Assembly (NCBI RefSeq): GCF_022340605.1
Contig: NZ_JAJDNQ010000142.1
Coordinates: forward strand, 1 to 64,000
Length of the DNA: 64,000 nucleotides
DNA from: Thiohalocapsa sp.
GTDB taxonomy: Bacteria > Pseudomonadota > Gammaproteobacteria > Chromatiales > Chromatiaceae
Reading direction: 5' to 3'
Shown here: piece by piece, positions 1 through 64,000 of the stretch
Numbering within the stretch: the stretch's first letter is position 1
How the letters are laid out: the number at the start of each line of letters is the position of its first letter
The notes under the pieces: model-generated
Told to the model about the DNA's origin: nothing
Database searches by the model: none
What the model saw: the letters and a program-made list of their open reading frames with translations, nothing else
Translations under genes and position numbers: made by a program

Positions 1-1631
1 TCCAGATAGTAGCGCAACAAGGCCGCCGTTGACGCATCGTGCTCGGCGGTCACTTCACCGTCCTCGATCTCGCCCAGGATCACCCCGGCGAGCTGCTTGC
101 CGAGCTCCACGCCCCACTGATCGAAGGAGTTGATGCCCCAGATGATGCCCTGGGTGAAGATCTTGTGCTCGTAAAGGGCGATGAGCGCGCCCAGGGTGCG
201 TGGCGTGACCTCTTCCACCAGGATGGTGGTGGTGGGCCGGTTGCCGTCGAACTGCCGCTGCGGGGCGAGCCGCTCGGCCTCCGCGGGTTCCACGCCGGCA
301 TCCAGCATGGCCTCTCGCGCCTCCTCGAGCGTGCGCCCGCGCATCAGCGCCTCGGTCTGCGCGAAGCAGTTGGCGAGGAGCTTGGCGTGGTGGTCACCCA
401 TCGGATTGTGGCTCTTGATGGGGGCGATGAAGTCCGACGGGATCAGCTCCGTGCCCTGGTGGATGAGCTGGTAGAAGGCGTGCTGACCGTCGGTGCCCGG
501 CTCGCCCCAGACCACGGGCCCGGTGCTGTAGGTCACGCGCGTACCGTCGCGGGTCATGTGCTTGCCGTTGCTCTCCATGTCGCCCTGCTGGAAGTAGGCC
601 GCGAAGTATTCCAGGTACTGGTCGTAGGGCAGGATGGCGAGGGTCTTGGCAGCGGCGAAGTTAATGTACCAGACGCCGAGCAGGCCCAGGATGACCGGCA
701 GGTTCTGTTCCAGCGGCGCGGTGCGGAAGTGCTCGTCCATCGCGTGGGCACCGTCGAGGAGCTCCTCGAAGCGCTCGAAGCCCAGCGCCAGCGCAATGGG
801 CAGGCCGATGGCGGACCACAGGGAGTAGCGCCCGCCGACCCAATCCCAGAAGCCAAACATGTTCTCGGTGTCGATACCGAACTCGGCGACCTTCTCGGCG
901 TTCGTCGACACAGCGACGAAGTGGTTGCGCACGGCGGCGTCCGAGCCCAGGCCCTCTACCAGCCAACGCCGGGCGCTCTGCGCGTTGGTCATGGTCTCCT
1001 GCGTAGTGAAGGTCTTGGAGGCGACGATGAAGAGCGTCGTCGCCGGGTCGAGCGCTTTCAGCGTCTCGGCAAGGTGGGTGCCATCCACATTGGAGACGAA
1101 GTGCGGCCGCGGTGCCTCGGACTGATACGGCGTCAGCGCCGTGGTCACCATCTTCGGACCCAGATTGGAGCCGCCGATGCCGATGTTCACGACATCGCGG
1201 ATGGGCCGGCCGGTGAAGCCCTGCCAATCGCCGGAGCGCACGCGATTGCAGAACACGCGCATCTGCTCGAGCACCGCGTTCACGTCCGGCATCACGTCGC
1301 GACCGTCCACCACAACGGGCCGGTCGGATCGGTTGCGCAGCGCCACGTGCAGGACGGCGCGGTCTTCGGTGTTGTTGATGTGCTCGCCGCTGAACATGCG
1401 CGCGCGCCAACCCTCGACGTCAGCGGCACGGGCGAGGTCGAACAGCAGGCTCAGTGTCTCGTCGGTGACGATGTGCTTGGCATAGTCCAGGTGCAGCCCG
1501 GCGACGTCGGCGCTCATGCGCGCGGCGCGCTCGGGATCGGCGGCGAACAGCTCGAGCATGTGCACCCGCGCCATCTGCTCCCAATGGCTTGCCAGTGCCT
1601 GCCACGCCGGGGTCGAATCGATGAGCGCCAT
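1..1631 (-). CDS. pgi: Glucose-6-phosphate isomerase, last few codons cut off by the window edge
   Basis: Cytosolic enzyme interconverting glucose 6-phosphate and fructose 6-phosphate in glycolysis and gluconeogenesis. Translating the minus strand from the ATG at 1631 ([13 protein letters not shown]) gives about 543 residues with GIGGSNLGP near residue 151, the first family signature [12 protein letters not shown] near 261, and the second signature [11 protein letters not shown] near the C-terminus. The usual length is about 550, so only a handful of codons lie beyond the left edge. It is separated from the upstream rubrerythrin gene by a terminator hairpin, so it probably has its own promoter. 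A long open frame on the opposite strand is only its shadow. Confidence 0.96.
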
Positions 1632-1679
1632 GGTGCGGTCTCCCGAAGGTAATGCGTTGCGGGAAGAGAGCGACGCACG

Positions 1680-1703
1680 AAAAAGGGGCGCCAGGCGCCC
1701 CTT
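1680..1703 (-). terminator. Rho-independent terminator after the rubrerythrin gene
   Basis: Perfect 9-bp stem (AAGGGGCGC / GCGCCCCTT, loop CAG) followed on the minus strand by five T residues. It sits about 100 bp downstream of the rubrerythrin stop and 49 bp before the pgi start, so it should separate the two transcripts. Confidence 0.85.
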
Positions 1704-1805
1704 AATCGCGTCCGCCGGCATTTCAGCAGGCGGTATAGCACAGCCGCGGTGCTCGGCTCCATCCGATCGGCGGCATCCGAAGCGATTGGAGCCGCACGGG
1801 CCGAC

Positions 1806-2225
1806 TTACACGTCGAGGTTGTCGAACGCCTTCTGGAACCGGTTGGCGTGCGAGCGCTCAGCCTTGGCAAGGGTCTCGAACCAGTCGGCGATCTCGTCGA
1901 AGCCCTCGTCGCGGGCCGCCTTGGCCATGCCCGGGTACATGTCGGTGTACTCGTGGGTCTCGCCGGCGATGGCCGACTTCAGGTTGTCGCCGGTGCCGCC
2001 GATGGGCAGGCCGGTAGCCGGGTCGCCGACGGCCTCGAGGTATTCCAAGTGGCCGTGCGCATGACCGGTCTCGCCTTCTGCGGTGGAGCGGAACACGGCG
2101 GCGACGTCGTTGTAACCCTCGACGTCGGCCTTCTGAGCAAAGTACAGATATCGGCGATTGGCCTGAGATTCGCCGGCGAAGGCGTCTTTCAGATTCTGCT
2201 CGGTCTTACTGCCTTTGAGCTCCAT
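1806..2225 (-). CDS. Rubrerythrin-family di-iron protein, ferritin-like domain only
   Basis: Rubrerythrins are cytoplasmic non-haem di-iron proteins that reduce hydrogen peroxide in anaerobes and microaerophiles. The 139-residue product starts [10 protein letters not shown]. It has the expected iron-ligand pattern: E19 in AGES, E50/E52 and H55 in EGETGH, E89 in AGETHEY, and E123 and H126 in ERSHANRF. It has no C-terminal rubredoxin Cys-x2-Cys domain, so the electron donor must be a separate protein. An in-frame extension upstream reads a low-complexity tandem repeat and is not believable, so the ATG at 2225 is preferred. A terminator follows. A role in oxidative-stress defence is inferred from the family. 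Confidence 0.9.
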
Positions 2226-2876
2226 GGTGCAGGTCCTCGTGGGTTGGTTGCTGCGGGTGTTGCTTGCTGGAGGGTGCTTGTTGGACAGATGCTTGTTGGG
2301 CGGGTACTTGCTGGGCTTCGGGCTCGGGATGGCGGTCTGACGTGCCTCGCGGCAATCCCTGCCCGGCACTGCTGAGCGGTCGCCCAGGCACTGCCGGAAA
2401 GCCCCAGGCTAAAAAGCACATTACCCCCCGCTAAGTGGGGCAGCAATTGATTGTTCCAATGAGGCCGATAGCGGGACTTGATCCACCGTCGGGCGCAGAT
2501 CGCCTGCCCGCCGAGCCGGCGCTCTGCGGCTGCACGTCCGAAGCGGCGCTCCGGAGCAACCGCCACAACAGATCCAAGCCGATTCAGCGTCATAAATCGG
2601 CGTCTTCCCGGTTGTGCCCCGAGCGCGATACGTGTACGGTCCAGGTCGTGTCGGCTGCGAAGCCAAGTGTGCGGGCGCGGGGCCGGGGGGCCTGCCCGCG
2701 TGCTCCGCAGCACGCGCGGATCGCCAGCGCGGCGCGCCTAACCGCGCCTGACAACAGTTGCGCGATCGGTGCTGAGATGCTTGTCACGGATTCGTCATCA
2801 TCGGTTGCCGCGCCTTCAAACAACTGCTAGAAACCTCAAGGTTAAAGCAAAGCAAGTCGGCAGTGACGCAAGATCA
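2226..2876. other. Gene-free intergenic region of about 650 bp
   Basis: It lies between the divergent rubrerythrin and cpdA genes, so it should hold both promoters, but I cannot place a convincing -35/-10 pair. Bases about 2240-2330 carry an imperfect tandem repeat around the motif GCTTGTTGG. A perfect 8-bp stem (CGCGTGCT / AGCACGCG, loop CCGC) lies at 2697-2716 with no T-tract. Open frames here look like translated noise. Confidence 0.6.
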
Positions 2877-3731
2877 ATGGCCGAGACCGACGCACCGAAC
2901 GCCTGGGACGACAGCAGCAGCCAGGATCTCCGCACCACCGCCGCGCCTTTTCGCCTGCTGCAACTGACGGATCTGCATCTGTTCGGTGTCTCGGAGCGGC
3001 GCCTGCTGGGCCAGGACACGCAGCGTACCCTGGAGTCCGTTCTGGCACTGGCGCAAGCCAGACATTGGCCACCGGACGCCATCGTTCTCAGCGGCGACCT
3101 GGTGCACGACACCGAGCCCGCGGCATATCGGTTCCTGCGCGAGCGCTTCAGCGGTCTCGGCGTGCCCTATCACTGCATCCCGGGCAACCATGACCGCCTC
3201 GACCTCCTGGTGGGACACCTGGATGCGAGTGCCGTGTCGGGCCTGCGCGTCGTGGCCGCCGACGCCTGGGACCTGCTGTTGCTGGACTCCACCATCCCGA
3301 ACGAGGCAGGCGGCCACCTGAGCGATAGCGTGCTCGCCGGCCTGGCAGCGCATCGCCGCGCGGCTGGCGAGCGGCCGACGCTGGTGTTCCTGCACCATCA
3401 CCTGCAACCGCTGGGCAGCCGCTGGATCGACACCATGCAGGTGGACAACGGCGCTGCCGCCCTGGCCGAGCTGGCGCAGAACCCGCGCATCCGCGCCGTG
3501 ATCTGCGGCCATGTGCACCAGGATGCCGAGCAACATGCGCGGGGTCTGCGGCTACTGGCAACACCATCGACCTGCGTGCAGTTTCTGCCCGGCAGTGACG
3601 ACTTCGCGCTGGACTCACGCACGCCGGGCTACCGCTGGCTGGAGTTGTACCCTGACGGGCATCTGGAGACGGGCATCGTGCGTACCGACGCCTACCCGGA
3701 GCCCCTCACCCTCGTCACCGGCGGCTACTGA
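2877..3731 (+). CDS. cpdA: 3',5'-cyclic-AMP phosphodiesterase CpdA, calcineurin-like metallophosphoesterase
   Basis: Hydrolyses cyclic AMP to AMP in the cytoplasm and so tunes CRP-type signalling. The 284-residue product carries the metallophosphoesterase motif series: TDLHLF (D32, H34), SGDLVHD, PGNHD, LHHHLQP and CGHVHQD, which supply the two-metal site. The frame is open further upstream, but the ATG at 2877 (MAETDAPNAW) gives the expected family length. The gene stands alone, with rubrerythrin divergent and sfsA convergent. A relative acting on another phosphodiester cannot be excluded. Confidence 0.88.
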   Translation: MAETDAPNAWDDSSSQDLRTTAAPFRLLQLTDLHLFGVSERRLLGQDTQRTLESVLALAQARHWPPDAIVLSGDLVHDTEPAAYRFLRERFSGLGVPYHCIPGNHDRLDLLVGHLDASAVSGLRVVAADAWDLLLLDSTIPNEAGGHLSDSVLAGLAAHRRAAGERPTLVFLHHHLQPLGSRWIDTMQVDNGAAALAELAQNPRIRAVICGHVHQDAEQHARGLRLLATPSTCVQFLPGSDDFALDSRTPGYRWLELYPDGHLETGIVRTDAYPEPLTLVTGGY

Positions 3732-3836
3732 GGCCGGCCGAGTCAAGTCCCCGCCCCAGCCGGATGCCGCGGAATAAGGAAATGCGCTGCGAGACTGTCA
3801 AAGTCTTGCTCGCAACCCCGAAAACGAACGGATCGC

Positions 3837-3920
3837 AGGTCGTGCTAGCGATAGCGTAACCAGACAATCAACGGCTTGCGAACACCCAGCGTCGGGTTAC
3901 GCTGCGCTAACCCGACCTAC
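3837..3920. repeat. Dispersed double-hairpin repeat, family A, copy 1
   Basis: Two hairpin halves in inverted orientation. The left half (3837-3866) is a degenerate GGTTAGCG-type palindrome. The right half (3891-3920) reads GTCGGGTTACGC then GCTAACCCGACCTAC. The spacer begins ACAATCAACGGCTT. Copies of the same element recur near 12.19, 13.51 and 43.76 kb. It lies between the converging cpdA and sfsA genes. Confidence 0.85.
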
Positions 3921-3965
3921 ACCACATAGTTTCACAGTTTCTTCGCCCATCCACCCCCCGAACAC

Positions 3966-4012
3966 ATCGAAATCGGGATCGGGATCAGATTCGCAATCGA
4001 TTTCGATCGAGA
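3966..4012. repeat. Degenerate hexanucleotide repeat (ATCGGG/ATCGAA type)
   Basis: A run of near-copies of a six-base unit around ATCGRR, ending with its approximate complement, between cpdA and sfsA. No coding sense is apparent. The gap from 3732 to 4064 otherwise holds only the family A repeat. Confidence 0.6.
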
Positions 4013-4064
4013 CCCCGGTGCACGCGATGCAGCCGTACCGGAACCCGTGCCCGCGTCAGCGACC

Positions 4065-4811
4065 TCAGGGCCGCGTCAGGTCCATCGCGGCGGCGGCACC
4101 GGTGACAATGCCGTCCACCTGATGCAGCATCCGTACGGCGAGCAATTCCACCCCCGCCGCCGCGGCTCGCAACAGCGCCTCGCCGTAGCGCGGATCGATG
4201 TCCCAGGCCGGCGCAAAGCGCTCGCCCTCCGGGCGATTCAGCGCAAAAAGCATGACCCCGCGCCGCCCGGACTCGACCGCCCGCGTCAGCAGTTCCAGGT
4301 GCTTGCGCCCCCGCTCGCTTTGCGCATCGGGAAAACGCAGGCAGCCGCCGTCCAGCAAGGTGACGTTTTTCACCTCCACCAGCGCGGGAGCGCGCGGCGG
4401 GCTGAGGGTGCTCTCGTCGAGGCCGATGTCGATGCGCCCGGAATGGCCGCCCGCGACGGCGAAGGGCACCTCCCGGCGCAGGCTGCCATAACCCGCCAGC
4501 GCCGGGATGCGCCCGGCGGCGATGCCCTCCGCCATCACCTGGTTCGGGCGCAGGGTATTGACCCCGATCCAGCCGCCGCCCATGTCCACCCGCTCCAGCG
4601 TCCAGGCGAGCTTACGGCGGGGATTGTCCGCCCGGGTGAGCTGCACCGGCGCGCCCGGCCTCCAGCAGGTCATCAGGGTGCCAGTGTTCGGCACATGCGC
4701 GGTGACGCGCTCGCCGCCGGCGAGCGCGACCTCGGCGACGAAGCGGTTCGGCCGCGCCAGGATGCGACCGTCGTGGAGCCCCGGCAGACGCAGTGGCGCG
4801 GCCCCGGTCAG
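4065..4811 (-). CDS. sfsA: SfsA family protein (sugar fermentation stimulation protein A), possible CTG start
   Basis: SfsA proteins are nucleic-acid-binding, nuclease-like proteins first linked to maltose metabolism; the cellular role is unclear. The product has the family blocks RPNRFVAEV, PNTGTL, a VNTLRPNQ segment and a PD-(D/E)xK-like core ending in LVEVKNVTLLDGGC, then FPDAQSERGRKHL. The start is unusual. No ATG, GTG or TTG exists in frame between the upstream acylphosphatase stop and the first conserved residues. A CTG at 4811 overlaps that stop as CTGA and gives 248 residues, close to the family norm. The nearest canonical start is a GTG at 4904, which would overlap the upstream gene by 97 bp. 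Confidence 0.85.
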   Translation of the reverse strand: MTGAAPLRLPGLHDGRILARPNRFVAEVALAGGERVTAHVPNTGTLMTCWRPGAPVQLTRADNPRRKLAWTLERVDMGGGWIGVNTLRPNQVMAEGIAAGRIPALAGYGSLRREVPFAVAGGHSGRIDIGLDESTLSPPRAPALVEVKNVTLLDGGCLRFPDAQSERGRKHLELLTRAVESGRRGVMLFALNRPEGERFAPAWDIDPRYGEALLRAAAAGVELLAVRMLHQVDGIVTGAAAAMDLTRP

Positions 4812-5104
4812 CCGACGACGGTGAAGCCGGCCACCGCCTGCTGCTCCACCGCCTCGCAGGCGACGCCGGTGACCTGCGCCAGCGGCGGACCGCGCCGCAG
4901 CCACTCCCGGAGACTGTTGACAGCCTCGAGGTCGCCGCAGGCGAGCACCTCCACGCGCCCGTCCGGCAGGTTCCGCGCGTGACCGGCGATGCCCAGCCGC
5001 AACGCCTCCTCCCGCGCCGAAGCGCGGAAGAACACCCCCTGTACCTGGCCCGCCACGGTACAGCGTACACAGACTTGATTGTTGTTCTTTACCGACTCGG
5101 TCAT
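4808..5104 (-). CDS. acyP: Acylphosphatase
   Basis: Small cytosolic enzyme that hydrolyses acyl phosphates such as acetyl phosphate. The 98-residue product starts MTESVKNNNQ after a good GGGGAG ribosome site. It shows the family signature VQGVFFRASAREEA, with the catalytic Arg, and GHARNLPDGRVEV, with the catalytic Asn. Its TGA stop overlaps the proposed CTG start of sfsA, so the two are probably translationally coupled. Confidence 0.93.
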   Translation of the reverse strand: MTESVKNNNQVCVRCTVAGQVQGVFFRASAREEALRLGIAGHARNLPDGRVEVLACGDLEAVNSLREWLRRGPPLAQVTGVACEAVEQQAVAGFTVVG

Positions 5105-5162
5105 GGGTTGCTCCCCTGAATGCCGCGGCCCCGGCACGGGCGGCGGCATTGCGATGGTCCGC

Positions 5163-5780
5163 TCAGCGGCCCGATGCTGCGGACTCGGCGCGGGCGGTCT
5201 CCCCGCTGCCGGCGTGCTCATGCTTGTACTTGGTGAAGGTCGTGTCCTTGTAGGCGCCCTCGACGACGTAGCGGCCAAGTAGCATGAACTCATCCACGTC
5301 GCGGGTGGCGCCGGTGTAGCGGGCGACCATGTTGCCGTCGAGGTCGAAAAAGGCAAATACCGGCGTTGCGCGCACGCGCAGGTCCTTCAGCGCGAAGTCC
5401 TTCTGCGGCATGGTCTCGCCCGAGAAGGTGGTCACCTCCACGTCCCCCTCCACGTCCACCGGGAAGATCAGAAAGTGCTGCTTGAAATACGCCTGCACCC
5501 GCGGCTGATTGAGCACCGTGGTCTTCATGCGATGGCAAAAGGGGCAATCGTCCATCTCGAACATCAGCAGGATGCCCTGCTTACCCTCGTCGCGGGCGTT
5601 CGCAAGCTCTTCGCTGAAGTCGTTGAAGGTCTGGTCGAAGAAGTACTGACCGGGATCGCGGGTGGCCACGGCAGCGGCGGCGTCCGCCGCGCAGCATCCG
5701 GCGACCACCAGCAGCAGGACAGTCATCAGGCGGCGAGGCGGCCCCGGCAGGAGACCGGTGCGGGCGCGAGGCATAGTCAT
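5163..5780 (-). CDS. Periplasmic thioredoxin-fold protein, SoxW-like
   Basis: About 205 residues: a short basic N-terminus, a hydrophobic segment ending VVAGCCAADAAA (signal peptide, possibly a lipoprotein), then a thioredoxin fold with the redox motif CPFC in EMDDCPFCHRMKT and the cis-Pro loop RATPVFAFF. The central region resembles thioredoxin-like proteins of sulfur oxidisers (SoxW and relatives), which act as periplasmic reductants. No sox genes are nearby, so the partner is unknown. ATGs at 5780 and 5774 are both possible. It lies divergent from the transporter at 5931. Confidence 0.75.
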   Translation of the reverse strand: MTMPRARTGLLPGPPRRLMTVLLLVVAGCCAADAAAAVATRDPGQYFFDQTFNDFSEELANARDEGKQGILLMFEMDDCPFCHRMKTTVLNQPRVQAYFKQHFLIFPVDVEGDVEVTTFSGETMPQKDFALKDLRVRATPVFAFFDLDGNMVARYTGATRDVDEFMLLGRYVVEGAYKDTTFTKYKHEHAGSGETARAESAASGR

Positions 5781-5930
5781 TGCTGACGTTCTCTGGAATC
5801 CAAACCGCACCGATTGTGCTGTGCCGGCGGCGGCTTTTCAACGTGCCCGCGGGAACGGGTTCCTTGCCACGGCCCCCACGCTCCAGCCATTGGCGTTACA
5901 CTCTGGCGCCCGATACCCACCGCCCGGCGG

Positions 5931-7202
5931 ATGTCCCTGATGATGGATCTTGTTGTGCACGCGGCGCGCGGCGCCCTCGGCATCAGCACCCTCCTGGCCT
6001 GCGCCTGGCTGCTGAGCGAAGACCGCCGCGCCGTCAGCGCGCGGCTTGTGCTGGGCGGGCTCGCGCTGCAATTGGCCCTGGCGCTGCTGCTGCTGAAGCT
6101 GCCCGCGGCGCAGCAGGGGTTCGTGGCAATCAACGGGTTGGTGCTGGCGCTGAACCGCGCCACCGAGGCCGGCACCAGCTTCGTCTTCGGCCACCTGGGC
6201 GGCGGGGCCACGCCGTATGAAGTGGTCCATCCGGAGTACAGCTTCGTGCTCGCCTTCCGGGCGTTGCCGCTGCTGCTCGTCATCAGCGCGCTGTCCGCGC
6301 TGCTGTTCCACTGGCGGGTGCTGCCGGTGGTGGTTCGCGCCTTCGCGTGGCTGCTGAAACGCGGTCTCGGCGTCGGCGGCGCACTAGGTCTGGGCGCGGC
6401 CGCCAACGTCTTCGTCGGCATGGTGGAGGCGCCATTGCTCATCAAGCCCTATCTCGGCGCCATGAGCCGGGGGGCGCTGTTCGCGCTGATGACCACCGGC
6501 ATGGCCACCATCGCCGGCACCGTGATGGTGCTCTACGCAACCCTCATTGGCGCTGCCGTGCCCAATGCGATGGGGCACATCCTCACGGCGTCGCTGGTGA
6601 ACGCGCCGGCGGCGCTGGTGATCGCGGGCATCCTGGTGCCGCAACGGCGCGCCGACGGCGACGACGAGCTGCCGCGGCTGGCGCCGGACCACGCCGGCGC
6701 CATGGACGCCATCACCCGCGGCACGCTGGACGCCATTCCGCTGCTGCTCAATATCATCGCCATGCTCATCGTGATGGTAGCGCTGGTGAGCCTCGGCAAC
6801 GAGCTGCTGGCGCTGCTGCCGGACGTGCAGGGCGCACCGCTCACGCTGGAGCGTCTGTTCGGCTGGGTGTTCGCGCCCGTGGTCTGGCTCATCGGCATCC
6901 CGTGGCAGGAAGCCACAGCGGCCGGCCAACTGATGGGCATCAAGACGGTGCTGAACGAGCTGCTGGCCTACATGCAGCTCGCTCGGCTGCCGGCGGACGC
7001 GCTGAGCGAGCGCAGCCGGCTGATCATGACCTATGCGCTCTGCGGCTTCGCCAACTTCGGCAGCCTTGGCATCATGATCGGCGGGCTCGGGGCGCTGGCA
7101 CCGGTGCGCCGGGCCGAGGTGGCGGCCCTGGGCCTGCGCTCCATCGTCGCCGGCACCCTCGCCACCCTGATGACCGGCGCGCTGGTGGGCGTGGTGCTCT
7201 AG
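5931..7202 (+). CDS. Concentrative nucleoside transporter, NupC/CNT family
   Basis: Inner-membrane, ion-coupled nucleoside uptake protein. About 423 residues with eight or more hydrophobic segments and the CNT hallmarks: LNRATEAGTSFVFG in the first conserved region, NVFVGMVEAPLLIKPYL in the second, TGMATIAGTVM, and a gated C-terminal domain containing CGFANFGSLGIMIGG. Starts at 5931, 5940 and 5943 are all possible; no strong ribosome site settles it. The stop overlaps that of the convergent lytic transglycosylase inside a shared CTAG. Confidence 0.9.
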   Translation: MSLMMDLVVHAARGALGISTLLACAWLLSEDRRAVSARLVLGGLALQLALALLLLKLPAAQQGFVAINGLVLALNRATEAGTSFVFGHLGGGATPYEVVHPEYSFVLAFRALPLLLVISALSALLFHWRVLPVVVRAFAWLLKRGLGVGGALGLGAAANVFVGMVEAPLLIKPYLGAMSRGALFALMTTGMATIAGTVMVLYATLIGAAVPNAMGHILTASLVNAPAALVIAGILVPQRRADGDDELPRLAPDHAGAMDAITRGTLDAIPLLLNIIAMLIVMVALVSLGNELLALLPDVQGAPLTLERLFGWVFAPVVWLIGIPWQEATAAGQLMGIKTVLNELLAYMQLARLPADALSERSRLIMTYALCGFANFGSLGIMIGGLGALAPVRRAEVAALGLRSIVAGTLATLMTGALVGVVL

Positions 7203-8155
7203 TCCGCCTTGATGCCGCCGGGGCGCTCCAGCACGAACATCGGCTTGCTCTCCGGGCCGGCATCGAGGGCGGACGGGTCCAGCGCCCGATCAGTGAGGGA
7301 GGGCCGGATCTTCAGTGACAGTGTCGACAGGTCAACGCGGCGCATGCGCCTGGCCTGCTCGCGCGGGGTCAGTGGCCGCCGCCTGCCGAAGCCAGCGCCC
7401 GCGCCACCACCGGCGCTGGCCATGGCGGGTGTCAGCGTGATCCCGGTGACGGCCCGCGCCTCGGCGGAGTAGGTGGCGATGCCCTTGCTGCGCAGGTAGT
7501 TGCTCAGCACGGCGTGGGTGTAGCGCTGGGTCTCGGGGTAGCTCACGAACCCGCCTTGACGCTTGAGGGCGCCCTCGCCGGCGTTGTACGCCATCACCGC
7601 CTTGCCGATGCCGTAGCGGGAGACGAGCTTCTTGAGATGCCGGGTGCCGACACGCACGTTCGTCTCCGCATCGAACAGCGCCGCCGCCGGGCGGACACCA
7701 TAGCTGGCGGCGGTCTCCGGCATCACCTGCATCACGCCGATGGCGCCCGCGGGTGACACGGCGTGGGCGTTGTAGGCAGACTCGGCACGCACCAGGGCGT
7801 GCACCAGGTCGCGCTCCAGTCCGTAGCGCGTGGCATAGCGGTCGATGAGGCTTCTGACGGTGGCACGGCTGGGGCACGGCGTGTCGGGCGGGCGCGGCAG
7901 CGCCTGGCGCACGGGCGCGGTCTCGTCGACCGATGCCGCCGGTGGGGCAGCGTCATTGCCGGCAGAGGCGACAACGGGCGCCGGCAGCAGCGCCGCCATC
8001 AGCAGTGCCGGGACCAACAGCAAGGCCGGCGCCACGGCGGCGGCGCCACGGCCGCGCGGGCCGGGACGGCTACACATCCGCGGTGGCCGGGCCACGGGAC
8101 GCGCGCAAGCCATGGCAAATCTGCAAGAAGCGATGGAAGAGCGTTGCTGATGCAT
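7199..8155 (-). CDS. Lytic transglycosylase, SLT (MltE/Slt-like) domain
   Basis: Periplasmic enzyme cleaving peptidoglycan between MurNAc and GlcNAc. The 318-residue product has a long basic N-terminal region, then a hydrophobic signal segment (PALLLVPALLMAALLPAP). The catalytic domain holds the active-site Glu in RAESAYNAHAVSPAG, the GVMQVMPETAASYGV block and AYNAGEGALKRQGG. A Gly/Ala-rich and basic C-terminal tail follows. The start is uncertain: ATG at 8155 or an internal ATG near 8112. Convergent with the nucleoside transporter, with shared stop bases. Confidence 0.9.
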   Translation of the reverse strand: MHQQRSSIASCRFAMACARPVARPPRMCSRPGPRGRGAAAVAPALLLVPALLMAALLPAPVVASAGNDAAPPAASVDETAPVRQALPRPPDTPCPSRATVRSLIDRYATRYGLERDLVHALVRAESAYNAHAVSPAGAIGVMQVMPETAASYGVRPAAALFDAETNVRVGTRHLKKLVSRYGIGKAVMAYNAGEGALKRQGGFVSYPETQRYTHAVLSNYLRSKGIATYSAEARAVTGITLTPAMASAGGGAGAGFGRRRPLTPREQARRMRRVDLSTLSLKIRPSLTDRALDPSALDAGPESKPMFVLERPGGIKAD

Positions 8156-8409
8156 GATGCGGTTGGCCTCCGGCCGTGGCGCGCGGGCGGGGATTTTCCC
8201 GGGCGGTGGATGAGGCGGGACAAACGGCGCTGGCCCGGATCGGTAATGATAGACGCTCAGAATCAGAGAACCAAAACCTTTCAATTGCTTGCGGCGCAAA
8301 TTGTAACCTCTTTGCACAGTTGCAATTGCGCGGACGCAGCGCCGACAATGAGCGCCGGTCGGCTTGCCGCCGCCATTCCCCGTCGCCGCGTTGGAGCCCC
8401 ACCGGTCAC

Positions 8410-9432
8410 ATGCAGAGCGAGCCCCTGAACGGAAACCTCCACAACAAGGTTCCGGACGCCGTCGAATCCGCTGCCACCCCGCCCGCCGACGGCACCATCG
8501 CAGAGGTCGGCGGGCGCACCTGCGTGTACTACGACGGCTACTGGATCAAGTACTACGAGCCGCCGCCGGAGACCCTCACCGCAAAGAAGGGTTTGATCGA
8601 GGCCCTGACGCGGCGGCTGTTCAATCATGTCGAGCACGGCATCAACATCCCGGGCTTCCGGCTCGCCGAGGCGCGCGCCGCCTACGAGCGCGAGACGGAC
8701 CCCGAGCGCAAGCGTGTCAATGGCGCCATGCTGGCCGGCGCACTGTTCAACCGCGCGACGACCATCTTCACCAAGCTGGTTGAACTCCAGGCCGACGGCG
8801 TCGAGGTCGAGCCCGACGATGCCCTGATGAAAGAGTGCGGCGACTACCTGCTGGAAGCCCTGGAACTGGGGCGGCTGGTGCGCCACCGCGGCGGCGACGA
8901 GGGGATCGACGAGCTCTGGGGCGAGCCCTTCAAGGCCTTCAGCCAGCCCATCGCCACCTTCTACCAGAGCCGTTACGTGAAGATCGCGCAGACCATGCGC
9001 GACATCGACCGCATCACCGGCACCATCGCGGCCACCTTCGAGGGCAGCAAGCAGTTGCCGGAGCTTAAGCCGCAGCTGGACGAGCTCGCCGAGGCGGCCA
9101 AGCGCAAGTGCGAGATCCTGCGCACGGACCCGGTAATCTTCAGCGTCTGGCCGGCCTTCGTCGTGGCCAGCGACCGGCTGAAGCGCGTGCAGCCGCGACT
9201 GCCGCCGGCGCCAACGCTGCGGGACATCCACGAGGCCCAGGAGGCCAACCGCATCCTCAAGGTCGGCACCGCGCTGGTGAGCCATATCGTGCGTGCACGG
9301 GTGCCGATGCCGAAGAGCACCCGTGAGCTCATCGACAAGTGCGACCGCTTCCGCCGCACTTTTCTCGACCCCCGGCTCACCGCACCGTGCGCGAATACCG
9401 ACGGCGAGCCACAGCGGCCCACACCCCCGTAA
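8410..9432 (+). CDS. Unrecognised mostly helical protein
   Basis: A 340-residue soluble protein starting MQSEPLNGNLHNK. No family is recognised. Near the N-terminus is an aromatic motif YYDGYWIKYYEPPPET. The rest looks helical with many charged residues (KKGLIEALTRRLFNHVEHG, ERKRVNGAMLAGALFNRAT, YVKIAQTMRDIDRITG), ending in a predicted helix bundle and a Pro-rich tail. No signal peptide or membrane segment is seen. It precedes the ATP-grasp gene by 275 bp on the same strand, which hints at a shared process. Upstream extension of the frame is unlikely to be coding. Confidence 0.7.
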   Translation: MQSEPLNGNLHNKVPDAVESAATPPADGTIAEVGGRTCVYYDGYWIKYYEPPPETLTAKKGLIEALTRRLFNHVEHGINIPGFRLAEARAAYERETDPERKRVNGAMLAGALFNRATTIFTKLVELQADGVEVEPDDALMKECGDYLLEALELGRLVRHRGGDEGIDELWGEPFKAFSQPIATFYQSRYVKIAQTMRDIDRITGTIAATFEGSKQLPELKPQLDELAEAAKRKCEILRTDPVIFSVWPAFVVASDRLKRVQPRLPPAPTLRDIHEAQEANRILKVGTALVSHIVRARVPMPKSTRELIDKCDRFRRTFLDPRLTAPCANTDGEPQRPTPP

Positions 9433-9707
9433 TCCAGGCTCGCTGCTTGTAAGGAAACCCTCGCCACAGAAACCCGCGCAGGCCGCACCCGAGCGACCGC
9501 GCAGGCCGGCGCACGACACCGGCACGACTGCCGACCGCGGCGCCCCAAGACGGTGCGTTCCGGACAGGCTGCGCACCCGATCGCACCCCCGATCGCGCCT
9601 TCTGCAGCGGATGCCGTGGCGCCACCCATGGCTTCAGCGCATGGCCGCACGGTATGGCATCGATTTTGCTCTATTGATCCCAGGCAAGCGGATGCGGGAG
9701 ATCGGGC

Positions 9708-10826
9708 ATGGGCGCAGCTTTGGCACAGACGCTCAACGCGAGCCGTGTGCGGCAGATCCTCAACCACGACATCATGGGCTGCACGGCCGATGGCGTGACG
9801 GGCAATCACCTGTACTCGGGGCGCGCCCTCGGCATGACCGACCCGGGCGACATCGTCCAGCTCCACCCCGACCTCCGGAGCCAGTGGGAGGCCATCAGCG
9901 CGCACTACGCCCGCGTCGGGCTGCGCCATACGACAGAGGTCATCTGGGACGTCGGTCATGAGCGACTCGCCGAGCACCCCGAGCACGCGGTGTCGGTCTT
10001 CTTCTTCGGCCCCGCCGAGCACGCGGTGCGCCCGGACGAGCGCTGGCTGCAGACCGTCGCCGCCATCAACTCCAAGAACACCTTCATGGAGATCGCCGGC
10101 CGGCTCGACGTGCCGGTGCCGCTCACGGTGCCCTATGCGAGCATCGACGACATCGCCGAGGCGGACATCGACGACGCCCCCTATCCCTGCTATCTCAAGG
10201 CGGCGGTGTCCGTCTCCGGTGTCGGTATCCACCGCTGCGCCGACGCGTTGGCGCTGCGCGAGGCCATCGGCCAGTTCGCCGGCGGCACGCCGGTGCAGAT
10301 TCAGCAGGAGGTGGTCACCGACACCTTTCTGAACCTGCAATACCGCTGCGACACCGATGGCCTCAGCCGCTACGCCGTGACCGAACAGGTGCTCGACGGC
10401 TTCGTGCACCAGGGCAACCGCCACCCCGCGAGCCATGCCCCCTGGGAGATCGTCGAGCCCATGGCTCAGTGGCTGCACGAGGAGGGCATGCAGGGCGTTT
10501 TCGCCTTCGATGTAGCGGTCGTCGGCGACGATGCCAGCCCGGAATTTCTCGCCATCGAGTGCAACCCGCGCTACAACGGCGCCAGCTATCCGACGGCCAT
10601 CGCCCACAAGCTCGACATCGAGCAATGGCTCGCCAAGGCCTATCACACCCGCCATCGCGGCCTGGACGCCCTGGACCTGAGCGGCATCGAGTACGACCCC
10701 GCCACCGGGAGCGGCGTGGTGCTGGTCAACTGGGGGCCGATCGTGATCGGCAAGCTCCTGGTGCTGCTGGCCGGTGACGCCGCCACCCAGGCCGAGCTCG
10801 AGCGCGAGCTCCTCGCCAGGCTGTAG
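9708..10826 (+). CDS. ATP-grasp superfamily ligase of unknown substrate
   Basis: A 372-residue soluble protein with a clear GGGAG ribosome site eight bases before the ATG. The C-terminal two thirds has ATP-grasp features: K123 in INSKNTFMEIAG, a nucleotide-binding Lys near 164 in CYLKAAVSVSGVG, PVQIQQEV near 196-202, and the metal-binding E-x-N in FLAIECNPRYNGAS near 280-292. ATP-grasp enzymes join a carboxylate to an amine or thiol through an acyl phosphate. The N-terminal 110 residues resemble no ligase I can name. The downstream isoaspartyl peptidase suggests chemistry on an aspartyl or isopeptide bond; that is inference from context. Confidence 0.8.
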   Translation: MGAALAQTLNASRVRQILNHDIMGCTADGVTGNHLYSGRALGMTDPGDIVQLHPDLRSQWEAISAHYARVGLRHTTEVIWDVGHERLAEHPEHAVSVFFFGPAEHAVRPDERWLQTVAAINSKNTFMEIAGRLDVPVPLTVPYASIDDIAEADIDDAPYPCYLKAAVSVSGVGIHRCADALALREAIGQFAGGTPVQIQQEVVTDTFLNLQYRCDTDGLSRYAVTEQVLDGFVHQGNRHPASHAPWEIVEPMAQWLHEEGMQGVFAFDVAVVGDDASPEFLAIECNPRYNGASYPTAIAHKLDIEQWLAKAYHTRHRGLDALDLSGIEYDPATGSGVVLVNWGPIVIGKLLVLLAGDAATQAELERELLARL

Positions 10827-11175
10827 TGCACTCATGCGGAAATATCGAGGCCACTCTCCAGACCGCCCGCGGCGCTGATCCGTGTCGACCTGGAGGGCGA
10901 CACGCCGGACGCGGGTCGCGATGGCCGGAGCGTCGCCCTCCAGGGCGACACTCGCTCGCGCAGGACAGCAAACGGTAACGACAATTCCAAGGCCGTGCAC
11001 TAGCCTCCGACCGGAGCCCCCGCTGGCGCGATGCCGGCCACACGCCGAGTGGGGCTGCGGTTTCCGCGCTTCGTCCCCATCGTCATCGCCGGAACCGGCA
11101 CGCCCACGCGCCGCTGCCCCCGACAACCATTCAACACAACATCGGCGCCCGCCGCGGCGCCAGGGTCGCCACACC
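10827..11175. other. Intergenic region with a separated inverted repeat
   Basis: No gene is seen. CTGGAGGGCGAC at 10890-10901 is matched by its exact complement at 10932-10943, so a 12-bp stem could form around a 30-base loop; GGCGACAC is also directly repeated. It could be an operator or an RNA hairpin ahead of the isoaspartyl peptidase gene. The frame of that gene stays open back to 10882, but the ATG at 11176 matches the family start. Confidence 0.55.
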
Positions 11176-12102
11176 ATGCAAGATAGCTTCTCCCTGATGA
11201 TCCACGGCGGCGCCGGGGCGCTCGACAACGTCAAGGACGAGCGCATCGCCGTGCGCTATCTGGAGAGCATCCGCATCGTGCTGGAGCACGGACGGGCCAT
11301 GTTGCAGCACGGCGCGAGCGCCGTGGAGGCCGTGGAGTCCTGCGCCTCGCAATTGGAGGACGACCCCCTGTTCAACGCCGGCTGCGGCTCGGTGCTCAAT
11401 GAGAACGGCAAGGTGGAGATGGACGCCGGTATCATGGACGGCCGCGACCTCGCCGCCGGCGCCATCGCCGCGGTCGGCAACATCGCCAACCCCGTCCAAC
11501 TGGCCCGGCTGGTCATGGACGGCAGCGAGCACGTGCTGCTCATCGGCGAGGGCGCGCTGCGCTTCGCCGAGCACTGCGGCATGCGGCTCACCCCGGATCA
11601 CTACTTCTTCACCCCGGACCGCATCAAGCAACTGGATCAGGCGCGGCTGCACCGCCGCATCATGCTCGACCACGACGACCAGGGCGACGAGCAGAAGTAC
11701 GGCACCATCGGCGCCGTCGCCCGCGACCGCGACGGCAGCCTCGCCGCCGCCACATCCACCGGCGGTATCGTCAACAAGCGCATGGGCCGGGTCGGCGACT
11801 CGCCCATCATCGGCGCTGGCGTCTACGCCGACAACGACACCTGCGCGGTCTCCGCCACCGGCTACGGCGAAGAGTTCATGCGCACCGTGTTTGCCAAGAC
11901 CATCGCCGATGCCATCGAGCACACCGGCACCGATGCCGCCGGTGCCGTCGAATACGGCCTCGGCTACCTCACCCGCAAGGTCCAGGGGCGCGGCGGCGTC
12001 ATCTGCATCGACGCCGCCGGCAACTGCGCCAGCGGCATGACCACGCCCAAGATGATCCACGGCTGGATCGAGCGCGGCGGCGAGACCGTCTGCCGGTTCT
12101 GA
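11176..12102 (+). CDS. Isoaspartyl peptidase / L-asparaginase, Ntn-hydrolase type
   Basis: Cleaves beta-aspartyl (isoaspartyl) dipeptides and, more weakly, asparagine. The 308-residue precursor has the N-terminal MIHGGAGAL block and AGCGSVLNENGKVEMDA. T177 in KYGTIGAVARD is the self-processing nucleophile, followed by STGGIVNKRMGRVGDSP for substrate binding. Such enzymes act as autoproteolysed alpha-beta dimers in the cytoplasm. In cyanophycin users they finish breakdown of beta-Asp-Arg, but no cyanophycin synthetase or cyanophycinase is visible here. The gene follows the ATP-grasp ligase on the same strand. Confidence 0.93.
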   Translation: MQDSFSLMIHGGAGALDNVKDERIAVRYLESIRIVLEHGRAMLQHGASAVEAVESCASQLEDDPLFNAGCGSVLNENGKVEMDAGIMDGRDLAAGAIAAVGNIANPVQLARLVMDGSEHVLLIGEGALRFAEHCGMRLTPDHYFFTPDRIKQLDQARLHRRIMLDHDDQGDEQKYGTIGAVARDRDGSLAAATSTGGIVNKRMGRVGDSPIIGAGVYADNDTCAVSATGYGEEFMRTVFAKTIADAIEHTGTDAAGAVEYGLGYLTRKVQGRGGVICIDAAGNCASGMTTPKMIHGWIERGGETVCRF

Positions 12103-12186
12103 GCTCCAAATCCATGTGCGGCACATCGACCGTGCCAAGACCTGCTACGACGGCACCTTTCAGACTGAACCATGAAAGTGTTCGAT

Positions 12187-12223
12187 GTAGTTCGGGTTAG
12201 CGATAGCGTAACCTGACCTACGA
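12187..12223. repeat. Dispersed palindrome, family A, copy 2 (single hairpin)
   Basis: GTAGTTCGGGTTAG then CGTAACCTGACCTAC, with stems around GCGATAGCG. It matches the left half of copies 1 and 3, so this is a half-unit downstream of the isoaspartyl peptidase gene. Confidence 0.8.
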
Positions 12224-12409
12224 TGCGCACGTTTTCGGCGTTGCGAGCAACACTTTCACGGTCTCGCAGCGTTTCCATTGGAAGAGGGCCGACCATGCTT
12301 GCCAGCACGAAGCGCTCGGCCAAGACGTTTCTCGAGTTCGGCGAGCTCGTGCTCACCCATCAATGGTTGTCCAACGGCCTGCCCCCTTGTGAGCGCGGCA
12401 ACCCGTTGA

Positions 12410-12595
12410 CTGAAAAAGGTTTGGCATCAGGCAGTACGACCAGGCTTCGACGTCGTTTGACCGACATGCCTGTGCTGGCCCATCTCTGTAAAGCGCATCG
12501 TCTTCATCCTCCATGAACACCCGTTGGCGCCTGTTCCGACGTTGCGTCACATAGTGGGGGATGCCGGGCACGATGATTCGTGGAAGCCGAGACAT
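12410..12595 (-). pseudogene. REP-associated tyrosine transposase (IS200-like), N-terminal fragment
   Basis: The minus strand from 12595 encodes MSRLPRIIVPGIPHYVTQRR, then RRQRVFMEDEDDALYRD and WSYCLMPN. This is the start of a RAYT / Y1-transposase domain, and the first metal-binding HxH region is expected right after LMPN. There the similarity stops and the frame turns to unrelated sequence, so the catalytic His pair and Tyr are lost. Upstream at about 12600-12660 the DNA carries an AATTATGGTGACACTTTAC-like segment, as often seen flanking these elements. It is a dead relic in a repeat-rich stretch; no intact copy is seen in the window. Confidence 0.75.
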
Positions 12596-12789
12596 GCGCC
12601 TAGCGCAAGCCGAGAGGGAAACGGTGTAAATGGTAAAGTGTCACCATAATTCCAGTCCGGCAGGCCGTGCACGCCAAAGCGGGACCGCAAGCCGGAGCCG
12701 TCGCGCTCCCGGCGATACTCGCGCGACGGGCCGCCGGCCGGCTGGTTGGTGCGCACCGCCAGGCGGATGATCTCGACCTCACCGTGGCG

Positions 12790-13257
12790 TCAGCGTAGCG
12801 ATGCCGGTCCGTTCGGGACGAAGCCGTCGTCCAGCGCCTGCTCCGACGTGTACGGGCAGAACTCCGGTAGCCGCACATGCTCGCCAAAGGCCAGCAGCGC
12901 GTCATTGGCCTGGCGACGCGCGCGCGGCCAAGTGTCGATCAGCATCGCGTCCACCTCGGGTGCCAGGCTGGGGCTGTCGGCCAAGCGGTCCGCGATCTCG
13001 GCGCGGGCGTTCTGCACCTCTTCGAACCAGCCCCGGCGCGGCTGTTCTGCCGGCGAGTATTGCAGCTTCAGGAGATGCACGATCAGCTGTCGCAGGTGCG
13101 AGCGGAGCGCGTGCCGCTGTGCTTTCCCCATGTCCTCGATCTCCTCGGCCAGGTGCTCACAGTCGACCTCGGCAACGCGCCCGGCACGCAGCAGCGCCGC
13201 GTTGCGCCGCGCCCAGGCATAGAAGTCCTGGTCATACAGGCTCTGGTGCTCACTCAT
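12790..13257 (-). CDS. DUF29 family protein
   Basis: A 155-residue cytoplasmic protein starting MSEHQSLYDQDFYAW. It has the DUF29 pattern: YDQDFYAWARRNAALLR, EHLAEEIEDMGKAQRHAL, and LRQLIVHLLKLQY followed by a W. The family is widespread in cyanobacteria and Chromatiales, often in several copies, and has no established function. The gene is isolated between a transposase relic and dispersed repeats, which fits a mobile accessory locus. Only the later ATG (13257) gives the family start. Confidence 0.88.
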   Translation of the reverse strand: MSEHQSLYDQDFYAWARRNAALLRAGRVAEVDCEHLAEEIEDMGKAQRHALRSHLRQLIVHLLKLQYSPAEQPRRGWFEEVQNARAEIADRLADSPSLAPEVDAMLIDTWPRARRQANDALLAFGEHVRLPEFCPYTSEQALDDGFVPNGPASLR

Positions 13258-13344
13258 GTCGTCAGCTCCGCTGATACAAGGGTCTGCGGCTTCATGCAGC
13301 GGCAATGAAGCGCCGCGCGCGGCGCTCGGTCGCTTTCCGTCTCG

Positions 13345-13390
13345 CTCTCACGCTCCAGCGTGGGAGTGTAGCCCCGCCGCTCCAGCGGCG
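13345..13390. repeat. Dispersed palindrome pair, family C, copy 1
   Basis: Hairpin 1 (13345-13366) is CTCTCACGCT / AGCGTGGGAG. Hairpin 2 (13375-13390) is CGCCGCT / AGCGGCG with loop CC. The same pair, reversed in order and strand, is found at 43706-43753, and both copies lie next to a family A repeat. Confidence 0.75.
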
Positions 13391-13507
13391 TGCGGTGGCG
13401 ATCCGCCGCCGAGCCGGGCCGCCGACGCGACGCTGGAGCGTCGGGCCTCACGCCCACGCCGGAGAGACCGGGCAAAGCTTGCTCGCAACGCCGAAATCGA
13501 GCACTTC

Positions 13508-13592
13508 GTAGGTCGGGTTATCGATAGCGTAACCTGACAATCAATGGCTTACCGATGCTCATCGTCGGGTTACGCTGCGCTAACCCGACCTC
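13508..13592. repeat. Dispersed double-hairpin repeat, family A, copy 3
   Basis: Left half GTAGGTCGGGTTATCGATAG with CGTAACCTGAC. Spacer beginning AATCAATGGCTT. Right half GTCGGGTTACGCTGCGCTAA with CCCGACCTC. The structure and spacer match copy 1 at 3837-3920 closely, so the unit is a defined element rather than chance palindromes. Confidence 0.85.
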
Positions 13593-13900
13593 CCATACAT
13601 CAGTGCCAGGTTTCTGTCCCAATCGTCGTCGCTCGGCCCGCTGTGCGCCGGTACTTGTCGGCCACGGGGGACGCGGGAAAAGTCAACGAAGAGAGTGGAC
13701 GGGATGGGGCCGATAGGCCTTGACCATAAGTTCGACCATCCCGCGAACAGTCCGCACGGCGGACCCTACGCGGATCCGCGCCGGTCGCAAAAACCCAGCG
13801 CATCCCTCGATGCACGTTAAGAAAGCAAGGCAAGTACGCCATCATCATCAGCCAGCGAACGGATCGAGCACTCGTGCAGCGTTTCTCCCAACGCGACTTT

Positions 13901-14010
<110 letters not shown>

Positions 14011-14082
14011 GAGACTTCGACCTGGTTTCTCGGCTCCGCTCCCACCCGGGTTGACGCCTGCAAAATTGGCTGAAACGGTGTA

Positions 14083-15504
14083 CTAGCCTCGCACGCTCCG
14101 GTCCACCCGGATATCGAGCTTCTTCAGCCGGTGCCACAGGCTGCGCTCGGTGATGCCGAGCAGGCGCGCGGCCTTGACTTGGACGCCATCGCATTGCGCG
14201 AGGGCCGAGACGATCATCCGCCGCTCGGCATCGGCGAGCCAGCCGTCGAGGCCGGTCTCGTCCAAGGCTTCCAGCAGCTCGCCGGTGCCCGCCGCCGGGC
14301 CGTCTTCGCCGCCGGCGGCCGGCCGCCGCTGCCGGTGGACGCGGTCCGGCAGGTCGCCGCTGCGGATCAGCTCGCCGCCGGCGCTGAGCAGGGAGCGCTC
14401 GATGGCATTGCGCAGCTCGCGCACGTTGCCGGGCCACTGATAGCCGCTCAGCGCGGCCAGGGCCTCGTCGCTGATGCCGCGCACGGGCTTGTCCATCTCG
14501 ACGCGCAGCTCGGCGAGGAAGGCGTTGGCGAGCAGCGGGATGTCCTCGGCGCGGTCACGCAGCGGCGGTACGCGGATGTGGTAGACATCCAGGCGGTAGA
14601 GCAGATCGGCGCGGAATTCCTCGGCGGCCACCAGCTCGCGCAGGTCGCGGTTGCTGGCGGCGATGATGCGCACGTCGACGCGGCGGATGGCGTCGCTGCC
14701 GACGGGCGAGAACTCCCGCTCCTGCAACACCCGCAGCAGCTTGGCCTGAAGGCCCAGCTCCAGGTCGCTGATCTCGTCGAGGAACAGGGTGCCGCCGTTG
14801 GCCTGCTCCAGGCGGCCGAGCCGGTTCTGCAGCGCGCCGGTGAAGGCGCCCTTGACGTAGCCGAACAGCTCGCTCTCCATCAGGTCGCGGGGGATGGCGG
14901 CGCAGTTGATGGCGACCCAGGGGTGCTCGGCGCGCGGGCCGGCCTCGTGGATGCTGCGCGCGACCGCCTCCTTGCCAGTGCCGCTCTCGCCGGTGATCAG
15001 CACGTTGGTCTTGTACGGCGCCACCTGCGCGATCTGCTCGTGCAGCCGCAGCATTGCCGGGCTGTCGCCCACCAGGCGGTGGCGGCGGTAGGCGCCGCTG
15101 ACCGCCGCGTGGAGCTGGCGGTTTTCCTGTAGCAGGTCGTGCAGTTGCACCGCCCGCTCAACGGCGATCTGCAGTTGCTCGGGCTCGAACGGCTTGGTGA
15201 GGTAGTCGCTGGCGCCGGCCTGGATGCACTCGATGGCCGAGCGGATGGAGCCGTAGGCGGTGGCGACGATGACCGGCAGGTCCGGGCGGTCGCGCTGGGC
15301 GCGGCCCACCAGCTCCTTACCGCTCATGCCGGGCATTTTCAGGTCCGTCACGATCACGTCCAGGTCAGGGTCGCGCAGCAGGCCCAGCGCGTCCTCGGCG
15401 CGCTCGGCGGTGAGCACCCGGTAGCCGGCCTCCTCCAGGGCCATCTGCATCACCAGCAGCAGGTTGCGCTCGTCGTCGACGATCAGCACGGTGCGTTCGG
15501 ACAT
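14083..15504 (-). CDS. Sigma-54-dependent response regulator, NtrC/AtoC type
   Basis: A 473-residue transcription activator. Residues 1-120 form a receiver domain with acidic pocket VDDE, phosphoacceptor D54 (VTDLKMPGMSG) and K104. Residues 142-380 form an AAA+ domain with Walker A GESGTGKE (172-179), the sigma-54 contact loop GAFTGA (219-224) and a Walker B in GTLFLDEISDL. The C-terminus is a Fis-type helix-turn-helix (VKAARLLGITERSLWHRLKK). All motifs needed for ATP-driven open-complex formation are intact. The histidine kinase gene ends 5 bp upstream, and a sigma-54 promoter lies beyond the kinase, firing the other way. Confidence 0.96.
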   Translation of the reverse strand: MSERTVLIVDDERNLLLVMQMALEEAGYRVLTAERAEDALGLLRDPDLDVIVTDLKMPGMSGKELVGRAQRDRPDLPVIVATAYGSIRSAIECIQAGASDYLTKPFEPEQLQIAVERAVQLHDLLQENRQLHAAVSGAYRRHRLVGDSPAMLRLHEQIAQVAPYKTNVLITGESGTGKEAVARSIHEAGPRAEHPWVAINCAAIPRDLMESELFGYVKGAFTGALQNRLGRLEQANGGTLFLDEISDLELGLQAKLLRVLQEREFSPVGSDAIRRVDVRIIAASNRDLRELVAAEEFRADLLYRLDVYHIRVPPLRDRAEDIPLLANAFLAELRVEMDKPVRGISDEALAALSGYQWPGNVRELRNAIERSLLSAGGELIRSGDLPDRVHRQRRPAAGGEDGPAAGTGELLEALDETGLDGWLADAERRMIVSALAQCDGVQVKAARLLGITERSLWHRLKKLDIRVDRSVRG

Positions 15505-15509
15505 GATTG

Positions 15510-17258
15510 TTACTCCTCCGAGTCTTCCGCCAGAGGACAGGCGATGCGCAGCGCAAAGCGGGCGCCGCGGGCAGGCTCACCCGGCTCCGGCGGGACCAGC
15601 TCCAGGCTCGCGCCGTTGGCCTCCGCCAGCGTGCTGGCGATGGTCAGGCCCAGGCCGCTGCCCTGGGGCTTGCTGGTAAAGAAGGGCTCGAACAGCCGCG
15701 GCATCTGTTCCAGCGCAATGCCAGGCCCGCTGTCTTGCAGGTACAGCGCCACGCAGTCGCCATCGAGGCTGGAGCCCACCTTGAGCCGACCGCCTTCGGT
15801 GCCCATGGCTTCCAGCGCATTGCGGATCAGGTTCATCCAGAGCTGGCGCAGCAGCTCCGCGTCGCCGGGGACACGATGCTCGCCGTGCCGATACGCCCGC
15901 TCGACGTGGATGTCGTCGCGGCCGGCGAGCAGCATTTGCAGCGCCGCCTCTAGCGGCCCGGCCGGGTCGATGTCGGCCAGCTCCGGGGCGCGGTGGCGGG
16001 CAAGCTGCTGGAAGTCCTTGAGCAGTTGATCGATGCGCTGGCTCTCCTCGCGGACCATGCCGCGCAGTTGCTCGACACGCGCCGGCTCCTTCGCAGTCTC
16101 CAACAGGCGCAGGGCGGTGGTGATGACGCCGATGGGGTTGCGGATTTCGTGGGCCATGGCCAGTGACAGTTCGCCCAGCGCCGTCAGCTTGTCGCGGCGG
16201 AATTCCCGCAGTTGCTCGTCGCGGGCCTGGCGCAGGCTCGCGGCCATGGCGTTGAAGGCGCGCGCCAGCTCGCCGAGCTCGTCGTCGGAGCGCACCGGGA
16301 TGCTGGCGCGGAAGTCCTGCGCGGCGACGCGCTGCACGGCCTGGTGCAGCGATTCCACCGGCCGGATCACGATGCGCCCCAGCACGATTCCGGCGACGCC
16401 GGCGAGCAGGCTGCCGAGCAGCACGATGGCGAGCGTCAGCACCCCCTGGTCGGTGAGCAAGCCAGCGCCGGTATGCCGGTTCAGACCACTGAAGAGCACA
16501 GCCTCCACGCGCCCACTGGCATCGACCACGGGGCTGTAGAGGCCGAAATAGGCGCCGTCCTCGGCCGCGGCGCTGAAGTAATCGCGCCGGGCCTGGAGCT
16601 CGGCATAGCCGGACGGCGGCAGGCGCAGCTTGAGCGGCCGATCCTCATCGGCGAACGCCTTCGCGAAGTCACCGTCGCGCGGATAGAACAGCCGCGTTTT
16701 CAGGCCACTGGCCCGGCTGAGGCGCTCCAGCAGCGACTTGTCGAACAGGGTGCCGAGCACCAGGCGGTAGTGCTCCGGGGCATCCGGCGGGAAGCGCAGG
16801 ATGGTGATCGCGGCGAGCCGGGTCTTGTCGTCCTGCTCGACGCGGACGACGGCGGTGTCCTGCCCATGCGCCCAGGCGGTGGTCAGCCGGACACCGTCGG
16901 TCGAGTAGATCAGCGTGTCCGATGGGTCGTAGACCTGCACCAGCGAGATGCCCAGCTCTTCGGCCAGCGGCTTCAGCTCCGCCGGCACCGGTGAGCGGCC
17001 GGGCTCCAGGTCCGGGCGGCCGCGCGTGACCTCCGCCAGCACATCGGCGAACAACCGCGCGTTGTTGTGCAGGTCGGCGAGAGTGTCGCGCTCCATCTGG
17101 GCCGCCTCACGCACCCAAAGCTCGATGAAGTCCTCGAACCGGCCGGCGATCCACGCGGCCGACAGGGTGCCGGTGACCAGCATCGGCACCAGCACGATGA
17201 CGACGATGACCAGCAGCACCTTGCGCTGCAGGCGCTTCGATCTCAGGGCATCGGGCAT
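15510..17258 (-). CDS. Membrane sensor histidine kinase, partner of the sigma-54 regulator
   Basis: A 582-residue inner-membrane kinase: TM1 about 13-36, a periplasmic sensor of about 235 residues, TM2 about 272-295, HAMP 295-345 (IRPVESLHQAVQRVAAQDF), phosphoacceptor H370 in LAMAHEIRNPIG, then an ATPase domain with N-box WMNLIRNALEAMG, DSGPGIAL, FEPFFTSKPQGSGLGL. The periplasmic part looks like a double-Cache-like fold (ISLVQVYDPSDTLIYSTDG), typical of sensing a small ligand; the ligand is unknown. It is in one operon with the response regulator. Confidence 0.95.
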   Translation of the reverse strand: MPDALRSKRLQRKVLLVIVVIVLVPMLVTGTLSAAWIAGRFEDFIELWVREAAQMERDTLADLHNNARLFADVLAEVTRGRPDLEPGRSPVPAELKPLAEELGISLVQVYDPSDTLIYSTDGVRLTTAWAHGQDTAVVRVEQDDKTRLAAITILRFPPDAPEHYRLVLGTLFDKSLLERLSRASGLKTRLFYPRDGDFAKAFADEDRPLKLRLPPSGYAELQARRDYFSAAAEDGAYFGLYSPVVDASGRVEAVLFSGLNRHTGAGLLTDQGVLTLAIVLLGSLLAGVAGIVLGRIVIRPVESLHQAVQRVAAQDFRASIPVRSDDELGELARAFNAMAASLRQARDEQLREFRRDKLTALGELSLAMAHEIRNPIGVITTALRLLETAKEPARVEQLRGMVREESQRIDQLLKDFQQLARHRAPELADIDPAGPLEAALQMLLAGRDDIHVERAYRHGEHRVPGDAELLRQLWMNLIRNALEAMGTEGGRLKVGSSLDGDCVALYLQDSGPGIALEQMPRLFEPFFTSKPQGSGLGLTIASTLAEANGASLELVPPEPGEPARGARFALRIACPLAEDSEE

Positions 17259-17295
17259 CTACGCAAACCGGTGGGTTCTACATAACGCGGAGGTA

Positions 17296-17310
17296 TCCCG
17301 AGATCCGGGA
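17296..17310. promoter_or_regulatory. Candidate upstream activator site for the sigma-54 promoter
   Basis: Inverted repeat TCCCG-AGATC-CGGGA, about 70-85 bp upstream of the -24 element at 17381. This is the usual place for an enhancer bound by an NtrC-type activator. It is the best dyad in the intergenic region between the kinase and the Sel1 gene. Confidence 0.4.
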
Positions 17311-17380
17311 CCCGCCGCCTGGGCCGCAGCAATACTCATAAGCCATTGATCTATAAAGTCTCAATGCCTCTCCCTAGCCC

Positions 17381-17396
17381 TGGTACGAGATTTGCT
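17381..17396 (+). promoter_or_regulatory. Sigma-54 promoter (-24/-12)
   Basis: TGGTACG-N4-TTGCT, with the required GG and GC dinucleotides separated by exactly ten bases. It departs from the TGGCACG-N4-TTGCT consensus at one base. It reads toward the Sel1-repeat gene, whose ATG is 87 bp downstream. The adjacent operon encodes a sigma-54 activator. Confidence 0.8.
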
Positions 17397-17482
17397 TCAA
17401 GGGTTCTCAGGCAGGCTGCAAGGCACAGCCGCACAACCCTACAAACCATCCACCATCAAAATCCAAACGCGAGAGGCTCTCC

Positions 17483-18247
17483 ATGCATGCACCGCAGTAT
17501 ATGCAACACCTGACGCCCTTCCACTCCGGCTCCAGCTCTGGTAACGGCACGCCCGGCGGCGGCCGGATGCGCTGGCTCCCCATCGCCGTCGCGGTGGGGA
17601 CGCTAGCGGTTGCCGTGTCGCTCGCCCGCCACACCCCGCCGCTTCAGGATGCCGATTGGCTGGCCCGGCTTGCCAACTCCGGCGACACCGGCGCCCAACT
17701 CGAGCTCGGCCTCGCCTACCGCGACGGCCGCGATGGCCTGACGGCGGACCCGCAAACCGCACTTTACTGGCTGCAGCGTGCCGCGCACGGTGGCAACGCC
17801 TACGCCGCGGACCAACTCGCCAATGCCTATGCCCAGGGTAACGGAACCGCCGCCGATCCCGAACTGGCACAACAATGGTGGCAGACCGCCGCGGACGGCG
17901 GCAACGCGGACGCCAAGCGGCACCTCGGGCAGGATCGGCCCGGCGTGCTCCAGGCCGTGCTCTCCCTGCTCACCGGCAAGACCCTCAGCGGCCAGACGCA
18001 CGCCGCGCTGCTGGCACGCGCCGAGGCCGGTGACACGAACGCCCAGTATCAGGTGGGCATCCGCTACCGCGACGGCGCCGCGGGCTTCCCGCGGGACGAG
18101 GCGCAGGCGACCGAGTGGCTGCAAAGCGCCGCGGCCTCGGGCAGCGCGCTGGCACAACAGACCCTGGACCAAATGCCGGGCCAAACGCCCGATCAGGCGC
18201 CGGACCAAGCGCTGAGCGCGCCTCAGTCCGTCGTTCAGAACTTCTAG
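17483..18247 (+). CDS. Sel1-repeat (TPR-like) exported or membrane-anchored protein
   Basis: 254 residues. A hydrophobic segment follows MRWLPIAVAVGTLAVAVS, acting as signal or anchor, with an atypical 28-residue leader before it. The body has at least three Sel1-like repeats: AQLELGLAYRDGRDG to ALYWLQRAAHGGN, YAADQLANAYAQGNG to WWQTAADGGN, and AQYQVGIRYRDGAAG to WLQSAAASGS. Such repeats are protein-interaction scaffolds. The tail is Gln/Pro/Asp-rich. A GAGAGG ribosome site precedes the ATG. It is expected to be driven by the sigma-54 promoter at 17381 and activated by the neighbouring two-component system. Function is unknown. Confidence 0.85.
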   Translation: MHAPQYMQHLTPFHSGSSSGNGTPGGGRMRWLPIAVAVGTLAVAVSLARHTPPLQDADWLARLANSGDTGAQLELGLAYRDGRDGLTADPQTALYWLQRAAHGGNAYAADQLANAYAQGNGTAADPELAQQWWQTAADGGNADAKRHLGQDRPGVLQAVLSLLTGKTLSGQTHAALLARAEAGDTNAQYQVGIRYRDGAAGFPRDEAQATEWLQSAAASGSALAQQTLDQMPGQTPDQAPDQALSAPQSVVQNF

Positions 18248-18305
18248 CACTTCCAGCGACAGCAATGCCGCCCCTCCCCTCCATCCTCATCGGAGTGCAA
18301 GAACC

Positions 18306-19223
18306 TTGAACGATCTCGGCATCAACGTCATCGCCTTCGGCGCCAGCGCCGCACTGATCCTGGCCTACCACCTGTACCTGCGCGCACGGTTGCGCCACAA
18401 CCCCGCCTATACGATCCAGGCGGTCAATGCCAAGGCGCGCGAAGCCTGGGTGCACAACATCATGGCGACCAAGGGCAAGGACATCCTGGCGGTGCAAACC
18501 CTGCGCAACTCCACCATGGCTGCGACCTTCCTCGCCTCCACGGCCATCCTGCTGATCATGGGCGTGATCAACCTGATCCCGCGAGGCAATCACGTCACGC
18601 CACTGATGGAGGCCCTGCAGCGCAAGGCACTGGCCGGCGACCTGGCACAGCTCAAGCTGCTGCCGTTCCTGGTGGTGTTCGTCTGCGCCTTCTTCTGCTT
18701 CACCCAGGCGGTACGGCTGTACAACCACGTCGGCTACCTGATCAACGCCGGCAGCACCGGCGAGATGTCGCCGACACCGCACCTGGTCGCCAGCGTCCTG
18801 AACCGCAGCGGCCGCTTCTACAGCTACGGCATGCGTTCCTATTACCTGTCCGTGCCGCTGGTGTTCTGGCTGTTCGGCCCCTGGTACCTGCTCGGCGGTG
18901 CCATCGGCCTGGTGGCGGTGCTCCACATCGTGGACCGTACCCCGCGCACCTTTAGCCCGACTAATGCGGCGGGAGAGGCGGACCCGGTTCAAGAGAAACC
19001 GGCGACCACCGACTGGGGCTACACCAAGCAGCCGACGCTCGAAATTGTCGCGGCGCACGCCACCCAGCCAGCCGCCGCGGCGACCGGCCAGGCACACGAC
19101 CCGGCGCCACTCCCCCGGCAATTGGCCGGGCACGCGCGCTACCGGGTGCAGATCGGCGATCTGACCGGTTTCGGCACCCATGGCCCGCGGGTCGGCGGCC
19201 GCCCGGAGCACGCCCCGAGCTGA
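18306..19223 (+). CDS. DUF599 membrane protein
   Basis: 305 residues starting at a TTG (GGAG upstream). Four hydrophobic segments can be seen: AFGASAALILAYHLYL, FLASTAILLIMGVINLI, LLPFLVVFVCAFFCF, and VPLVFWLFGPWYLLGGAIGL. The pattern around RLRHNPAYTIQAVNAKAREA and KDILAVQTLRNSTMAATF is typical of DUF599. The last 85 residues form a polar, Ala/Pro-rich extension not expected in the family core. It follows the Sel1-repeat gene by 58 bp, so it is probably in the same sigma-54-controlled unit. No established function. Confidence 0.88.
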   Translation: MNDLGINVIAFGASAALILAYHLYLRARLRHNPAYTIQAVNAKAREAWVHNIMATKGKDILAVQTLRNSTMAATFLASTAILLIMGVINLIPRGNHVTPLMEALQRKALAGDLAQLKLLPFLVVFVCAFFCFTQAVRLYNHVGYLINAGSTGEMSPTPHLVASVLNRSGRFYSYGMRSYYLSVPLVFWLFGPWYLLGGAIGLVAVLHIVDRTPRTFSPTNAAGEADPVQEKPATTDWGYTKQPTLEIVAAHATQPAAAATGQAHDPAPLPRQLAGHARYRVQIGDLTGFGTHGPRVGGRPEHAPS

Positions 19224-19344
19224 CGGGAGGGACGCTCCGGGCGTGGTGCTGTCCTAGCCGAAAACAGCGCCGCGGAGAGCGCGGCAGACGCCGCGACGCC
19301 ACCCAAGTGCCGGCTGGAAGCCGGCGCTCCCTGCTTCTGGGGAT

Positions 19345-20550
19345 TCAGGCTTGGCCCGATCGCGCGCGGCGCTCGGTTGGCGCGTCGGCCGATGTCCTTG
19401 CGGTGAGGACACGCCTCGCCTTGCGGCGCAGCGGTGCCGGCTTCGGCGTCGCCGCGGTCTCAGGGCCTGACATCCATACCGATAGCGGCTCTTGGGCCGA
19501 CTCGGAAGCAACTTGCCGTGATGACGTCACGGCCGGCTCGGGCGCGGGCTCGCCGGTCTTGGCCGCGGCCACCGCCCCGGCCGACGCTTGCGGCCGCTCC
19601 GCCTCATCCAATGCCCGCGCCAGCGCGATCCGCTCGCCGATGTCGGTCGGCAAGGTCTGCATCGCCTCGATGGCCCCGAGCCGCCGCTCCAGCCCGCACT
19701 GGTTGGCGATCTGGATGGCCAGCCCGGGCCTGGCGTTGACCTCCAGCATCATGGGGCCGCGCTCCTCGTCCAGCACCAGATCCACACCGCAGTAGCCGAG
19801 GCCGGTCAAGTCGGCGCAGCGGGCGCCGACGGCGAGGAGCGCCTCCCAATCCGGAATGGCGTGGCCCGTCAACCGGGTGCCGAAGTCCGGGTGCTCGCCG
19901 ATCAGCTGGTCGCGCACCACGCCGTGACCGGTGACGCCGGTGGCCAGGGCGATGCCCACGCCGACGGCGCCCTGGTGCAGGTTGGCCTTGCCGTCGGAGG
20001 CACGGGTCGGCAGCCGCACCATGGCCATGGTTGGGATGCCACGGAAGATCAAGAGCCGGATGTCCGGCACGCCGCGGTAGCTGAGCGCATCGAACAGCCG
20101 GCTCGGGCGCACCCGGTATTCGATCATGGCGGCATCCGGTATGCCGCCGAGGGAGTGCACCCCGCTCAGGATGTTCGAGACGAAGTACTCGATATCCCGC
20201 AGCATCAGCGCCCGGCCGTCGCCCTTGATATAGAGCCCGCGGCGGCGGTCGGTGACCACCAGCACGCCATCGCCGCCACTGCCGTGGGCGGGCTTGATGA
20301 CGAAGGAGTCCAGTCCGTCGAGCAGCCGGTCCAGCTTGATCAGCTCGCCCTGGAAGCGCACCGCGCCATAGAGCTCCGGCACCGCCAGGCCCGCCTCCAG
20401 CGCCAAGCGCTTGGTGGTGAGCTTGTCGTCCACCAAGGGGTACTTGTGGCGTGGGTTGTAGCGCATCACGTAGCGGCGGTTGCGGGCGTTGATGCCCAGC
20501 ACGCCGCCATCCTGGAGCCCCGACCACCGGGTCAGCAAGCCGCCGGCCAT
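19345..20550 (-). CDS. Alpha-L-glutamate ligase-like ATP-grasp protein (RimK-related)
   Basis: 401 residues. ATP-grasp core: KPAHGSGGDGV (86-96) for the nucleotide, EYRVRPSRLFD, and the metal-binding MMLEVNARPGL (267-277). Residues from about 315 on are a Pro/Ala/basic tail lacking in typical members. Relatives ligate glutamate or similar amino acids to a protein or peptide; the substrate of this subfamily is unknown. It starts 3 bp after the stop of the seven-helix transglutaminase-like gene, in the three-gene arrangement commonly seen for this family. REP-like hairpin GCCGGCT/AGCCGGC lies beyond its 3' end near 19313. Confidence 0.9.
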   Translation of the reverse strand: MAGGLLTRWSGLQDGGVLGINARNRRYVMRYNPRHKYPLVDDKLTTKRLALEAGLAVPELYGAVRFQGELIKLDRLLDGLDSFVIKPAHGSGGDGVLVVTDRRRGLYIKGDGRALMLRDIEYFVSNILSGVHSLGGIPDAAMIEYRVRPSRLFDALSYRGVPDIRLLIFRGIPTMAMVRLPTRASDGKANLHQGAVGVGIALATGVTGHGVVRDQLIGEHPDFGTRLTGHAIPDWEALLAVGARCADLTGLGYCGVDLVLDEERGPMMLEVNARPGLAIQIANQCGLERRLGAIEAMQTLPTDIGERIALARALDEAERPQASAGAVAAAKTGEPAPEPAVTSSRQVASESAQEPLSVWMSGPETAATPKPAPLRRKARRVLTARTSADAPTERRARSGQA

Positions 20551-20553
20551 GAC

Positions 20554-22092
20554 TCAGCGCGCCCTCGCCAGGGCGCCGAAGCGGAACAGCTCCGTCAGCC
20601 GGTAGCCGCTGTAGGCGCCGAGCAGGAGCAGCGCCGCCAGCACCACCAGCAGCAGCTCCGGGAAGTAGAACATCAGATGCATCAGGTGCGGCTCGTTCAT
20701 GACAAAAAAGCCGCAGATGGCCACGAACAGCGAGCCGATGGTTTCCTTGGCGGTCTCCAGGAAGCCGCGCTCCTCCCAAACGATGGACATGCGCTCAATG
20801 GTCATGGTCAGGATCACCATCGGCAGCAGCGCGATGGACAGGCCCTGCTCGACGCCGAGGCGATAGCTCAGCAGGGTGATGGAGAGCATCAGGCAGACCA
20901 CCACCACCAGGATCGCCGCCAGCCGCGGCACCAGCAACAGCCGCAGCTGGGTCAGCATCAGCCTGAGCGACAGGCCGACGAACACCAGCAGCAGGAACAG
21001 CACGAGCCCCCACAGCAACTGCGTCTGCCGGAACGCCAGCGCGATCAGGATCGGCATGAATGTGCCGAACGTGGGCACGCCGATCACCACCCGCATGAAG
21101 GCCACCACCAGCGCGCCGAGCGGCAGCATCAGCACCACCCGATAGAGGTTCTGCACCGACACCGGCAGGCGGGTGAGATCGAGGCCCAAGGGCTGTACGC
21201 GGAAGGCCGCGCCGGTGAGCTCGGCCACGTCCATCTGCGGCACGCGCGTCTGGGTGGTGGAGAAGCCCAGGTGCAGGTTGCGCACGCCACGCACGTGGAG
21301 CAGGTCCGGGGTGTCGTAGCGCCAGATGAAGAATCCAGGCGGATAGCCCGGCTTGCCGGTGGCGGCGTCGTAGCCCTTCCAGTTGTCGCCGTTATGCACC
21401 TCCAGCCACGGGATCAGCTTGGCGTCCACCTGCGGGCGGTTCAGTGACAGCCCATAGGCGATGCGGGTCGGGATGCGGGCGCCGGCGAGGATCTCCGCCA
21501 CCAGGTGCGCCCAGCTCGGGCGGTCATTGACGTTGCGGATGACCTTGACGTTCTCGTCGTCTCTGTCCGCCAGGATCAGCAGGGTTTGCTCGGTGAAGGA
21601 GAAGACGTCCGCCGACTGCCGCCGCGCCCGGCCCAGCACCGCCTGAATGGCGGAGCCGAGCGGCTCCTTGTAGTCCGGCACCGGCGGGAAGGGCGGCACG
21701 GAGGCATCCGTGAGCACCTTGTCGCCGGCCACCTTCACCTGGTAGTAGAGCGCCTGCTCGCTCTTCGGCGTGCGCCGGAGCGTCCAGGTGGCGTCGCGCG
21801 GGCGTCCCTTGGCGTCGAGGATGGCGAGTCCGTAGCCGCGGGACACGAAGTTCTCGTCGATGGCGCGCTCCATGGACTCGGCCGCCGGCAGCACGAGCTC
21901 GACCTTCGAGGCGCCACCCTTGCCCTCGAAACCGATGCGCGCCTCCACGGTCCAAACCGAGGTGGTGAGCTCCGGCAGCAGCGGTACCTGGTAGTGCACC
22001 GCCTTCAGCAGCGTCATGCCGATGCCGACGCTGGCGAGCAGCAGCGCGATGATCGCCAGCGGCGACAACCGCGCGAAGAAGCGCGGTGGCAT
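20554..22092 (-). CDS. Inactive-transglutaminase-like protein fused to seven membrane helices
   Basis: 512 residues. A single N-terminal membrane segment (LAIIALLLASVGIGMTLL) leads to a large periplasmic part with a transglutaminase-like fold (NVNDRPSWAHLVAEILAGA, LIPWLEVHNGDNWKGYD). The catalytic Cys expected in that fold is absent, hence "inactive". About seven hydrophobic helices fill 320-505. The ATG overlaps the TGA of the upstream retropepsin-like gene (ATGA). Members occur with the ligase-like and retropepsin-like proteins in many Proteobacteria, and I recall a proposed link to osmotic stress; the mechanism is not established. Confidence 0.9.
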   Translation of the reverse strand: MPPRFFARLSPLAIIALLLASVGIGMTLLKAVHYQVPLLPELTTSVWTVEARIGFEGKGGASKVELVLPAAESMERAIDENFVSRGYGLAILDAKGRPRDATWTLRRTPKSEQALYYQVKVAGDKVLTDASVPPFPPVPDYKEPLGSAIQAVLGRARRQSADVFSFTEQTLLILADRDDENVKVIRNVNDRPSWAHLVAEILAGARIPTRIAYGLSLNRPQVDAKLIPWLEVHNGDNWKGYDAATGKPGYPPGFFIWRYDTPDLLHVRGVRNLHLGFSTTQTRVPQMDVAELTGAAFRVQPLGLDLTRLPVSVQNLYRVVLMLPLGALVVAFMRVVIGVPTFGTFMPILIALAFRQTQLLWGLVLFLLLVFVGLSLRLMLTQLRLLLVPRLAAILVVVVCLMLSITLLSYRLGVEQGLSIALLPMVILTMTIERMSIVWEERGFLETAKETIGSLFVAICGFFVMNEPHLMHLMFYFPELLLVVLAALLLLGAYSGYRLTELFRFGALARAR

Positions 22093-22658
22093 CAGTTCCC
22101 GCCCTTGTCGGACGGGCAGCCGTAGGGGAAGACGAAGGTCTTTGCCGCGTTGACCACGAAGTGGTCCTTGAGGAACTCGCGCCCGAGCAGCACCGGATAG
22201 TTGCGGTTGGCGCGGTTGACCAGGCTGAACCTCCCGTCCATAACCTCGCCGTCGATGCAGAAGCTGAGCCGCACGATGACACGCTCATCCACCGGCTTGC
22301 CGAAACCGCGCTTGATGCGCACCGTGCCGGCGACGGGCAGGTCGTAGGTGAGCTTGGTGCCGGACTGCTCGGCGTGATTCTTGTATAAGGAAAACCTCAC
22401 GCGCTTGACGCCGTTGCGCTCGAAGCGCTCCACCTCCACCGCGTGGATGGCACTGGACTTGGCGCCCGTGTCCAGCTTGGCGGTGACCCGCACGCCGTGC
22501 GGCTGCAGGCGAATGCTCTGCAGCCAGCCGGCCTCGCGCAAGCCGTCTGCGCGGACGGGGTCTTTGGGGGTGGACTTCTGCACGGCCGGGGCGGCGGCGC
22601 AGAGCAGCATCAGGACGAGGGCGATGGACAGGTACGGCATGGGCACGGCGGAGAGCAT
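22092..22658 (-). CDS. Retropepsin-like aspartic peptidase (often annotated ATP-dependent zinc protease)
   Basis: 188 residues from the ATG at 22658; later or earlier ATGs (22640, 22688) are possible. After a hydrophobic export segment (YLSIALVLMLLCAAAPA) comes the active-site triad KLDTGAKSSAIHA (D63-T64-G65), then VRIKRGFGKPVDERVIV and NYPVLLGREFLKDHFVV, the second half of the family. Such enzymes dimerise like retroviral proteases, and this one is predicted periplasmic. First gene of the three-gene operon with the transglutaminase-like and ligase-like proteins. It may process or regulate a substrate tagged by the ligase; that is inference. Confidence 0.85.
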   Translation of the reverse strand: MLSAVPMPYLSIALVLMLLCAAAPAVQKSTPKDPVRADGLREAGWLQSIRLQPHGVRVTAKLDTGAKSSAIHAVEVERFERNGVKRVRFSLYKNHAEQSGTKLTYDLPVAGTVRIKRGFGKPVDERVIVRLSFCIDGEVMDGRFSLVNRANRNYPVLLGREFLKDHFVVNAAKTFVFPYGCPSDKGGN

Positions 22659-23123
22659 GCGAACGGTTGCAGTCGGCGGGCGTCGCATCGACACCCGGGC
22701 GGTGGTCCCGGAACCCTGCGGTTGGCTGCGCGACTTGGCCCGATTGGGCGCGCCGGCCATGGCTCCCGGGCGTCGAGACGCTGACGAAGATGCCGATGAT
22801 TGGCGATAAGCGGATCGGAAACGGGACCAAAAGCAGTCCGGAGCCCGCACCCGGTCAGACGCTGGGCGGCGCCCCGGCTCCGTCATTTCCAGTGCTTCGG
22901 CGGCCATGAAAATGTCCGGGCATCCTGCCTGTTGGGAAGCACTGAAGACATCGGCAGAGCCCTAAGGGGCCGTGAGCCTAGTCCGGTTGGGGGAATTCGG
23001 CAAGTTCGAGGGGGCCATCCGTGGCATCAGAGCCAACGCTGGTCGCCGTTTCGTCCACGCGTGGCCGTGCCGTGGGCAATAATGTCGCCCTGTTGTCATA
23101 TCCATCCGGCATCCAGACGAGTC

Positions 23124-23996
23124 ATGACTCCGCTCAAGCTCGGTATCCCCAAGGGTAGTCTCGAGGAGGCTACCATCAGGCTTTTTGCCCAGGCAGGCTG
23201 GTGTATCACGCCGCACTCACGCAACTACTACCCAGACATCGACGACCCATCCATCCGCTGCGCCCTCGTACGCGCCCAGGAGATGGCCCGGTACGTGGAG
23301 CGCGGCACCCTCGATCTCGGCCTCACGGGGCTCGACTGGATCCTGGAGACCGAGGCCGACGTCGCCGAGGTCTGCACCCTGACCTACTCCAAGGCGTCAA
23401 ACGGGCCGAGCCGGTGGGTGCTGGTGGTGCCGGAGCACTCCCCCATCGAGCGCGTCGAGGACCTCGCCGGGCGCAAGATCGCCACCGAGCTGGTGGGCTT
23501 CACCCGCCGCTACCTGGCCGAGCGGGGCATCGAGGCCGAGGTAGAGTTCTCCTGGGGCGCCACCGAGGCCAAGGCCGTCGAGGGGCTGGTGGACGCCGTC
23601 GTGGAGATCACCGAGACCGGCAGCACCATCCGCGCTCATGGGCTGCGCATCGTCGCTGACCTGCTCCTGACCGACACCCGGCTCATCGCCAACCACGCCG
23701 CCATGGCCGACCCGGAGCGGCGCGCGCGGATCGAGCAGATCGCGCTGATGCTCCAGGCCGCGCTGGCCGCCCGCCACAAGGTGGCGCTCAAGTGCAACGT
23801 GCCGGCAGACAAGCTCGACGCCGTCGTGGCCCTGCTGCCGAGCCTGCATGCGCCGACGGTCAGTCACCTCTACGACAGACGCTGGCTCGCCGTGGAGACC
23901 ATCGTCGACGCCGGCCGGGTGCGCGAGCTGATCCCGCAGCTCTGCGCCGCCGGCGCCGAGGGCATCCTGGAATACGAGCTGCGCAAGATGGTCTGA
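23124..23996 (+). CDS. hisG: ATP phosphoribosyltransferase, long-form HisG
   Basis: First step of histidine synthesis, joining ATP and PRPP. The 290-residue product is the long form with a C-terminal regulatory domain. Seen motifs: LGIPKGSLEEATIRLF, GTLDLGLTGLDWI, the PRPP-loop region VVEITETGSTIRAHGL, and a C-terminal ACT-like domain ending GAEGILEYELRKMV. ATG at 23124 is chosen because it aligns with the family start; the frame is open further upstream. No other his genes are close. A DUF4407 gene begins 3 bp after the stop. Confidence 0.94.
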   Translation: MTPLKLGIPKGSLEEATIRLFAQAGWCITPHSRNYYPDIDDPSIRCALVRAQEMARYVERGTLDLGLTGLDWILETEADVAEVCTLTYSKASNGPSRWVLVVPEHSPIERVEDLAGRKIATELVGFTRRYLAERGIEAEVEFSWGATEAKAVEGLVDAVVEITETGSTIRAHGLRIVADLLLTDTRLIANHAAMADPERRARIEQIALMLQAALAARHKVALKCNVPADKLDAVVALLPSLHAPTVSHLYDRRWLAVETIVDAGRVRELIPQLCAAGAEGILEYELRKMV

Positions 23997-23999
23997 GCC

Positions 24000-26393
24000 G
24001 TGCGCACACCCACCGCCGTCCGCCGATTCTTCACCGCGCTGCGCGACGCCGTGCCGCGGCTGTCGCTGCATCGCAGCGCCGACGACCTCGCCCCCGACCA
24101 TACCGGCTTCCCGCACCGGCCGACGCTGCTGGACGTGCTGACGCTGCGCCCCTACGGCCGCAGCATGCTGACGCCCGCTGCGGGCATCTGGCTCGGCTCC
24201 GCGTGGCTTGTGATCCTGCTCATGGCCGGGATCGAGGGCTTCGTCTGGGGTGCCGTCGGCGCCTCGCTGGTGCCCTCCGCCACACCCTGGCTGCGGCCGC
24301 CGGTGGCCGTGTTCATGTTCGTGCTGCTGTTCTCCATCATCTGGATCGTGGACGCCTCGCTCATCATGTCCGAGCGCCCGTCCTTCACGCGGCGCCGCCG
24401 CCACGCCATGGGCGACGAGGGCGGCGGGCCGGTGGTGCGCTGGTATCTGGGCATCGGCGTGCGCATCGCCATCGTCGGCATCTCGCTCTACGTCACAGCG
24501 CCCTTCATCGAGAAGCTGATCCGCGCCGACGACATTGCCGCCTGGCACCAGGCGCAGGTGGAGCAGTACTACAAGCAGCGCGACGTGACCCTGCGCGAGC
24601 AGGTGCGCGCCCGCGCCGAGCAGCGCGACGCCGGTCTGCTGGGTCGAGTGGATGCGCTGCAAGGCGACATCGAGCGGCTCGAGACATCCCTCGCCGCCGA
24701 GCGCGAGCAGCGCAAGGGCATCGAGGCCGAATTCACGCCGCAGGTTGAGGTGCTGTCCCGCGACCTCGCCGACGCCCGCGCGCGCGTCGGCGACGAAGTA
24801 CTCGGCCGCAACGGCCGCCCCGAGGGCTACGGCCCCGCGGCGCGCAAGTGGAACACACGCGTCAAGCTGCTGGAGAGCCAGCTCGCCGAGGTGCAGCAGC
24901 AGCGCGATCAGCGCCTGTCCGGCGTCGAGAGCGCCATCGCCGGGCTGCAACAGCGCCTCGCCGAGCGCACCGACGCCCTGCAGCAGGTGCGCGCCGAGCA
25001 GGCCAAGCTGATGGACGACATCACCGCCGACGTCACCGCCGAGCAGCCGCCGGCGGCGCCGCCCAAGCTCACCTTCGCCGCGCGCTCCAAGGGCCTCAAC
25101 GCGCTGCGCAACAGCCCCGCCGAGGCCGGCGTGCCGCACCTCGAGACCGTGGAGGGCTTCGCGCAGGCGGCGCTCGGCATCCTGTTCTTCGCGCTCCTGG
25201 CGCTGAAGCTCTTCGAGCCCCCGTCGGTGCACGCCTATTACAGCGAAAACGCGCAGGTCCACTACCGCAGGTACCTCAGGGGCGGGCTCGCGCACATCCC
25301 CGGCTTCGACTACCACGACGACCCGGTGCGGCAACTCTCGCCGGTGGACTTCGCGCGGCTGTGGGCGCGGTGGGAGCGCGACCCCGAGGGCTACGCGGCG
25401 CGCTACCAGGCCGTGCACGCCGCCGAGTCGCGCCTCAAGCGGCTGACGGCAGACACCCAGTATGAGGCAGACCTCTTGCAGGCCCGCCGCGACGACATCG
25501 ACGCCCGCCTGCAACTGGAGCGCCGCCGCCACGAGGAGGAGCTCGCCGCCCACGCGCGCGAGTTGGACGCGAAGGTGCGCGAGGCCGAGCGGCGCATGGT
25601 GGCGGAAACCGAGGCGGAGCTGGAACGGCTCGCCAGCGAGCGCGGACGGATCGAGGAGGAGATGGCCCAGAAGCGCGCCGCCTGGGCGCAGGAGCGCGCC
25701 GCTGCCGAGGCCGAGCTGGATCGGCTACGGCGGGAATTCGAGTCCACCGAGCGGCGCGAGCGCGACCGCGCCCGCCGCAAGCAACTTGCGCTTGACGATC
25801 ATCGCCGGCTCAAGGAGCGCGAACTGGCGCAGCATGCCGCCGCCGAACAGGCCGAGCGCGACGCCGCGGATCGCGAGATTCGCATCCGCGAGACGCGCGC
25901 CTTGCTGGCGCAGGAGCGCGAGGCCGAGGCGCGGCTGCGGCGGGACCTCGCGGGGCTCAACGCCCGCCGCAGCGAGCGCGCCGACCGCGTCGCCGCGCTG
26001 ACCGCGGAGCTGGACCAGATCGGCCTGCGGGAGCAGGAGCTGAAGGGGCGCGAGGGTGCACTCCGGTTGGTCCTCGACGGACATCCGAATGGTGTGGCGA
26101 ACGGTGGGCTGAACGGTCGCCCGGACGGCCATCGCCGCGCCCTGCCCTTCGCCGCCGATGCCGAGACGCGCCGCCGCCGGCAGGCCGCGCGCGAGCTAAG
26201 TCAACTGGAGCGCACCACAGCGGCCCTGCACAAGCGCCGTGATGAACTGAGCGCCGAGCGCGCGGGCGCAACGGCGGCGGCGGAGGACCTCACCAAGGCC
26301 GTCGGCACGCTGGAAGCGGAGTCCACCGCCCTGGCGGCGCGAGTGGAAGAATATCGCGGCACGCTGGACCGGCTGCTGCTGAGCCGGGGCTGA
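24000..26393 (+). CDS. DUF4407 coiled-coil membrane protein
   Basis: 797 residues from a GTG start. Three hydrophobic helices lie between about 55 and 175 (IWLGSAWLVILLMAGIEG, AVFMFVLLFSIIWIVD, GVRIAIVGISLYVTAPF). A long coiled coil follows (180-345), then a fourth helix (AALGILFFALLALKLF), then about 390 residues of highly charged Arg/Glu/Ala coiled coil. This is the DUF4407 architecture: two coiled coils joined through the membrane. The C-terminal coil is unusually long. It is coupled to hisG by a 3-bp gap and ends in a terminator. Role unknown; mechanical or scaffolding function is only a guess. Confidence 0.88.
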   Translation: MRTPTAVRRFFTALRDAVPRLSLHRSADDLAPDHTGFPHRPTLLDVLTLRPYGRSMLTPAAGIWLGSAWLVILLMAGIEGFVWGAVGASLVPSATPWLRPPVAVFMFVLLFSIIWIVDASLIMSERPSFTRRRRHAMGDEGGGPVVRWYLGIGVRIAIVGISLYVTAPFIEKLIRADDIAAWHQAQVEQYYKQRDVTLREQVRARAEQRDAGLLGRVDALQGDIERLETSLAAEREQRKGIEAEFTPQVEVLSRDLADARARVGDEVLGRNGRPEGYGPAARKWNTRVKLLESQLAEVQQQRDQRLSGVESAIAGLQQRLAERTDALQQVRAEQAKLMDDITADVTAEQPPAAPPKLTFAARSKGLNALRNSPAEAGVPHLETVEGFAQAALGILFFALLALKLFEPPSVHAYYSENAQVHYRRYLRGGLAHIPGFDYHDDPVRQLSPVDFARLWARWERDPEGYAARYQAVHAAESRLKRLTADTQYEADLLQARRDDIDARLQLERRRHEEELAAHARELDAKVREAERRMVAETEAELERLASERGRIEEEMAQKRAAWAQERAAAEAELDRLRREFESTERRERDRARRKQLALDDHRRLKERELAQHAAAEQAERDAADREIRIRETRALLAQEREAEARLRRDLAGLNARRSERADRVAALTAELDQIGLREQELKGREGALRLVLDGHPNGVANGGLNGRPDGHRRALPFAADAETRRRRQAARELSQLERTTAALHKRRDELSAERAGATAAAEDLTKAVGTLEAESTALAARVEEYRGTLDRLLLSRG

Positions 26394-26410
26394 GGCCCCG
26401 GCGCCCTTTT
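26383..26410 (+). terminator. Rho-independent terminator overlapping the DUF4407 stop
   Basis: Perfect 8-bp stem GCCGGGGC / GCCCCGGC with loop TGAG that includes the stop codon, followed by GCCC and TTTT. It ends the hisG-DUF4407 transcript and abuts the 3' end of the convergent small gene at 26410. Confidence 0.85.
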
Positions 26411-26766
26411 CACATCAGTTTCACCACCATTTCCTGCCTCAGTCCCAGGACCTGGCAGGCGAGGTCCAGGGCCTGCTCGCTGAAGGTGTCGAGATCGCCC
26501 CAGCGGTCGGCGGTGTCCACCACATCGGTGATGGCATCCGACACCACGCGCAGGTCGTAGGCGCCGGCCGAGACCCGCTCGGGCGCTGCCTGTTGGGCAC
26601 AGACGTAGAGGCTCGGCTCCTGGCTGCCCATGGGCACCAGGGCCAAAATCCAGCGATAGGCGTGCGGGTCGTCGCTGTCGACGTCGCCCAGCACCGTGGC
26701 GCTGTGGTCGCCGACCTGATAGCGGTGTCTCGGCAGTGCGGTCTTGATGGCGGGGCGTTGTTCCAT
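26410..26766 (-). CDS. Small conserved-looking hypothetical protein
   Basis: 118 residues, soluble, no signal or membrane segment. N-terminal half looks like a beta-rich domain (YQVGDHSATVLGDV, YRWILALVPMGSQEPSLYVC); C-terminal half looks like two helices ending CQVLGLRQEMVVKLM. Codon use and third-position GC fit a real gene, and the frame is the only good one here. I do not recognise the family. It faces the DUF4407 gene across a terminator. Confidence 0.65.
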   Translation of the reverse strand: MEQRPAIKTALPRHRYQVGDHSATVLGDVDSDDPHAYRWILALVPMGSQEPSLYVCAQQAAPERVSAGAYDLRVVSDAITDVVDTADRWGDLDTFSEQALDLACQVLGLRQEMVVKLM

Positions 26767-26947
26767 GGCGTCTCCGGCAGCATTCGGCCCGATTAGCTCG
26801 GCCTGAAGTAAAGCTTATCTGCGCGGAAGATGGGTCTTGCACGCCCCGATGGCCAGCCCCCGGGACATCCCGCCGAATGGCGTCGCCCCGGAAGCGCCGA
26901 CGTTCAGTCGACCCGCCGCGTGCCCGGCTCCCTGGGGGCGCCGAATT

Positions 26948-27598
26948 TCAGTCCTTGTTGCCCCCCATCATTTTCATGGGCGCGGTCATCATCTTCATCG
27001 GATTGAAGCCGCTACCGCCGTTCTCTTCGTCACGACCGTAGTCAGGTCCATAGGGGCCATAGCCATAGGGACCATAGGGCGCATAGCCGTTGGGGCCATA
27101 GCCGGCTGCCGGCGGATAACCCTGCGGTCCATAGCCCGGCGCATAGCCCGCGTCGGGCGCATAGCCCGGCGCTCCACCCCAACCGGGTGCATAACCCGGT
27201 GCATAGCCGTAGCCCTGCGGCGGCATCTGCGGCTGGCCGTAGCCAGCGGGTGTACCGCCCTGTGGCGGCATCGGCATCTGGCCCTGGCCTATCTGCGGCG
27301 CCGGCGCCTGCTGGTAAGCCTGCTGGGGTGGCCCCTGCATCTGCTGCTGTGGCGGTTGCTGCGCGGCGCCAGTGGGCATCTGGGCGGGCATCTGGGCGGG
27401 CATCTGGGCTGGCGCCTGCGCCCCTGCCGGCGGCATGCTCGGGTAGAGCTGCGGCGGCATCCGCTCCGGCGGCGCCTCCTCCTTCTTGCCGCCGAACCAC
27501 TTGGATGGGTTCATCATGTCGGACATGTCCAGGGCCTGGACGCTGCCGCTGCCGAGCAGTGCGGCGAGACCGAAGGTGGTGATGGCTCTGGCGTGCAT
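26948..27598 (-). CDS. Secreted Pro/Gln/Gly/Tyr-rich low-complexity protein, possibly sulfur-globule-like
   Basis: 216 residues from the ATG at 27598, preceded by GGGAG. A classic signal peptide (AITTFGLAALLGSGSVQA) is followed by MSDMMNPSKWFGGKK. Then comes a PAQM triplet repeat, a Gln/Pro-rich middle, and a tail of GYAPGYAP and PYGPYGYGPYG repeats ending in FNPMKMMTAPMKMMGGNKD. Sulfur-globule envelope proteins of purple sulfur bacteria are also exported and rich in Gly and Tyr repeats, so a structural role in such an envelope is a reasonable guess, not a match I can prove. Neighbours give no help. Confidence 0.7.
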   Translation of the reverse strand: MHARAITTFGLAALLGSGSVQALDMSDMMNPSKWFGGKKEEAPPERMPPQLYPSMPPAGAQAPAQMPAQMPAQMPTGAAQQPPQQQMQGPPQQAYQQAPAPQIGQGQMPMPPQGGTPAGYGQPQMPPQGYGYAPGYAPGWGGAPGYAPDAGYAPGYGPQGYPPAAGYGPNGYAPYGPYGYGPYGPDYGRDEENGGSGFNPMKMMTAPMKMMGGNKD

Positions 27599-27782
27599 GA
27601 GGTACGACTCCCGTCTTGATTCCCGTCTCGATGCCACGGACCGATACACTGCACCGGCCGCGGACTGGCTGGATGCCAACACGTCAGTATAGGCAAGATC
27701 CCGCAGCCGAGCCGCGGCAATGACGCGTCGCCGCGCCCGTCGCTTACCATGGGCCAATCGCCACAGCAGGAGACACACACAG

Positions 27783-28259
27783 ATGGCCCATTGGCTGATG
27801 AAATCCGAGCCCGACGCCTTCGGCATCGACGACCTGGCAGCCCGCCCCCATCAGACAGAGCCCTGGGACGGCGTACGCAATTACCAGGCGCGCAACATGA
27901 TGCGCGACGAGATGAGGCTCGGCGACCTGGTCTTTTTCTACCATTCCAACACCAAGGAGCCCGGCATCGTCGGCATCGCAGAGGTGGCGCGCGAGGGCTA
28001 CCCCGACCACACTGCCTTCGACCCCAACGCCAAGTATTACGATCCAAAGAGCGACCCGGACGACCCGCGCTGGTTCATGGTGGACCTGCGCTACGTGCGC
28101 CACCTGAAGCGCACCGTCACGCTGACGGAGCTGAAAGACATCGCCGCAAGCGACCCCGACAGCCCCCTGGCGGACTTTCCGCTCGTGCGCCGCGGCAACC
28201 GGCTGTCCATCATGCCCGTCACCGACGCGCAGTGGACGCTGATCTTGGGCCTGGAGTAG
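27783..28259 (+). CDS. EVE-domain protein (thymocyte nuclear protein 1 type)
   Basis: 158 residues, cytoplasmic, single EVE domain of the PUA-like fold, thought to bind modified bases in DNA or RNA. Diagnostic blocks: HWLMKSEPDAFGIDDL, WDGVRNYQARNMMRDEM, GDLVFFYHSNTKEPGIVGIAEV, WFMVDLRYVRHLKR, and NRLSIMPVTDAQWTLIL. The ATG follows a CAGGAGACA ribosome site. Stand-alone EVE proteins are common housekeeping-like genes; a defence role is not suggested because no restriction genes are near. Confidence 0.93.
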   Translation: MAHWLMKSEPDAFGIDDLAARPHQTEPWDGVRNYQARNMMRDEMRLGDLVFFYHSNTKEPGIVGIAEVAREGYPDHTAFDPNAKYYDPKSDPDDPRWFMVDLRYVRHLKRTVTLTELKDIAASDPDSPLADFPLVRRGNRLSIMPVTDAQWTLILGLE

Positions 28260-28384
28260 CCCGGGAGGTGGGCGCGCCGTTTGCCGCAAGCACCTGAGTT
28301 GCCTAAGCTTTGGAAGGGCGAGAGCGGGGCGACATAGCCACGCCCGCCAGCCGAATCTCCACCCGCCGCCAGGACCGCCAAGCC

Positions 28385-28588
28385 ATGTCCGCGTCCCTCA
28401 AGCAAGCCTATGTCAGCCTGACCGACTACGTGCTCGTCGCCTCCACGGAGGTCGCAGTTCTGCACTATCGCAAGCAGAACGGGCATTGGCAGCCGACGTT
28501 GCCGGAACGCCTGGACGAGGGCTTGAGGCCGGAGCGGCTTGACGTCGTCGTGCCGCTGATGGAGATCCATCTGGATTCGGGGGTGTGA
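28385..28588 (+). pseudogene. Uma2-family endonuclease, C-terminal remnant
   Basis: The frame encodes QAYVSLTDYVLVASTEVAVL, then HYRKQNGHWQPTLPERL and VVVPLMEIHLD. This matches the last third of Uma2 (PD-(D/E)xK-like) proteins: tyrosine strand, hydrophobic strand, charged turn, and the closing LPLxEIY-type motif. Normal members are about 190 residues; here the catalytic N-terminal part is missing. The ATG at 28385 gives 67 codons but is probably not a functional gene. Confidence 0.6.
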
Positions 28589-28833
28589 CGGCACACGGCG
28601 CCTAGCGAGGCGCTGCCTCAGACCGACAACGGCATGAGGCGGCGCATGTCGCGTCCATCGACTCCACGCATGCAACAAGGGCCGAGGCCTAAGGCCCAAA
28701 ACGCGGCCGCTCAGCTCCGCTCGACTGCCGTTCCGGCCCTTGGCCCTTCCTGATCGATGCTGCGGTGCACACAAAACTTGACGCGTCGTCGCGCCAGAAT
28801 CTGCCCGCACTGAGCGCGGCTGTCGCCGCGCGT

Positions 28834-28850
28834 GCCGAGTGCAACTCGGC
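28834..28850. repeat. Short hairpin GCCGAGT/ACTCGGC after the ABC1-kinase gene
   Basis: Perfect 7-bp stem with loop GCA, ten bases beyond the stop of the ABC1 kinase gene. The related palindrome GCGCCGAG/CTCGGCGC lies at 30291-30311 on the other side of that gene, so both may be members of one REP-like family. No T-tract. The rest of 28589-28859 holds nothing I recognise. Confidence 0.6.
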
Positions 28851-28859
28851 GCCCGCCGG

Positions 28860-30185
28860 TCAGAGGTAGGGGTCGAGGAGCGCGCGCAGATCGACGCGGG
28901 CGCGCAACCGTCGGCAGAGCATGAACATGCCGGCGAACTTGCGCTGCAGGAACACGGTGATGGGCTCGGGGAGCTTGGTGAAGGCGTCTTCCATGAACAT
29001 GTCACGCCCCTGCACGTAGAGGCGCTCGAAGAGGTCCGACCGGCCGAAGTCGTAGACGCCGGGGGTGAGCACCTCGGAGGAGAGCTTGATGAGCGCCACC
29101 AGCGCGTCGGCGGTGGCGGCGTCGGCTTCGGGGTCGAGGTAGCCGAGCGCAAGGGACGCCTCGCGCAGACCGGCGGCGTCGTCGGCCAGCGCCGCAAGGG
29201 CCAACGCACGGTAATGCTCGCCCAGCTCCGCCGGCACCGGCAGCGCGGCGCCGAAGTCCAGCAGGACGATGCGCTTGGTCGCGGCATCGTAGAGGTAGTT
29301 GCCGAAGTTCGGATCGGTCTGCGCGAGGCCGAAGTCGAACAGCTCCCGTAGCATCAGCCGCACCAGCAGGGTCGCCGCGCGGTCGCGCTCGGCACGGCTG
29401 TAGCGCTGTTCGGCGAGGTGGTCGATGGATACGCCGTCGGCGAAGTCCATGGCCAGGATCCGCCCGGTGCTGAGGTCCGCGTGCACGGCCGGCACGAAGA
29501 AGTCCACGTCCTCGCCCACCAGGGCGCGGTAACGCATCAGCGCGGCGGCCTCGGCCGCATAGTCCGCCTCCTGGTGGAGCTGCATGCGCGCCTCCTCCAG
29601 CAGCGGGCCGACGTCCATCCCCTTGGGCACCATACCGAGGTTGCGGGCGAGAAAGGACAGGTTGTCGATATCGCTGTCGATGCTCTCGCGCACGCCCGGG
29701 AACTGGATCTTCAGCGCCAGCCGGCGGCCGTCCTTGGTCTCGGCGCGGTGCACCTGGCCGATGCTGGCGGCGGCCACCGGCGTGAACTCGAAGCGGCGGA
29801 ACGCCTTGTTCCAATCCCGACCCCACTCGCGCTCCAGCAGTTTGGTGAGCTGGCTCATGGGCATGGGCTCGGCGCGATCGCGCAGAGTGGCCATGATCTC
29901 CGCGGCCTCGGGCGTGAAAAGGTCGGTGCCGTCCATGGACATGAGCTGGCCCATCTTCATGACGGCACCGCGCATGCGGGCGAGCCGGTCGGTGAAGCGG
30001 CGGGTGGCCTCGGGGCTCAACTGGATGCGCGCCACCTCGCCACTCGCGCGGCTGCGCGCAAGCTCCAACATGCCGCGCAGACCGACGCCGGCGGCGAGGT
30101 CCGTGGTGGCGCGGCCCAGGTGCCAGAGCCGGCTCAGGCGGCGGCTCGGCACGTTGCGACCGGCCGGATTAATGGCTGCGGACAT
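28860..30185 (-). CDS. ABC1/AarF/UbiB-family atypical kinase
   Basis: 441 residues from the ATG at 30185, which has a GGAG site. ABC1-family hallmarks are present: the KxGQ motif MKMGQLMSM, an Ala-rich nucleotide loop in place of a Gly-rich one (AAASIGQVHRAE), the kinase Lys LALKIQFPGV, ExDYxxEA as HQEADYAAEAAA, catalytic QTDPNFGNYLY and LLDFGAA. The family supports ubiquinone and other quinone biosynthesis or lipid homeostasis. It lacks the C-terminal membrane helices of E. coli UbiB, so it belongs to the soluble AarF-like branch. It stands alone. Confidence 0.93.
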   Translation of the reverse strand: MSAAINPAGRNVPSRRLSRLWHLGRATTDLAAGVGLRGMLELARSRASGEVARIQLSPEATRRFTDRLARMRGAVMKMGQLMSMDGTDLFTPEAAEIMATLRDRAEPMPMSQLTKLLEREWGRDWNKAFRRFEFTPVAAASIGQVHRAETKDGRRLALKIQFPGVRESIDSDIDNLSFLARNLGMVPKGMDVGPLLEEARMQLHQEADYAAEAAALMRYRALVGEDVDFFVPAVHADLSTGRILAMDFADGVSIDHLAEQRYSRAERDRAATLLVRLMLRELFDFGLAQTDPNFGNYLYDAATKRIVLLDFGAALPVPAELGEHYRALALAALADDAAGLREASLALGYLDPEADAATADALVALIKLSSEVLTPGVYDFGRSDLFERLYVQGRDMFMEDAFTKLPEPITVFLQRKFAGMFMLCRRLRARVDLRALLDPYL

Positions 30186-30290
30186 GACGGAAAGCTCCTG
30201 TCGAGGTACTGGACCCCGGCTGTAAAGGGTTTGCCCAGAGATGCAGGCGTACGGACTGGACGGCAAGGGCACCTGTCCGACGCTGCGGAC

Positions 30291-30311
30291 GCGCCGAGTG
30301 GAGCTCGGCGC
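30291..30311. repeat. REP-like hairpin GCGCCGAG/CTCGGCGC
   Basis: Perfect 8-bp stem with loop TGGAG between the divergent ABC1-kinase and rsmA genes. It resembles the hairpin at 28834. Confidence 0.6.
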
Positions 30312-30418
30312 CCCCAGGGCACAAGGACTGGCGGACAAGGGTACTTGCCCCGGGGTTGGCTGGCATTGATGATGCTTCGCACCTGCATTACGCCAAGCAT
30401 CCGCCGCAATCGACCGCT

Positions 30419-31273
30419 ATGCCGCACCCGCCAGCCCCGTCCGAGCACCGCCCGCGCAAGCGCTTCGGGCAGAACTTCCTGCACGATCCCGGCACCATCC
30501 GCCGCATCCTGGCCGCGGTGGCGCCGGCGCCGGGCAAGCACCTGGTGGAGATCGGCCCTGGCCAGGGCGCGCTCACCGCCGGGCTGCTCGAGGCCGCCGG
30601 GGAGCTCGACGTCATCGAGCTGGACCGCGACCTGGTCGGCCCGCTCGCGCAGCGGCTCGGCGCGCTCGGCCGGCTGCGGGTGCACCAGGCGGATGCGCTG
30701 AAGTTCGACCTATGCGCGCTGCTCGGGGAGACCAAAGCCGAGACCGATGCCAGCGGGCGCCTGCGCCTGGTCGGCAACCTCCCCTACAACATCTCGACGC
30801 CGCTGTTGTTCCGCTTCCTCGAGCAGGCCCGCTGCATCGAGGACATGCACCTGATGCTGCAAAAGGAGGTCGTCGAGCGCCTCGCCGCCGAGCCCGGCTC
30901 GAAGTCCTACGGGCGGCTGTCGGTGATGGTGCAGAGCCAATGCGCGGTGGCGCGGGTGCTCACCGTCGGCCCCGGCGCCTTTACGCCGGCGCCCAAGGTG
31001 GATTCCGCCGTGGTGCGGCTGCGGCCGCTGCGACCGCCGCCGGTGAGCTTGCGCGACCCCGCGCTCCACGCGCGGCTGGTTGCCGCCGCCTTCTCGCAGC
31101 GGCGCAAGCGCATCAGCAACAGCCTGCGGGGGCTCGCGGATACCGCACTCATGGCGCGTTGCGGGCTGGACCCGGGGTCGCGCGCGGAGCAGCTCTCGGT
31201 TGCGGACTTCGCGCGGCTCGCCAACGCAGCGGCCGACGCAGCGCCCGGTTGCAATCCCGGAATCAATCCCTGA
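30419..31273 (+). CDS. rsmA: 16S rRNA (adenine1518-N6/adenine1519-N6)-dimethyltransferase
   Basis: Dimethylates two adjacent adenines in helix 45 of 16S rRNA during 30S maturation. 284 residues. Motifs: RKRFGQNFLHD, SAM-binding VEIGPGQGALT, acidic VIELDRDLV, QADALKFD, the catalytic NLPYNIS, and AFTPAPKVDSAVVRL, then FSQRRKRISNSL. ATG at 30419 is chosen since the family begins just before RKRFGQ. It precedes lon on the same strand. Confidence 0.97.
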   Translation: MPHPPAPSEHRPRKRFGQNFLHDPGTIRRILAAVAPAPGKHLVEIGPGQGALTAGLLEAAGELDVIELDRDLVGPLAQRLGALGRLRVHQADALKFDLCALLGETKAETDASGRLRLVGNLPYNISTPLLFRFLEQARCIEDMHLMLQKEVVERLAAEPGSKSYGRLSVMVQSQCAVARVLTVGPGAFTPAPKVDSAVVRLRPLRPPPVSLRDPALHARLVAAAFSQRRKRISNSLRGLADTALMARCGLDPGSRAEQLSVADFARLANAAADAAPGCNPGINP

Positions 31274-31409
31274 AATTGACGGGTCAATTGGCTAACTGCC
31301 GGGTACCGCCGCATGCGGTACACGGTCTCGTCGCCACCACGGATAGAACCGGCAATGCGCCGACACCGCCATTGCCGTCAGCGCCACATCGACACCCGTC
31401 ACCTGCGCC

Positions 31410-33839
<2,430 letters not shown>

Positions 33840-33931
33840 GTCCCAGTGAACAGGAAGCACCACGCGCACACGTCAGTCATAACGCCGGTCGGCCCATGTG
33901 GAGCACCGTATTCGGTACGGTGGGCGCCCGA

Positions 33932-33955
33932 TCGCGGCAAAGACGCCGCTCCCAC
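33932..33955. repeat. REP-like palindrome, family B, copy 1
   Basis: TCGCGGCAAAGACGCCGCTC then CCAC, the reverse of the GTGGGAGCGGCGTC-GCCGCGA type seen at 38317 and 46693. A separate hairpin CACCGTA/TACGGTG is at 33904-33922. Both lie in the gap after lon. Confidence 0.75.
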
Positions 33956-34047
33956 GGGAACAAGTCCTGACCCGCATGGATGATCGAGGCTCAGCAGAAA
34001 GGCCTGCAACCGCGCCCACCCCGCGGCCGCCTGCATTGTCACCTCAT

Positions 34048-34075
34048 AAGAAAGCCGCCCGAGGGCGGCTTTCTT
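34048..34075. terminator. Strong bidirectional terminator between lon and the periplasmic protein
   Basis: Perfect 12-bp stem AAGAAAGCCGCC / GGCGGCTTTCTT with loop CGAG, giving a T-rich tail on each strand. It serves the converging lon side and the gene at 34121. Confidence 0.9.
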
Positions 34076-34120
34076 CGCAGAATCGGCGTCGATCGGCGCC
34101 GGAGCGTGCATCACGCGGCG

Positions 34121-34687
34121 TTACTTGACCGTCACCTCGCCGGTGATGACGTTGCGGAAGTGGGCCACCACCCCGTCGCCGACCTTGAGCTGATCCAGCA
34201 GCTCCTTGTTCTCCACATTGAAGGTCCGGGTACTCTGGGCGCCTTTGACAGTAACGGTGCCGGCGGCCTTGTTGACGCCGACGACCTTGCCGTACAGGGT
34301 CAGGGTATCGATGATGCTGCCGGCGGGCTTCTTGCCGGGAACCCGCTCGGTCTCGGTGCTGCCCATCATGCCCATGGCGCCGGCATCGCGGCCGGACTGC
34401 AGCTCGATCAGGGCCGTTGAGGTCTCGGTGACGGTCACATGGTCGCCGATCTTGATCGCATCCAGGCGCTTTACCTCCGGCGGCACGTGCAGCACCTCGA
34501 AGCTGCCGTCGGCGGTCTTGAGGGTCATCAGCCGGGTGTCAGGGTTGACCACCATGACCTCGCCCTCGACGGTGGTCTGCACTGCATCAGCGGCGACTGG
34601 CTCGGTCTTCAGATCCACTTGTGCGAAGGTCGGTGCAGCGAACAGCATGCCAACTGCGGCGGCGATTACGACGGTTTGCTTGGACAT
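34121..34687 (-). CDS. Exported protein of unknown function
   Basis: 188 residues with a clean signal peptide (VVIAAAVGMLFAAPTFAQ). The mature part is beta-rich with two similar halves: VEGEVMVVNPDTRLMTLKTA to IKIGDHVTVTET, and YGKVVGVNKAAGTVTVKG to LKVGDGVVAHF. This looks like a duplicated small beta-barrel module, as in DUF5666-type proteins. It lacks Cys and membrane anchors, so it should be soluble in the periplasm. Strong GGAGGAG ribosome site. Function not known. Confidence 0.8.
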   Translation of the reverse strand: MSKQTVVIAAAVGMLFAAPTFAQVDLKTEPVAADAVQTTVEGEVMVVNPDTRLMTLKTADGSFEVLHVPPEVKRLDAIKIGDHVTVTETSTALIELQSGRDAGAMGMMGSTETERVPGKKPAGSIIDTLTLYGKVVGVNKAAGTVTVKGAQSTRTFNVENKELLDQLKVGDGVVAHFRNVITGEVTVK

Positions 34688-34865
34688 GAACTCCTCCTCG
34701 AAGTGGTATTACCCATGTACTTCAGACGCCGCGAGAGCGTAACCGTGTCCCGGAGTTGGCGCAAGCGATGGCGAGCACAACCGCGTGCCAAAAAAATGCC
34801 CGGTACCCTACGTCGCTATCGGCGAGCGCATAGGGCGCTGGCAACGCGCATCGCCGGGCTCAGAA

Positions 34866-34902
34866 GACGCCGAGATTGGCCAGGCTGGCCAATTTCGGCG
34901 TC
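34866..34902 (-). terminator. Long hairpin downstream of the OmpA-family gene
   Basis: Nearly perfect 16-bp stem GACGCCGAGATTGGCC / GGCCAATTTCGGCGTC (one G-T pair) with loop AGGCT, 35 bp after the OmpA stop on its strand. The T-run afterwards is weak (TTCT), so it could be a terminator or an RNA-stabilising element. Confidence 0.6.
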
Positions 34903-34936
34903 TCCTGGCCTAATCGGCATCGCTCTAGCGCAATTG

Positions 34937-35947
34937 CTATTCCTGCACGAGCCTCAGCTCAACTCGACGCTCGCGCTGAAGCGCCTTTGTATCAGCCTGT
35001 TCGGCGGCGGGGCCCGCAGCACCCCGACCACTTATCTCCACGCGGTCGCTTGGCACCCCTTTACCGCTCAAATGCTGCGCCACAGCCTCAGCCCGTTGTT
35101 CGGATAGGGAGAGATTGTAGGCGTGGTCACCGCGGGAATCCGCGAACCCCGTGATCTCCAATCGCAAGTTCGGCTCCGCCTTGAGTTGTTCCGCAACCTG
35201 CCCCAGGATGGGTAAGTACTCGGCCGCCACGTCGGTTTTGTTGGTGCTGAAATAGATGACCTGCGTCCCTGCCTGCTCTGCCGGCAGCGTCTCGGCTGCC
35301 GTTTCCGCCGGCGGGTTCTCGGGAGTCGGACCTGCAGCGGCCTCCTTGGCCCGAGCCTCTGCTGACTTGCGGTTCAGGACGATCTGATCTACTTGCAGCG
35401 TCCCAGGCGCACCACCTTCGCCCAGAGCGGGACTGACGGCGACGGCATGCACCTCAGCGGGATTGAACGCAACCTTGCGGCTGTCAGCGGACGCCCAATC
35501 CGGCAGACCGAAGGCATCCAGCTTGATCGTTCGGGTGTCGCCTTGAGCGGCAGCGGGTAAGGTGTATCGATAATGCGCAAAACTTCCGTCGTCGATGAAC
35601 GCCTGCTGGGGCAGAAGCACTTCTATGGGATGATCGCTGGAATAGCTGATGGTAACGCTGTCGACCTCGGCCAGGCTGTAAGGCAAATCGGCCTGGATCT
35701 GCAGCCACGGCCAGTCGCTGCCTTGTTTCGGCGCAGCGACGTACTTGAGTTTCATGACCCCGTTGTTCACCACTTGGTCCGGGGCCTCGGCAGCGGTACC
35801 CAAGCTGTCGCTTGTATAGGCCCAGGCCACCGGCGGCAGCAGGATGTTCACCTGCGAGATCCCGGCGTCCCATTGCCCCCAGGCGGTGCCGACGGGGATC
35901 AACCCCGCGAGCAAAGGTCCCCAAAAAAAGCGTCTGCTGAGTTTCAT
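34937..35947 (-). CDS. OmpA-family protein with an N-terminal beta domain
   Basis: 336 residues with a signal peptide (WGPLLAGLIPVGTAWG). Residues about 25-195 look like a beta-sandwich, perhaps ligand-binding (WAYTSDSLGTAAEAPDQVVN, IKLDAFGLPDWASADSRKV). A short Ala/Pro linker follows, then a C-terminal OmpA-like peptidoglycan-binding domain: VIYFSTNKTDVAAEYLPIL, LEITGFADSRGDHAYNLSLS, QRAEAVAQHL, VPSDRVEISGRGAA. The OmpA domain anchors the protein to the cell wall; no beta-barrel segment is seen, so it is not a classic porin. The N-terminal partner is unknown. Confidence 0.88.
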   Translation of the reverse strand: MKLSRRFFWGPLLAGLIPVGTAWGQWDAGISQVNILLPPVAWAYTSDSLGTAAEAPDQVVNNGVMKLKYVAAPKQGSDWPWLQIQADLPYSLAEVDSVTISYSSDHPIEVLLPQQAFIDDGSFAHYRYTLPAAAQGDTRTIKLDAFGLPDWASADSRKVAFNPAEVHAVAVSPALGEGGAPGTLQVDQIVLNRKSAEARAKEAAAGPTPENPPAETAAETLPAEQAGTQVIYFSTNKTDVAAEYLPILGQVAEQLKAEPNLRLEITGFADSRGDHAYNLSLSEQRAEAVAQHLSGKGVPSDRVEISGRGAAGPAAEQADTKALQRERRVELRLVQE

Positions 35948-36450
35948 GTTTCCCTCGGTTTGCTAGCTGGCTGCGCGACTCTAGGCAATTCACTGAGGCC
36001 AAAATTTGCCTCAATTGCAGGTGGGAGCGCGATGCATTCACTGTGGTCGCGCAGAGCGAATACACGACATCGGCCACCGTCACAAAGGTCCACGGTACCG
36101 TACCTGTTTAGCCCAACTCGCGATAACCCCAGACCGCGGACGATTCCGCTAGACGCGCAAACCTTTCGGACGAACTGACGGGCAATACCCAGCCGAGGAA
36201 AAGGGATCAAGCCCAGCCTCCGTGGGGCTTTCCCCATGCCCCGCCGCTCACGCATCCACAGAAGCGGCCTGCCGCCTCACATCACATCATCCAGGCGGCT
36301 GCAACCGGGCGACCTGAAGATTCGGTGCGGATCGATACCTGCTTGCCGCTCTGCTGCGATGTCAGGCTAGTCGTCGTCCCGTTGGTCCCTACCGGGGCCG
36401 GTGGAAGCGTGCGGGCTGAGGGATAGGTCCTCGCGGACCTGCAAGCGAAG
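35948..36450. other. Intergenic region of about 500 bp without a recognised gene
   Basis: It must hold the OmpA-gene promoter and the 3' flank of prpF. Open frames on both strands look random. I see no tRNA, no clear repeat family and no good promoter match. Confidence 0.5.
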
Positions 36451-37629
36451 TCAGAGAACATCCCCGGGCACACGCACCCACCCTTCCATCAGCACCCGGG
36501 CGCTGCGGCTCATGACGACCGTGTCGATGCACCAATCGCCGCTGCGCTCGGAGGCGGCGGCGCCGACCTTCAGCGTGCCGGAGGGATGGCCGAACGTGAC
36601 CGAGTCACGCGGGCCACCACCGGCCACGCGGTTCACCAGGGTGCCGGGAATGGACGCGGCGCTGGCGATCGCCACGGCAGCGGTGCCCATCATGGCGTGG
36701 TGCAGCTTGCCCATGGACAGGGCGCGGACGTTGAGGTCGATGTCCGCCGCCTTGACGGTCTTGCCGCTGGAGGCGGTGTAGTCCCTGGCAGACGCGCAGA
36801 TGGCCACCTTCGGCGTGTGCTGGCGGGTGACGGCCTCCGAGACGTCCGCGATCAGCCCCATGCGCACTGCCCCGTGGGCGCGAATGGTCTCGAAGCGTTC
36901 CAGCGCTGCCGGGTCGCCGTTGATGGCGTCTTGCAGCTCGGTGCCGTCGTAGCCCAGGTCCTCGGCTTGCAGGAAGATCGTCGGGATGCCGGCGTTGATC
37001 ATGGTGACTTCGAAGGTGCCGACTCCCGGGACTTCGAGCGTGTCAGTCAGGCTGCCGGTGGGGAACACGGCCTCGCCCGCGTCGATGGGGCTGACGAACT
37101 CCACCGGCACCTCCGCGGCCGGGAAGGTCACACCGTCCAGCTCGAAGTCGCCGGTCTCCTGGACCTCGCCGTTGGTGATGGGCACGTGGTTGACGATGGT
37201 CTTGGCGATGTTCTGCTGCCAGACGCGCACGGCGCAGACGCCGTTCTCGGGGATGCGCTCCGGGCCCACCAAGCCGTGCGCGATGGCGAAGGCGCCCACG
37301 GCGGCACTCAAGTTGCCGCAGTTCCCGGACCAGTCGACGAAGGGCGTGTCGATGGACACCTGGCCGAACAGGTAGTCCACGTCATGATCCGGCCGCTCGC
37401 TTTTGGACAAGATCACGGTCTTGGAGGTGCTAGACGTGGCACCGCCCATGCCGTCGGTGTGCTTGCCGTAGGGGTCGGGGCTGCCGATGACCCGCAGCAG
37501 CAGCTTGTCGCGGGCCTCTCCCGGCATGCGGGCGGCCTCGGGCAGATCGGTCAGCTTGAAGAAGACGCCCTTGCTGGTGCCGCCGCGCATGTAGGTGGCG
37601 GGGATTCTGATCTGGGGTGCATGGGGCAT
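36451..37629 (-). CDS. prpF: 2-methylaconitate cis-trans isomerase PrpF
   Basis: Isomerises the 2-methylaconitate made by AcnD so it can be hydrated to 2-methylisocitrate. 392 residues from the ATG at 37629. Family blocks: PATYMRGGTSKGVFF, GSPDPYGKHTDGMGGATSST, SGNCGNLSAAVGAFA with the active-site Cys, NAGIPTIFLQAEDLG, and RVAGGGPRDSVTFGHPSG. It belongs with acnD and prpC, from which it is separated here by yjdM, ilvD and a thioesterase gene. Confidence 0.96.
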   Translation of the reverse strand: MPHAPQIRIPATYMRGGTSKGVFFKLTDLPEAARMPGEARDKLLLRVIGSPDPYGKHTDGMGGATSSTSKTVILSKSERPDHDVDYLFGQVSIDTPFVDWSGNCGNLSAAVGAFAIAHGLVGPERIPENGVCAVRVWQQNIAKTIVNHVPITNGEVQETGDFELDGVTFPAAEVPVEFVSPIDAGEAVFPTGSLTDTLEVPGVGTFEVTMINAGIPTIFLQAEDLGYDGTELQDAINGDPAALERFETIRAHGAVRMGLIADVSEAVTRQHTPKVAICASARDYTASSGKTVKAADIDLNVRALSMGKLHHAMMGTAAVAIASAASIPGTLVNRVAGGGPRDSVTFGHPSGTLKVGAAASERSGDWCIDTVVMSRSARVLMEGWVRVPGDVL

Positions 37630-37818
37630 GCGATGGATCCTCTGGGGCAGGCTGGAGGGGCAGTCGCTGGGGTACGATGCGCAGGTCGCCGGCGCCGCCT
37701 GCATCGGCATCCACGAGAAACCGATGACATCGGGCAGCCCCGGGAGACGGTTCCCTCCGAATGCCAGCGCGGTCAAAGCAGAGTGGATACGTTGATCGAT
37801 TGAGAGAGAAAAGCGTTT

Positions 37819-38154
37819 ATGAGTAATTTTCCGCCATGTCCCGAGTGCGGCTCGGAATACACCTACGCGGATGGGTCACTGTTGGTCTGCCCTGAATGTG
37901 GTCACGAATGGTCGGCTGAAGCCGACGCGGCAGAGGAGGCGGTCGTGGTCAAGGATGCCAATGGCACCCCGCTGAGCGATGGCGACGGGGTTATTGTAAT
38001 CAAGGACTTGAAGGTGAAGGGCTCGTCGTCGGTCGTGAAGGTAGGGACCAAGGTCAAGAACATCCGGCTCGTCGAAGGCGATCACAATATCGATTGCAAA
38101 ATCGTCGGCATCGGTGCAATGCAGTTGAAGTCGGAGTTCGTGAAGAAGGCATAG
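37819..38154 (+). CDS. yjdM: YjdM/PhnA-family zinc-ribbon protein
   Basis: 111 residues. Two Cys pairs, CPECGSEY and CPECGHEW, form an N-terminal zinc ribbon, followed by an SH3-like beta domain ([36 protein letters not shown]). Formerly tied to alkylphosphonate use; the real role is uncertain, and no phn genes are close. Start ATG at 37819 after AGAGAGAAAAG. Divergent from prpF. Confidence 0.95.
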
Positions 38155-38316
38155 GCCGCGCGCAGGGCGCATACAGCGACGTTGGTCCAGGCTGAGCCGA
38201 CGAAAGACGCACAACCATCAGGCGCTGACCTTGGCCCCCGCGCTCGGCATCCGGAGATCGGCCCAACCTGCGCGCCATGCGGTCTTGCTCATAACTCCGG
38301 CCGCTGCCGTGCCCCC

Positions 38317-38373
38317 GTGGGAGCGGCGTCCTCGCCGCGACTGAGCCCGTCGCGCCGAAGACGGCGCTCCCGC
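38317..38373. repeat. REP-like inverted pair, family B, copy 2
   Basis: GTGGGAGCGGCGTCCTCGCC then GCGA (38317-38340), followed by the opposite orientation TCGCGCCGAAGACGGCGCTC then CCGC (38350-38373). Each half is a palindrome, and together they form a larger inverted pair like a BIME. It lies between the convergent yjdM and ilvD genes; the rest of 38155-38498 shows no gene. Confidence 0.8.
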
Positions 38374-38498
38374 GGCAGCGGGTGAAGCCGTGATCGACGC
38401 ACGCAACGCTTGCCGGGTTATCGGAGACCCGGCACCGGGGCAAACCACTCATGCCCCACCACTCATTGCCCACCATAGGGCCACGATCCCGGCACCGT

Positions 38499-40352
38499 TC
38501 AGCCGCCGATCTGCGACAAGTCGCGCACGGCGCCGCGGGCCGCGGAGGTGGTGAGGGCGGCGTAAGCGCGCAAGGCCTCGGAGACGGGGCGCTGGCGATC
38601 CACCGGCTTCCAGGCATTGTCGCCTCGGGCCTGCATGGCGGCGCGGCGCTCGGCGAGGACGCTGTCGTCGACCAGGACGCGGATACTGCGCCGGGGGATG
38701 TCGATCTCGATCGTATCGCCCTCTTCCACCAGACCGATGGCGCCGCCCTCGGCGGCCTCCGGCGAGCAGTGACCAATAGACAAACCAGAAGTGCCGCCGG
38801 AGAAGCGCCCATCCGTGATCAGGGCACACGCCTTGCCCAGACCCTTGGACTTGAGATAGCTGGTCGGGTAGAGCATCTCCTGCATGCCGGGGCCGCCCTT
38901 GGGACCCTCGTAGCGGATCAGGACGCAATCGCCGGGCCTGATCTCGTCCGTGAGGATGGCGGTGACCGCGGCTTCCTGGCTCTCGCAGATGCGCGCCGGA
39001 CCGGAAAAGGTCAGCAGTTCCTCATCCACGCCGGCGGTCTTGACGATGCAGCCCTGCTCGGCGATGTTGCCGTAGAGCACGGCCAGGCCACCGTCGCTGG
39101 AGTAGGCATGCTCGATGTCGCGGATGCATCCGGCGGTGCGGTCCAAATCGAGGTCCGGCCAGCGGCTCTCTTGGCTGAAGGCGACTTGAGAGGGGACACC
39201 GCCGGGGCCGGCCAGGTAGCGCTCGCGCGCCGCCGATGCCTGCTCGGACATCACGTCCCAGGCATCGATGGCCGCGCCCATGCTCGGGCTGTGCACGGTA
39301 TGGCAGTCGCGATGGACAAGCCCCCCGCGGTCGAGCTCGGCAAGAATACCGATGACTCCGCCGGCACGATGGACGTCTTCCAGGTGGTATTTCTGGGTCG
39401 AGGGCGCGACCTTGCACAGATTCGGCACCTTGCGGCTCATGCGGTCGATGTCGGCCATGGTGAAGGCCACGCCGGCCGCGTGGGCGGCGGCCAGGATGTG
39501 CAGCACGGTGTTGGTGGAGCCGCCCATGGCGATGTCCAGCGCAATGGCGTTCTCGAAGGCTTCAAAAGTCGCGATGCCGCGCGGCAGCACGCTGGCATCG
39601 TCGTGCTCGTACCAGCGCTTCGCCAACTCCACGACCAGATGGCCAGCCTCCAGGAACAGCTCGCGGCGACCGACATGGGTGGCCACCAGCGAGCCGTTGC
39701 CGGGCAGCGACAGACCCAGGGCCTCGGTGAGACAGTTCATCGAGTTGGCCGTGAACATCCCGGAGCAGGAGCCGCAGGTGGGGCAGGCGGAGCGCTCGAT
39801 GGCGGCGACGTCGGCATCGGTCTCGGCGGGATTGGCGGCGGTGACCATGGCATCGATGAGGTCGAGCTTCAGCTCGCCCTTGTCGGCGAGCCGGACCTTG
39901 CCGGCCTCCATCGGCCCGCCCGAAACGAACACGGTGGGAATGTTCAGCCGCAGCGCGGCCATCAGCATGCCGGGCGTGATCTTGTCGCAATTGGAGATGC
40001 ACACCAGCGCATCGGCGCAGTGGGCGTTGACCATATACTCGACGCTGTCGGCGATCAGATCCCGCGACGGCAGCGAGTAGAGCATGCCGCCGTGGCCCAT
40101 GGCGATGCCGTCGTCGATGGCGATGGTGTTGAACTCCTTGGCCACGCCGCCGGCGCGCTCGATCTCGCGAGCCACCAGTTGGCCCAGGTCCTTCAGGTGC
40201 ACATGGCCCGGGACAAACTGCGTGAACGAGTTGGCCACGGCGACGATGGGCTTGTCGAAGTCGCCGTCGGTCATACCGGTCGCGCGCCAGAGCGCCCTGG
40301 CGCCGGCCATATTGCGGCCATGGGTGGTGGTGCGGGAGCGGTACTGGGGCAT
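38499..40352 (-). CDS. ilvD: Dihydroxy-acid dehydratase
   Basis: Fe-S enzyme of valine, leucine and isoleucine synthesis, converting 2,3-dihydroxy acids to 2-keto acids. 617 residues from the ATG at 40352 ([14 protein letters not shown]), the same length as E. coli IlvD. Cluster and family motifs: [49 protein letters not shown], the SGPA region, [19 protein letters not shown]. It sits between two halves of the methylcitrate genes, an unusual placement. Confidence 0.97.
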
Positions 40353-40621
40353 CTGTGTCTCCGGGCTGCGGGGCGATGTGTCAGTCCGCCATTGTGGCCA
40401 CTCGCCGCACGGGAGGGAAGGCCCCGGACGGCGTCGGTGTCCACCAGGGACGCGGCTGGAGCCGCGGCAGCGGCTGAACGGCAACGAACGCAGAACGCGA
40501 CCGCGGGCGTCAGAAGAGCATGGTCGATATTGCTCCTGCCAGAACCAACCAGCCTGGCGATAAGTGTTGCGCGGTGTACCAGGTGGCAAATCCTTGCGCG
40601 GGTACGGGACGACGACGATGC

Positions 40622-41035
40622 TCAGGCATGCTTCGGGGAAAGACGGGCATAGGTCCCGACGACGTGCGCAACGGGCCGGTCGTCGCCCTCGGAAAACAGA
40701 GACACCTCGCCGACGATCAGCGTTCGGCCGACCTTCAGCAGTCTGCACTCGCCGATGATGTCCCGGTCGCCCGCGGGCATGCGCAGGAAGTTGGTGTTGA
40801 GATTGGTGGTGGCCACATCCGTGGTGATGCCGATCTCGCCGAGAATGGCGACGTAGAGCCCCACATCGGCCACGGCCATCAGTACCGGTCCGGAAACGGT
40901 GCCGCCGGGCCGAAGCTCATCGAAGCCGATGGCGTGGCGCACCCTGGCCGCGCCCCCGCCGACGGCCTCGACCGTGACCTTGGTTTGCGGAAACTCGGCA
41001 GCAAAAAAGGCCGCCAGCTCTTCCTTGGTTGGCAT
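40622..41035 (-). CDS. PaaI-type hotdog-fold thioesterase
   Basis: 137 residues, single hotdog domain: [20 protein letters not shown] carries the typical P-G-G...A-D pattern of the active region, followed by [17 protein letters not shown] and a strand [10 protein letters not shown]. Relatives hydrolyse acyl-CoA thioesters. It ends near ilvD and begins 12 bp after the acnD stop, so it is in the acnD transcript; a role in clearing propionyl or methylcitryl thioesters is possible but unproven. Confidence 0.88.
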
Positions 41036-41047
41036 GCGGGTGGACGG

Positions 41048-43654
<2,607 letters not shown>

Positions 43655-43705
43655 GATTCTGGTGAGAGCACATGCCCAGGGTGCAACGTCTCTGGAGCAC
43701 CACGT

Positions 43706-43802
43706 GCCGCTGGAGCGGCCATCCTGGGTTCCCAACGCTGGAGCGTGGGAACCAGAGCGAGCCGTTGATTGTCGGGTTACGCTATTGCTAACCCGACCTA
43801 CG
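43706..43802. repeat. Family C palindrome pair joined to a family A repeat
   Basis: 43706-43719 is GCCGCT/AGCGGC-like. 43727-43753 forms GGTTCCCA / TGGGAACC around an AACGCTGGAGCG core. 43761-43802 is family A (copy 4): GCCGTTGATTGTCGGGTTAC then GCTATTGCTAACCCGACCTA. The composite lies in the 233-bp gap between acnD and prpC and is the reverse orientation of the set at 13345-13592. Confidence 0.82.
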
Positions 43803-43887
43803 ATCCTCCCCGCCGTGTCCATCCTTCGCGGCTTCGCGGCTTCGCGTGAATCTCTTCCCGCGACGCCGTGGCTTCGCGAGCACCGCG

Positions 43888-45036
43888 TCAGCGCTCCTCG
43901 ATCGGCACCCAGGTCCGGTTTTCAGGGCCAACGTAGTTGGCACTCGGGCGAATGATCTTCTTGTCGATGCGCTGCTCGATCACGTGCGCCACCCAGCCGG
44001 AGGTGCGGGAGATGACGAAGATCGGTGTGAACAGCGCCGTCGGCACGCCCATCTGGTGATAAGAGACCGCGGAGAACCAGTCCAGGTTCGGGAACATCTT
44101 CTTGAGATCCCACATCACCGTTTCCAGGCGCGCGGCCACATCGAACATCAGCATGTCGCCGTTGCCCTCGGACAGGCGCTTGGCGACGGCCTTGATGACC
44201 TCGTTGCGCGGGTCGCCGATGGTGTAGACCGGATGGCCGAAGCCGATGACGATCTCCTTGCGCCCCACCCGCTCGGTGATATCGGCCTCGGCCTCATCGG
44301 CACTGGCGTAACGCTGCTGGATCTCGCAGGCGGCCTCGTTGGCGCCGCCGTGCTTCGGCCCGCGCAGCGCGCCGATGGCAGCGGTGATGGCGCTGTACAT
44401 GTCAGAATTGGTGCCGGCGACGACACGGCCGGTAAACGTGGATGCGTTGAACTCGTGCTCGGCATACAGGATCAGCGACGTGTGCATCGCGCGCACCCAG
44501 TCCGCGGACGGCGCCTCGCCGTGTAACAGGTGCAGGAAATGGCCGCCGATGGAGTCGTCGTAGGTTTCCACCTCGATGCGCTTGCCGTTGTGCGCGAAGT
44601 GATACCAGTACAGCAGCATGGAGCCGAAGCTGGCCATGAGCCGGTCGCCGATGTCGCGGGCGGCGGCCAGCGGCATGCTGTCCTTCTCGGGCTCCAGGGT
44701 ACCGAGCACGGAGCAGCCGGTGCGCAGCACGTCCATCGGGTGCGCCGAGGGCGGCAGTTGCTCCAGCGCCGTCTTCAGCGCCGCCGGCAGGCCGCGCAGG
44801 GCCTTGAGCTTGCGTTTGTAGGCGGCGAGCTCCGCGTGGCTCGGCAGGCGCTCGTGGATCAGCAGGTGCGCGATCTCCTCGAACTCGGCCTGATCAGCGA
44901 AGTCGAGGATGTCGTAGCCGCGGTAGTGCAGGTCGTTGCCGGTGCGACCGACGGTGCAGACCGCCGTGTTGCCGGCGGTGACACCGGACAGCGCGACGGA
45001 CTTCTTGGCTTTGGGCTTGTTGTTGTGCTCGCTCAT
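43888..45036 (-). CDS. prpC: 2-methylcitrate synthase
   Basis: Condenses propionyl-CoA with oxaloacetate. 382 residues from the ATG at 45036, with a strong AGGAGGGG ribosome site. Citrate-synthase fold with [20 protein letters not shown], the active His in [20 protein letters not shown] and [23 protein letters not shown], and a final [10 protein letters not shown] block. The short length and GDP-R-N motif fit PrpC over GltA. It leads the methylcitrate genes acnD and prpF. A 2-methylisocitrate lyase (prpB) is not seen in the window. Confidence 0.95.
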
Positions 45037-45734
45037 GAGCCCCTCCTCGTGGTGGCATCTCGCCCGATGATCGAAACGCGGAAGCATCCGCCAAATGCGA
45101 CCCGGCGGGCAACCTATAGTCTCTATGGGTGCGGAGTCGGCCCGATGGCTTGGTCGGCAAGCCCCTAGCCCGCCGAGCTAGCGGCGTCAATCTGTGCACG
45201 CTCGGACCTACTTGGCAACGACACCGGGCAGCCCGTTACGTGATGTCAGACGGTGATCAGGCGCAGGGCATAGGAGGTCGCCTGCCTCAGCGCCCAGCGC
45301 TCTGCCATATCGCGAGCACGAACAGGGTTCGTAAGGATTTCGGGGACAAATCCGCCCGGCAGCCGGTCGGCGCCTGACTTGACAGCGTCTCCACCTGAAC
45401 AGCAAGCAACTTAGCCGATACTCCTGATGCAATTTCTAAGCTTTTCGCCTAACCATCGACCCAGATTTGGCCTGGCGCACTTATTCACGCGCCCTGTGGA
45501 TAAGTCTGTGGAAGAAACTGGGGCAAAGAATCTAAGTCCCTGTGTGCATGACAATCCCGTGTAAGTGGCCAGCATTTGGCCAGGTTCCGTTGCATATGAA
45601 AAACAGACACTTAGACAGCCTTCCGAGATTGCATGTCAGTCTCTTCCACCAACTGCGACACCGGGCGCTCCCCTGCGACACTTGTGCATAAGCGGCGCCG
45701 GAACCCGACAGCGGCGAGAAGCCGGCGTGCCGTG
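45037..45734. other. Long intergenic region with DnaA-box-like sites, upstream of prpC
   Basis: No gene is recognised. Between 45481 and 45691 there are two sites fitting TTATNCACA on the minus strand (45495-45503 as TGTGGATAA, 45683-45691 as TGTGCATAA) and two near-matches (TTATTCACG at 45481, TGTGCATGA at 45543). The DNA around 45420-45660 is visibly richer in A+T than its surroundings. It must also carry the prpC promoter. Confidence 0.5.
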
Positions 45735-46562
45735 CTATTGATCTGCGTCAATGCTCAACCGGCCATCTTGAGATGAAGAAACGAGTCGGGCGCGCAGGTC
45801 GTAGTAGAAGCCACCCAGCAACTCGTGGATGGCGTAAAAGCTGGCACACCAGACCTTTGCCTGCGGCAGCCAGTTGCGCCAGTCGCCCCCTCGGTCGCCC
45901 CCGTGAAGGCGCGGATCATCTCCCAGGCGCCGGCCGCTCGAGACGAAGTAGGTGGGCGCGGGCACAACCTCGACGCCGGCCCGTTCGAAGGCAGCCACGG
46001 ACCTTGGCATATGCCAGGCTTCCGTCACCAGCAACACGCGATGGATGCCGGCGGCCTCGAGCATCGGCGCGGTGAAGGTGGCGTTCTGCCAAGTGTTGCG
46101 GCTCGCGTCCTCCACGGCCGCCACAGGCACCCCCAGTTCTTGCTCCAGGAAGCGGCGCATCGCCGGAGCCGGAGCCCCGGCGCCAGAGCCGCCCGTGAGG
46201 TAGATGGGCAACCCCGTGCGCCGCTGCAACCAGGCCGCGTAGCGGCTGCGCACCATGCTGTGCCCATCCACCGTCGTGCCCCCGTATTCCGGTGCGTCCG
46301 AGTAGACGCCCGCCCCCAGCACGACGATGGCCCCGGCATCGGTGTGCCGAAGGTCCGCCTCCGTGAGCGCCGGATACGGCTCCGCCGCCTGCACCAGCAG
46401 CCCGGCAAACAACGGCACACTCATCGCCAGCAACAGGGTCCAGGCCACGAACAGCACCAGCCGCCCGAGCGTACCGCGCACCAGAAAGAAGGCTAGCGCC
46501 AGCAGCAGCAGCAACAGGCCCGGTGGCAGCAGGAGCTGTTTGATGATCGTGTAGGCTTCCAT
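45735..46562 (-). CDS. YdcF/ElyC/SanA-family envelope protein
   Basis: 275 residues. Two N-terminal membrane helices (LLLPPGLLLLLLALAFFLV, LGRLVLFVAWTLLLAMSVPLF), then a DUF218 domain: AGAIVVLGAGVYSD, SRYAAWLQRRTGLPIYLTGG, VEDASRNTWQNATFTAPML, VLLVTEAWHMPRSVAAFERA. The polar residues of these blocks form the conserved pocket of the family. The family affects envelope integrity and polysaccharide or peptidoglycan precursor use; the reaction is not known. Confidence 0.92.
   Translation of the reverse strand: MEAYTIIKQLLLPPGLLLLLLALAFFLVRGTLGRLVLFVAWTLLLAMSVPLFAGLLVQAAEPYPALTEADLRHTDAGAIVVLGAGVYSDAPEYGGTTVDGHSMVRSRYAAWLQRRTGLPIYLTGGSGAGAPAPAMRRFLEQELGVPVAAVEDASRNTWQNATFTAPMLEAAGIHRVLLVTEAWHMPRSVAAFERAGVEVVPAPTYFVSSGRRLGDDPRLHGGDRGGDWRNWLPQAKVWCASFYAIHELLGGFYYDLRARLVSSSQDGRLSIDADQ
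45738..45751. promoter_or_regulatory. FNR/Anr-like palindrome inside the 3' end of the YdcF-family gene
   Basis: TTGAT-CTGC-GTCAA differs from the TTGAT-N4-ATCAA consensus at one base. It overlaps the last codons of the YdcF-family gene and faces the long gap before prpC. It may be chance, as it is coding. Confidence 0.3.
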
Positions 46563-46577
46563 CCCATTCAGTGAGGA

Positions 46578-46632
46578 GCTAGGGGCTAGGGGCTAGGGGC
46601 TAGGGGCTAGGGGCTAGGGGCTAGGGGCTAGG
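46578..46632. repeat. Perfect heptamer tandem array (GCTAGGG)7
   Basis: Seven exact copies of GCTAGGG plus six bases of an eighth, starting 16 bp upstream of the ydcF-family start codon on its 5' side. G-runs every seven bases on the plus strand could fold as a G-quadruplex, and copy number could vary by slippage, affecting expression of the minus-strand gene. Confidence 0.92.
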
Positions 46633-46692
46633 ATCGAGTATCCACGTGCGCAGCGGGGCCTTGATTATCATTCGGTCCGCGGCCTCGCTTCC

Positions 46693-46749
46693 GTGGGCGC
46701 GGCGTTCCCGCCGCGACTGGATGCTCATTGCACCAAAGACGGCGCCCCA
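46693..46749. repeat. REP-like pair, family B, copy 3
   Basis: GTGGGCGCGGCGTTCCCGCC then GCGA at 46693-46716, and the opposing CACCAAAGACGGCGCCCCAC at 46730-46749. It lies between the heptamer array and the gene at 46803. Confidence 0.7.
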
Positions 46750-46802
46750 CGCGGGCAGACGGAGCGATCTCGACGCTCGCGGCGGATGCGCCAGACCTCG
46801 GT

Positions 46803-47294
46803 TCAGCCGCGCGGCCCGTCCATGCCCTTGGGAGGCACTCGAGTCGCGTCTTGCGTCGGGTCGCGCGCCGGTTGCGCCTGGCGCCGCGAACCTTCCCCAC
46901 TCGTCTCGGCCGGCGCGACCGCAAAGCGCATGAACACGAGGCTCGGCAGGACAGCGATGGCACCGACGCTCATCAGCGCGACGGCATAGAGGGCATACCA
47001 GCCATTGCTGCGGCGCGCAATGATGACGAAGAGCCAGAGGGCCAGCACGGCGGCCGCGCCCAGCATTACCTGGGTACGCAGGGCCACGTCGCCGGACGGC
47101 GCCTGCGCGGCGGGCGTCAGCGCGGACAGCAGCAGCAGGTTCGCCACCAGCATCAGCGCGGCATTAGGCAGCGAGAAGGGCTCGTAGCCGAAGCGGCGCG
47201 CCGCGGCGCGATTCACCGCGTAGACGCTCCAGATGAGTGCCATGAAGACGCCGAAACCGAGCAACAGCCAGAGGCCGTTCAACAAGACAGACAT
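46803..47294 (-). CDS. Small membrane protein, unknown family
   Basis: 163 residues with four likely membrane helices: LNGLWLLLGFGVFMALIWSV, ALMLVANLLLLSAL, VMLGAAAVLALWLFVIIA, and LYAVALMSVGAIAVLPSLVF. A short Arg/Pro-rich polar tail ends the protein. The conserved-looking FGYEPFSLPNAA loop and good codon use support a real gene. No family recognised. Confidence 0.7.
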   Translation of the reverse strand: MSVLLNGLWLLLGFGVFMALIWSVYAVNRAAARRFGYEPFSLPNAALMLVANLLLLSALTPAAQAPSGDVALRTQVMLGAAAVLALWLFVIIARRSNGWYALYAVALMSVGAIAVLPSLVFMRFAVAPAETSGEGSRRQAQPARDPTQDATRVPPKGMDGPRG

Positions 47295-47404
47295 GCCGGG
47301 GACCGCCAGTGTGTCGATACCTTGGCCGGCCCCTTAGGCGATTGCCGGAAACGAACATACCGAGTGGCGCAGGATGCTCGTTCGCCTTCGAGAAGCGGCA
47401 GCGT

Positions 47405-47425
47405 GCACATAGTCGTTCTATGTGC
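47405..47425. other. Hairpin GCACATAG/CTATGTGC
   Basis: Perfect 8-bp stem with loop TCGTT, about 70 bp beyond the lipA stop on its strand; no T-tract, so a terminator role is uncertain. Confidence 0.45.
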
Positions 47426-47493
47426 GCATTGCCGCGACAAAGAAGGCGGGCGAGAAGACGAGCCAGGCGGCATGTTTGTTGACAGAAATCGCC

Positions 47494-48471
47494 TTAGCCC
47501 TGCACCAGCGGCCGGGCCTGCAGATCGGCGTGGTAGGACGAGCGCACCATGGGCGCGCTCGCGACGTTCTCGAAGCCCATGGCCTCACCGGCCACGCGGA
47601 GCGCATCGAACTCGTCCGGCGTCCAGAAGCGGCGCACCGGCAGATGCTCGCGGCTCGGCTGCAGGTACTGGCCCAGCGTCAGCATGGAGCAGCCGTGTGC
47701 CCGCAGGTCGCGCATCACGGCGAGCACCTCGTCGCGCTCCTCGCCCAGGCCGAGCATGAGACCGGACTTGGTCGGCACCCGCGGATGGCGCGCCTTGAAG
47801 TGCGCGAGCAGCGCAAGCGAGCCCGCGTAGTCGGCGCCGGGACGCGCCTCCGGGTACAGCCGCGGGACGGTCTCGAGATTGTGATTGAAGACATCCGGCG
47901 CCGCCTCGCCCCAGAAGGCATCCAGTGCGCGCGCTTCGCGGCCGCGGAAGTCCGGCACCAGCACCTCCAACCGGATATCCGGGCAACGCGCACGCACCGC
48001 CCTGAGACAGGCCGCGAAGTGGCCGGCACCGCCGTCCCGCAGGTCATCCCGGTCCACCGACGTGATGACCACATACTCGAGGCCCATCCGCGCGATGGAC
48101 TCGGCCAGGCGCTCCGGCTCGGCGTCGTCCAGCGATTGCGGGCGCCCGTGGGCCACGTCGCAGAACGGACAGCGGCGGGTGCAGATGTCGCCAAGGATCA
48201 TGAAGGTGGCCGTGCCGTGGCCGAAGCACTCGCCGAGGTTCGGGCACTGCGCCTCCTCGCACACGGTCGCCAGACCCGTCTCGCGCAGCAGCCGCTTGAT
48301 GCGCATGACGCCAGGGCCCGTCGGCGCCTTTGCCCGGATCCACGCCGGCTTCCGCGGCGGCGCCGTCGTCGGCTCCACCTTCACCGGGATGCGGGCCACC
48401 TTGTCGCGGCCGCGCTGGTGAGTGCCCGGCGAGTGACGGGACGGGGCGTCGAGCATAGTCGCGTCTGGCAT
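47494..48471 (-). CDS. lipA: Lipoyl synthase
   Basis: Radical-SAM enzyme inserting two sulfurs into octanoyl-lipoyl domains. About 325 residues from the ATG at 48471; 48489 and 48456 are also possible. Auxiliary-cluster cysteines [20 protein letters not shown], the radical-SAM [52 protein letters not shown], and the closing [11 protein letters not shown]. The terminal Arg-Ser-Ser motif holds the Ser ligand of the auxiliary cluster. No lipB adjacent. Confidence 0.95.
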
Positions 48472-48661
48472 GGGAGATTCCGGTGGCATTGATCGGAGAT
48501 GGGCGACATTGCTGCCGGGCTGAACGAATTGGAACGACAGAACGCACAGTAGTTTAGCAGCTGGGACGCCAAATAAGCTGGCGGGAGCGATCCGCGCGCT
48601 TGGCGGACTATGTTCACTGTGCTGGGATGCATCCATGCCCCCAATTCGAGTCTCCAGGACA

Positions 48662-49162
48662 ATGCTTCGAACTTCGACAACGTGCAGACTCCAGCCATGG
48701 CTGCTGCTGGCGCTGAGCCTGGCAGCAGGCGCCAACGCCGCGGACTTCGACTTCGAGGGCCATGGCATCGTGCGCGACGACGGCAACCTAATCATCGGCG
48801 ACCGCGTCGTGCATCTGTTCGGCATCTACATGCCGGAGACCAACCGCCAGTGCCGGCGCTGGGAGACGCCGGTGCGCTGCGCCGAGCGCGGGGTGCTGGC
48901 GCTGGACTTCATTGTCGAGGGGTTCATCCGCTGCGTCGAGCGCGGGCACAACGCCGACGGCAGCGTCCAGGCGACCTGCTGGAAGGGCCGCTCCAGCTTC
49001 GATCCAGGAACCGACCTGGCCGCCTATCTGATCGAGCGCGGCTGGGCGCTGGCGCTGCCGAATGCGCCCTTCGAATACCACGCGCTGGAGCGCATCGCCC
49101 GCACCCACGAGATAGGCATCTGGGGCTGGCCGGTGGACTCGGTCACCATGCCACGGCGGTAA
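48662..49162 (+). CDS. Exported staphylococcal-nuclease-like protein
   Basis: 166 residues from the ATG at 48662. Signal peptide ([19 protein letters not shown]), then an SNase-like fold: [62 protein letters not shown], and [10 protein letters not shown]. The usual catalytic Arg-Glu-Arg residues are only partly evident, so nuclease activity is doubtful. It overlaps nothing and is followed at once by a hairpin. Divergent from lipA. Confidence 0.8.
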
Positions 49163-49163
49163 C

Positions 49164-49190
49164 GGCACCGCCGAGGTGTTCGGCGGTGCC
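49164..49190 (+). terminator. Hairpin terminator after the nuclease-like gene
   Basis: Perfect 11-bp stem GGCACCGCCGA / TCGGCGGTGCC, loop GGTGT, beginning two bases after the stop codon. The following DNA (TGCGGGG) has no T-run, so termination may need Rho. Confidence 0.65.
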
Positions 49191-49233
49191 TGCGGGGCAG
49201 GATGCCCGGACGTTTTCAGCGCTGCTTAAGGCG

Positions 49234-49262
49234 TGGAGACTGACAACGGACCAGGGTATGAT
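49234..49262 (+). promoter_or_regulatory. Possible promoter for the tRNA-Leu region
   Basis: TGGAGA then TATGAT with 17 bp between, followed by a C/G-rich discriminator as in stable-RNA promoters. The start would be over 200 bp before the tRNA, which weakens the case. The 49191-49482 stretch otherwise has no gene. Confidence 0.3.
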
Positions 49263-49482
49263 TCCCGTCTGCGCGGTTCAGAGTACAAGTTGACGTTCAC
49301 CGCCCGCTTGGAACTGCTGACTCCGCGGGGCAACGGTCGTCCGTTGGAACGACTGGCGGCGTCCGAGCCACGGCGGCGGCTGCAGAGACGGGGCGCCGTT
49401 GATGGCGACAGCATGCGGATGTCAGGTGACGGGCCAGGCAGGACGGCGCAGGGATGGGCGCTCAGGCGCCAATGCACTGAAT

Positions 49483-49569
49483 GCCGGGGTGGCGGAATTG
49501 GTAGACGCAGTGGACTCAAAATCCACCGGTGGCAACACCTTACGAGTTCGAGTCTCGTCCCCGGTACCA
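49483..49569 (+). tRNA. tRNA-Leu, anticodon CAA
   Basis: 87 nt. Acceptor GCCGGGG pairs with CCCCGGT (G-U at the first pair). D-arm GGCGGAATTGGTAGACG. Anticodon stem GTGGA-CTCAAAA-TCCAC gives CAA, reading UUG. A long variable arm, T-arm ACGAG-TTCGAGT-CTCGT, discriminator A and an encoded CCA (49567-49569) confirm it. Confidence 0.96.
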
Positions 49570-49667
49570 TACATCGCAGGCGTCCCGGCCGCGCGAGCGG
49601 CCGCGGCTACCATGCCGGAACGGCTTGAGGGAGCCTGCCCCGACCCCCTCGCCGAGGCGCGCCCACG

Positions 49668-50084
49668 GTGAAACAGCGTGCCCTCGATGACCCCAACCTT
49701 GCGCCCTTCACCCGTTCGGTCTTGGCAAAGATCGAGCCGGCCGTGCTCGCATCCCTGACCGAGCACCAGTTCCGCTGCATTCGCGACGCCGTCGATCAGA
49801 CTCGCCCCATCAGCCGCCACAGTATCGACGTGCGCGGCAATCTGCCGCTGCTGTTCGCCCGCTACTATTTCGTGTTCCTGGCGGGACGCGACCGCCGCAC
49901 CAACACCCGTTACGAGGAAAAGCGTCTATGGAAACGGCTCGCCTCGGCGGCGGGAGCGCTTCTGCTGGGTACCGCCGTGTTGGTGCCCGTGGTCGTGTTT
50001 CTGTTGCTGGTCGGCTACGCCATCAAGACATTCCTGGGCGTCGACCTCTACCCGGACACGCACCTGCTGGACATGGTGCGCTAA
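49668..50084 (+). CDS. Small membrane-anchored protein of unknown function
   Basis: 138 residues from a GTG start. The conserved-looking block QFRCIRDAVDQTRPISRHSI, then IDVRGNLPLLFARYYFVFL and GRDRR, is typical of a small gammaproteobacterial family of unknown role, sometimes wrongly labelled as 3-phosphoshikimate carboxyvinyltransferase. A C-terminal membrane helix follows (GALLLGTAVLVPVVVFLLLVG). It lies about 100 bp after tRNA-Leu and 46 bp before the next gene. Confidence 0.78.
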   Translation: MKQRALDDPNLAPFTRSVLAKIEPAVLASLTEHQFRCIRDAVDQTRPISRHSIDVRGNLPLLFARYYFVFLAGRDRRTNTRYEEKRLWKRLASAAGALLLGTAVLVPVVVFLLLVGYAIKTFLGVDLYPDTHLLDMVR

Positions 50085-50130
50085 GCAAGCTCCGGGACCG
50101 GCCGCCGCACGCACCCACCGAGTCACACTC

Positions 50131-50580
50131 ATGTCCGATTCGTCTTTCGAAAGCCCGGAAGCCGCCGAAGAAGCATTTTATCGGGCCTTCGCGGCCACCG
50201 ACCTCGGCGCCATGGCGCGCATCTGGCACAGCGGTGACGAGTCCCGCTGCATCCATCCCGGCGGCGATCTGTTGACGGGCGCCACCGCCGTTCTGGAGAG
50301 CTGGCGGCAGATCTTCGCCGGCGCCGCGGCACCGACGGTGCGGCATCGGCTCCTGCACAGCACCGCCGCGGCGCACCTCAGCATCCATTTGGTGGAGGAG
50401 CGCATCGGACGCGCCAACGCGGATGTCGAGGGGCTGACTCGGGTCATTGCCACCAACGTCTACCGCGAGACGGCGAACGGCTGGCGCATGGTGCTGCATC
50501 ACGCCACGCTGCCGCTGGAGGAAGAGCGCAAGGGCCATCTGGCAGCATCCCGCAAAGAAGCCACGCGGCGGCTGCACTGA
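50131..50580 (+). CDS. SnoaL/NTF2-like protein
   Basis: 149 residues with an NTF2-like fold: SPEAAEEAFYRAFAATDLGA, then MARIWHSGDESRCIHPGG with the W and IHPG of the DUF4440/SnoaL class, VLESWRQIFAG, RVIATNVYRETANGWRMVLH and a closing HHATL. It has a plausible cone-shaped pocket but no assignable substrate. It directly precedes the bch/hem block in the opposite direction. Confidence 0.85.
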   Translation: MSDSSFESPEAAEEAFYRAFAATDLGAMARIWHSGDESRCIHPGGDLLTGATAVLESWRQIFAGAAAPTVRHRLLHSTAAAHLSIHLVEERIGRANADVEGLTRVIATNVYRETANGWRMVLHHATLPLEEERKGHLAASRKEATRRLH

Positions 50581-50633
50581 GGGGTTCAGGGGTCGCCCGG
50601 CGCCTTGGGCAGACGCCGATCATTCGGCGACGG

Positions 50634-51254
50634 TTACCAGGACATCTCGAATACGCAGGCCGGTGCGCCTTGGGCTTGGCACGCCACCTCGCGCACCTGC
50701 GTGCGACGGCTCACCAGGGTCCGGAACAGGCGCTCGAAGGCGCCGGCGTAGAAGTCGCAGACGGGCTCCGTCGCCTGACTGCCGCGGCAGATGGGACAGC
50801 CCGCGATGCTGACCCGCACGGGACGTCCAACCGTGAAGCTGAAGTCCCCACTGCCGGAAAACGTCCAGGCGTGACGCCCGACAGCGTTCAACAACATCCG
50901 GCTGGCGGGGCCCGGCGGCAGCAGGCGCAGCACCCGCTGCGCTGGCCGCGGGATGCGGTTGGCGAGCAAATAATCCCCGGTGCGCAGCCCGGCATCGAAG
51001 GACACCGCCCGTGCTTCGGTCAGACCGAGGCGCAGGCGCAGCGCGCGCTGCAGCGCGATGACATCGCGCTCGTCCACCATCTCGGTGGGTGGCGTCGCCA
51101 AGTACTGGCTCAGTCCAGCGTCCGCGAAGACTTCCGAGGCGCTGCCGAAGCGGGCCTCGAGTGACTCGGCAACCCGGATGATGGCATTGGGGCCGATGCG
51201 CGCCACCTCGGCGGCGCCCGCATGGCACGCCGCCTCTTGCTGATGCTCGCTCAA
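50634..51254 (-). CDS. bchJ: BchJ, V4R-domain protein of bacteriochlorophyll synthesis
   Basis: 206 residues. The N-terminal part (ARIGPNAIIRVAESLEARFG, LSQYLATPPTEMVDERDVIA) and the C-terminal V4R (4-vinyl reductase) domain with cysteines in AGCPICRG, VCDFYAGAFERLF and ACQAQGAPACVF fit BchJ. BchJ was named a 4-vinyl reductase; later work assigns that reaction to BciA/BciB and sees BchJ as an accessory, perhaps a substrate carrier. It follows hemN by about 110 bp. Confidence 0.92.
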   Translation of the reverse strand: MSEHQQEAACHAGAAEVARIGPNAIIRVAESLEARFGSASEVFADAGLSQYLATPPTEMVDERDVIALQRALRLRLGLTEARAVSFDAGLRTGDYLLANRIPRPAQRVLRLLPPGPASRMLLNAVGRHAWTFSGSGDFSFTVGRPVRVSIAGCPICRGSQATEPVCDFYAGAFERLFRTLVSRRTQVREVACQAQGAPACVFEMSW

Positions 51255-51363
51255 GATTGCAGATACCCGATGTCATGTGGGCGCCGCTGCCGCCGCGGCA
51301 TCAGCGCCTCCGCGCCGAGATCTGGCAGCGGCAACGCACAGTGGCGTCGTGACGTCTTGCGCG

Positions 51364-52731
51364 TCATTCGGAATGCGAAAAATGCCATCGCGCGCGGTCC
51401 CAATGGAAGTAGGCGTCCTGCTCGGTGCAGAGCTCACGCAGGAAAAAGCGGCCCGCCTCGGTGACGCGCAGCCCCTCCGGCAGCGCCTCCACCAGCCCGT
51501 CGCCCGCATAGGCGGCGAGGCGGCGATACTCGTCGTCCAGACAGTCGGCGGCCATCTCCTGCGGCAACACCAGATTGCAGATCAGGTGCGAGATGGCATC
51601 ACGGCGGCGGCGGTCCTGCTCGTTGAGCCTATGGCCGCGGTTCACCGGGATGCGCCCCGCCACCACCTCTTGTTGCCAGATTTCCAGGTTCGGCTGGTTC
51701 TGCACACAGGTTCCCTGGAGCTCGCCGATGGCGCCGGCGCCGAGGCCCGCCAAGTGCGCACTCGGCGTGGCGGTGTAGCCGATGCAGTTGCGGTGCAGCC
51801 GGCCCTCCGCCTGGGCCAGTGCGAGGTCGTCGGTCTCCAGCGCAAAGGTGTCGAGCCCGATCCAGGCGTAGCCCGCCTGGGTAAAGGCGGCCACCGCGTT
51901 GCGAAACAGCCCCTCACGCTCGGCATTGTTGGGCAGCTCGTGCACGTCGATTGCGTGCTGATGGGGGCCGTCGGTGGTCCTGCGGGCATAGCCGAAACAG
52001 GCGACCCGGTCCGGCGCCAGCTCCAGCACGGTGTCGATGGTGCGCGCGAAGGCGGCCTCGGTCTGTTGCGGCAGGCCGTAGATGAGATCGAAGCCGATGC
52101 TGTCGAAGCCGATCTCCCGGGCCATCCAATAGACGTCGCGGATCAACTCCTCGGATTGGATGCGGCCGATGGCGCGCTGCACCTCGGGGTCGAGATCCTG
52201 CACGCCGAAGCCGATGCTGCGGAAGCCCAGCGCATGCAGCAACTCCAGTTGACCCGCGGAGGCCCTGCGGGGATCGCATTCGATGGAGCGCTCCGTGTCG
52301 GCGACGAGGTGGAAGCGCCGCTCCAACATTTCGGTGAGGCGGGTCAGTTGCGCCTCGCTGAGATAGTTGGGCGTGCCGCCGGCGAGATGCACCTGCAACA
52401 CATCACGGTCGCCCCCATTGATACGCTCGGCCACCATGGCCATCTCGCGGTCGAGCGTATCCAGGTACGCGTCCATGCGCGAGCTGTCGTGGGTGACCGT
52501 GGTGTTGCAACCACAGTACAGACAACGCCCTGCACAGAACGGGATGTGCACGTACAGCGAGAGGGTCTCGGCGGGACGCATGGCCACTTCTGCAAGCGCC
52601 CGGGTGTAATCCTCTGCGCCATAGTCGTCGTGACGGCTGGGGCAGCGTATCGCAGCTTGAAATCTTCGTCCGCGTCCAGTCAGCCGTTGAACCAGTTCGG
52701 GGGATAACTCGGCGGGAGCGGCGGTGGACAT
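51364..52731 (-). CDS. hemN: Oxygen-independent coproporphyrinogen III oxidase HemN
   Basis: Radical-SAM enzyme decarboxylating coproporphyrinogen III without oxygen, the anaerobic haem and bacteriochlorophyll route. 455 residues from the ATG at 52731. Blocks: YVHIPFCAGRCLYCGCNTTV with the CxxxCxxC cluster, HLAGGTPNYLSEAQLTRL, SIECDPRRAS, FGVQDLDPEVQRAIGR, NLVLPQEM. A PpsR-like and, farther up, an FNR-like site suggest oxygen-responsive control. It lies between the puh genes and bchJ. Confidence 0.96.
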   Translation of the reverse strand: MSTAAPAELSPELVQRLTGRGRRFQAAIRCPSRHDDYGAEDYTRALAEVAMRPAETLSLYVHIPFCAGRCLYCGCNTTVTHDSSRMDAYLDTLDREMAMVAERINGGDRDVLQVHLAGGTPNYLSEAQLTRLTEMLERRFHLVADTERSIECDPRRASAGQLELLHALGFRSIGFGVQDLDPEVQRAIGRIQSEELIRDVYWMAREIGFDSIGFDLIYGLPQQTEAAFARTIDTVLELAPDRVACFGYARRTTDGPHQHAIDVHELPNNAEREGLFRNAVAAFTQAGYAWIGLDTFALETDDLALAQAEGRLHRNCIGYTATPSAHLAGLGAGAIGELQGTCVQNQPNLEIWQQEVVAGRIPVNRGHRLNEQDRRRRDAISHLICNLVLPQEMAADCLDDEYRRLAAYAGDGLVEALPEGLRVTEAGRFFLRELCTEQDAYFHWDRARWHFSHSE

Positions 52732-52745
52732 GAATGAGCGGCCTC

Positions 52746-52763
52746 TGTGGTTTCCGGTTGACA
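52746..52763. promoter_or_regulatory. PpsR/CrtJ-type palindrome before hemN
   Basis: TGT-GGTTTCCGGTTG-ACA fits TGT-N12-ACA exactly, 14 bp upstream of the hemN ATG, right next to the GAGG ribosome site. PpsR/CrtJ represses photosynthesis genes in air. The motif is short, so chance is possible, and tandem partners were not found. Confidence 0.4.
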
Positions 52764-53427
52764 ATGGAGCGTTGCCAAGCGGCTCGACAACCCTCCCTGC
52801 AGGGCACCACGCCCTGCCACTCCCGCGCACGCGGGCACGCGGAAATGCAGGGAGCCGGAAACCTGAACGACGGCTTCCGCGCTAAGCCCATCACAGAAGG
52901 ACGGTGACTCAGCGTCTCCCCGACCGAAGTCCGGACCTCCGTGACCCAATGAAGACTCGCCGACGGACTCCCTGGGACGACCACCGCCATCGGCCAGCGC
53001 CGGTATCGGATCGGCGCGTGGCAAGGTCGGCGGGGTTGTCGGAGTCTACGGCCGGTTGTCTGAATCCTGTCGTGGGCATCCATGCTGCGCAGTGCCGCCC
53101 GGGCCTGCCAAGGTCGTCAACTCAGATGGCGCGTGACCGGCGCCGGCAAACCGGTCGCCTAGGCGTCGGCCGGACCGATGACCATCTTGGGACAATATCG
53201 AGAGACCCTGGTGGCAAATCGCCAACTCCGGCGAAGCGCATTCTTCTTTTCTATTTACGAAACCGCCGCAACGGCAGAGCCGGTGCGGCGATCGGGCCGC
53301 CGCGGCACGGCGATGCCCCGGTGGTGAGTTAAAGTTAGACCGGCCGTGGCCGAGCGTCGTTGATGCACATCAAGCCGTCCCTGAACGACGCCCGGCAAAA
53401 GCACCTCAACGCCGGATTTCGATGCGA
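52764..53427. other. Intergenic region between puhE and hemN
   Basis: About 660 bp with no gene I can support. It contains the FNR-type site at 53360 and a run of degenerate open frames. The promoter of hemN is expected here. Confidence 0.55.
53360..53373. promoter_or_regulatory. Perfect FNR/Anr box
   Basis: TTGAT-GCAC-ATCAA, a perfect match to the FNR consensus palindrome in non-coding DNA, 55 bp past the puhE stop and 630 bp upstream of hemN. A 10-base specific match in a GC-rich window of this size is unlikely by chance. It could activate or repress the hemN-bchJ transcript. Confidence 0.65.
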
Positions 53428-54405
53428 TCAGCGACCACGAGGGGCCACCAGCAGCGGCCGTTCGCGCAGCACGGGGCCATGGAAACGAGGTGCAGTGACC
53501 CGCTCCTCCATCGTGCGCTCGGCAGCGGGACGCGTCGCCGATCGGGACTGTGGCCAGTTCCGAGGTTCACCGCGCCCAGGCTCGCTGCGCGCGGCCGAAG
53601 GCGCCGGCCCCCTGTCACCGGCAGATTGAGCCGGCGGCCCCGATGGTCCCAGCGCCCAGCGCCAAAGCGCCCCGTCCGCGAGCGGCAGAACCAGGAACCA
53701 GTGCTCCAGAATTGCCAAGGCCAACAGAGTCGAGGCAAGCATCAGCGCCACACTGGCGAAACCGGGAGCCGGCATCGCCACGGCCCTGTCCACCAGTAGA
53801 CACATGATGACCGTCGCGACGCTGACGGACATCGGAAAGAGCAGGTTCATGGGCCGCTTGGCCAGGTAGGTGGTGAGGAAGCGAATGCGCTCGGGCAGCC
53901 ATTCCTCGTTCAGATTCGGCACGCCGAGGAACAGGTTCAGCTTGGCGCTCCAGCGCATCAGCCACAGGATCACGAAGGTCCAGGTGCCGAGCGGATTGGC
54001 CGCGCCCCACGTGATCACGATCATCACGCAGCCCGCGGCGACAATGACCAACTCGTGGTAGATGCTCGTGGACAGCGCCAGCACGAACCGTCGCCCGGCA
54101 CTGCAATGCTCGGGGCAGGGTGCCTTCCGCGGCCCGGTGATGAAGCCCATGAAGTAGCTCATCTCCATCCAGCCCCAGATCACCACACCGGCGGTAAAGG
54201 AGGCATAGGCGCCCAACAGGGAGGGCTGCTCGCGCGTCAGGGCCAGGACGACGAAGCCTGCGAGCATCAGGACGGTGGCACCGAGCATGCTCCAGGGATA
54301 GGTGTGCTCCGGGCGCTTGTCCAGATAGAGGATTACGCCGGTACTGAACCACCAGAGGAACAGGGCGTAGGTCACTGCGAGCACGTAGCTCAGCATGATT
54401 GGCAA
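53428..54405 (-). CDS. puhE: Putative photosynthetic complex assembly protein PuhE
   Basis: 325 residues, polytopic membrane protein with about seven helices: YVLAVTYALFLWWFSTGVIL, GATVLMLAGFVVLALT, ELVIVAAGCVMIVITWG, ASVALMLASTLLALAILEHW. The family motifs FTAGVVIWGWMEMSYFMGFITG and LNEEWLPERIRFLTTYLA fit photosynthetic complex assembly protein 2. A C-terminal extension of about 70 residues is polar, Pro/Arg-rich and low complexity. Usually PuhE is next to acsF; here hemN follows instead. Confidence 0.93.
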   Translation of the reverse strand: MPIMLSYVLAVTYALFLWWFSTGVILYLDKRPEHTYPWSMLGATVLMLAGFVVLALTREQPSLLGAYASFTAGVVIWGWMEMSYFMGFITGPRKAPCPEHCSAGRRFVLALSTSIYHELVIVAAGCVMIVITWGAANPLGTWTFVILWLMRWSAKLNLFLGVPNLNEEWLPERIRFLTTYLAKRPMNLLFPMSVSVATVIMCLLVDRAVAMPAPGFASVALMLASTLLALAILEHWFLVLPLADGALWRWALGPSGPPAQSAGDRGPAPSAARSEPGRGEPRNWPQSRSATRPAAERTMEERVTAPRFHGPVLRERPLLVAPRGR

Positions 54406-54565
54406 CGCCTATTAGGCGCGGGGTGCGCCCTTGTCAGCAAGCGCCCGCTGCCCGAGCGCGACCAGCGACGGCCGCAAGCCTAGACCATCCGTTGCCGGGG
54501 CACCGGGCAGCGGACGCGCCAGCTTGCGGTGTCCGACCATCACTGCGACCCATCATTGGGACCCA

Positions 54566-55042
54566 TCACTGGGACTCTGGCTCGGGCGTGGGCGCAGGCT
54601 CCGCACGCAACAAGCGTGCGAACGATGCGGTGTTGGTGGGACCAAAGGCACGCAGATCGATGCGACGGCCGGTAAGGGGGTCCTCGAAAAGCAGCACACC
54701 GCCTTCACGCAGCGACAGCACATAGGGCGCGTCCAGCGGCGCGTCATAGGCCTTGCGCGTGCGCACCATGCCCCGCATGACGCCAAGCACGAAGCCGTCC
54801 ACGTGGGACCTGAGCTTCGCGACCGTGCCGTTATCGCCGGCGATACGCACCGTCGTGGTGCCGTCGCCGTTGTCCAGGAACACCAGCTCACGGCTCTCCA
54901 GCACCGGTGGCAGCGGCGTCTCCGTGCCGCCGATGCCAGTGACGCGCACCATGGCGGCGGCAAGGATCACGAAGCCGATCAGCAACGCGGCGCCAATCAG
55001 CACGGCGCGCGGGAAGGGTCGGCCCTCGAAGGGGTCACTCAC
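54566..55042 (-). CDS. puhC: Photosynthetic complex assembly protein PuhC
   Basis: 158 residues from a GTG start at 55042. One N-terminal membrane helix (AVLIGAALLIGFVILAAAMV), then a periplasmic beta domain: RELVFLDNGDGTTTVRIAGD, GFVLGVMRGMVRTRKAYDAP, PYVLSLREGGVLLFEDPLTG, RRIDLRAFGPTNTASFARLL. These blocks mark PuhC, which helps organise the reaction-centre/LH1 core. It starts 31 bp after the puhB stop. Confidence 0.93.
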   Translation of the reverse strand: MSDPFEGRPFPRAVLIGAALLIGFVILAAAMVRVTGIGGTETPLPPVLESRELVFLDNGDGTTTVRIAGDNGTVAKLRSHVDGFVLGVMRGMVRTRKAYDAPLDAPYVLSLREGGVLLFEDPLTGRRIDLRAFGPTNTASFARLLRAEPAPTPEPESQ

Positions 55043-55073
55043 GGCAAGTAGAACCTGCTCAATTGGAAACTTC

Positions 55074-55760
55074 TCAGTGGCCAGCGGCCGACGCGGCGCC
55101 CAGTTGTTGGGAGGAGCCGTTGCCCGCCGGATCTGCTCGGTCGTTGTTCGTTTGTTGATCGGTCGCCTCGACCTGCTCGGCAGTGGTCGCCGCGCGCAGG
55201 GCATCCGCCAGGATCTCGGCCACGCGATCCACGTCCGGCACGCAGCGGAGCATTGGCTGGGCGTCGAAAATGCGCCACGGACGCACATTGGGCCAGAGGA
55301 TGAGGTAATTCACACGGTGCTCGTCGCCGAGCGCCATCGGGATGTCGCCGACACCGTTGGCATAGCGCCGCAGCCCCGCACTCTGCACGGCCCTGAAGGG
55401 GATGTTCACCGCCATCGGCAAAGCGACGCCGAAGCGTATCACCACCCGCCGGTCGGTGATGCTGTAGATGGTCGAGCGGGCGAGCGCGTACGCCGTCACG
55501 GTCAGGATGGCGATCGCCGCAAGGCAGAGCAGCGCCAGCCACAGACCCGACAGCAGCGCCACCTTGGCCGATTCGCCCGTGACCAGCATGTAACCCACGC
55601 GCAACACAATCAGCAGCCCGAAATAGATGGCAACCGTGCGGACGTGCAACGCCCGCACGGCGAGCGCGCGCCACTGGGGCGCGCCCTGCCAACGGAGCTG
55701 CTCCCCTTCGGGGAGCCGCTCCGGCAAGCCGGGAACCGGCTCGATATCGAACTCACTCAC
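55074..55760 (-). CDS. puhB: Photosynthetic complex assembly protein PuhB
   Basis: 228 residues starting MSEFDIEPVPGLPERLPEGE. Membrane helices at about 42-60 and 70-95 and a PH-like domain with TIYSITDRRVVIRFGVALPM, VNIPFRAVQSAGLRRY, DIPMALGDEHRVNYLILWPN. PuhB aids reaction-centre assembly. Its ATG overlaps the puhA stop (ATGA), so it is coupled to puhA. A charged tail of about 40 residues follows the domain. Confidence 0.94.
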   Translation of the reverse strand: MSEFDIEPVPGLPERLPEGEQLRWQGAPQWRALAVRALHVRTVAIYFGLLIVLRVGYMLVTGESAKVALLSGLWLALLCLAAIAILTVTAYALARSTIYSITDRRVVIRFGVALPMAVNIPFRAVQSAGLRRYANGVGDIPMALGDEHRVNYLILWPNVRPWRIFDAQPMLRCVPDVDRVAEILADALRAATTAEQVEATDQQTNNDRADPAGNGSSQQLGAASAAGH

Positions 55761-56527
55761 AGGAAGGGCTCCGCCCGGTCCGGCGTGGCATACAGCTTAC
55801 CGGCGCCCAGATAGGCCACCACCCTATCCTCTTCGGCGAGCGTGATCTGGTCGTAGCTCTTCAGCGTCGGCGCGTCCTTGAACTGCGCGGCGGTGATGCT
55901 CTCGACGTTGATGATGCCCTTGCTGCGACGGATGTTGCACAGACCGATGGGCGCCAGCATGCGCTTGCCGCCGGCATCGATTTCGAGATAACGCAGCTGC
56001 GGCTCGGCGCGGTCCACCCAGAGCTCTTTGCAGACGCCACCCTGCTTGCCGTCGCAGCCGATCACGGGCCAGCCGCGCGGATCGGGATCACCCTTGGCGA
56101 CGCTGAAGTGGTTGGCCAGACGCAGGGGCACGATGCGCGGCTGACCGGCCTCGGTGAGATCCGGGGTATCGTCGCGGAGCGCATAGGAGCCGGGGCCGAC
56201 GCCGGCGAGCATCGGGTTGCCGGTGGGAGTCAGCGGTGCGCCCGGGAAGTTGGCGGTGGGCACCGCATTCAGCTTGTACTGCGGCTTGTCCGGACCCGGC
56301 TTGACGACTTTCTTGCCGGTATGCGGCAGCGTGAAGGTCTTCGGCTTGGGCAGCGGCGGGAAACCCTCCATCATCACCGTCTGGCCCAGCCGCTGCGACT
56401 CGGCCGGATAGCCCTCACGCTTGTCTTCCCGGCGGATGTAGAACACCAGCGAGAAGAAGAAGAACCAAAAGACCCACAGCACGAGCTGCGCGACATCGAT
56501 GTAGCTTGTAATGGCACCGACAGGCAT
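55757..56527 (-). CDS. puhA: Photosynthetic reaction centre H subunit
   Basis: 256 residues. Single N-terminal membrane helix (AQLVLWVFWFFFFSLVFYI) and a cytoplasmic beta domain with YALRDDTPDLTEAGQPRIVP, PVIGCDGKQGGVCKELWVDR, RYLEIDAGGKRMLAPIGLC, and ITLAEEDRVVAYLGAGKLYA. Subunit H stabilises the type-II reaction centre and shapes proton uptake near QB. It follows lhaA closely and leads the puhABC set. Confidence 0.97.
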   Translation of the reverse strand: MPVGAITSYIDVAQLVLWVFWFFFFSLVFYIRREDKREGYPAESQRLGQTVMMEGFPPLPKPKTFTLPHTGKKVVKPGPDKPQYKLNAVPTANFPGAPLTPTGNPMLAGVGPGSYALRDDTPDLTEAGQPRIVPLRLANHFSVAKGDPDPRGWPVIGCDGKQGGVCKELWVDRAEPQLRYLEIDAGGKRMLAPIGLCNIRRSKGIINVESITAAQFKDAPTLKSYDQITLAEEDRVVAYLGAGKLYATPDRAEPFL

Positions 56528-56551
56528 GGGATACCTCCATTGGCCGGATGA

Positions 56552-58009
56552 CTAGGGCAGCTCGGCAAGACCGAACCGCGAGGAAGACCGCGCACCATTG
56601 CCGCCGCCATTGCTGACGAGCGGCCCGATTGCGATCAGGGTAGCGAACAGTAAAACGATCTCCAGGTGATAGACCGCGTCGTAACCCACGGCAGGACCCG
56701 TGAGGACGGGCCCAAAAACCCCTTCGGCGGCGAAGTGCGTGATGACGTCGCGCATAGCCCCGCCGAAGGCGATGGCAACGCCGTAAGCAGTGGCCTGCAC
56801 CGCGCCCCAGGCGCCCAGTGCGAGGCCGCTGTGAGCACCGTCGTCGGCCATATTCATGGCCGCCGTCAGCGTCCCGACGGCGAACAGCCCGCCGCCGAAG
56901 CCGATCAGCATCGCGCCGGCACGAAACAGCCAGGGCGAATCGAGCGGATCCGAGAAAATCACGGCAGTGAAGGCGCAGATACCGATCAGCGCGCCGTAGG
57001 CCGAGAGGCGGTAGGTGTCCGCACCGCGGGTCAGCGTCCGCGCCGCCAGCCCGAAGGCGACCAGCGTGCCAAACGCCCAGATGGCCGTCAGCCGCGTGGT
57101 CTCGGCGACGGTGAGGCCGAGCACCTGCGCACCGTAAGGCTCCAGCAGGATCTCCTGCATGGTGAAGCCCGCCGTGCCCAGGCCCAGCGCGACGAGCAGG
57201 CGCTTGGAGCGGCCGGCCTCGATGAAGGCGCGCCAGCTCTCACGGAACTTGGGTCGCGGCCGGCCCGCGTCGCGCTCGCGCCGCATCTGCGCAGCGCGCT
57301 TGCGGTCCCACAACTCCTGCTTCCAGAGCGCCACCACGTTCAGCACCATGGTCGCCACCGCGGCGCCCTGGATCACCTGAATCAGGCGCATCTGCGTGAA
57401 GTCCGTCAGCAGCAGCCCGAACAACAGCGCACTGCCCAGCATGCTGATCTGCAGCGCGACGAAGAGGAGCGCCACCACCCGCGGCCGGCTCATCTTAGGC
57501 GCGATGTCGGTGGCCAGCGCGAGCCCGGCGGTCTGGGTGGTGTGCAGGCCGGCGCCGGCGAGCAGGAACGCCATGCCGGCACCCAGCTGTCCAACGATGG
57601 GCGGCGCGTTGCCGCCCTCGGAGAGCAGCAGCAGCGCGAAGGGCATGAAGGCGAGTCCGCCGAACTGCATCAGGCTGCCGAACCAGATGTACGGTATCCG
57701 GCGCAGGCCGAAGGCGGAGCGGTGATTGTCCGACTTGAAGCCGATCAGCGCCCGCAGCGGCGCGAACAGCACCGGCAGCGCCACCATCAGCGACACCAGC
57801 CAGGTGGGGACGCCCATCTCCACCACCATGACGCGGTTCAGCGTGCCGTAGAGCAGCACCATGGTCATGCCGACGGAGCCCTGGAACAGCGACAGGCGCA
57901 GCAGCCGCGGCAGCGGCAGCTCAGCGGTCGCGGCATCCGAGAACGGCAGCACCCGCGGCAGCAGGTCGCGCATCAGATAGCGGCGGAGCTCGGCCGGGTA
58001 GAGGCTCAT
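56552..58009 (-). CDS. lhaA: LH1 assembly protein LhaA, PucC/BCD family
   Basis: 485 residues with about twelve helices. Family blocks: RLLRLSLFQGSVGMTMVLLY, LNRVMVVEMGVPTWLVSLMV, LIGFKSDNHRSAFGLRRIPY, IWFGSLMQFGGLA, TAGLALATDIAPKMSRPRVV, TMQEILLEPYGAQVLGLTV. It is thought to deliver bacteriochlorophyll or help LH1 assemble. Its ATG shares one base with the bchM stop (TAATG). It stands in the conserved bchM-lhaA-puhA order. Confidence 0.95.
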   Translation of the reverse strand: MSLYPAELRRYLMRDLLPRVLPFSDAATAELPLPRLLRLSLFQGSVGMTMVLLYGTLNRVMVVEMGVPTWLVSLMVALPVLFAPLRALIGFKSDNHRSAFGLRRIPYIWFGSLMQFGGLAFMPFALLLLSEGGNAPPIVGQLGAGMAFLLAGAGLHTTQTAGLALATDIAPKMSRPRVVALLFVALQISMLGSALLFGLLLTDFTQMRLIQVIQGAAVATMVLNVVALWKQELWDRKRAAQMRRERDAGRPRPKFRESWRAFIEAGRSKRLLVALGLGTAGFTMQEILLEPYGAQVLGLTVAETTRLTAIWAFGTLVAFGLAARTLTRGADTYRLSAYGALIGICAFTAVIFSDPLDSPWLFRAGAMLIGFGGGLFAVGTLTAAMNMADDGAHSGLALGAWGAVQATAYGVAIAFGGAMRDVITHFAAEGVFGPVLTGPAVGYDAVYHLEIVLLFATLIAIGPLVSNGGGNGARSSSRFGLAELP

Positions 58010-58740
58010 TAGACGTTCGACTCCGTGGGAGCGTTCGACGCCGTGGAGGCGATCAACTCCATCGCCTGGGAGGTGTAGAAACCGCGCTGGATGCAGCGCG
58101 TGCGGCCCACCTGCCAGCCCGCCAGCCGCGGCTCGGCGGCGATGCCGCGCCGCAACGCGCGCTCGGCCACCGGCACGATGGCCGGCGAGCGGTCGCTGCG
58201 GGGGAAGAACTGGCCGACGGCGTGCATCAGCGCGAGCAGGAAGGTGCGCGGCGCGAAGGTGAACAGCACCCGCTCGCGCGCCCGCTCGGCGAGCCCGGCG
58301 ATGACGCCTAACGCATCGTCGCGCTCGTAGTGGATGACGCTGTCCATTGATACAACATAGTCGAAAGCGTCTTGACCGGGGGCTAGCATGTCGCCCACGG
58401 CGAATTCGACCTGCCCCGCCAGCTCTGCCGGCAGCCGCTCTCGGGCGTTCTCGATCAGCGTCGGCGACAAGTCAACGGCATAGACTTGCGCACCGCGCCG
58501 CGCCGCCTCCAGCGCCAGCATGCCGGTGCCGCAGCCGGCGTCCAGCAGCCGCTTGCCGCTCATGTCCTCCGGCAGCCAGCCGAGCAGGGTGGCGCGCATC
58601 TCGTCGCGGCCGGCGCGCACGGTGGCACGGATGCCGCTCACCGGGGCGTCCGAGGTCAGGCGCTTCCAGGTCTCGGCCGCCGTGCGGTCGAAATAGGCTT
58701 CCACCTGGCTGCGGCGCTCTTGATACGAGGTACTCGGCAT
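58009..58740 (-). CDS. bchM: Magnesium protoporphyrin IX O-methyltransferase
   Basis: Methylates the C13 propionate of Mg-protoporphyrin IX. 243 residues from the ATG at 58740 (MPSTSYQERR); a TTG at 58782 would add 14. SAM-binding motif LLDAGCGTGMLALEAA, VYAVDLSPTLIENARERLP, FDYVVSMDSVIHYERDD, FTFAPRTFLLALMHAVGQFFPRS, and a C-terminal GRTRCIQRGFYTSQAMELI. It is between bchL and lhaA. Confidence 0.95.
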   Translation of the reverse strand: MPSTSYQERRSQVEAYFDRTAAETWKRLTSDAPVSGIRATVRAGRDEMRATLLGWLPEDMSGKRLLDAGCGTGMLALEAARRGAQVYAVDLSPTLIENARERLPAELAGQVEFAVGDMLAPGQDAFDYVVSMDSVIHYERDDALGVIAGLAERARERVLFTFAPRTFLLALMHAVGQFFPRSDRSPAIVPVAERALRRGIAAEPRLAGWQVGRTRCIQRGFYTSQAMELIASTASNAPTESNV

Positions 58741-58804
58741 AGACGCGTTGCTCTGTGGTCGGGGTCTCTGCTGCGCGGTCAATTGGGTGGCTCAGCCAAA
58801 GCGC

Positions 58805-63487
<4,683 letters not shown>

Positions 63488-63513
<26 letters not shown>

Positions 63514-64000
63514 CGTACAGTGTCTCGATTGTTATCGTCGCTAAGCCCCGCTCCCGGGCATAGCGCTCTGTGTTGCGACGGGCCTTGCCACGGACGAAGA
63601 AGGGAATCTTGCGCAGCTCGCGCTCCGCATCCGTCTCCCACGTCAGCTCGTCATCGCTCGCGTCCGCCGGCGCATCATCGGCGGTCGCCTCGGCCCTGGA
63701 TTCAGCACCGCCCCGCCTTGCGGCGGGCCCCAGATGCGACGGTGCAGCCTCGTCGTGGAACTCACTGTCCTCACGGAACATCGTGATGAGGTGCTCTTCC
63801 AGGCCCATCATCAGCGGATGGACCCAGGTGTCGAAGAGCACATTGGCGCCCTCGAAGCCCATCTGCGGGGCATAGCGCGCCGGGAAGTCCTGCACATGCA
63901 CGGGCGCCGAGATCACCGCGCACGGAATGCCCGCGCGCTTGGCGATGTGGCGCTCCATCTGCGTGCCGAGCACCAGCTCCGGCGCCAGCTCCAGCACCTT
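63488..64000 (-). CDS. bchB: Light-independent protochlorophyllide reductase subunit B, C-terminal part
   Basis: The last 170 or so residues of BchB; the N-terminus is beyond the right edge. Seen: [60 protein letters not shown], a variable Ala-rich linker, and the C-terminal domain [20 protein letters not shown] with [20 protein letters not shown]. BchB and BchN form the catalytic tetramer that reduces protochlorophyllide in the dark, fed by BchL. Confidence 0.96.

Follow-up and report, generated by a model that had tools for sequence, protein, structure and literature searches.

Cyanophycin synthetase (CphA) includes ATP-grasp in its domain content. The same fold as that predicted here for the protein P0002 is found in BesA, which forms a gamma-glutamyl bond, and in SAOUHSC_02373, which makes an aspartyl dipeptide. 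Enzymes of the IaaA family, on the hydrolytic side, are described in parts of PMC10206079 as broad dipeptidases that are promiscuous even in cyanophycin clusters. We analysed a window of 64,000 nucleotides from Thiohalocapsa sp. (NZ_JAJDNQ010000142.1), in which three co-directional genes, P0001, P0002 and P0003, are located on the forward strand at positions 8410 to 12102, as a first-pass annotation had described. Purifying selection acts on each of the three, with a mean pN/pS of 0.23 for P0001, 0.32 for P0002 and 0.15 for P0003 among six copies from the Thiohalocapsa group.

Based on its sequence, P0003 (11176-12102, forward strand, 308 amino acids counted from Met) is a predicted Ntn isoaspartyl peptidase or plant-type asparaginase of the IaaA family. 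The listed open reading frame starts at 10882 and is over-extended, as the alignment with relatives starts near the Met at 11176. The protein matched Asparaginase_2 (PF01112) over its whole length (residues 8-301), with 331.9 bits against a cut-off of 27. T177, which the first-pass annotation named, is the nucleophile of the Gly-Thr autocleavage site; its codon is at 11704-11706 (forward strand) when the ATG at 11176 is taken as the start. Every one of the 34 family rows has Thr here, whereas the E. coli row used as a yardstick is a solved mutant with Ala. Additionally, R205, D208, T228 and G229 were invariant in 35 rows, so that both the nucleophile and the aspartate-binding columns are kept. 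We take these four to be the substrate-binding residues, with the Arg and Asp presumably holding the aspartyl part as in IaaA. P0003 thus resembles IaaA and the plant-type asparaginases in its whole-length match and in these conserved columns, but its identity to the E. coli row is 44% and it belongs to a distinct subfamily that accompanies the ligase.

P0002 (9708-10826, forward strand, 372 amino acids) had been called an ATP-grasp protein with intact metal motifs. E284 and N286 (10557-10565, forward strand), which from ATP-grasp enzymes in general we assume to be the metal-binding Glu and Asn, are present in P0002 and conserved in 40 of the 42 relatives in the alignment, in agreement with that call. 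A structure model, which had been proposed as a check, was obtained with pLDDT 79 and pTM 0.79. When it was compared with 998 chains, 726 aligned at Z of at least 8, and the 50 entries listed all had Z of at least 19.7; the model therefore has an ATP-grasp fold. The nearest solved folds were L-amino-acid and peptide ligases (Z 28.3 to 24.2), with PurK lower at Z 21.9. P0002 is alike in overall fold over about 330-350 residues to 8ynd, 3wvq/3wvr (which we take to be PGM1), BesA (8yi6) and SAOUHSC_02373 (7r8p), and going by the model it probably joins amino acids. The identity to solved ligases was at most 19% among the matches listed. Sequence search of the PDB gave a best E of 0.0093 with the single protein and 0.011 with a profile, and only the fold comparison was informative. 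The ligase subfamily carries no Pfam or NCBIfam name, and the cyanophycin synthetase model TIGR02068 (NCBIfam) was not among the P0002 matches up to E 0.1.

The resemblance to PGM1 raises the alternative that P0002 is a peptide-capping ligase of that type, decorating a ribosomal or free peptide, with P0003 trimming or detoxifying the product. The PGM1 fold aligned at Z 27.0, and weak PGM1_C matches (E 0.01 or better) were found in 8 of the 42 relatives. However, PGM1_C reached only 16.7 bits on P0002, under Pfam's cut-off of 22.5, which places the protein outside the PGM1 family by this measure, and among open reading frames of at least 90 amino acids none that could encode a precursor, a transporter or a maturation protein was conserved next to the pair. 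We therefore regard this alternative as decidedly unlikely.

The two genes stay together in many gammaproteobacteria. All 43 fetched loci where both were detectable encode ligase and peptidase on one strand. The gap between them does not exceed 200 bp in 40 of the 43; in the window it is 349 bp (10827-11175, forward strand). Among 195 genomes, the peptidase was found in 35 of the 37 that bear the ligase, in comparison to 10 of the 158 others (Fisher p about 4e-27, uncorrected for genome relatedness), and the protein distances of ligase and peptidase correlated over 28 loci (r 0.88). The ligase occurred without a nearby peptidase in the genome G185 and on an Acaryochloris plasmid. Two 43% relatives of the ligase (L191 and L192) have lost E284 and N286, and the peptidase is also missing there. 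In L184 the pair is adjoined by ergothioneine genes and in L150 by selenoneine genes, each a single case among the pair loci. A search of the open-licence literature found no paper on the pair.

The first-pass annotation had proposed a cluster of three genes, and the comparison of neighbours across genomes that it called for retained two of them as a conserved unit. P0001 (8410-9432, forward strand), a helical protein, contains the quoted YYDGYWIKYYEPPPET stretch, and its family occurs in 111 of the 195 genomes. Of 80 loci in a separate scan, only 13 had its gene next to the ligase/peptidase pair, the pair being absent from the surrounding stretch in the other 67; P0001 was rejected as a third member for this reason and is a bystander. 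Foldseek matched its AlphaFold2 model (pLDDT 81) to nothing at E 0.001 or better. VIA-align reached at most Z 8.1, with a rhodopsin and with a membrane protein, a value within the range that the notes of that tool call common for helical proteins.

The conserved pair suggests a small make-and-break pathway. We consider it quite possible, though somewhat short of probable, that 9708-10826 and 11176-12102 form a self-contained module in which P0002 makes an amide, beta-aspartyl or similar, that P0003 reclaims. P0002 would use ATP to activate a carboxylate and then join an amine, and the resulting amide would most likely be beta-aspartyl or closely related. P0003 would cleave itself before T177 and hydrolyse this amide back to aspartate and the amine, so that the pair would set the level of a small conjugate. 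In favour of the module are the conserved pairing and co-occurrence, the correlated protein distances, the predicted fold of P0002, the conserved catalytic residues of P0003 and the missing peptidase in L191 and L192; against it are the loci or genomes with only one of the two genes, the promiscuity of IaaA enzymes and the low identity of P0002 to solved ligases. The neighbouring peptidase probably cuts what the ligase makes, which gives an unnamed ligase subfamily a ready-made assay partner.

The peptidase may also simply clear isoaspartyl dipeptides that come from damaged proteins while being encoded in one operon with a ligase that makes some other amide, so that the operon is shared and the metabolite is not. 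The breadth of IaaA enzymes noted above would fit such a role, as would the slower evolution of the peptidase (pN/pS 0.15 vs 0.32 for the ligase). Additionally, 10 of the 45 genomes with the peptidase had no intact ligase, and in three of these ten decayed ligase remnants adjoin an intact peptidase, which indicates that the peptidase can be useful alone. Housekeeping leaves unexplained, however, why the peptidase is so concentrated in the ligase-bearing genomes and lies directly downstream of the ligase, and we find this explanation rather unlikely.

In other bacteria, IaaA genes cluster with cyanophycinase genes according to parts of PMC10206079, and the pair could on that ground be thought to serve cyanophycin or scavenged cyanophycin dipeptides. 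However, none of the 56 genomes with ligase or peptidase, our own included, gave a cyanophycinase match, in a search for which four control genomes with cyanophycin synthetase gave one match over the cut-off, one partial match and two with none. Similarly, 17 of the 195 genomes had a cyanophycin synthetase match of at least 600 bits, and neither ligase nor peptidase was found in any of those 17. The earlier remark that the window lacks cyanophycin synthetase thus extends to the ligase-bearing genomes tested, which are without recognisable cyanophycin enzymes. A cyanophycin pathway was rejected for the pair on these grounds; the explanation is extremely improbable and at genome level nearly refuted, unless unrecognised enzymes replace both.

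As for the make-and-break module, its metabolic setting may be indicated by glycogen or lower-glycolysis genes, which were located in its vicinity in 7 of 24 lineage groups and in 0 of 107 control stretches. This lead offers a setting that is open to experimental test. On the make-and-break reading, the product would serve in storage or under stress and be tied to glycogen turnover. More specifically, the pair might make and recycle an undescribed beta-aspartyl conjugate, such as aspartate linked by an amide to an amino sugar or amino acid, with the amine partner or the regulation coming from glycogen/ADP-glucose metabolism. The conjugate would be a reserve or protectant, in soluble form, for gammaproteobacteria without cyanophycin; in this specific form we hold the proposal to be unlikely. 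An osmolyte role of the product is a possibility only. It is weakened by the glycine betaine that halophilic Chromatiaceae already produce (PMC7824335) and by the lack of the ligase in several species that are marine or halophilic. Six of 32 genomes reached through named loci had a strong ligase match (Thiohalocapsa halophila, Lamprobacter modestohalophilus, Halochromatium glycolicum, Rhabdochromatium marinum, Candidatus Thiosymbion oneisti and a Thiocapsa MAG), whereas Halochromatium salexigens, Thiohalocapsa marina, Thiocapsa marina and two Marichromatium species gave no match; the habitats are in part those given in PMC7824335.

In comparison to the solved ligases of the same fold (8ynd, PGM1, BesA and SAOUHSC_02373), P0002 differs by its low identity and by its isoaspartyl-peptidase partner, a pairing that is not known for any of the four. 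Graspetide clusters have a precursor peptide gene beside the ATP-grasp gene. Beside the pair, the comparison covered open reading frames of at least 90 amino acids, and in this size range no third family common to most lineage groups was found. The pair resembles the cyanophycin system (CphA1, cyanophycinase and IaaA) in combining a predicted ATP-grasp maker with a predicted isoaspartyl-peptidase breaker, but it differs from it in the absence of cyanophycinase and of cyanophycin synthetase from the genomes described above and in the lack of a cyanophycin-synthetase match for P0002. Should the pair yield a free beta-aspartyl compound, this product would be the soluble equivalent of cyanophycin in gammaproteobacteria, sulfur-oxidising ones and others.

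The three co-directional genes described in the first-pass annotation were borne out on the plus strand. They encode the helical protein P0001 (8410-9432), the ATP-grasp ligase P0002 (9708-10826) and the isoaspartyl peptidase P0003, which starts at 11176, 349 bp past the P0002 stop, and has its nucleophile T177 encoded at 11704-11706 (+). Comparison of six Thiohalocapsa-group copies indicated purifying selection on all three genes. The closest relatives of the genome, found by searching the genome collection with P0001, were a Chromatiaceae MAG and Thiohalocapsa. Immediately past the peptidase gene, an 80-aa ORF on the minus strand (12353-12595) presumably resembles the beginning of a REP-type transposase. 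Low-complexity Leu-Ser/Leu-Pro repeats, seen by eye on one strand at about 13850-14000, adjoin a response-regulator gene.

Strong P0002 matches (above 200 bits) were found in 37 of 195 genomes of the order and 12 of 369 of the class, own genome included in both, and a profile search of the phylum matched 9 of 398 genomes at E 0.001, with 50.8 bits as the best score besides the own one. P0003-like proteins (E up to 1e-90, identity 60% or more) occurred in 45 of the order genomes, namely in 35 of the 37 with P0002 as compared to 10 of the 158 without it. Leaving out the own genome, 11 class genomes had a strong P0002 match, and in nine of them P0003 lay downstream. Both genes were present in 43 of 57 loci fetched around either gene (window not counted), always on one shared strand, and among ORFs of 90 aa or more no third gene family common to most lineage groups was found. 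The computed gap was at most 200 bp in 40 of the 43, the values for L217 and L218 being extrapolated as a ligase remnant alone is found there, and 1048 bp in L185, where an additional ORF separates the two genes. Protein distances of P0002 and P0003 were correlated (r 0.88, 28 loci), which shared descent alone could also yield. The pair is real and conserved, without a name in the family libraries searched, and the earlier guess about it was sound.

The conserved neighbourhood did not extend to P0001. Its relatives were present in 111 of the 195 order genomes, and the genome collection yielded 365 stretches with one; among the best 80 of these, mostly Chromatiaceae and Rhodocyclaceae, P0002 and P0003 adjoined P0001 in 13, all from Thiohalocapsa, Halochromatium, Lamprobacter or MAGs close to these, and neither gene was found within the flanks examined (up to 8 kb each side) in the other 67. 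P0001, proposed as a cluster member, is therefore a bystander outside the conserved pair. It gave no Pfam or NCBIfam family match at E 0.1, and its predicted model is a helical protein for which structure comparisons returned no convincing solved relative. Of 28 loci that fall outside the main Chromatiaceae group (L082 and L085-L111), 21 have a CYTH-CHAD protein together with a histidine-phosphatase-like one near the P0001 relative. As CHAD domains bind polyphosphate, P0001 might be polyphosphate-related.

Several genomes depart from the pairing. P0003 is intact alongside P0002 remnants in G003, G008 and G009, and is present in seven genomes where a P0002 match was not found (G006, G029, G032, G042, G134, G137 and G169). 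In three related genomes (L161, L217 and L218) the ligase remnants lie beside a peptidase that is intact and beside GlgC. Frame changes break both genes in G145, P0002 is altered in G089, only a fragment of P0003 accompanies P0002 in G124, and in G185 no P0003 was found within 4.2 kb downstream of P0002; in G073 the two are on separate contigs, so that adjacency cannot be judged. The cyanobacterial Acaryochloris plasmid pMB03 (L209) carries a P0002 relative (51% identity) that looks like a horizontal transfer and is followed by a TPR protein; a search of the plasmid collection at E 1e-60 gave no P0003 match for it. Relatives at 43% identity in L191 (1791-2936) and L192 (9291-10436) have lost the expected metal-binding residues E284 and N286, with no P0003 found near them, and are possible pseudoenzymes.

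Cyanophycin was considered as the product. The cyanophycin synthetase model TIGR02068 reached 600 bits, a line of our choosing that admits a partial match of G100, in 17 of the 195 genomes, none of which carries P0002 or P0003 (Fisher 0.047 and 0.014, uncorrected for relatedness); only six passed the curated cut-off. The own genome, 87% complete, has a partial match of 220 bits only. The cyanophycinase model TIGR02069 was found in none of the 56 genomes carrying P0002 or P0003; among four control genomes with cyanophycin synthetase it was over the cut-off in G076, partial at a contig end in G165, and without a match in G108 and G118. On these counts cyanophycin was rejected.

Genes of glycogen and lower-glycolysis metabolism lie near several pairs. 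Six Lamprobacter/Halochromatium-group loci have a divergent GlgC-like gene, scoring under the curated cut-off, less than 1 kb downstream on the opposite strand, with GpmI beyond. L152 and L158 have another GlgC as their neighbour upstream, in divergent orientation, and GlgC adjoins the remnant-bearing L161, L217 and L218. Glycogen phosphorylase is found some 3-7 kb away from pair or peptidase in five loci (L156, L157, L190, L210 and L215), and in Acaryochloris (L209, 7462-11122) it stops 34 bp ahead of the ligase relative on the same strand. In L150 and L151 the neighbouring divergent gene is GpmI, which is also present about 6 kb off in L191 and L192. At least one of GlgC, GlgP and GpmI, a list picked after the loci were inspected, is present in 21 of the 57 loci, corresponding to 7 of 24 lineage groups in our own, non-independent grouping (8 when counting L184, with a different alpha-glucan phosphorylase about 6 kb downstream). 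None was near the pair in the eight Thiohalocapsa-group loci, window included. The three genes, and likewise the L184-type phosphorylase, were absent from 67 mutually orthologous P0001-only loci and from 40 arbitrary 20-kb windows (14 genomes). An accompanying binomial estimate assumed too small a number of such genes, since GlgC by itself matches several times per genome. We regard this proximity as a lead, not a result. Selenoneine genes SenA and SenB with a SelD fusion protein (L150, 12396-17186) also occur near the pair, as do the ergothioneine genes EgtB and EgtD, on its downstream side (L184, 13286-15574).

The best supported reading, held tentatively, is that P0002 would form a beta-aspartyl or similar amide and P0003 would hydrolyse the same amide. 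P0003 is a full Asparaginase_2 protein by Pfam search, 44% identical to E. coli IaaA, and the alignment shows conservation of its nucleophile and of the columns that we take to bind the substrate's aspartyl portion in IaaA, which argues that the P0003 substrate includes an aspartyl part. One paper reports IaaA-type enzymes to remain promiscuous, cyanophycin clusters included (PMC10206079), so the other half would not be readable from P0003.

For P0002, the structure model proposed earlier was obtained with AlphaFold2 from 14 sequences (pLDDT 79, pTM 0.79; low confidence at 1-11, 21-33, 290-292 and 344-346). Among the residues that do not vary across the 42 aligned relatives are H20, D21, S37, R39, R69, K123, K164, E201, H234 and W246; E284 and N286 are retained in 40. 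P0002 was not assigned to the PGM1 family because Pfam PGM1_C was under its cut-off and identity to the solved structures listed next was at most 19%. The top VIA-align match was 8ynd, an ATP-grasp peptide ligase from Streptomyces (Z 28.3, 3.0 A, 335 residues), followed by 3wvq and 3wvr (both 27.0), BesA (24.9) and SAOUHSC_02373 (24.2), with PurK (21.9) and biotin carboxylase (21.0) ranked lower. Judged by this model, P0002 probably acts like an amino-acid or peptide ligase.
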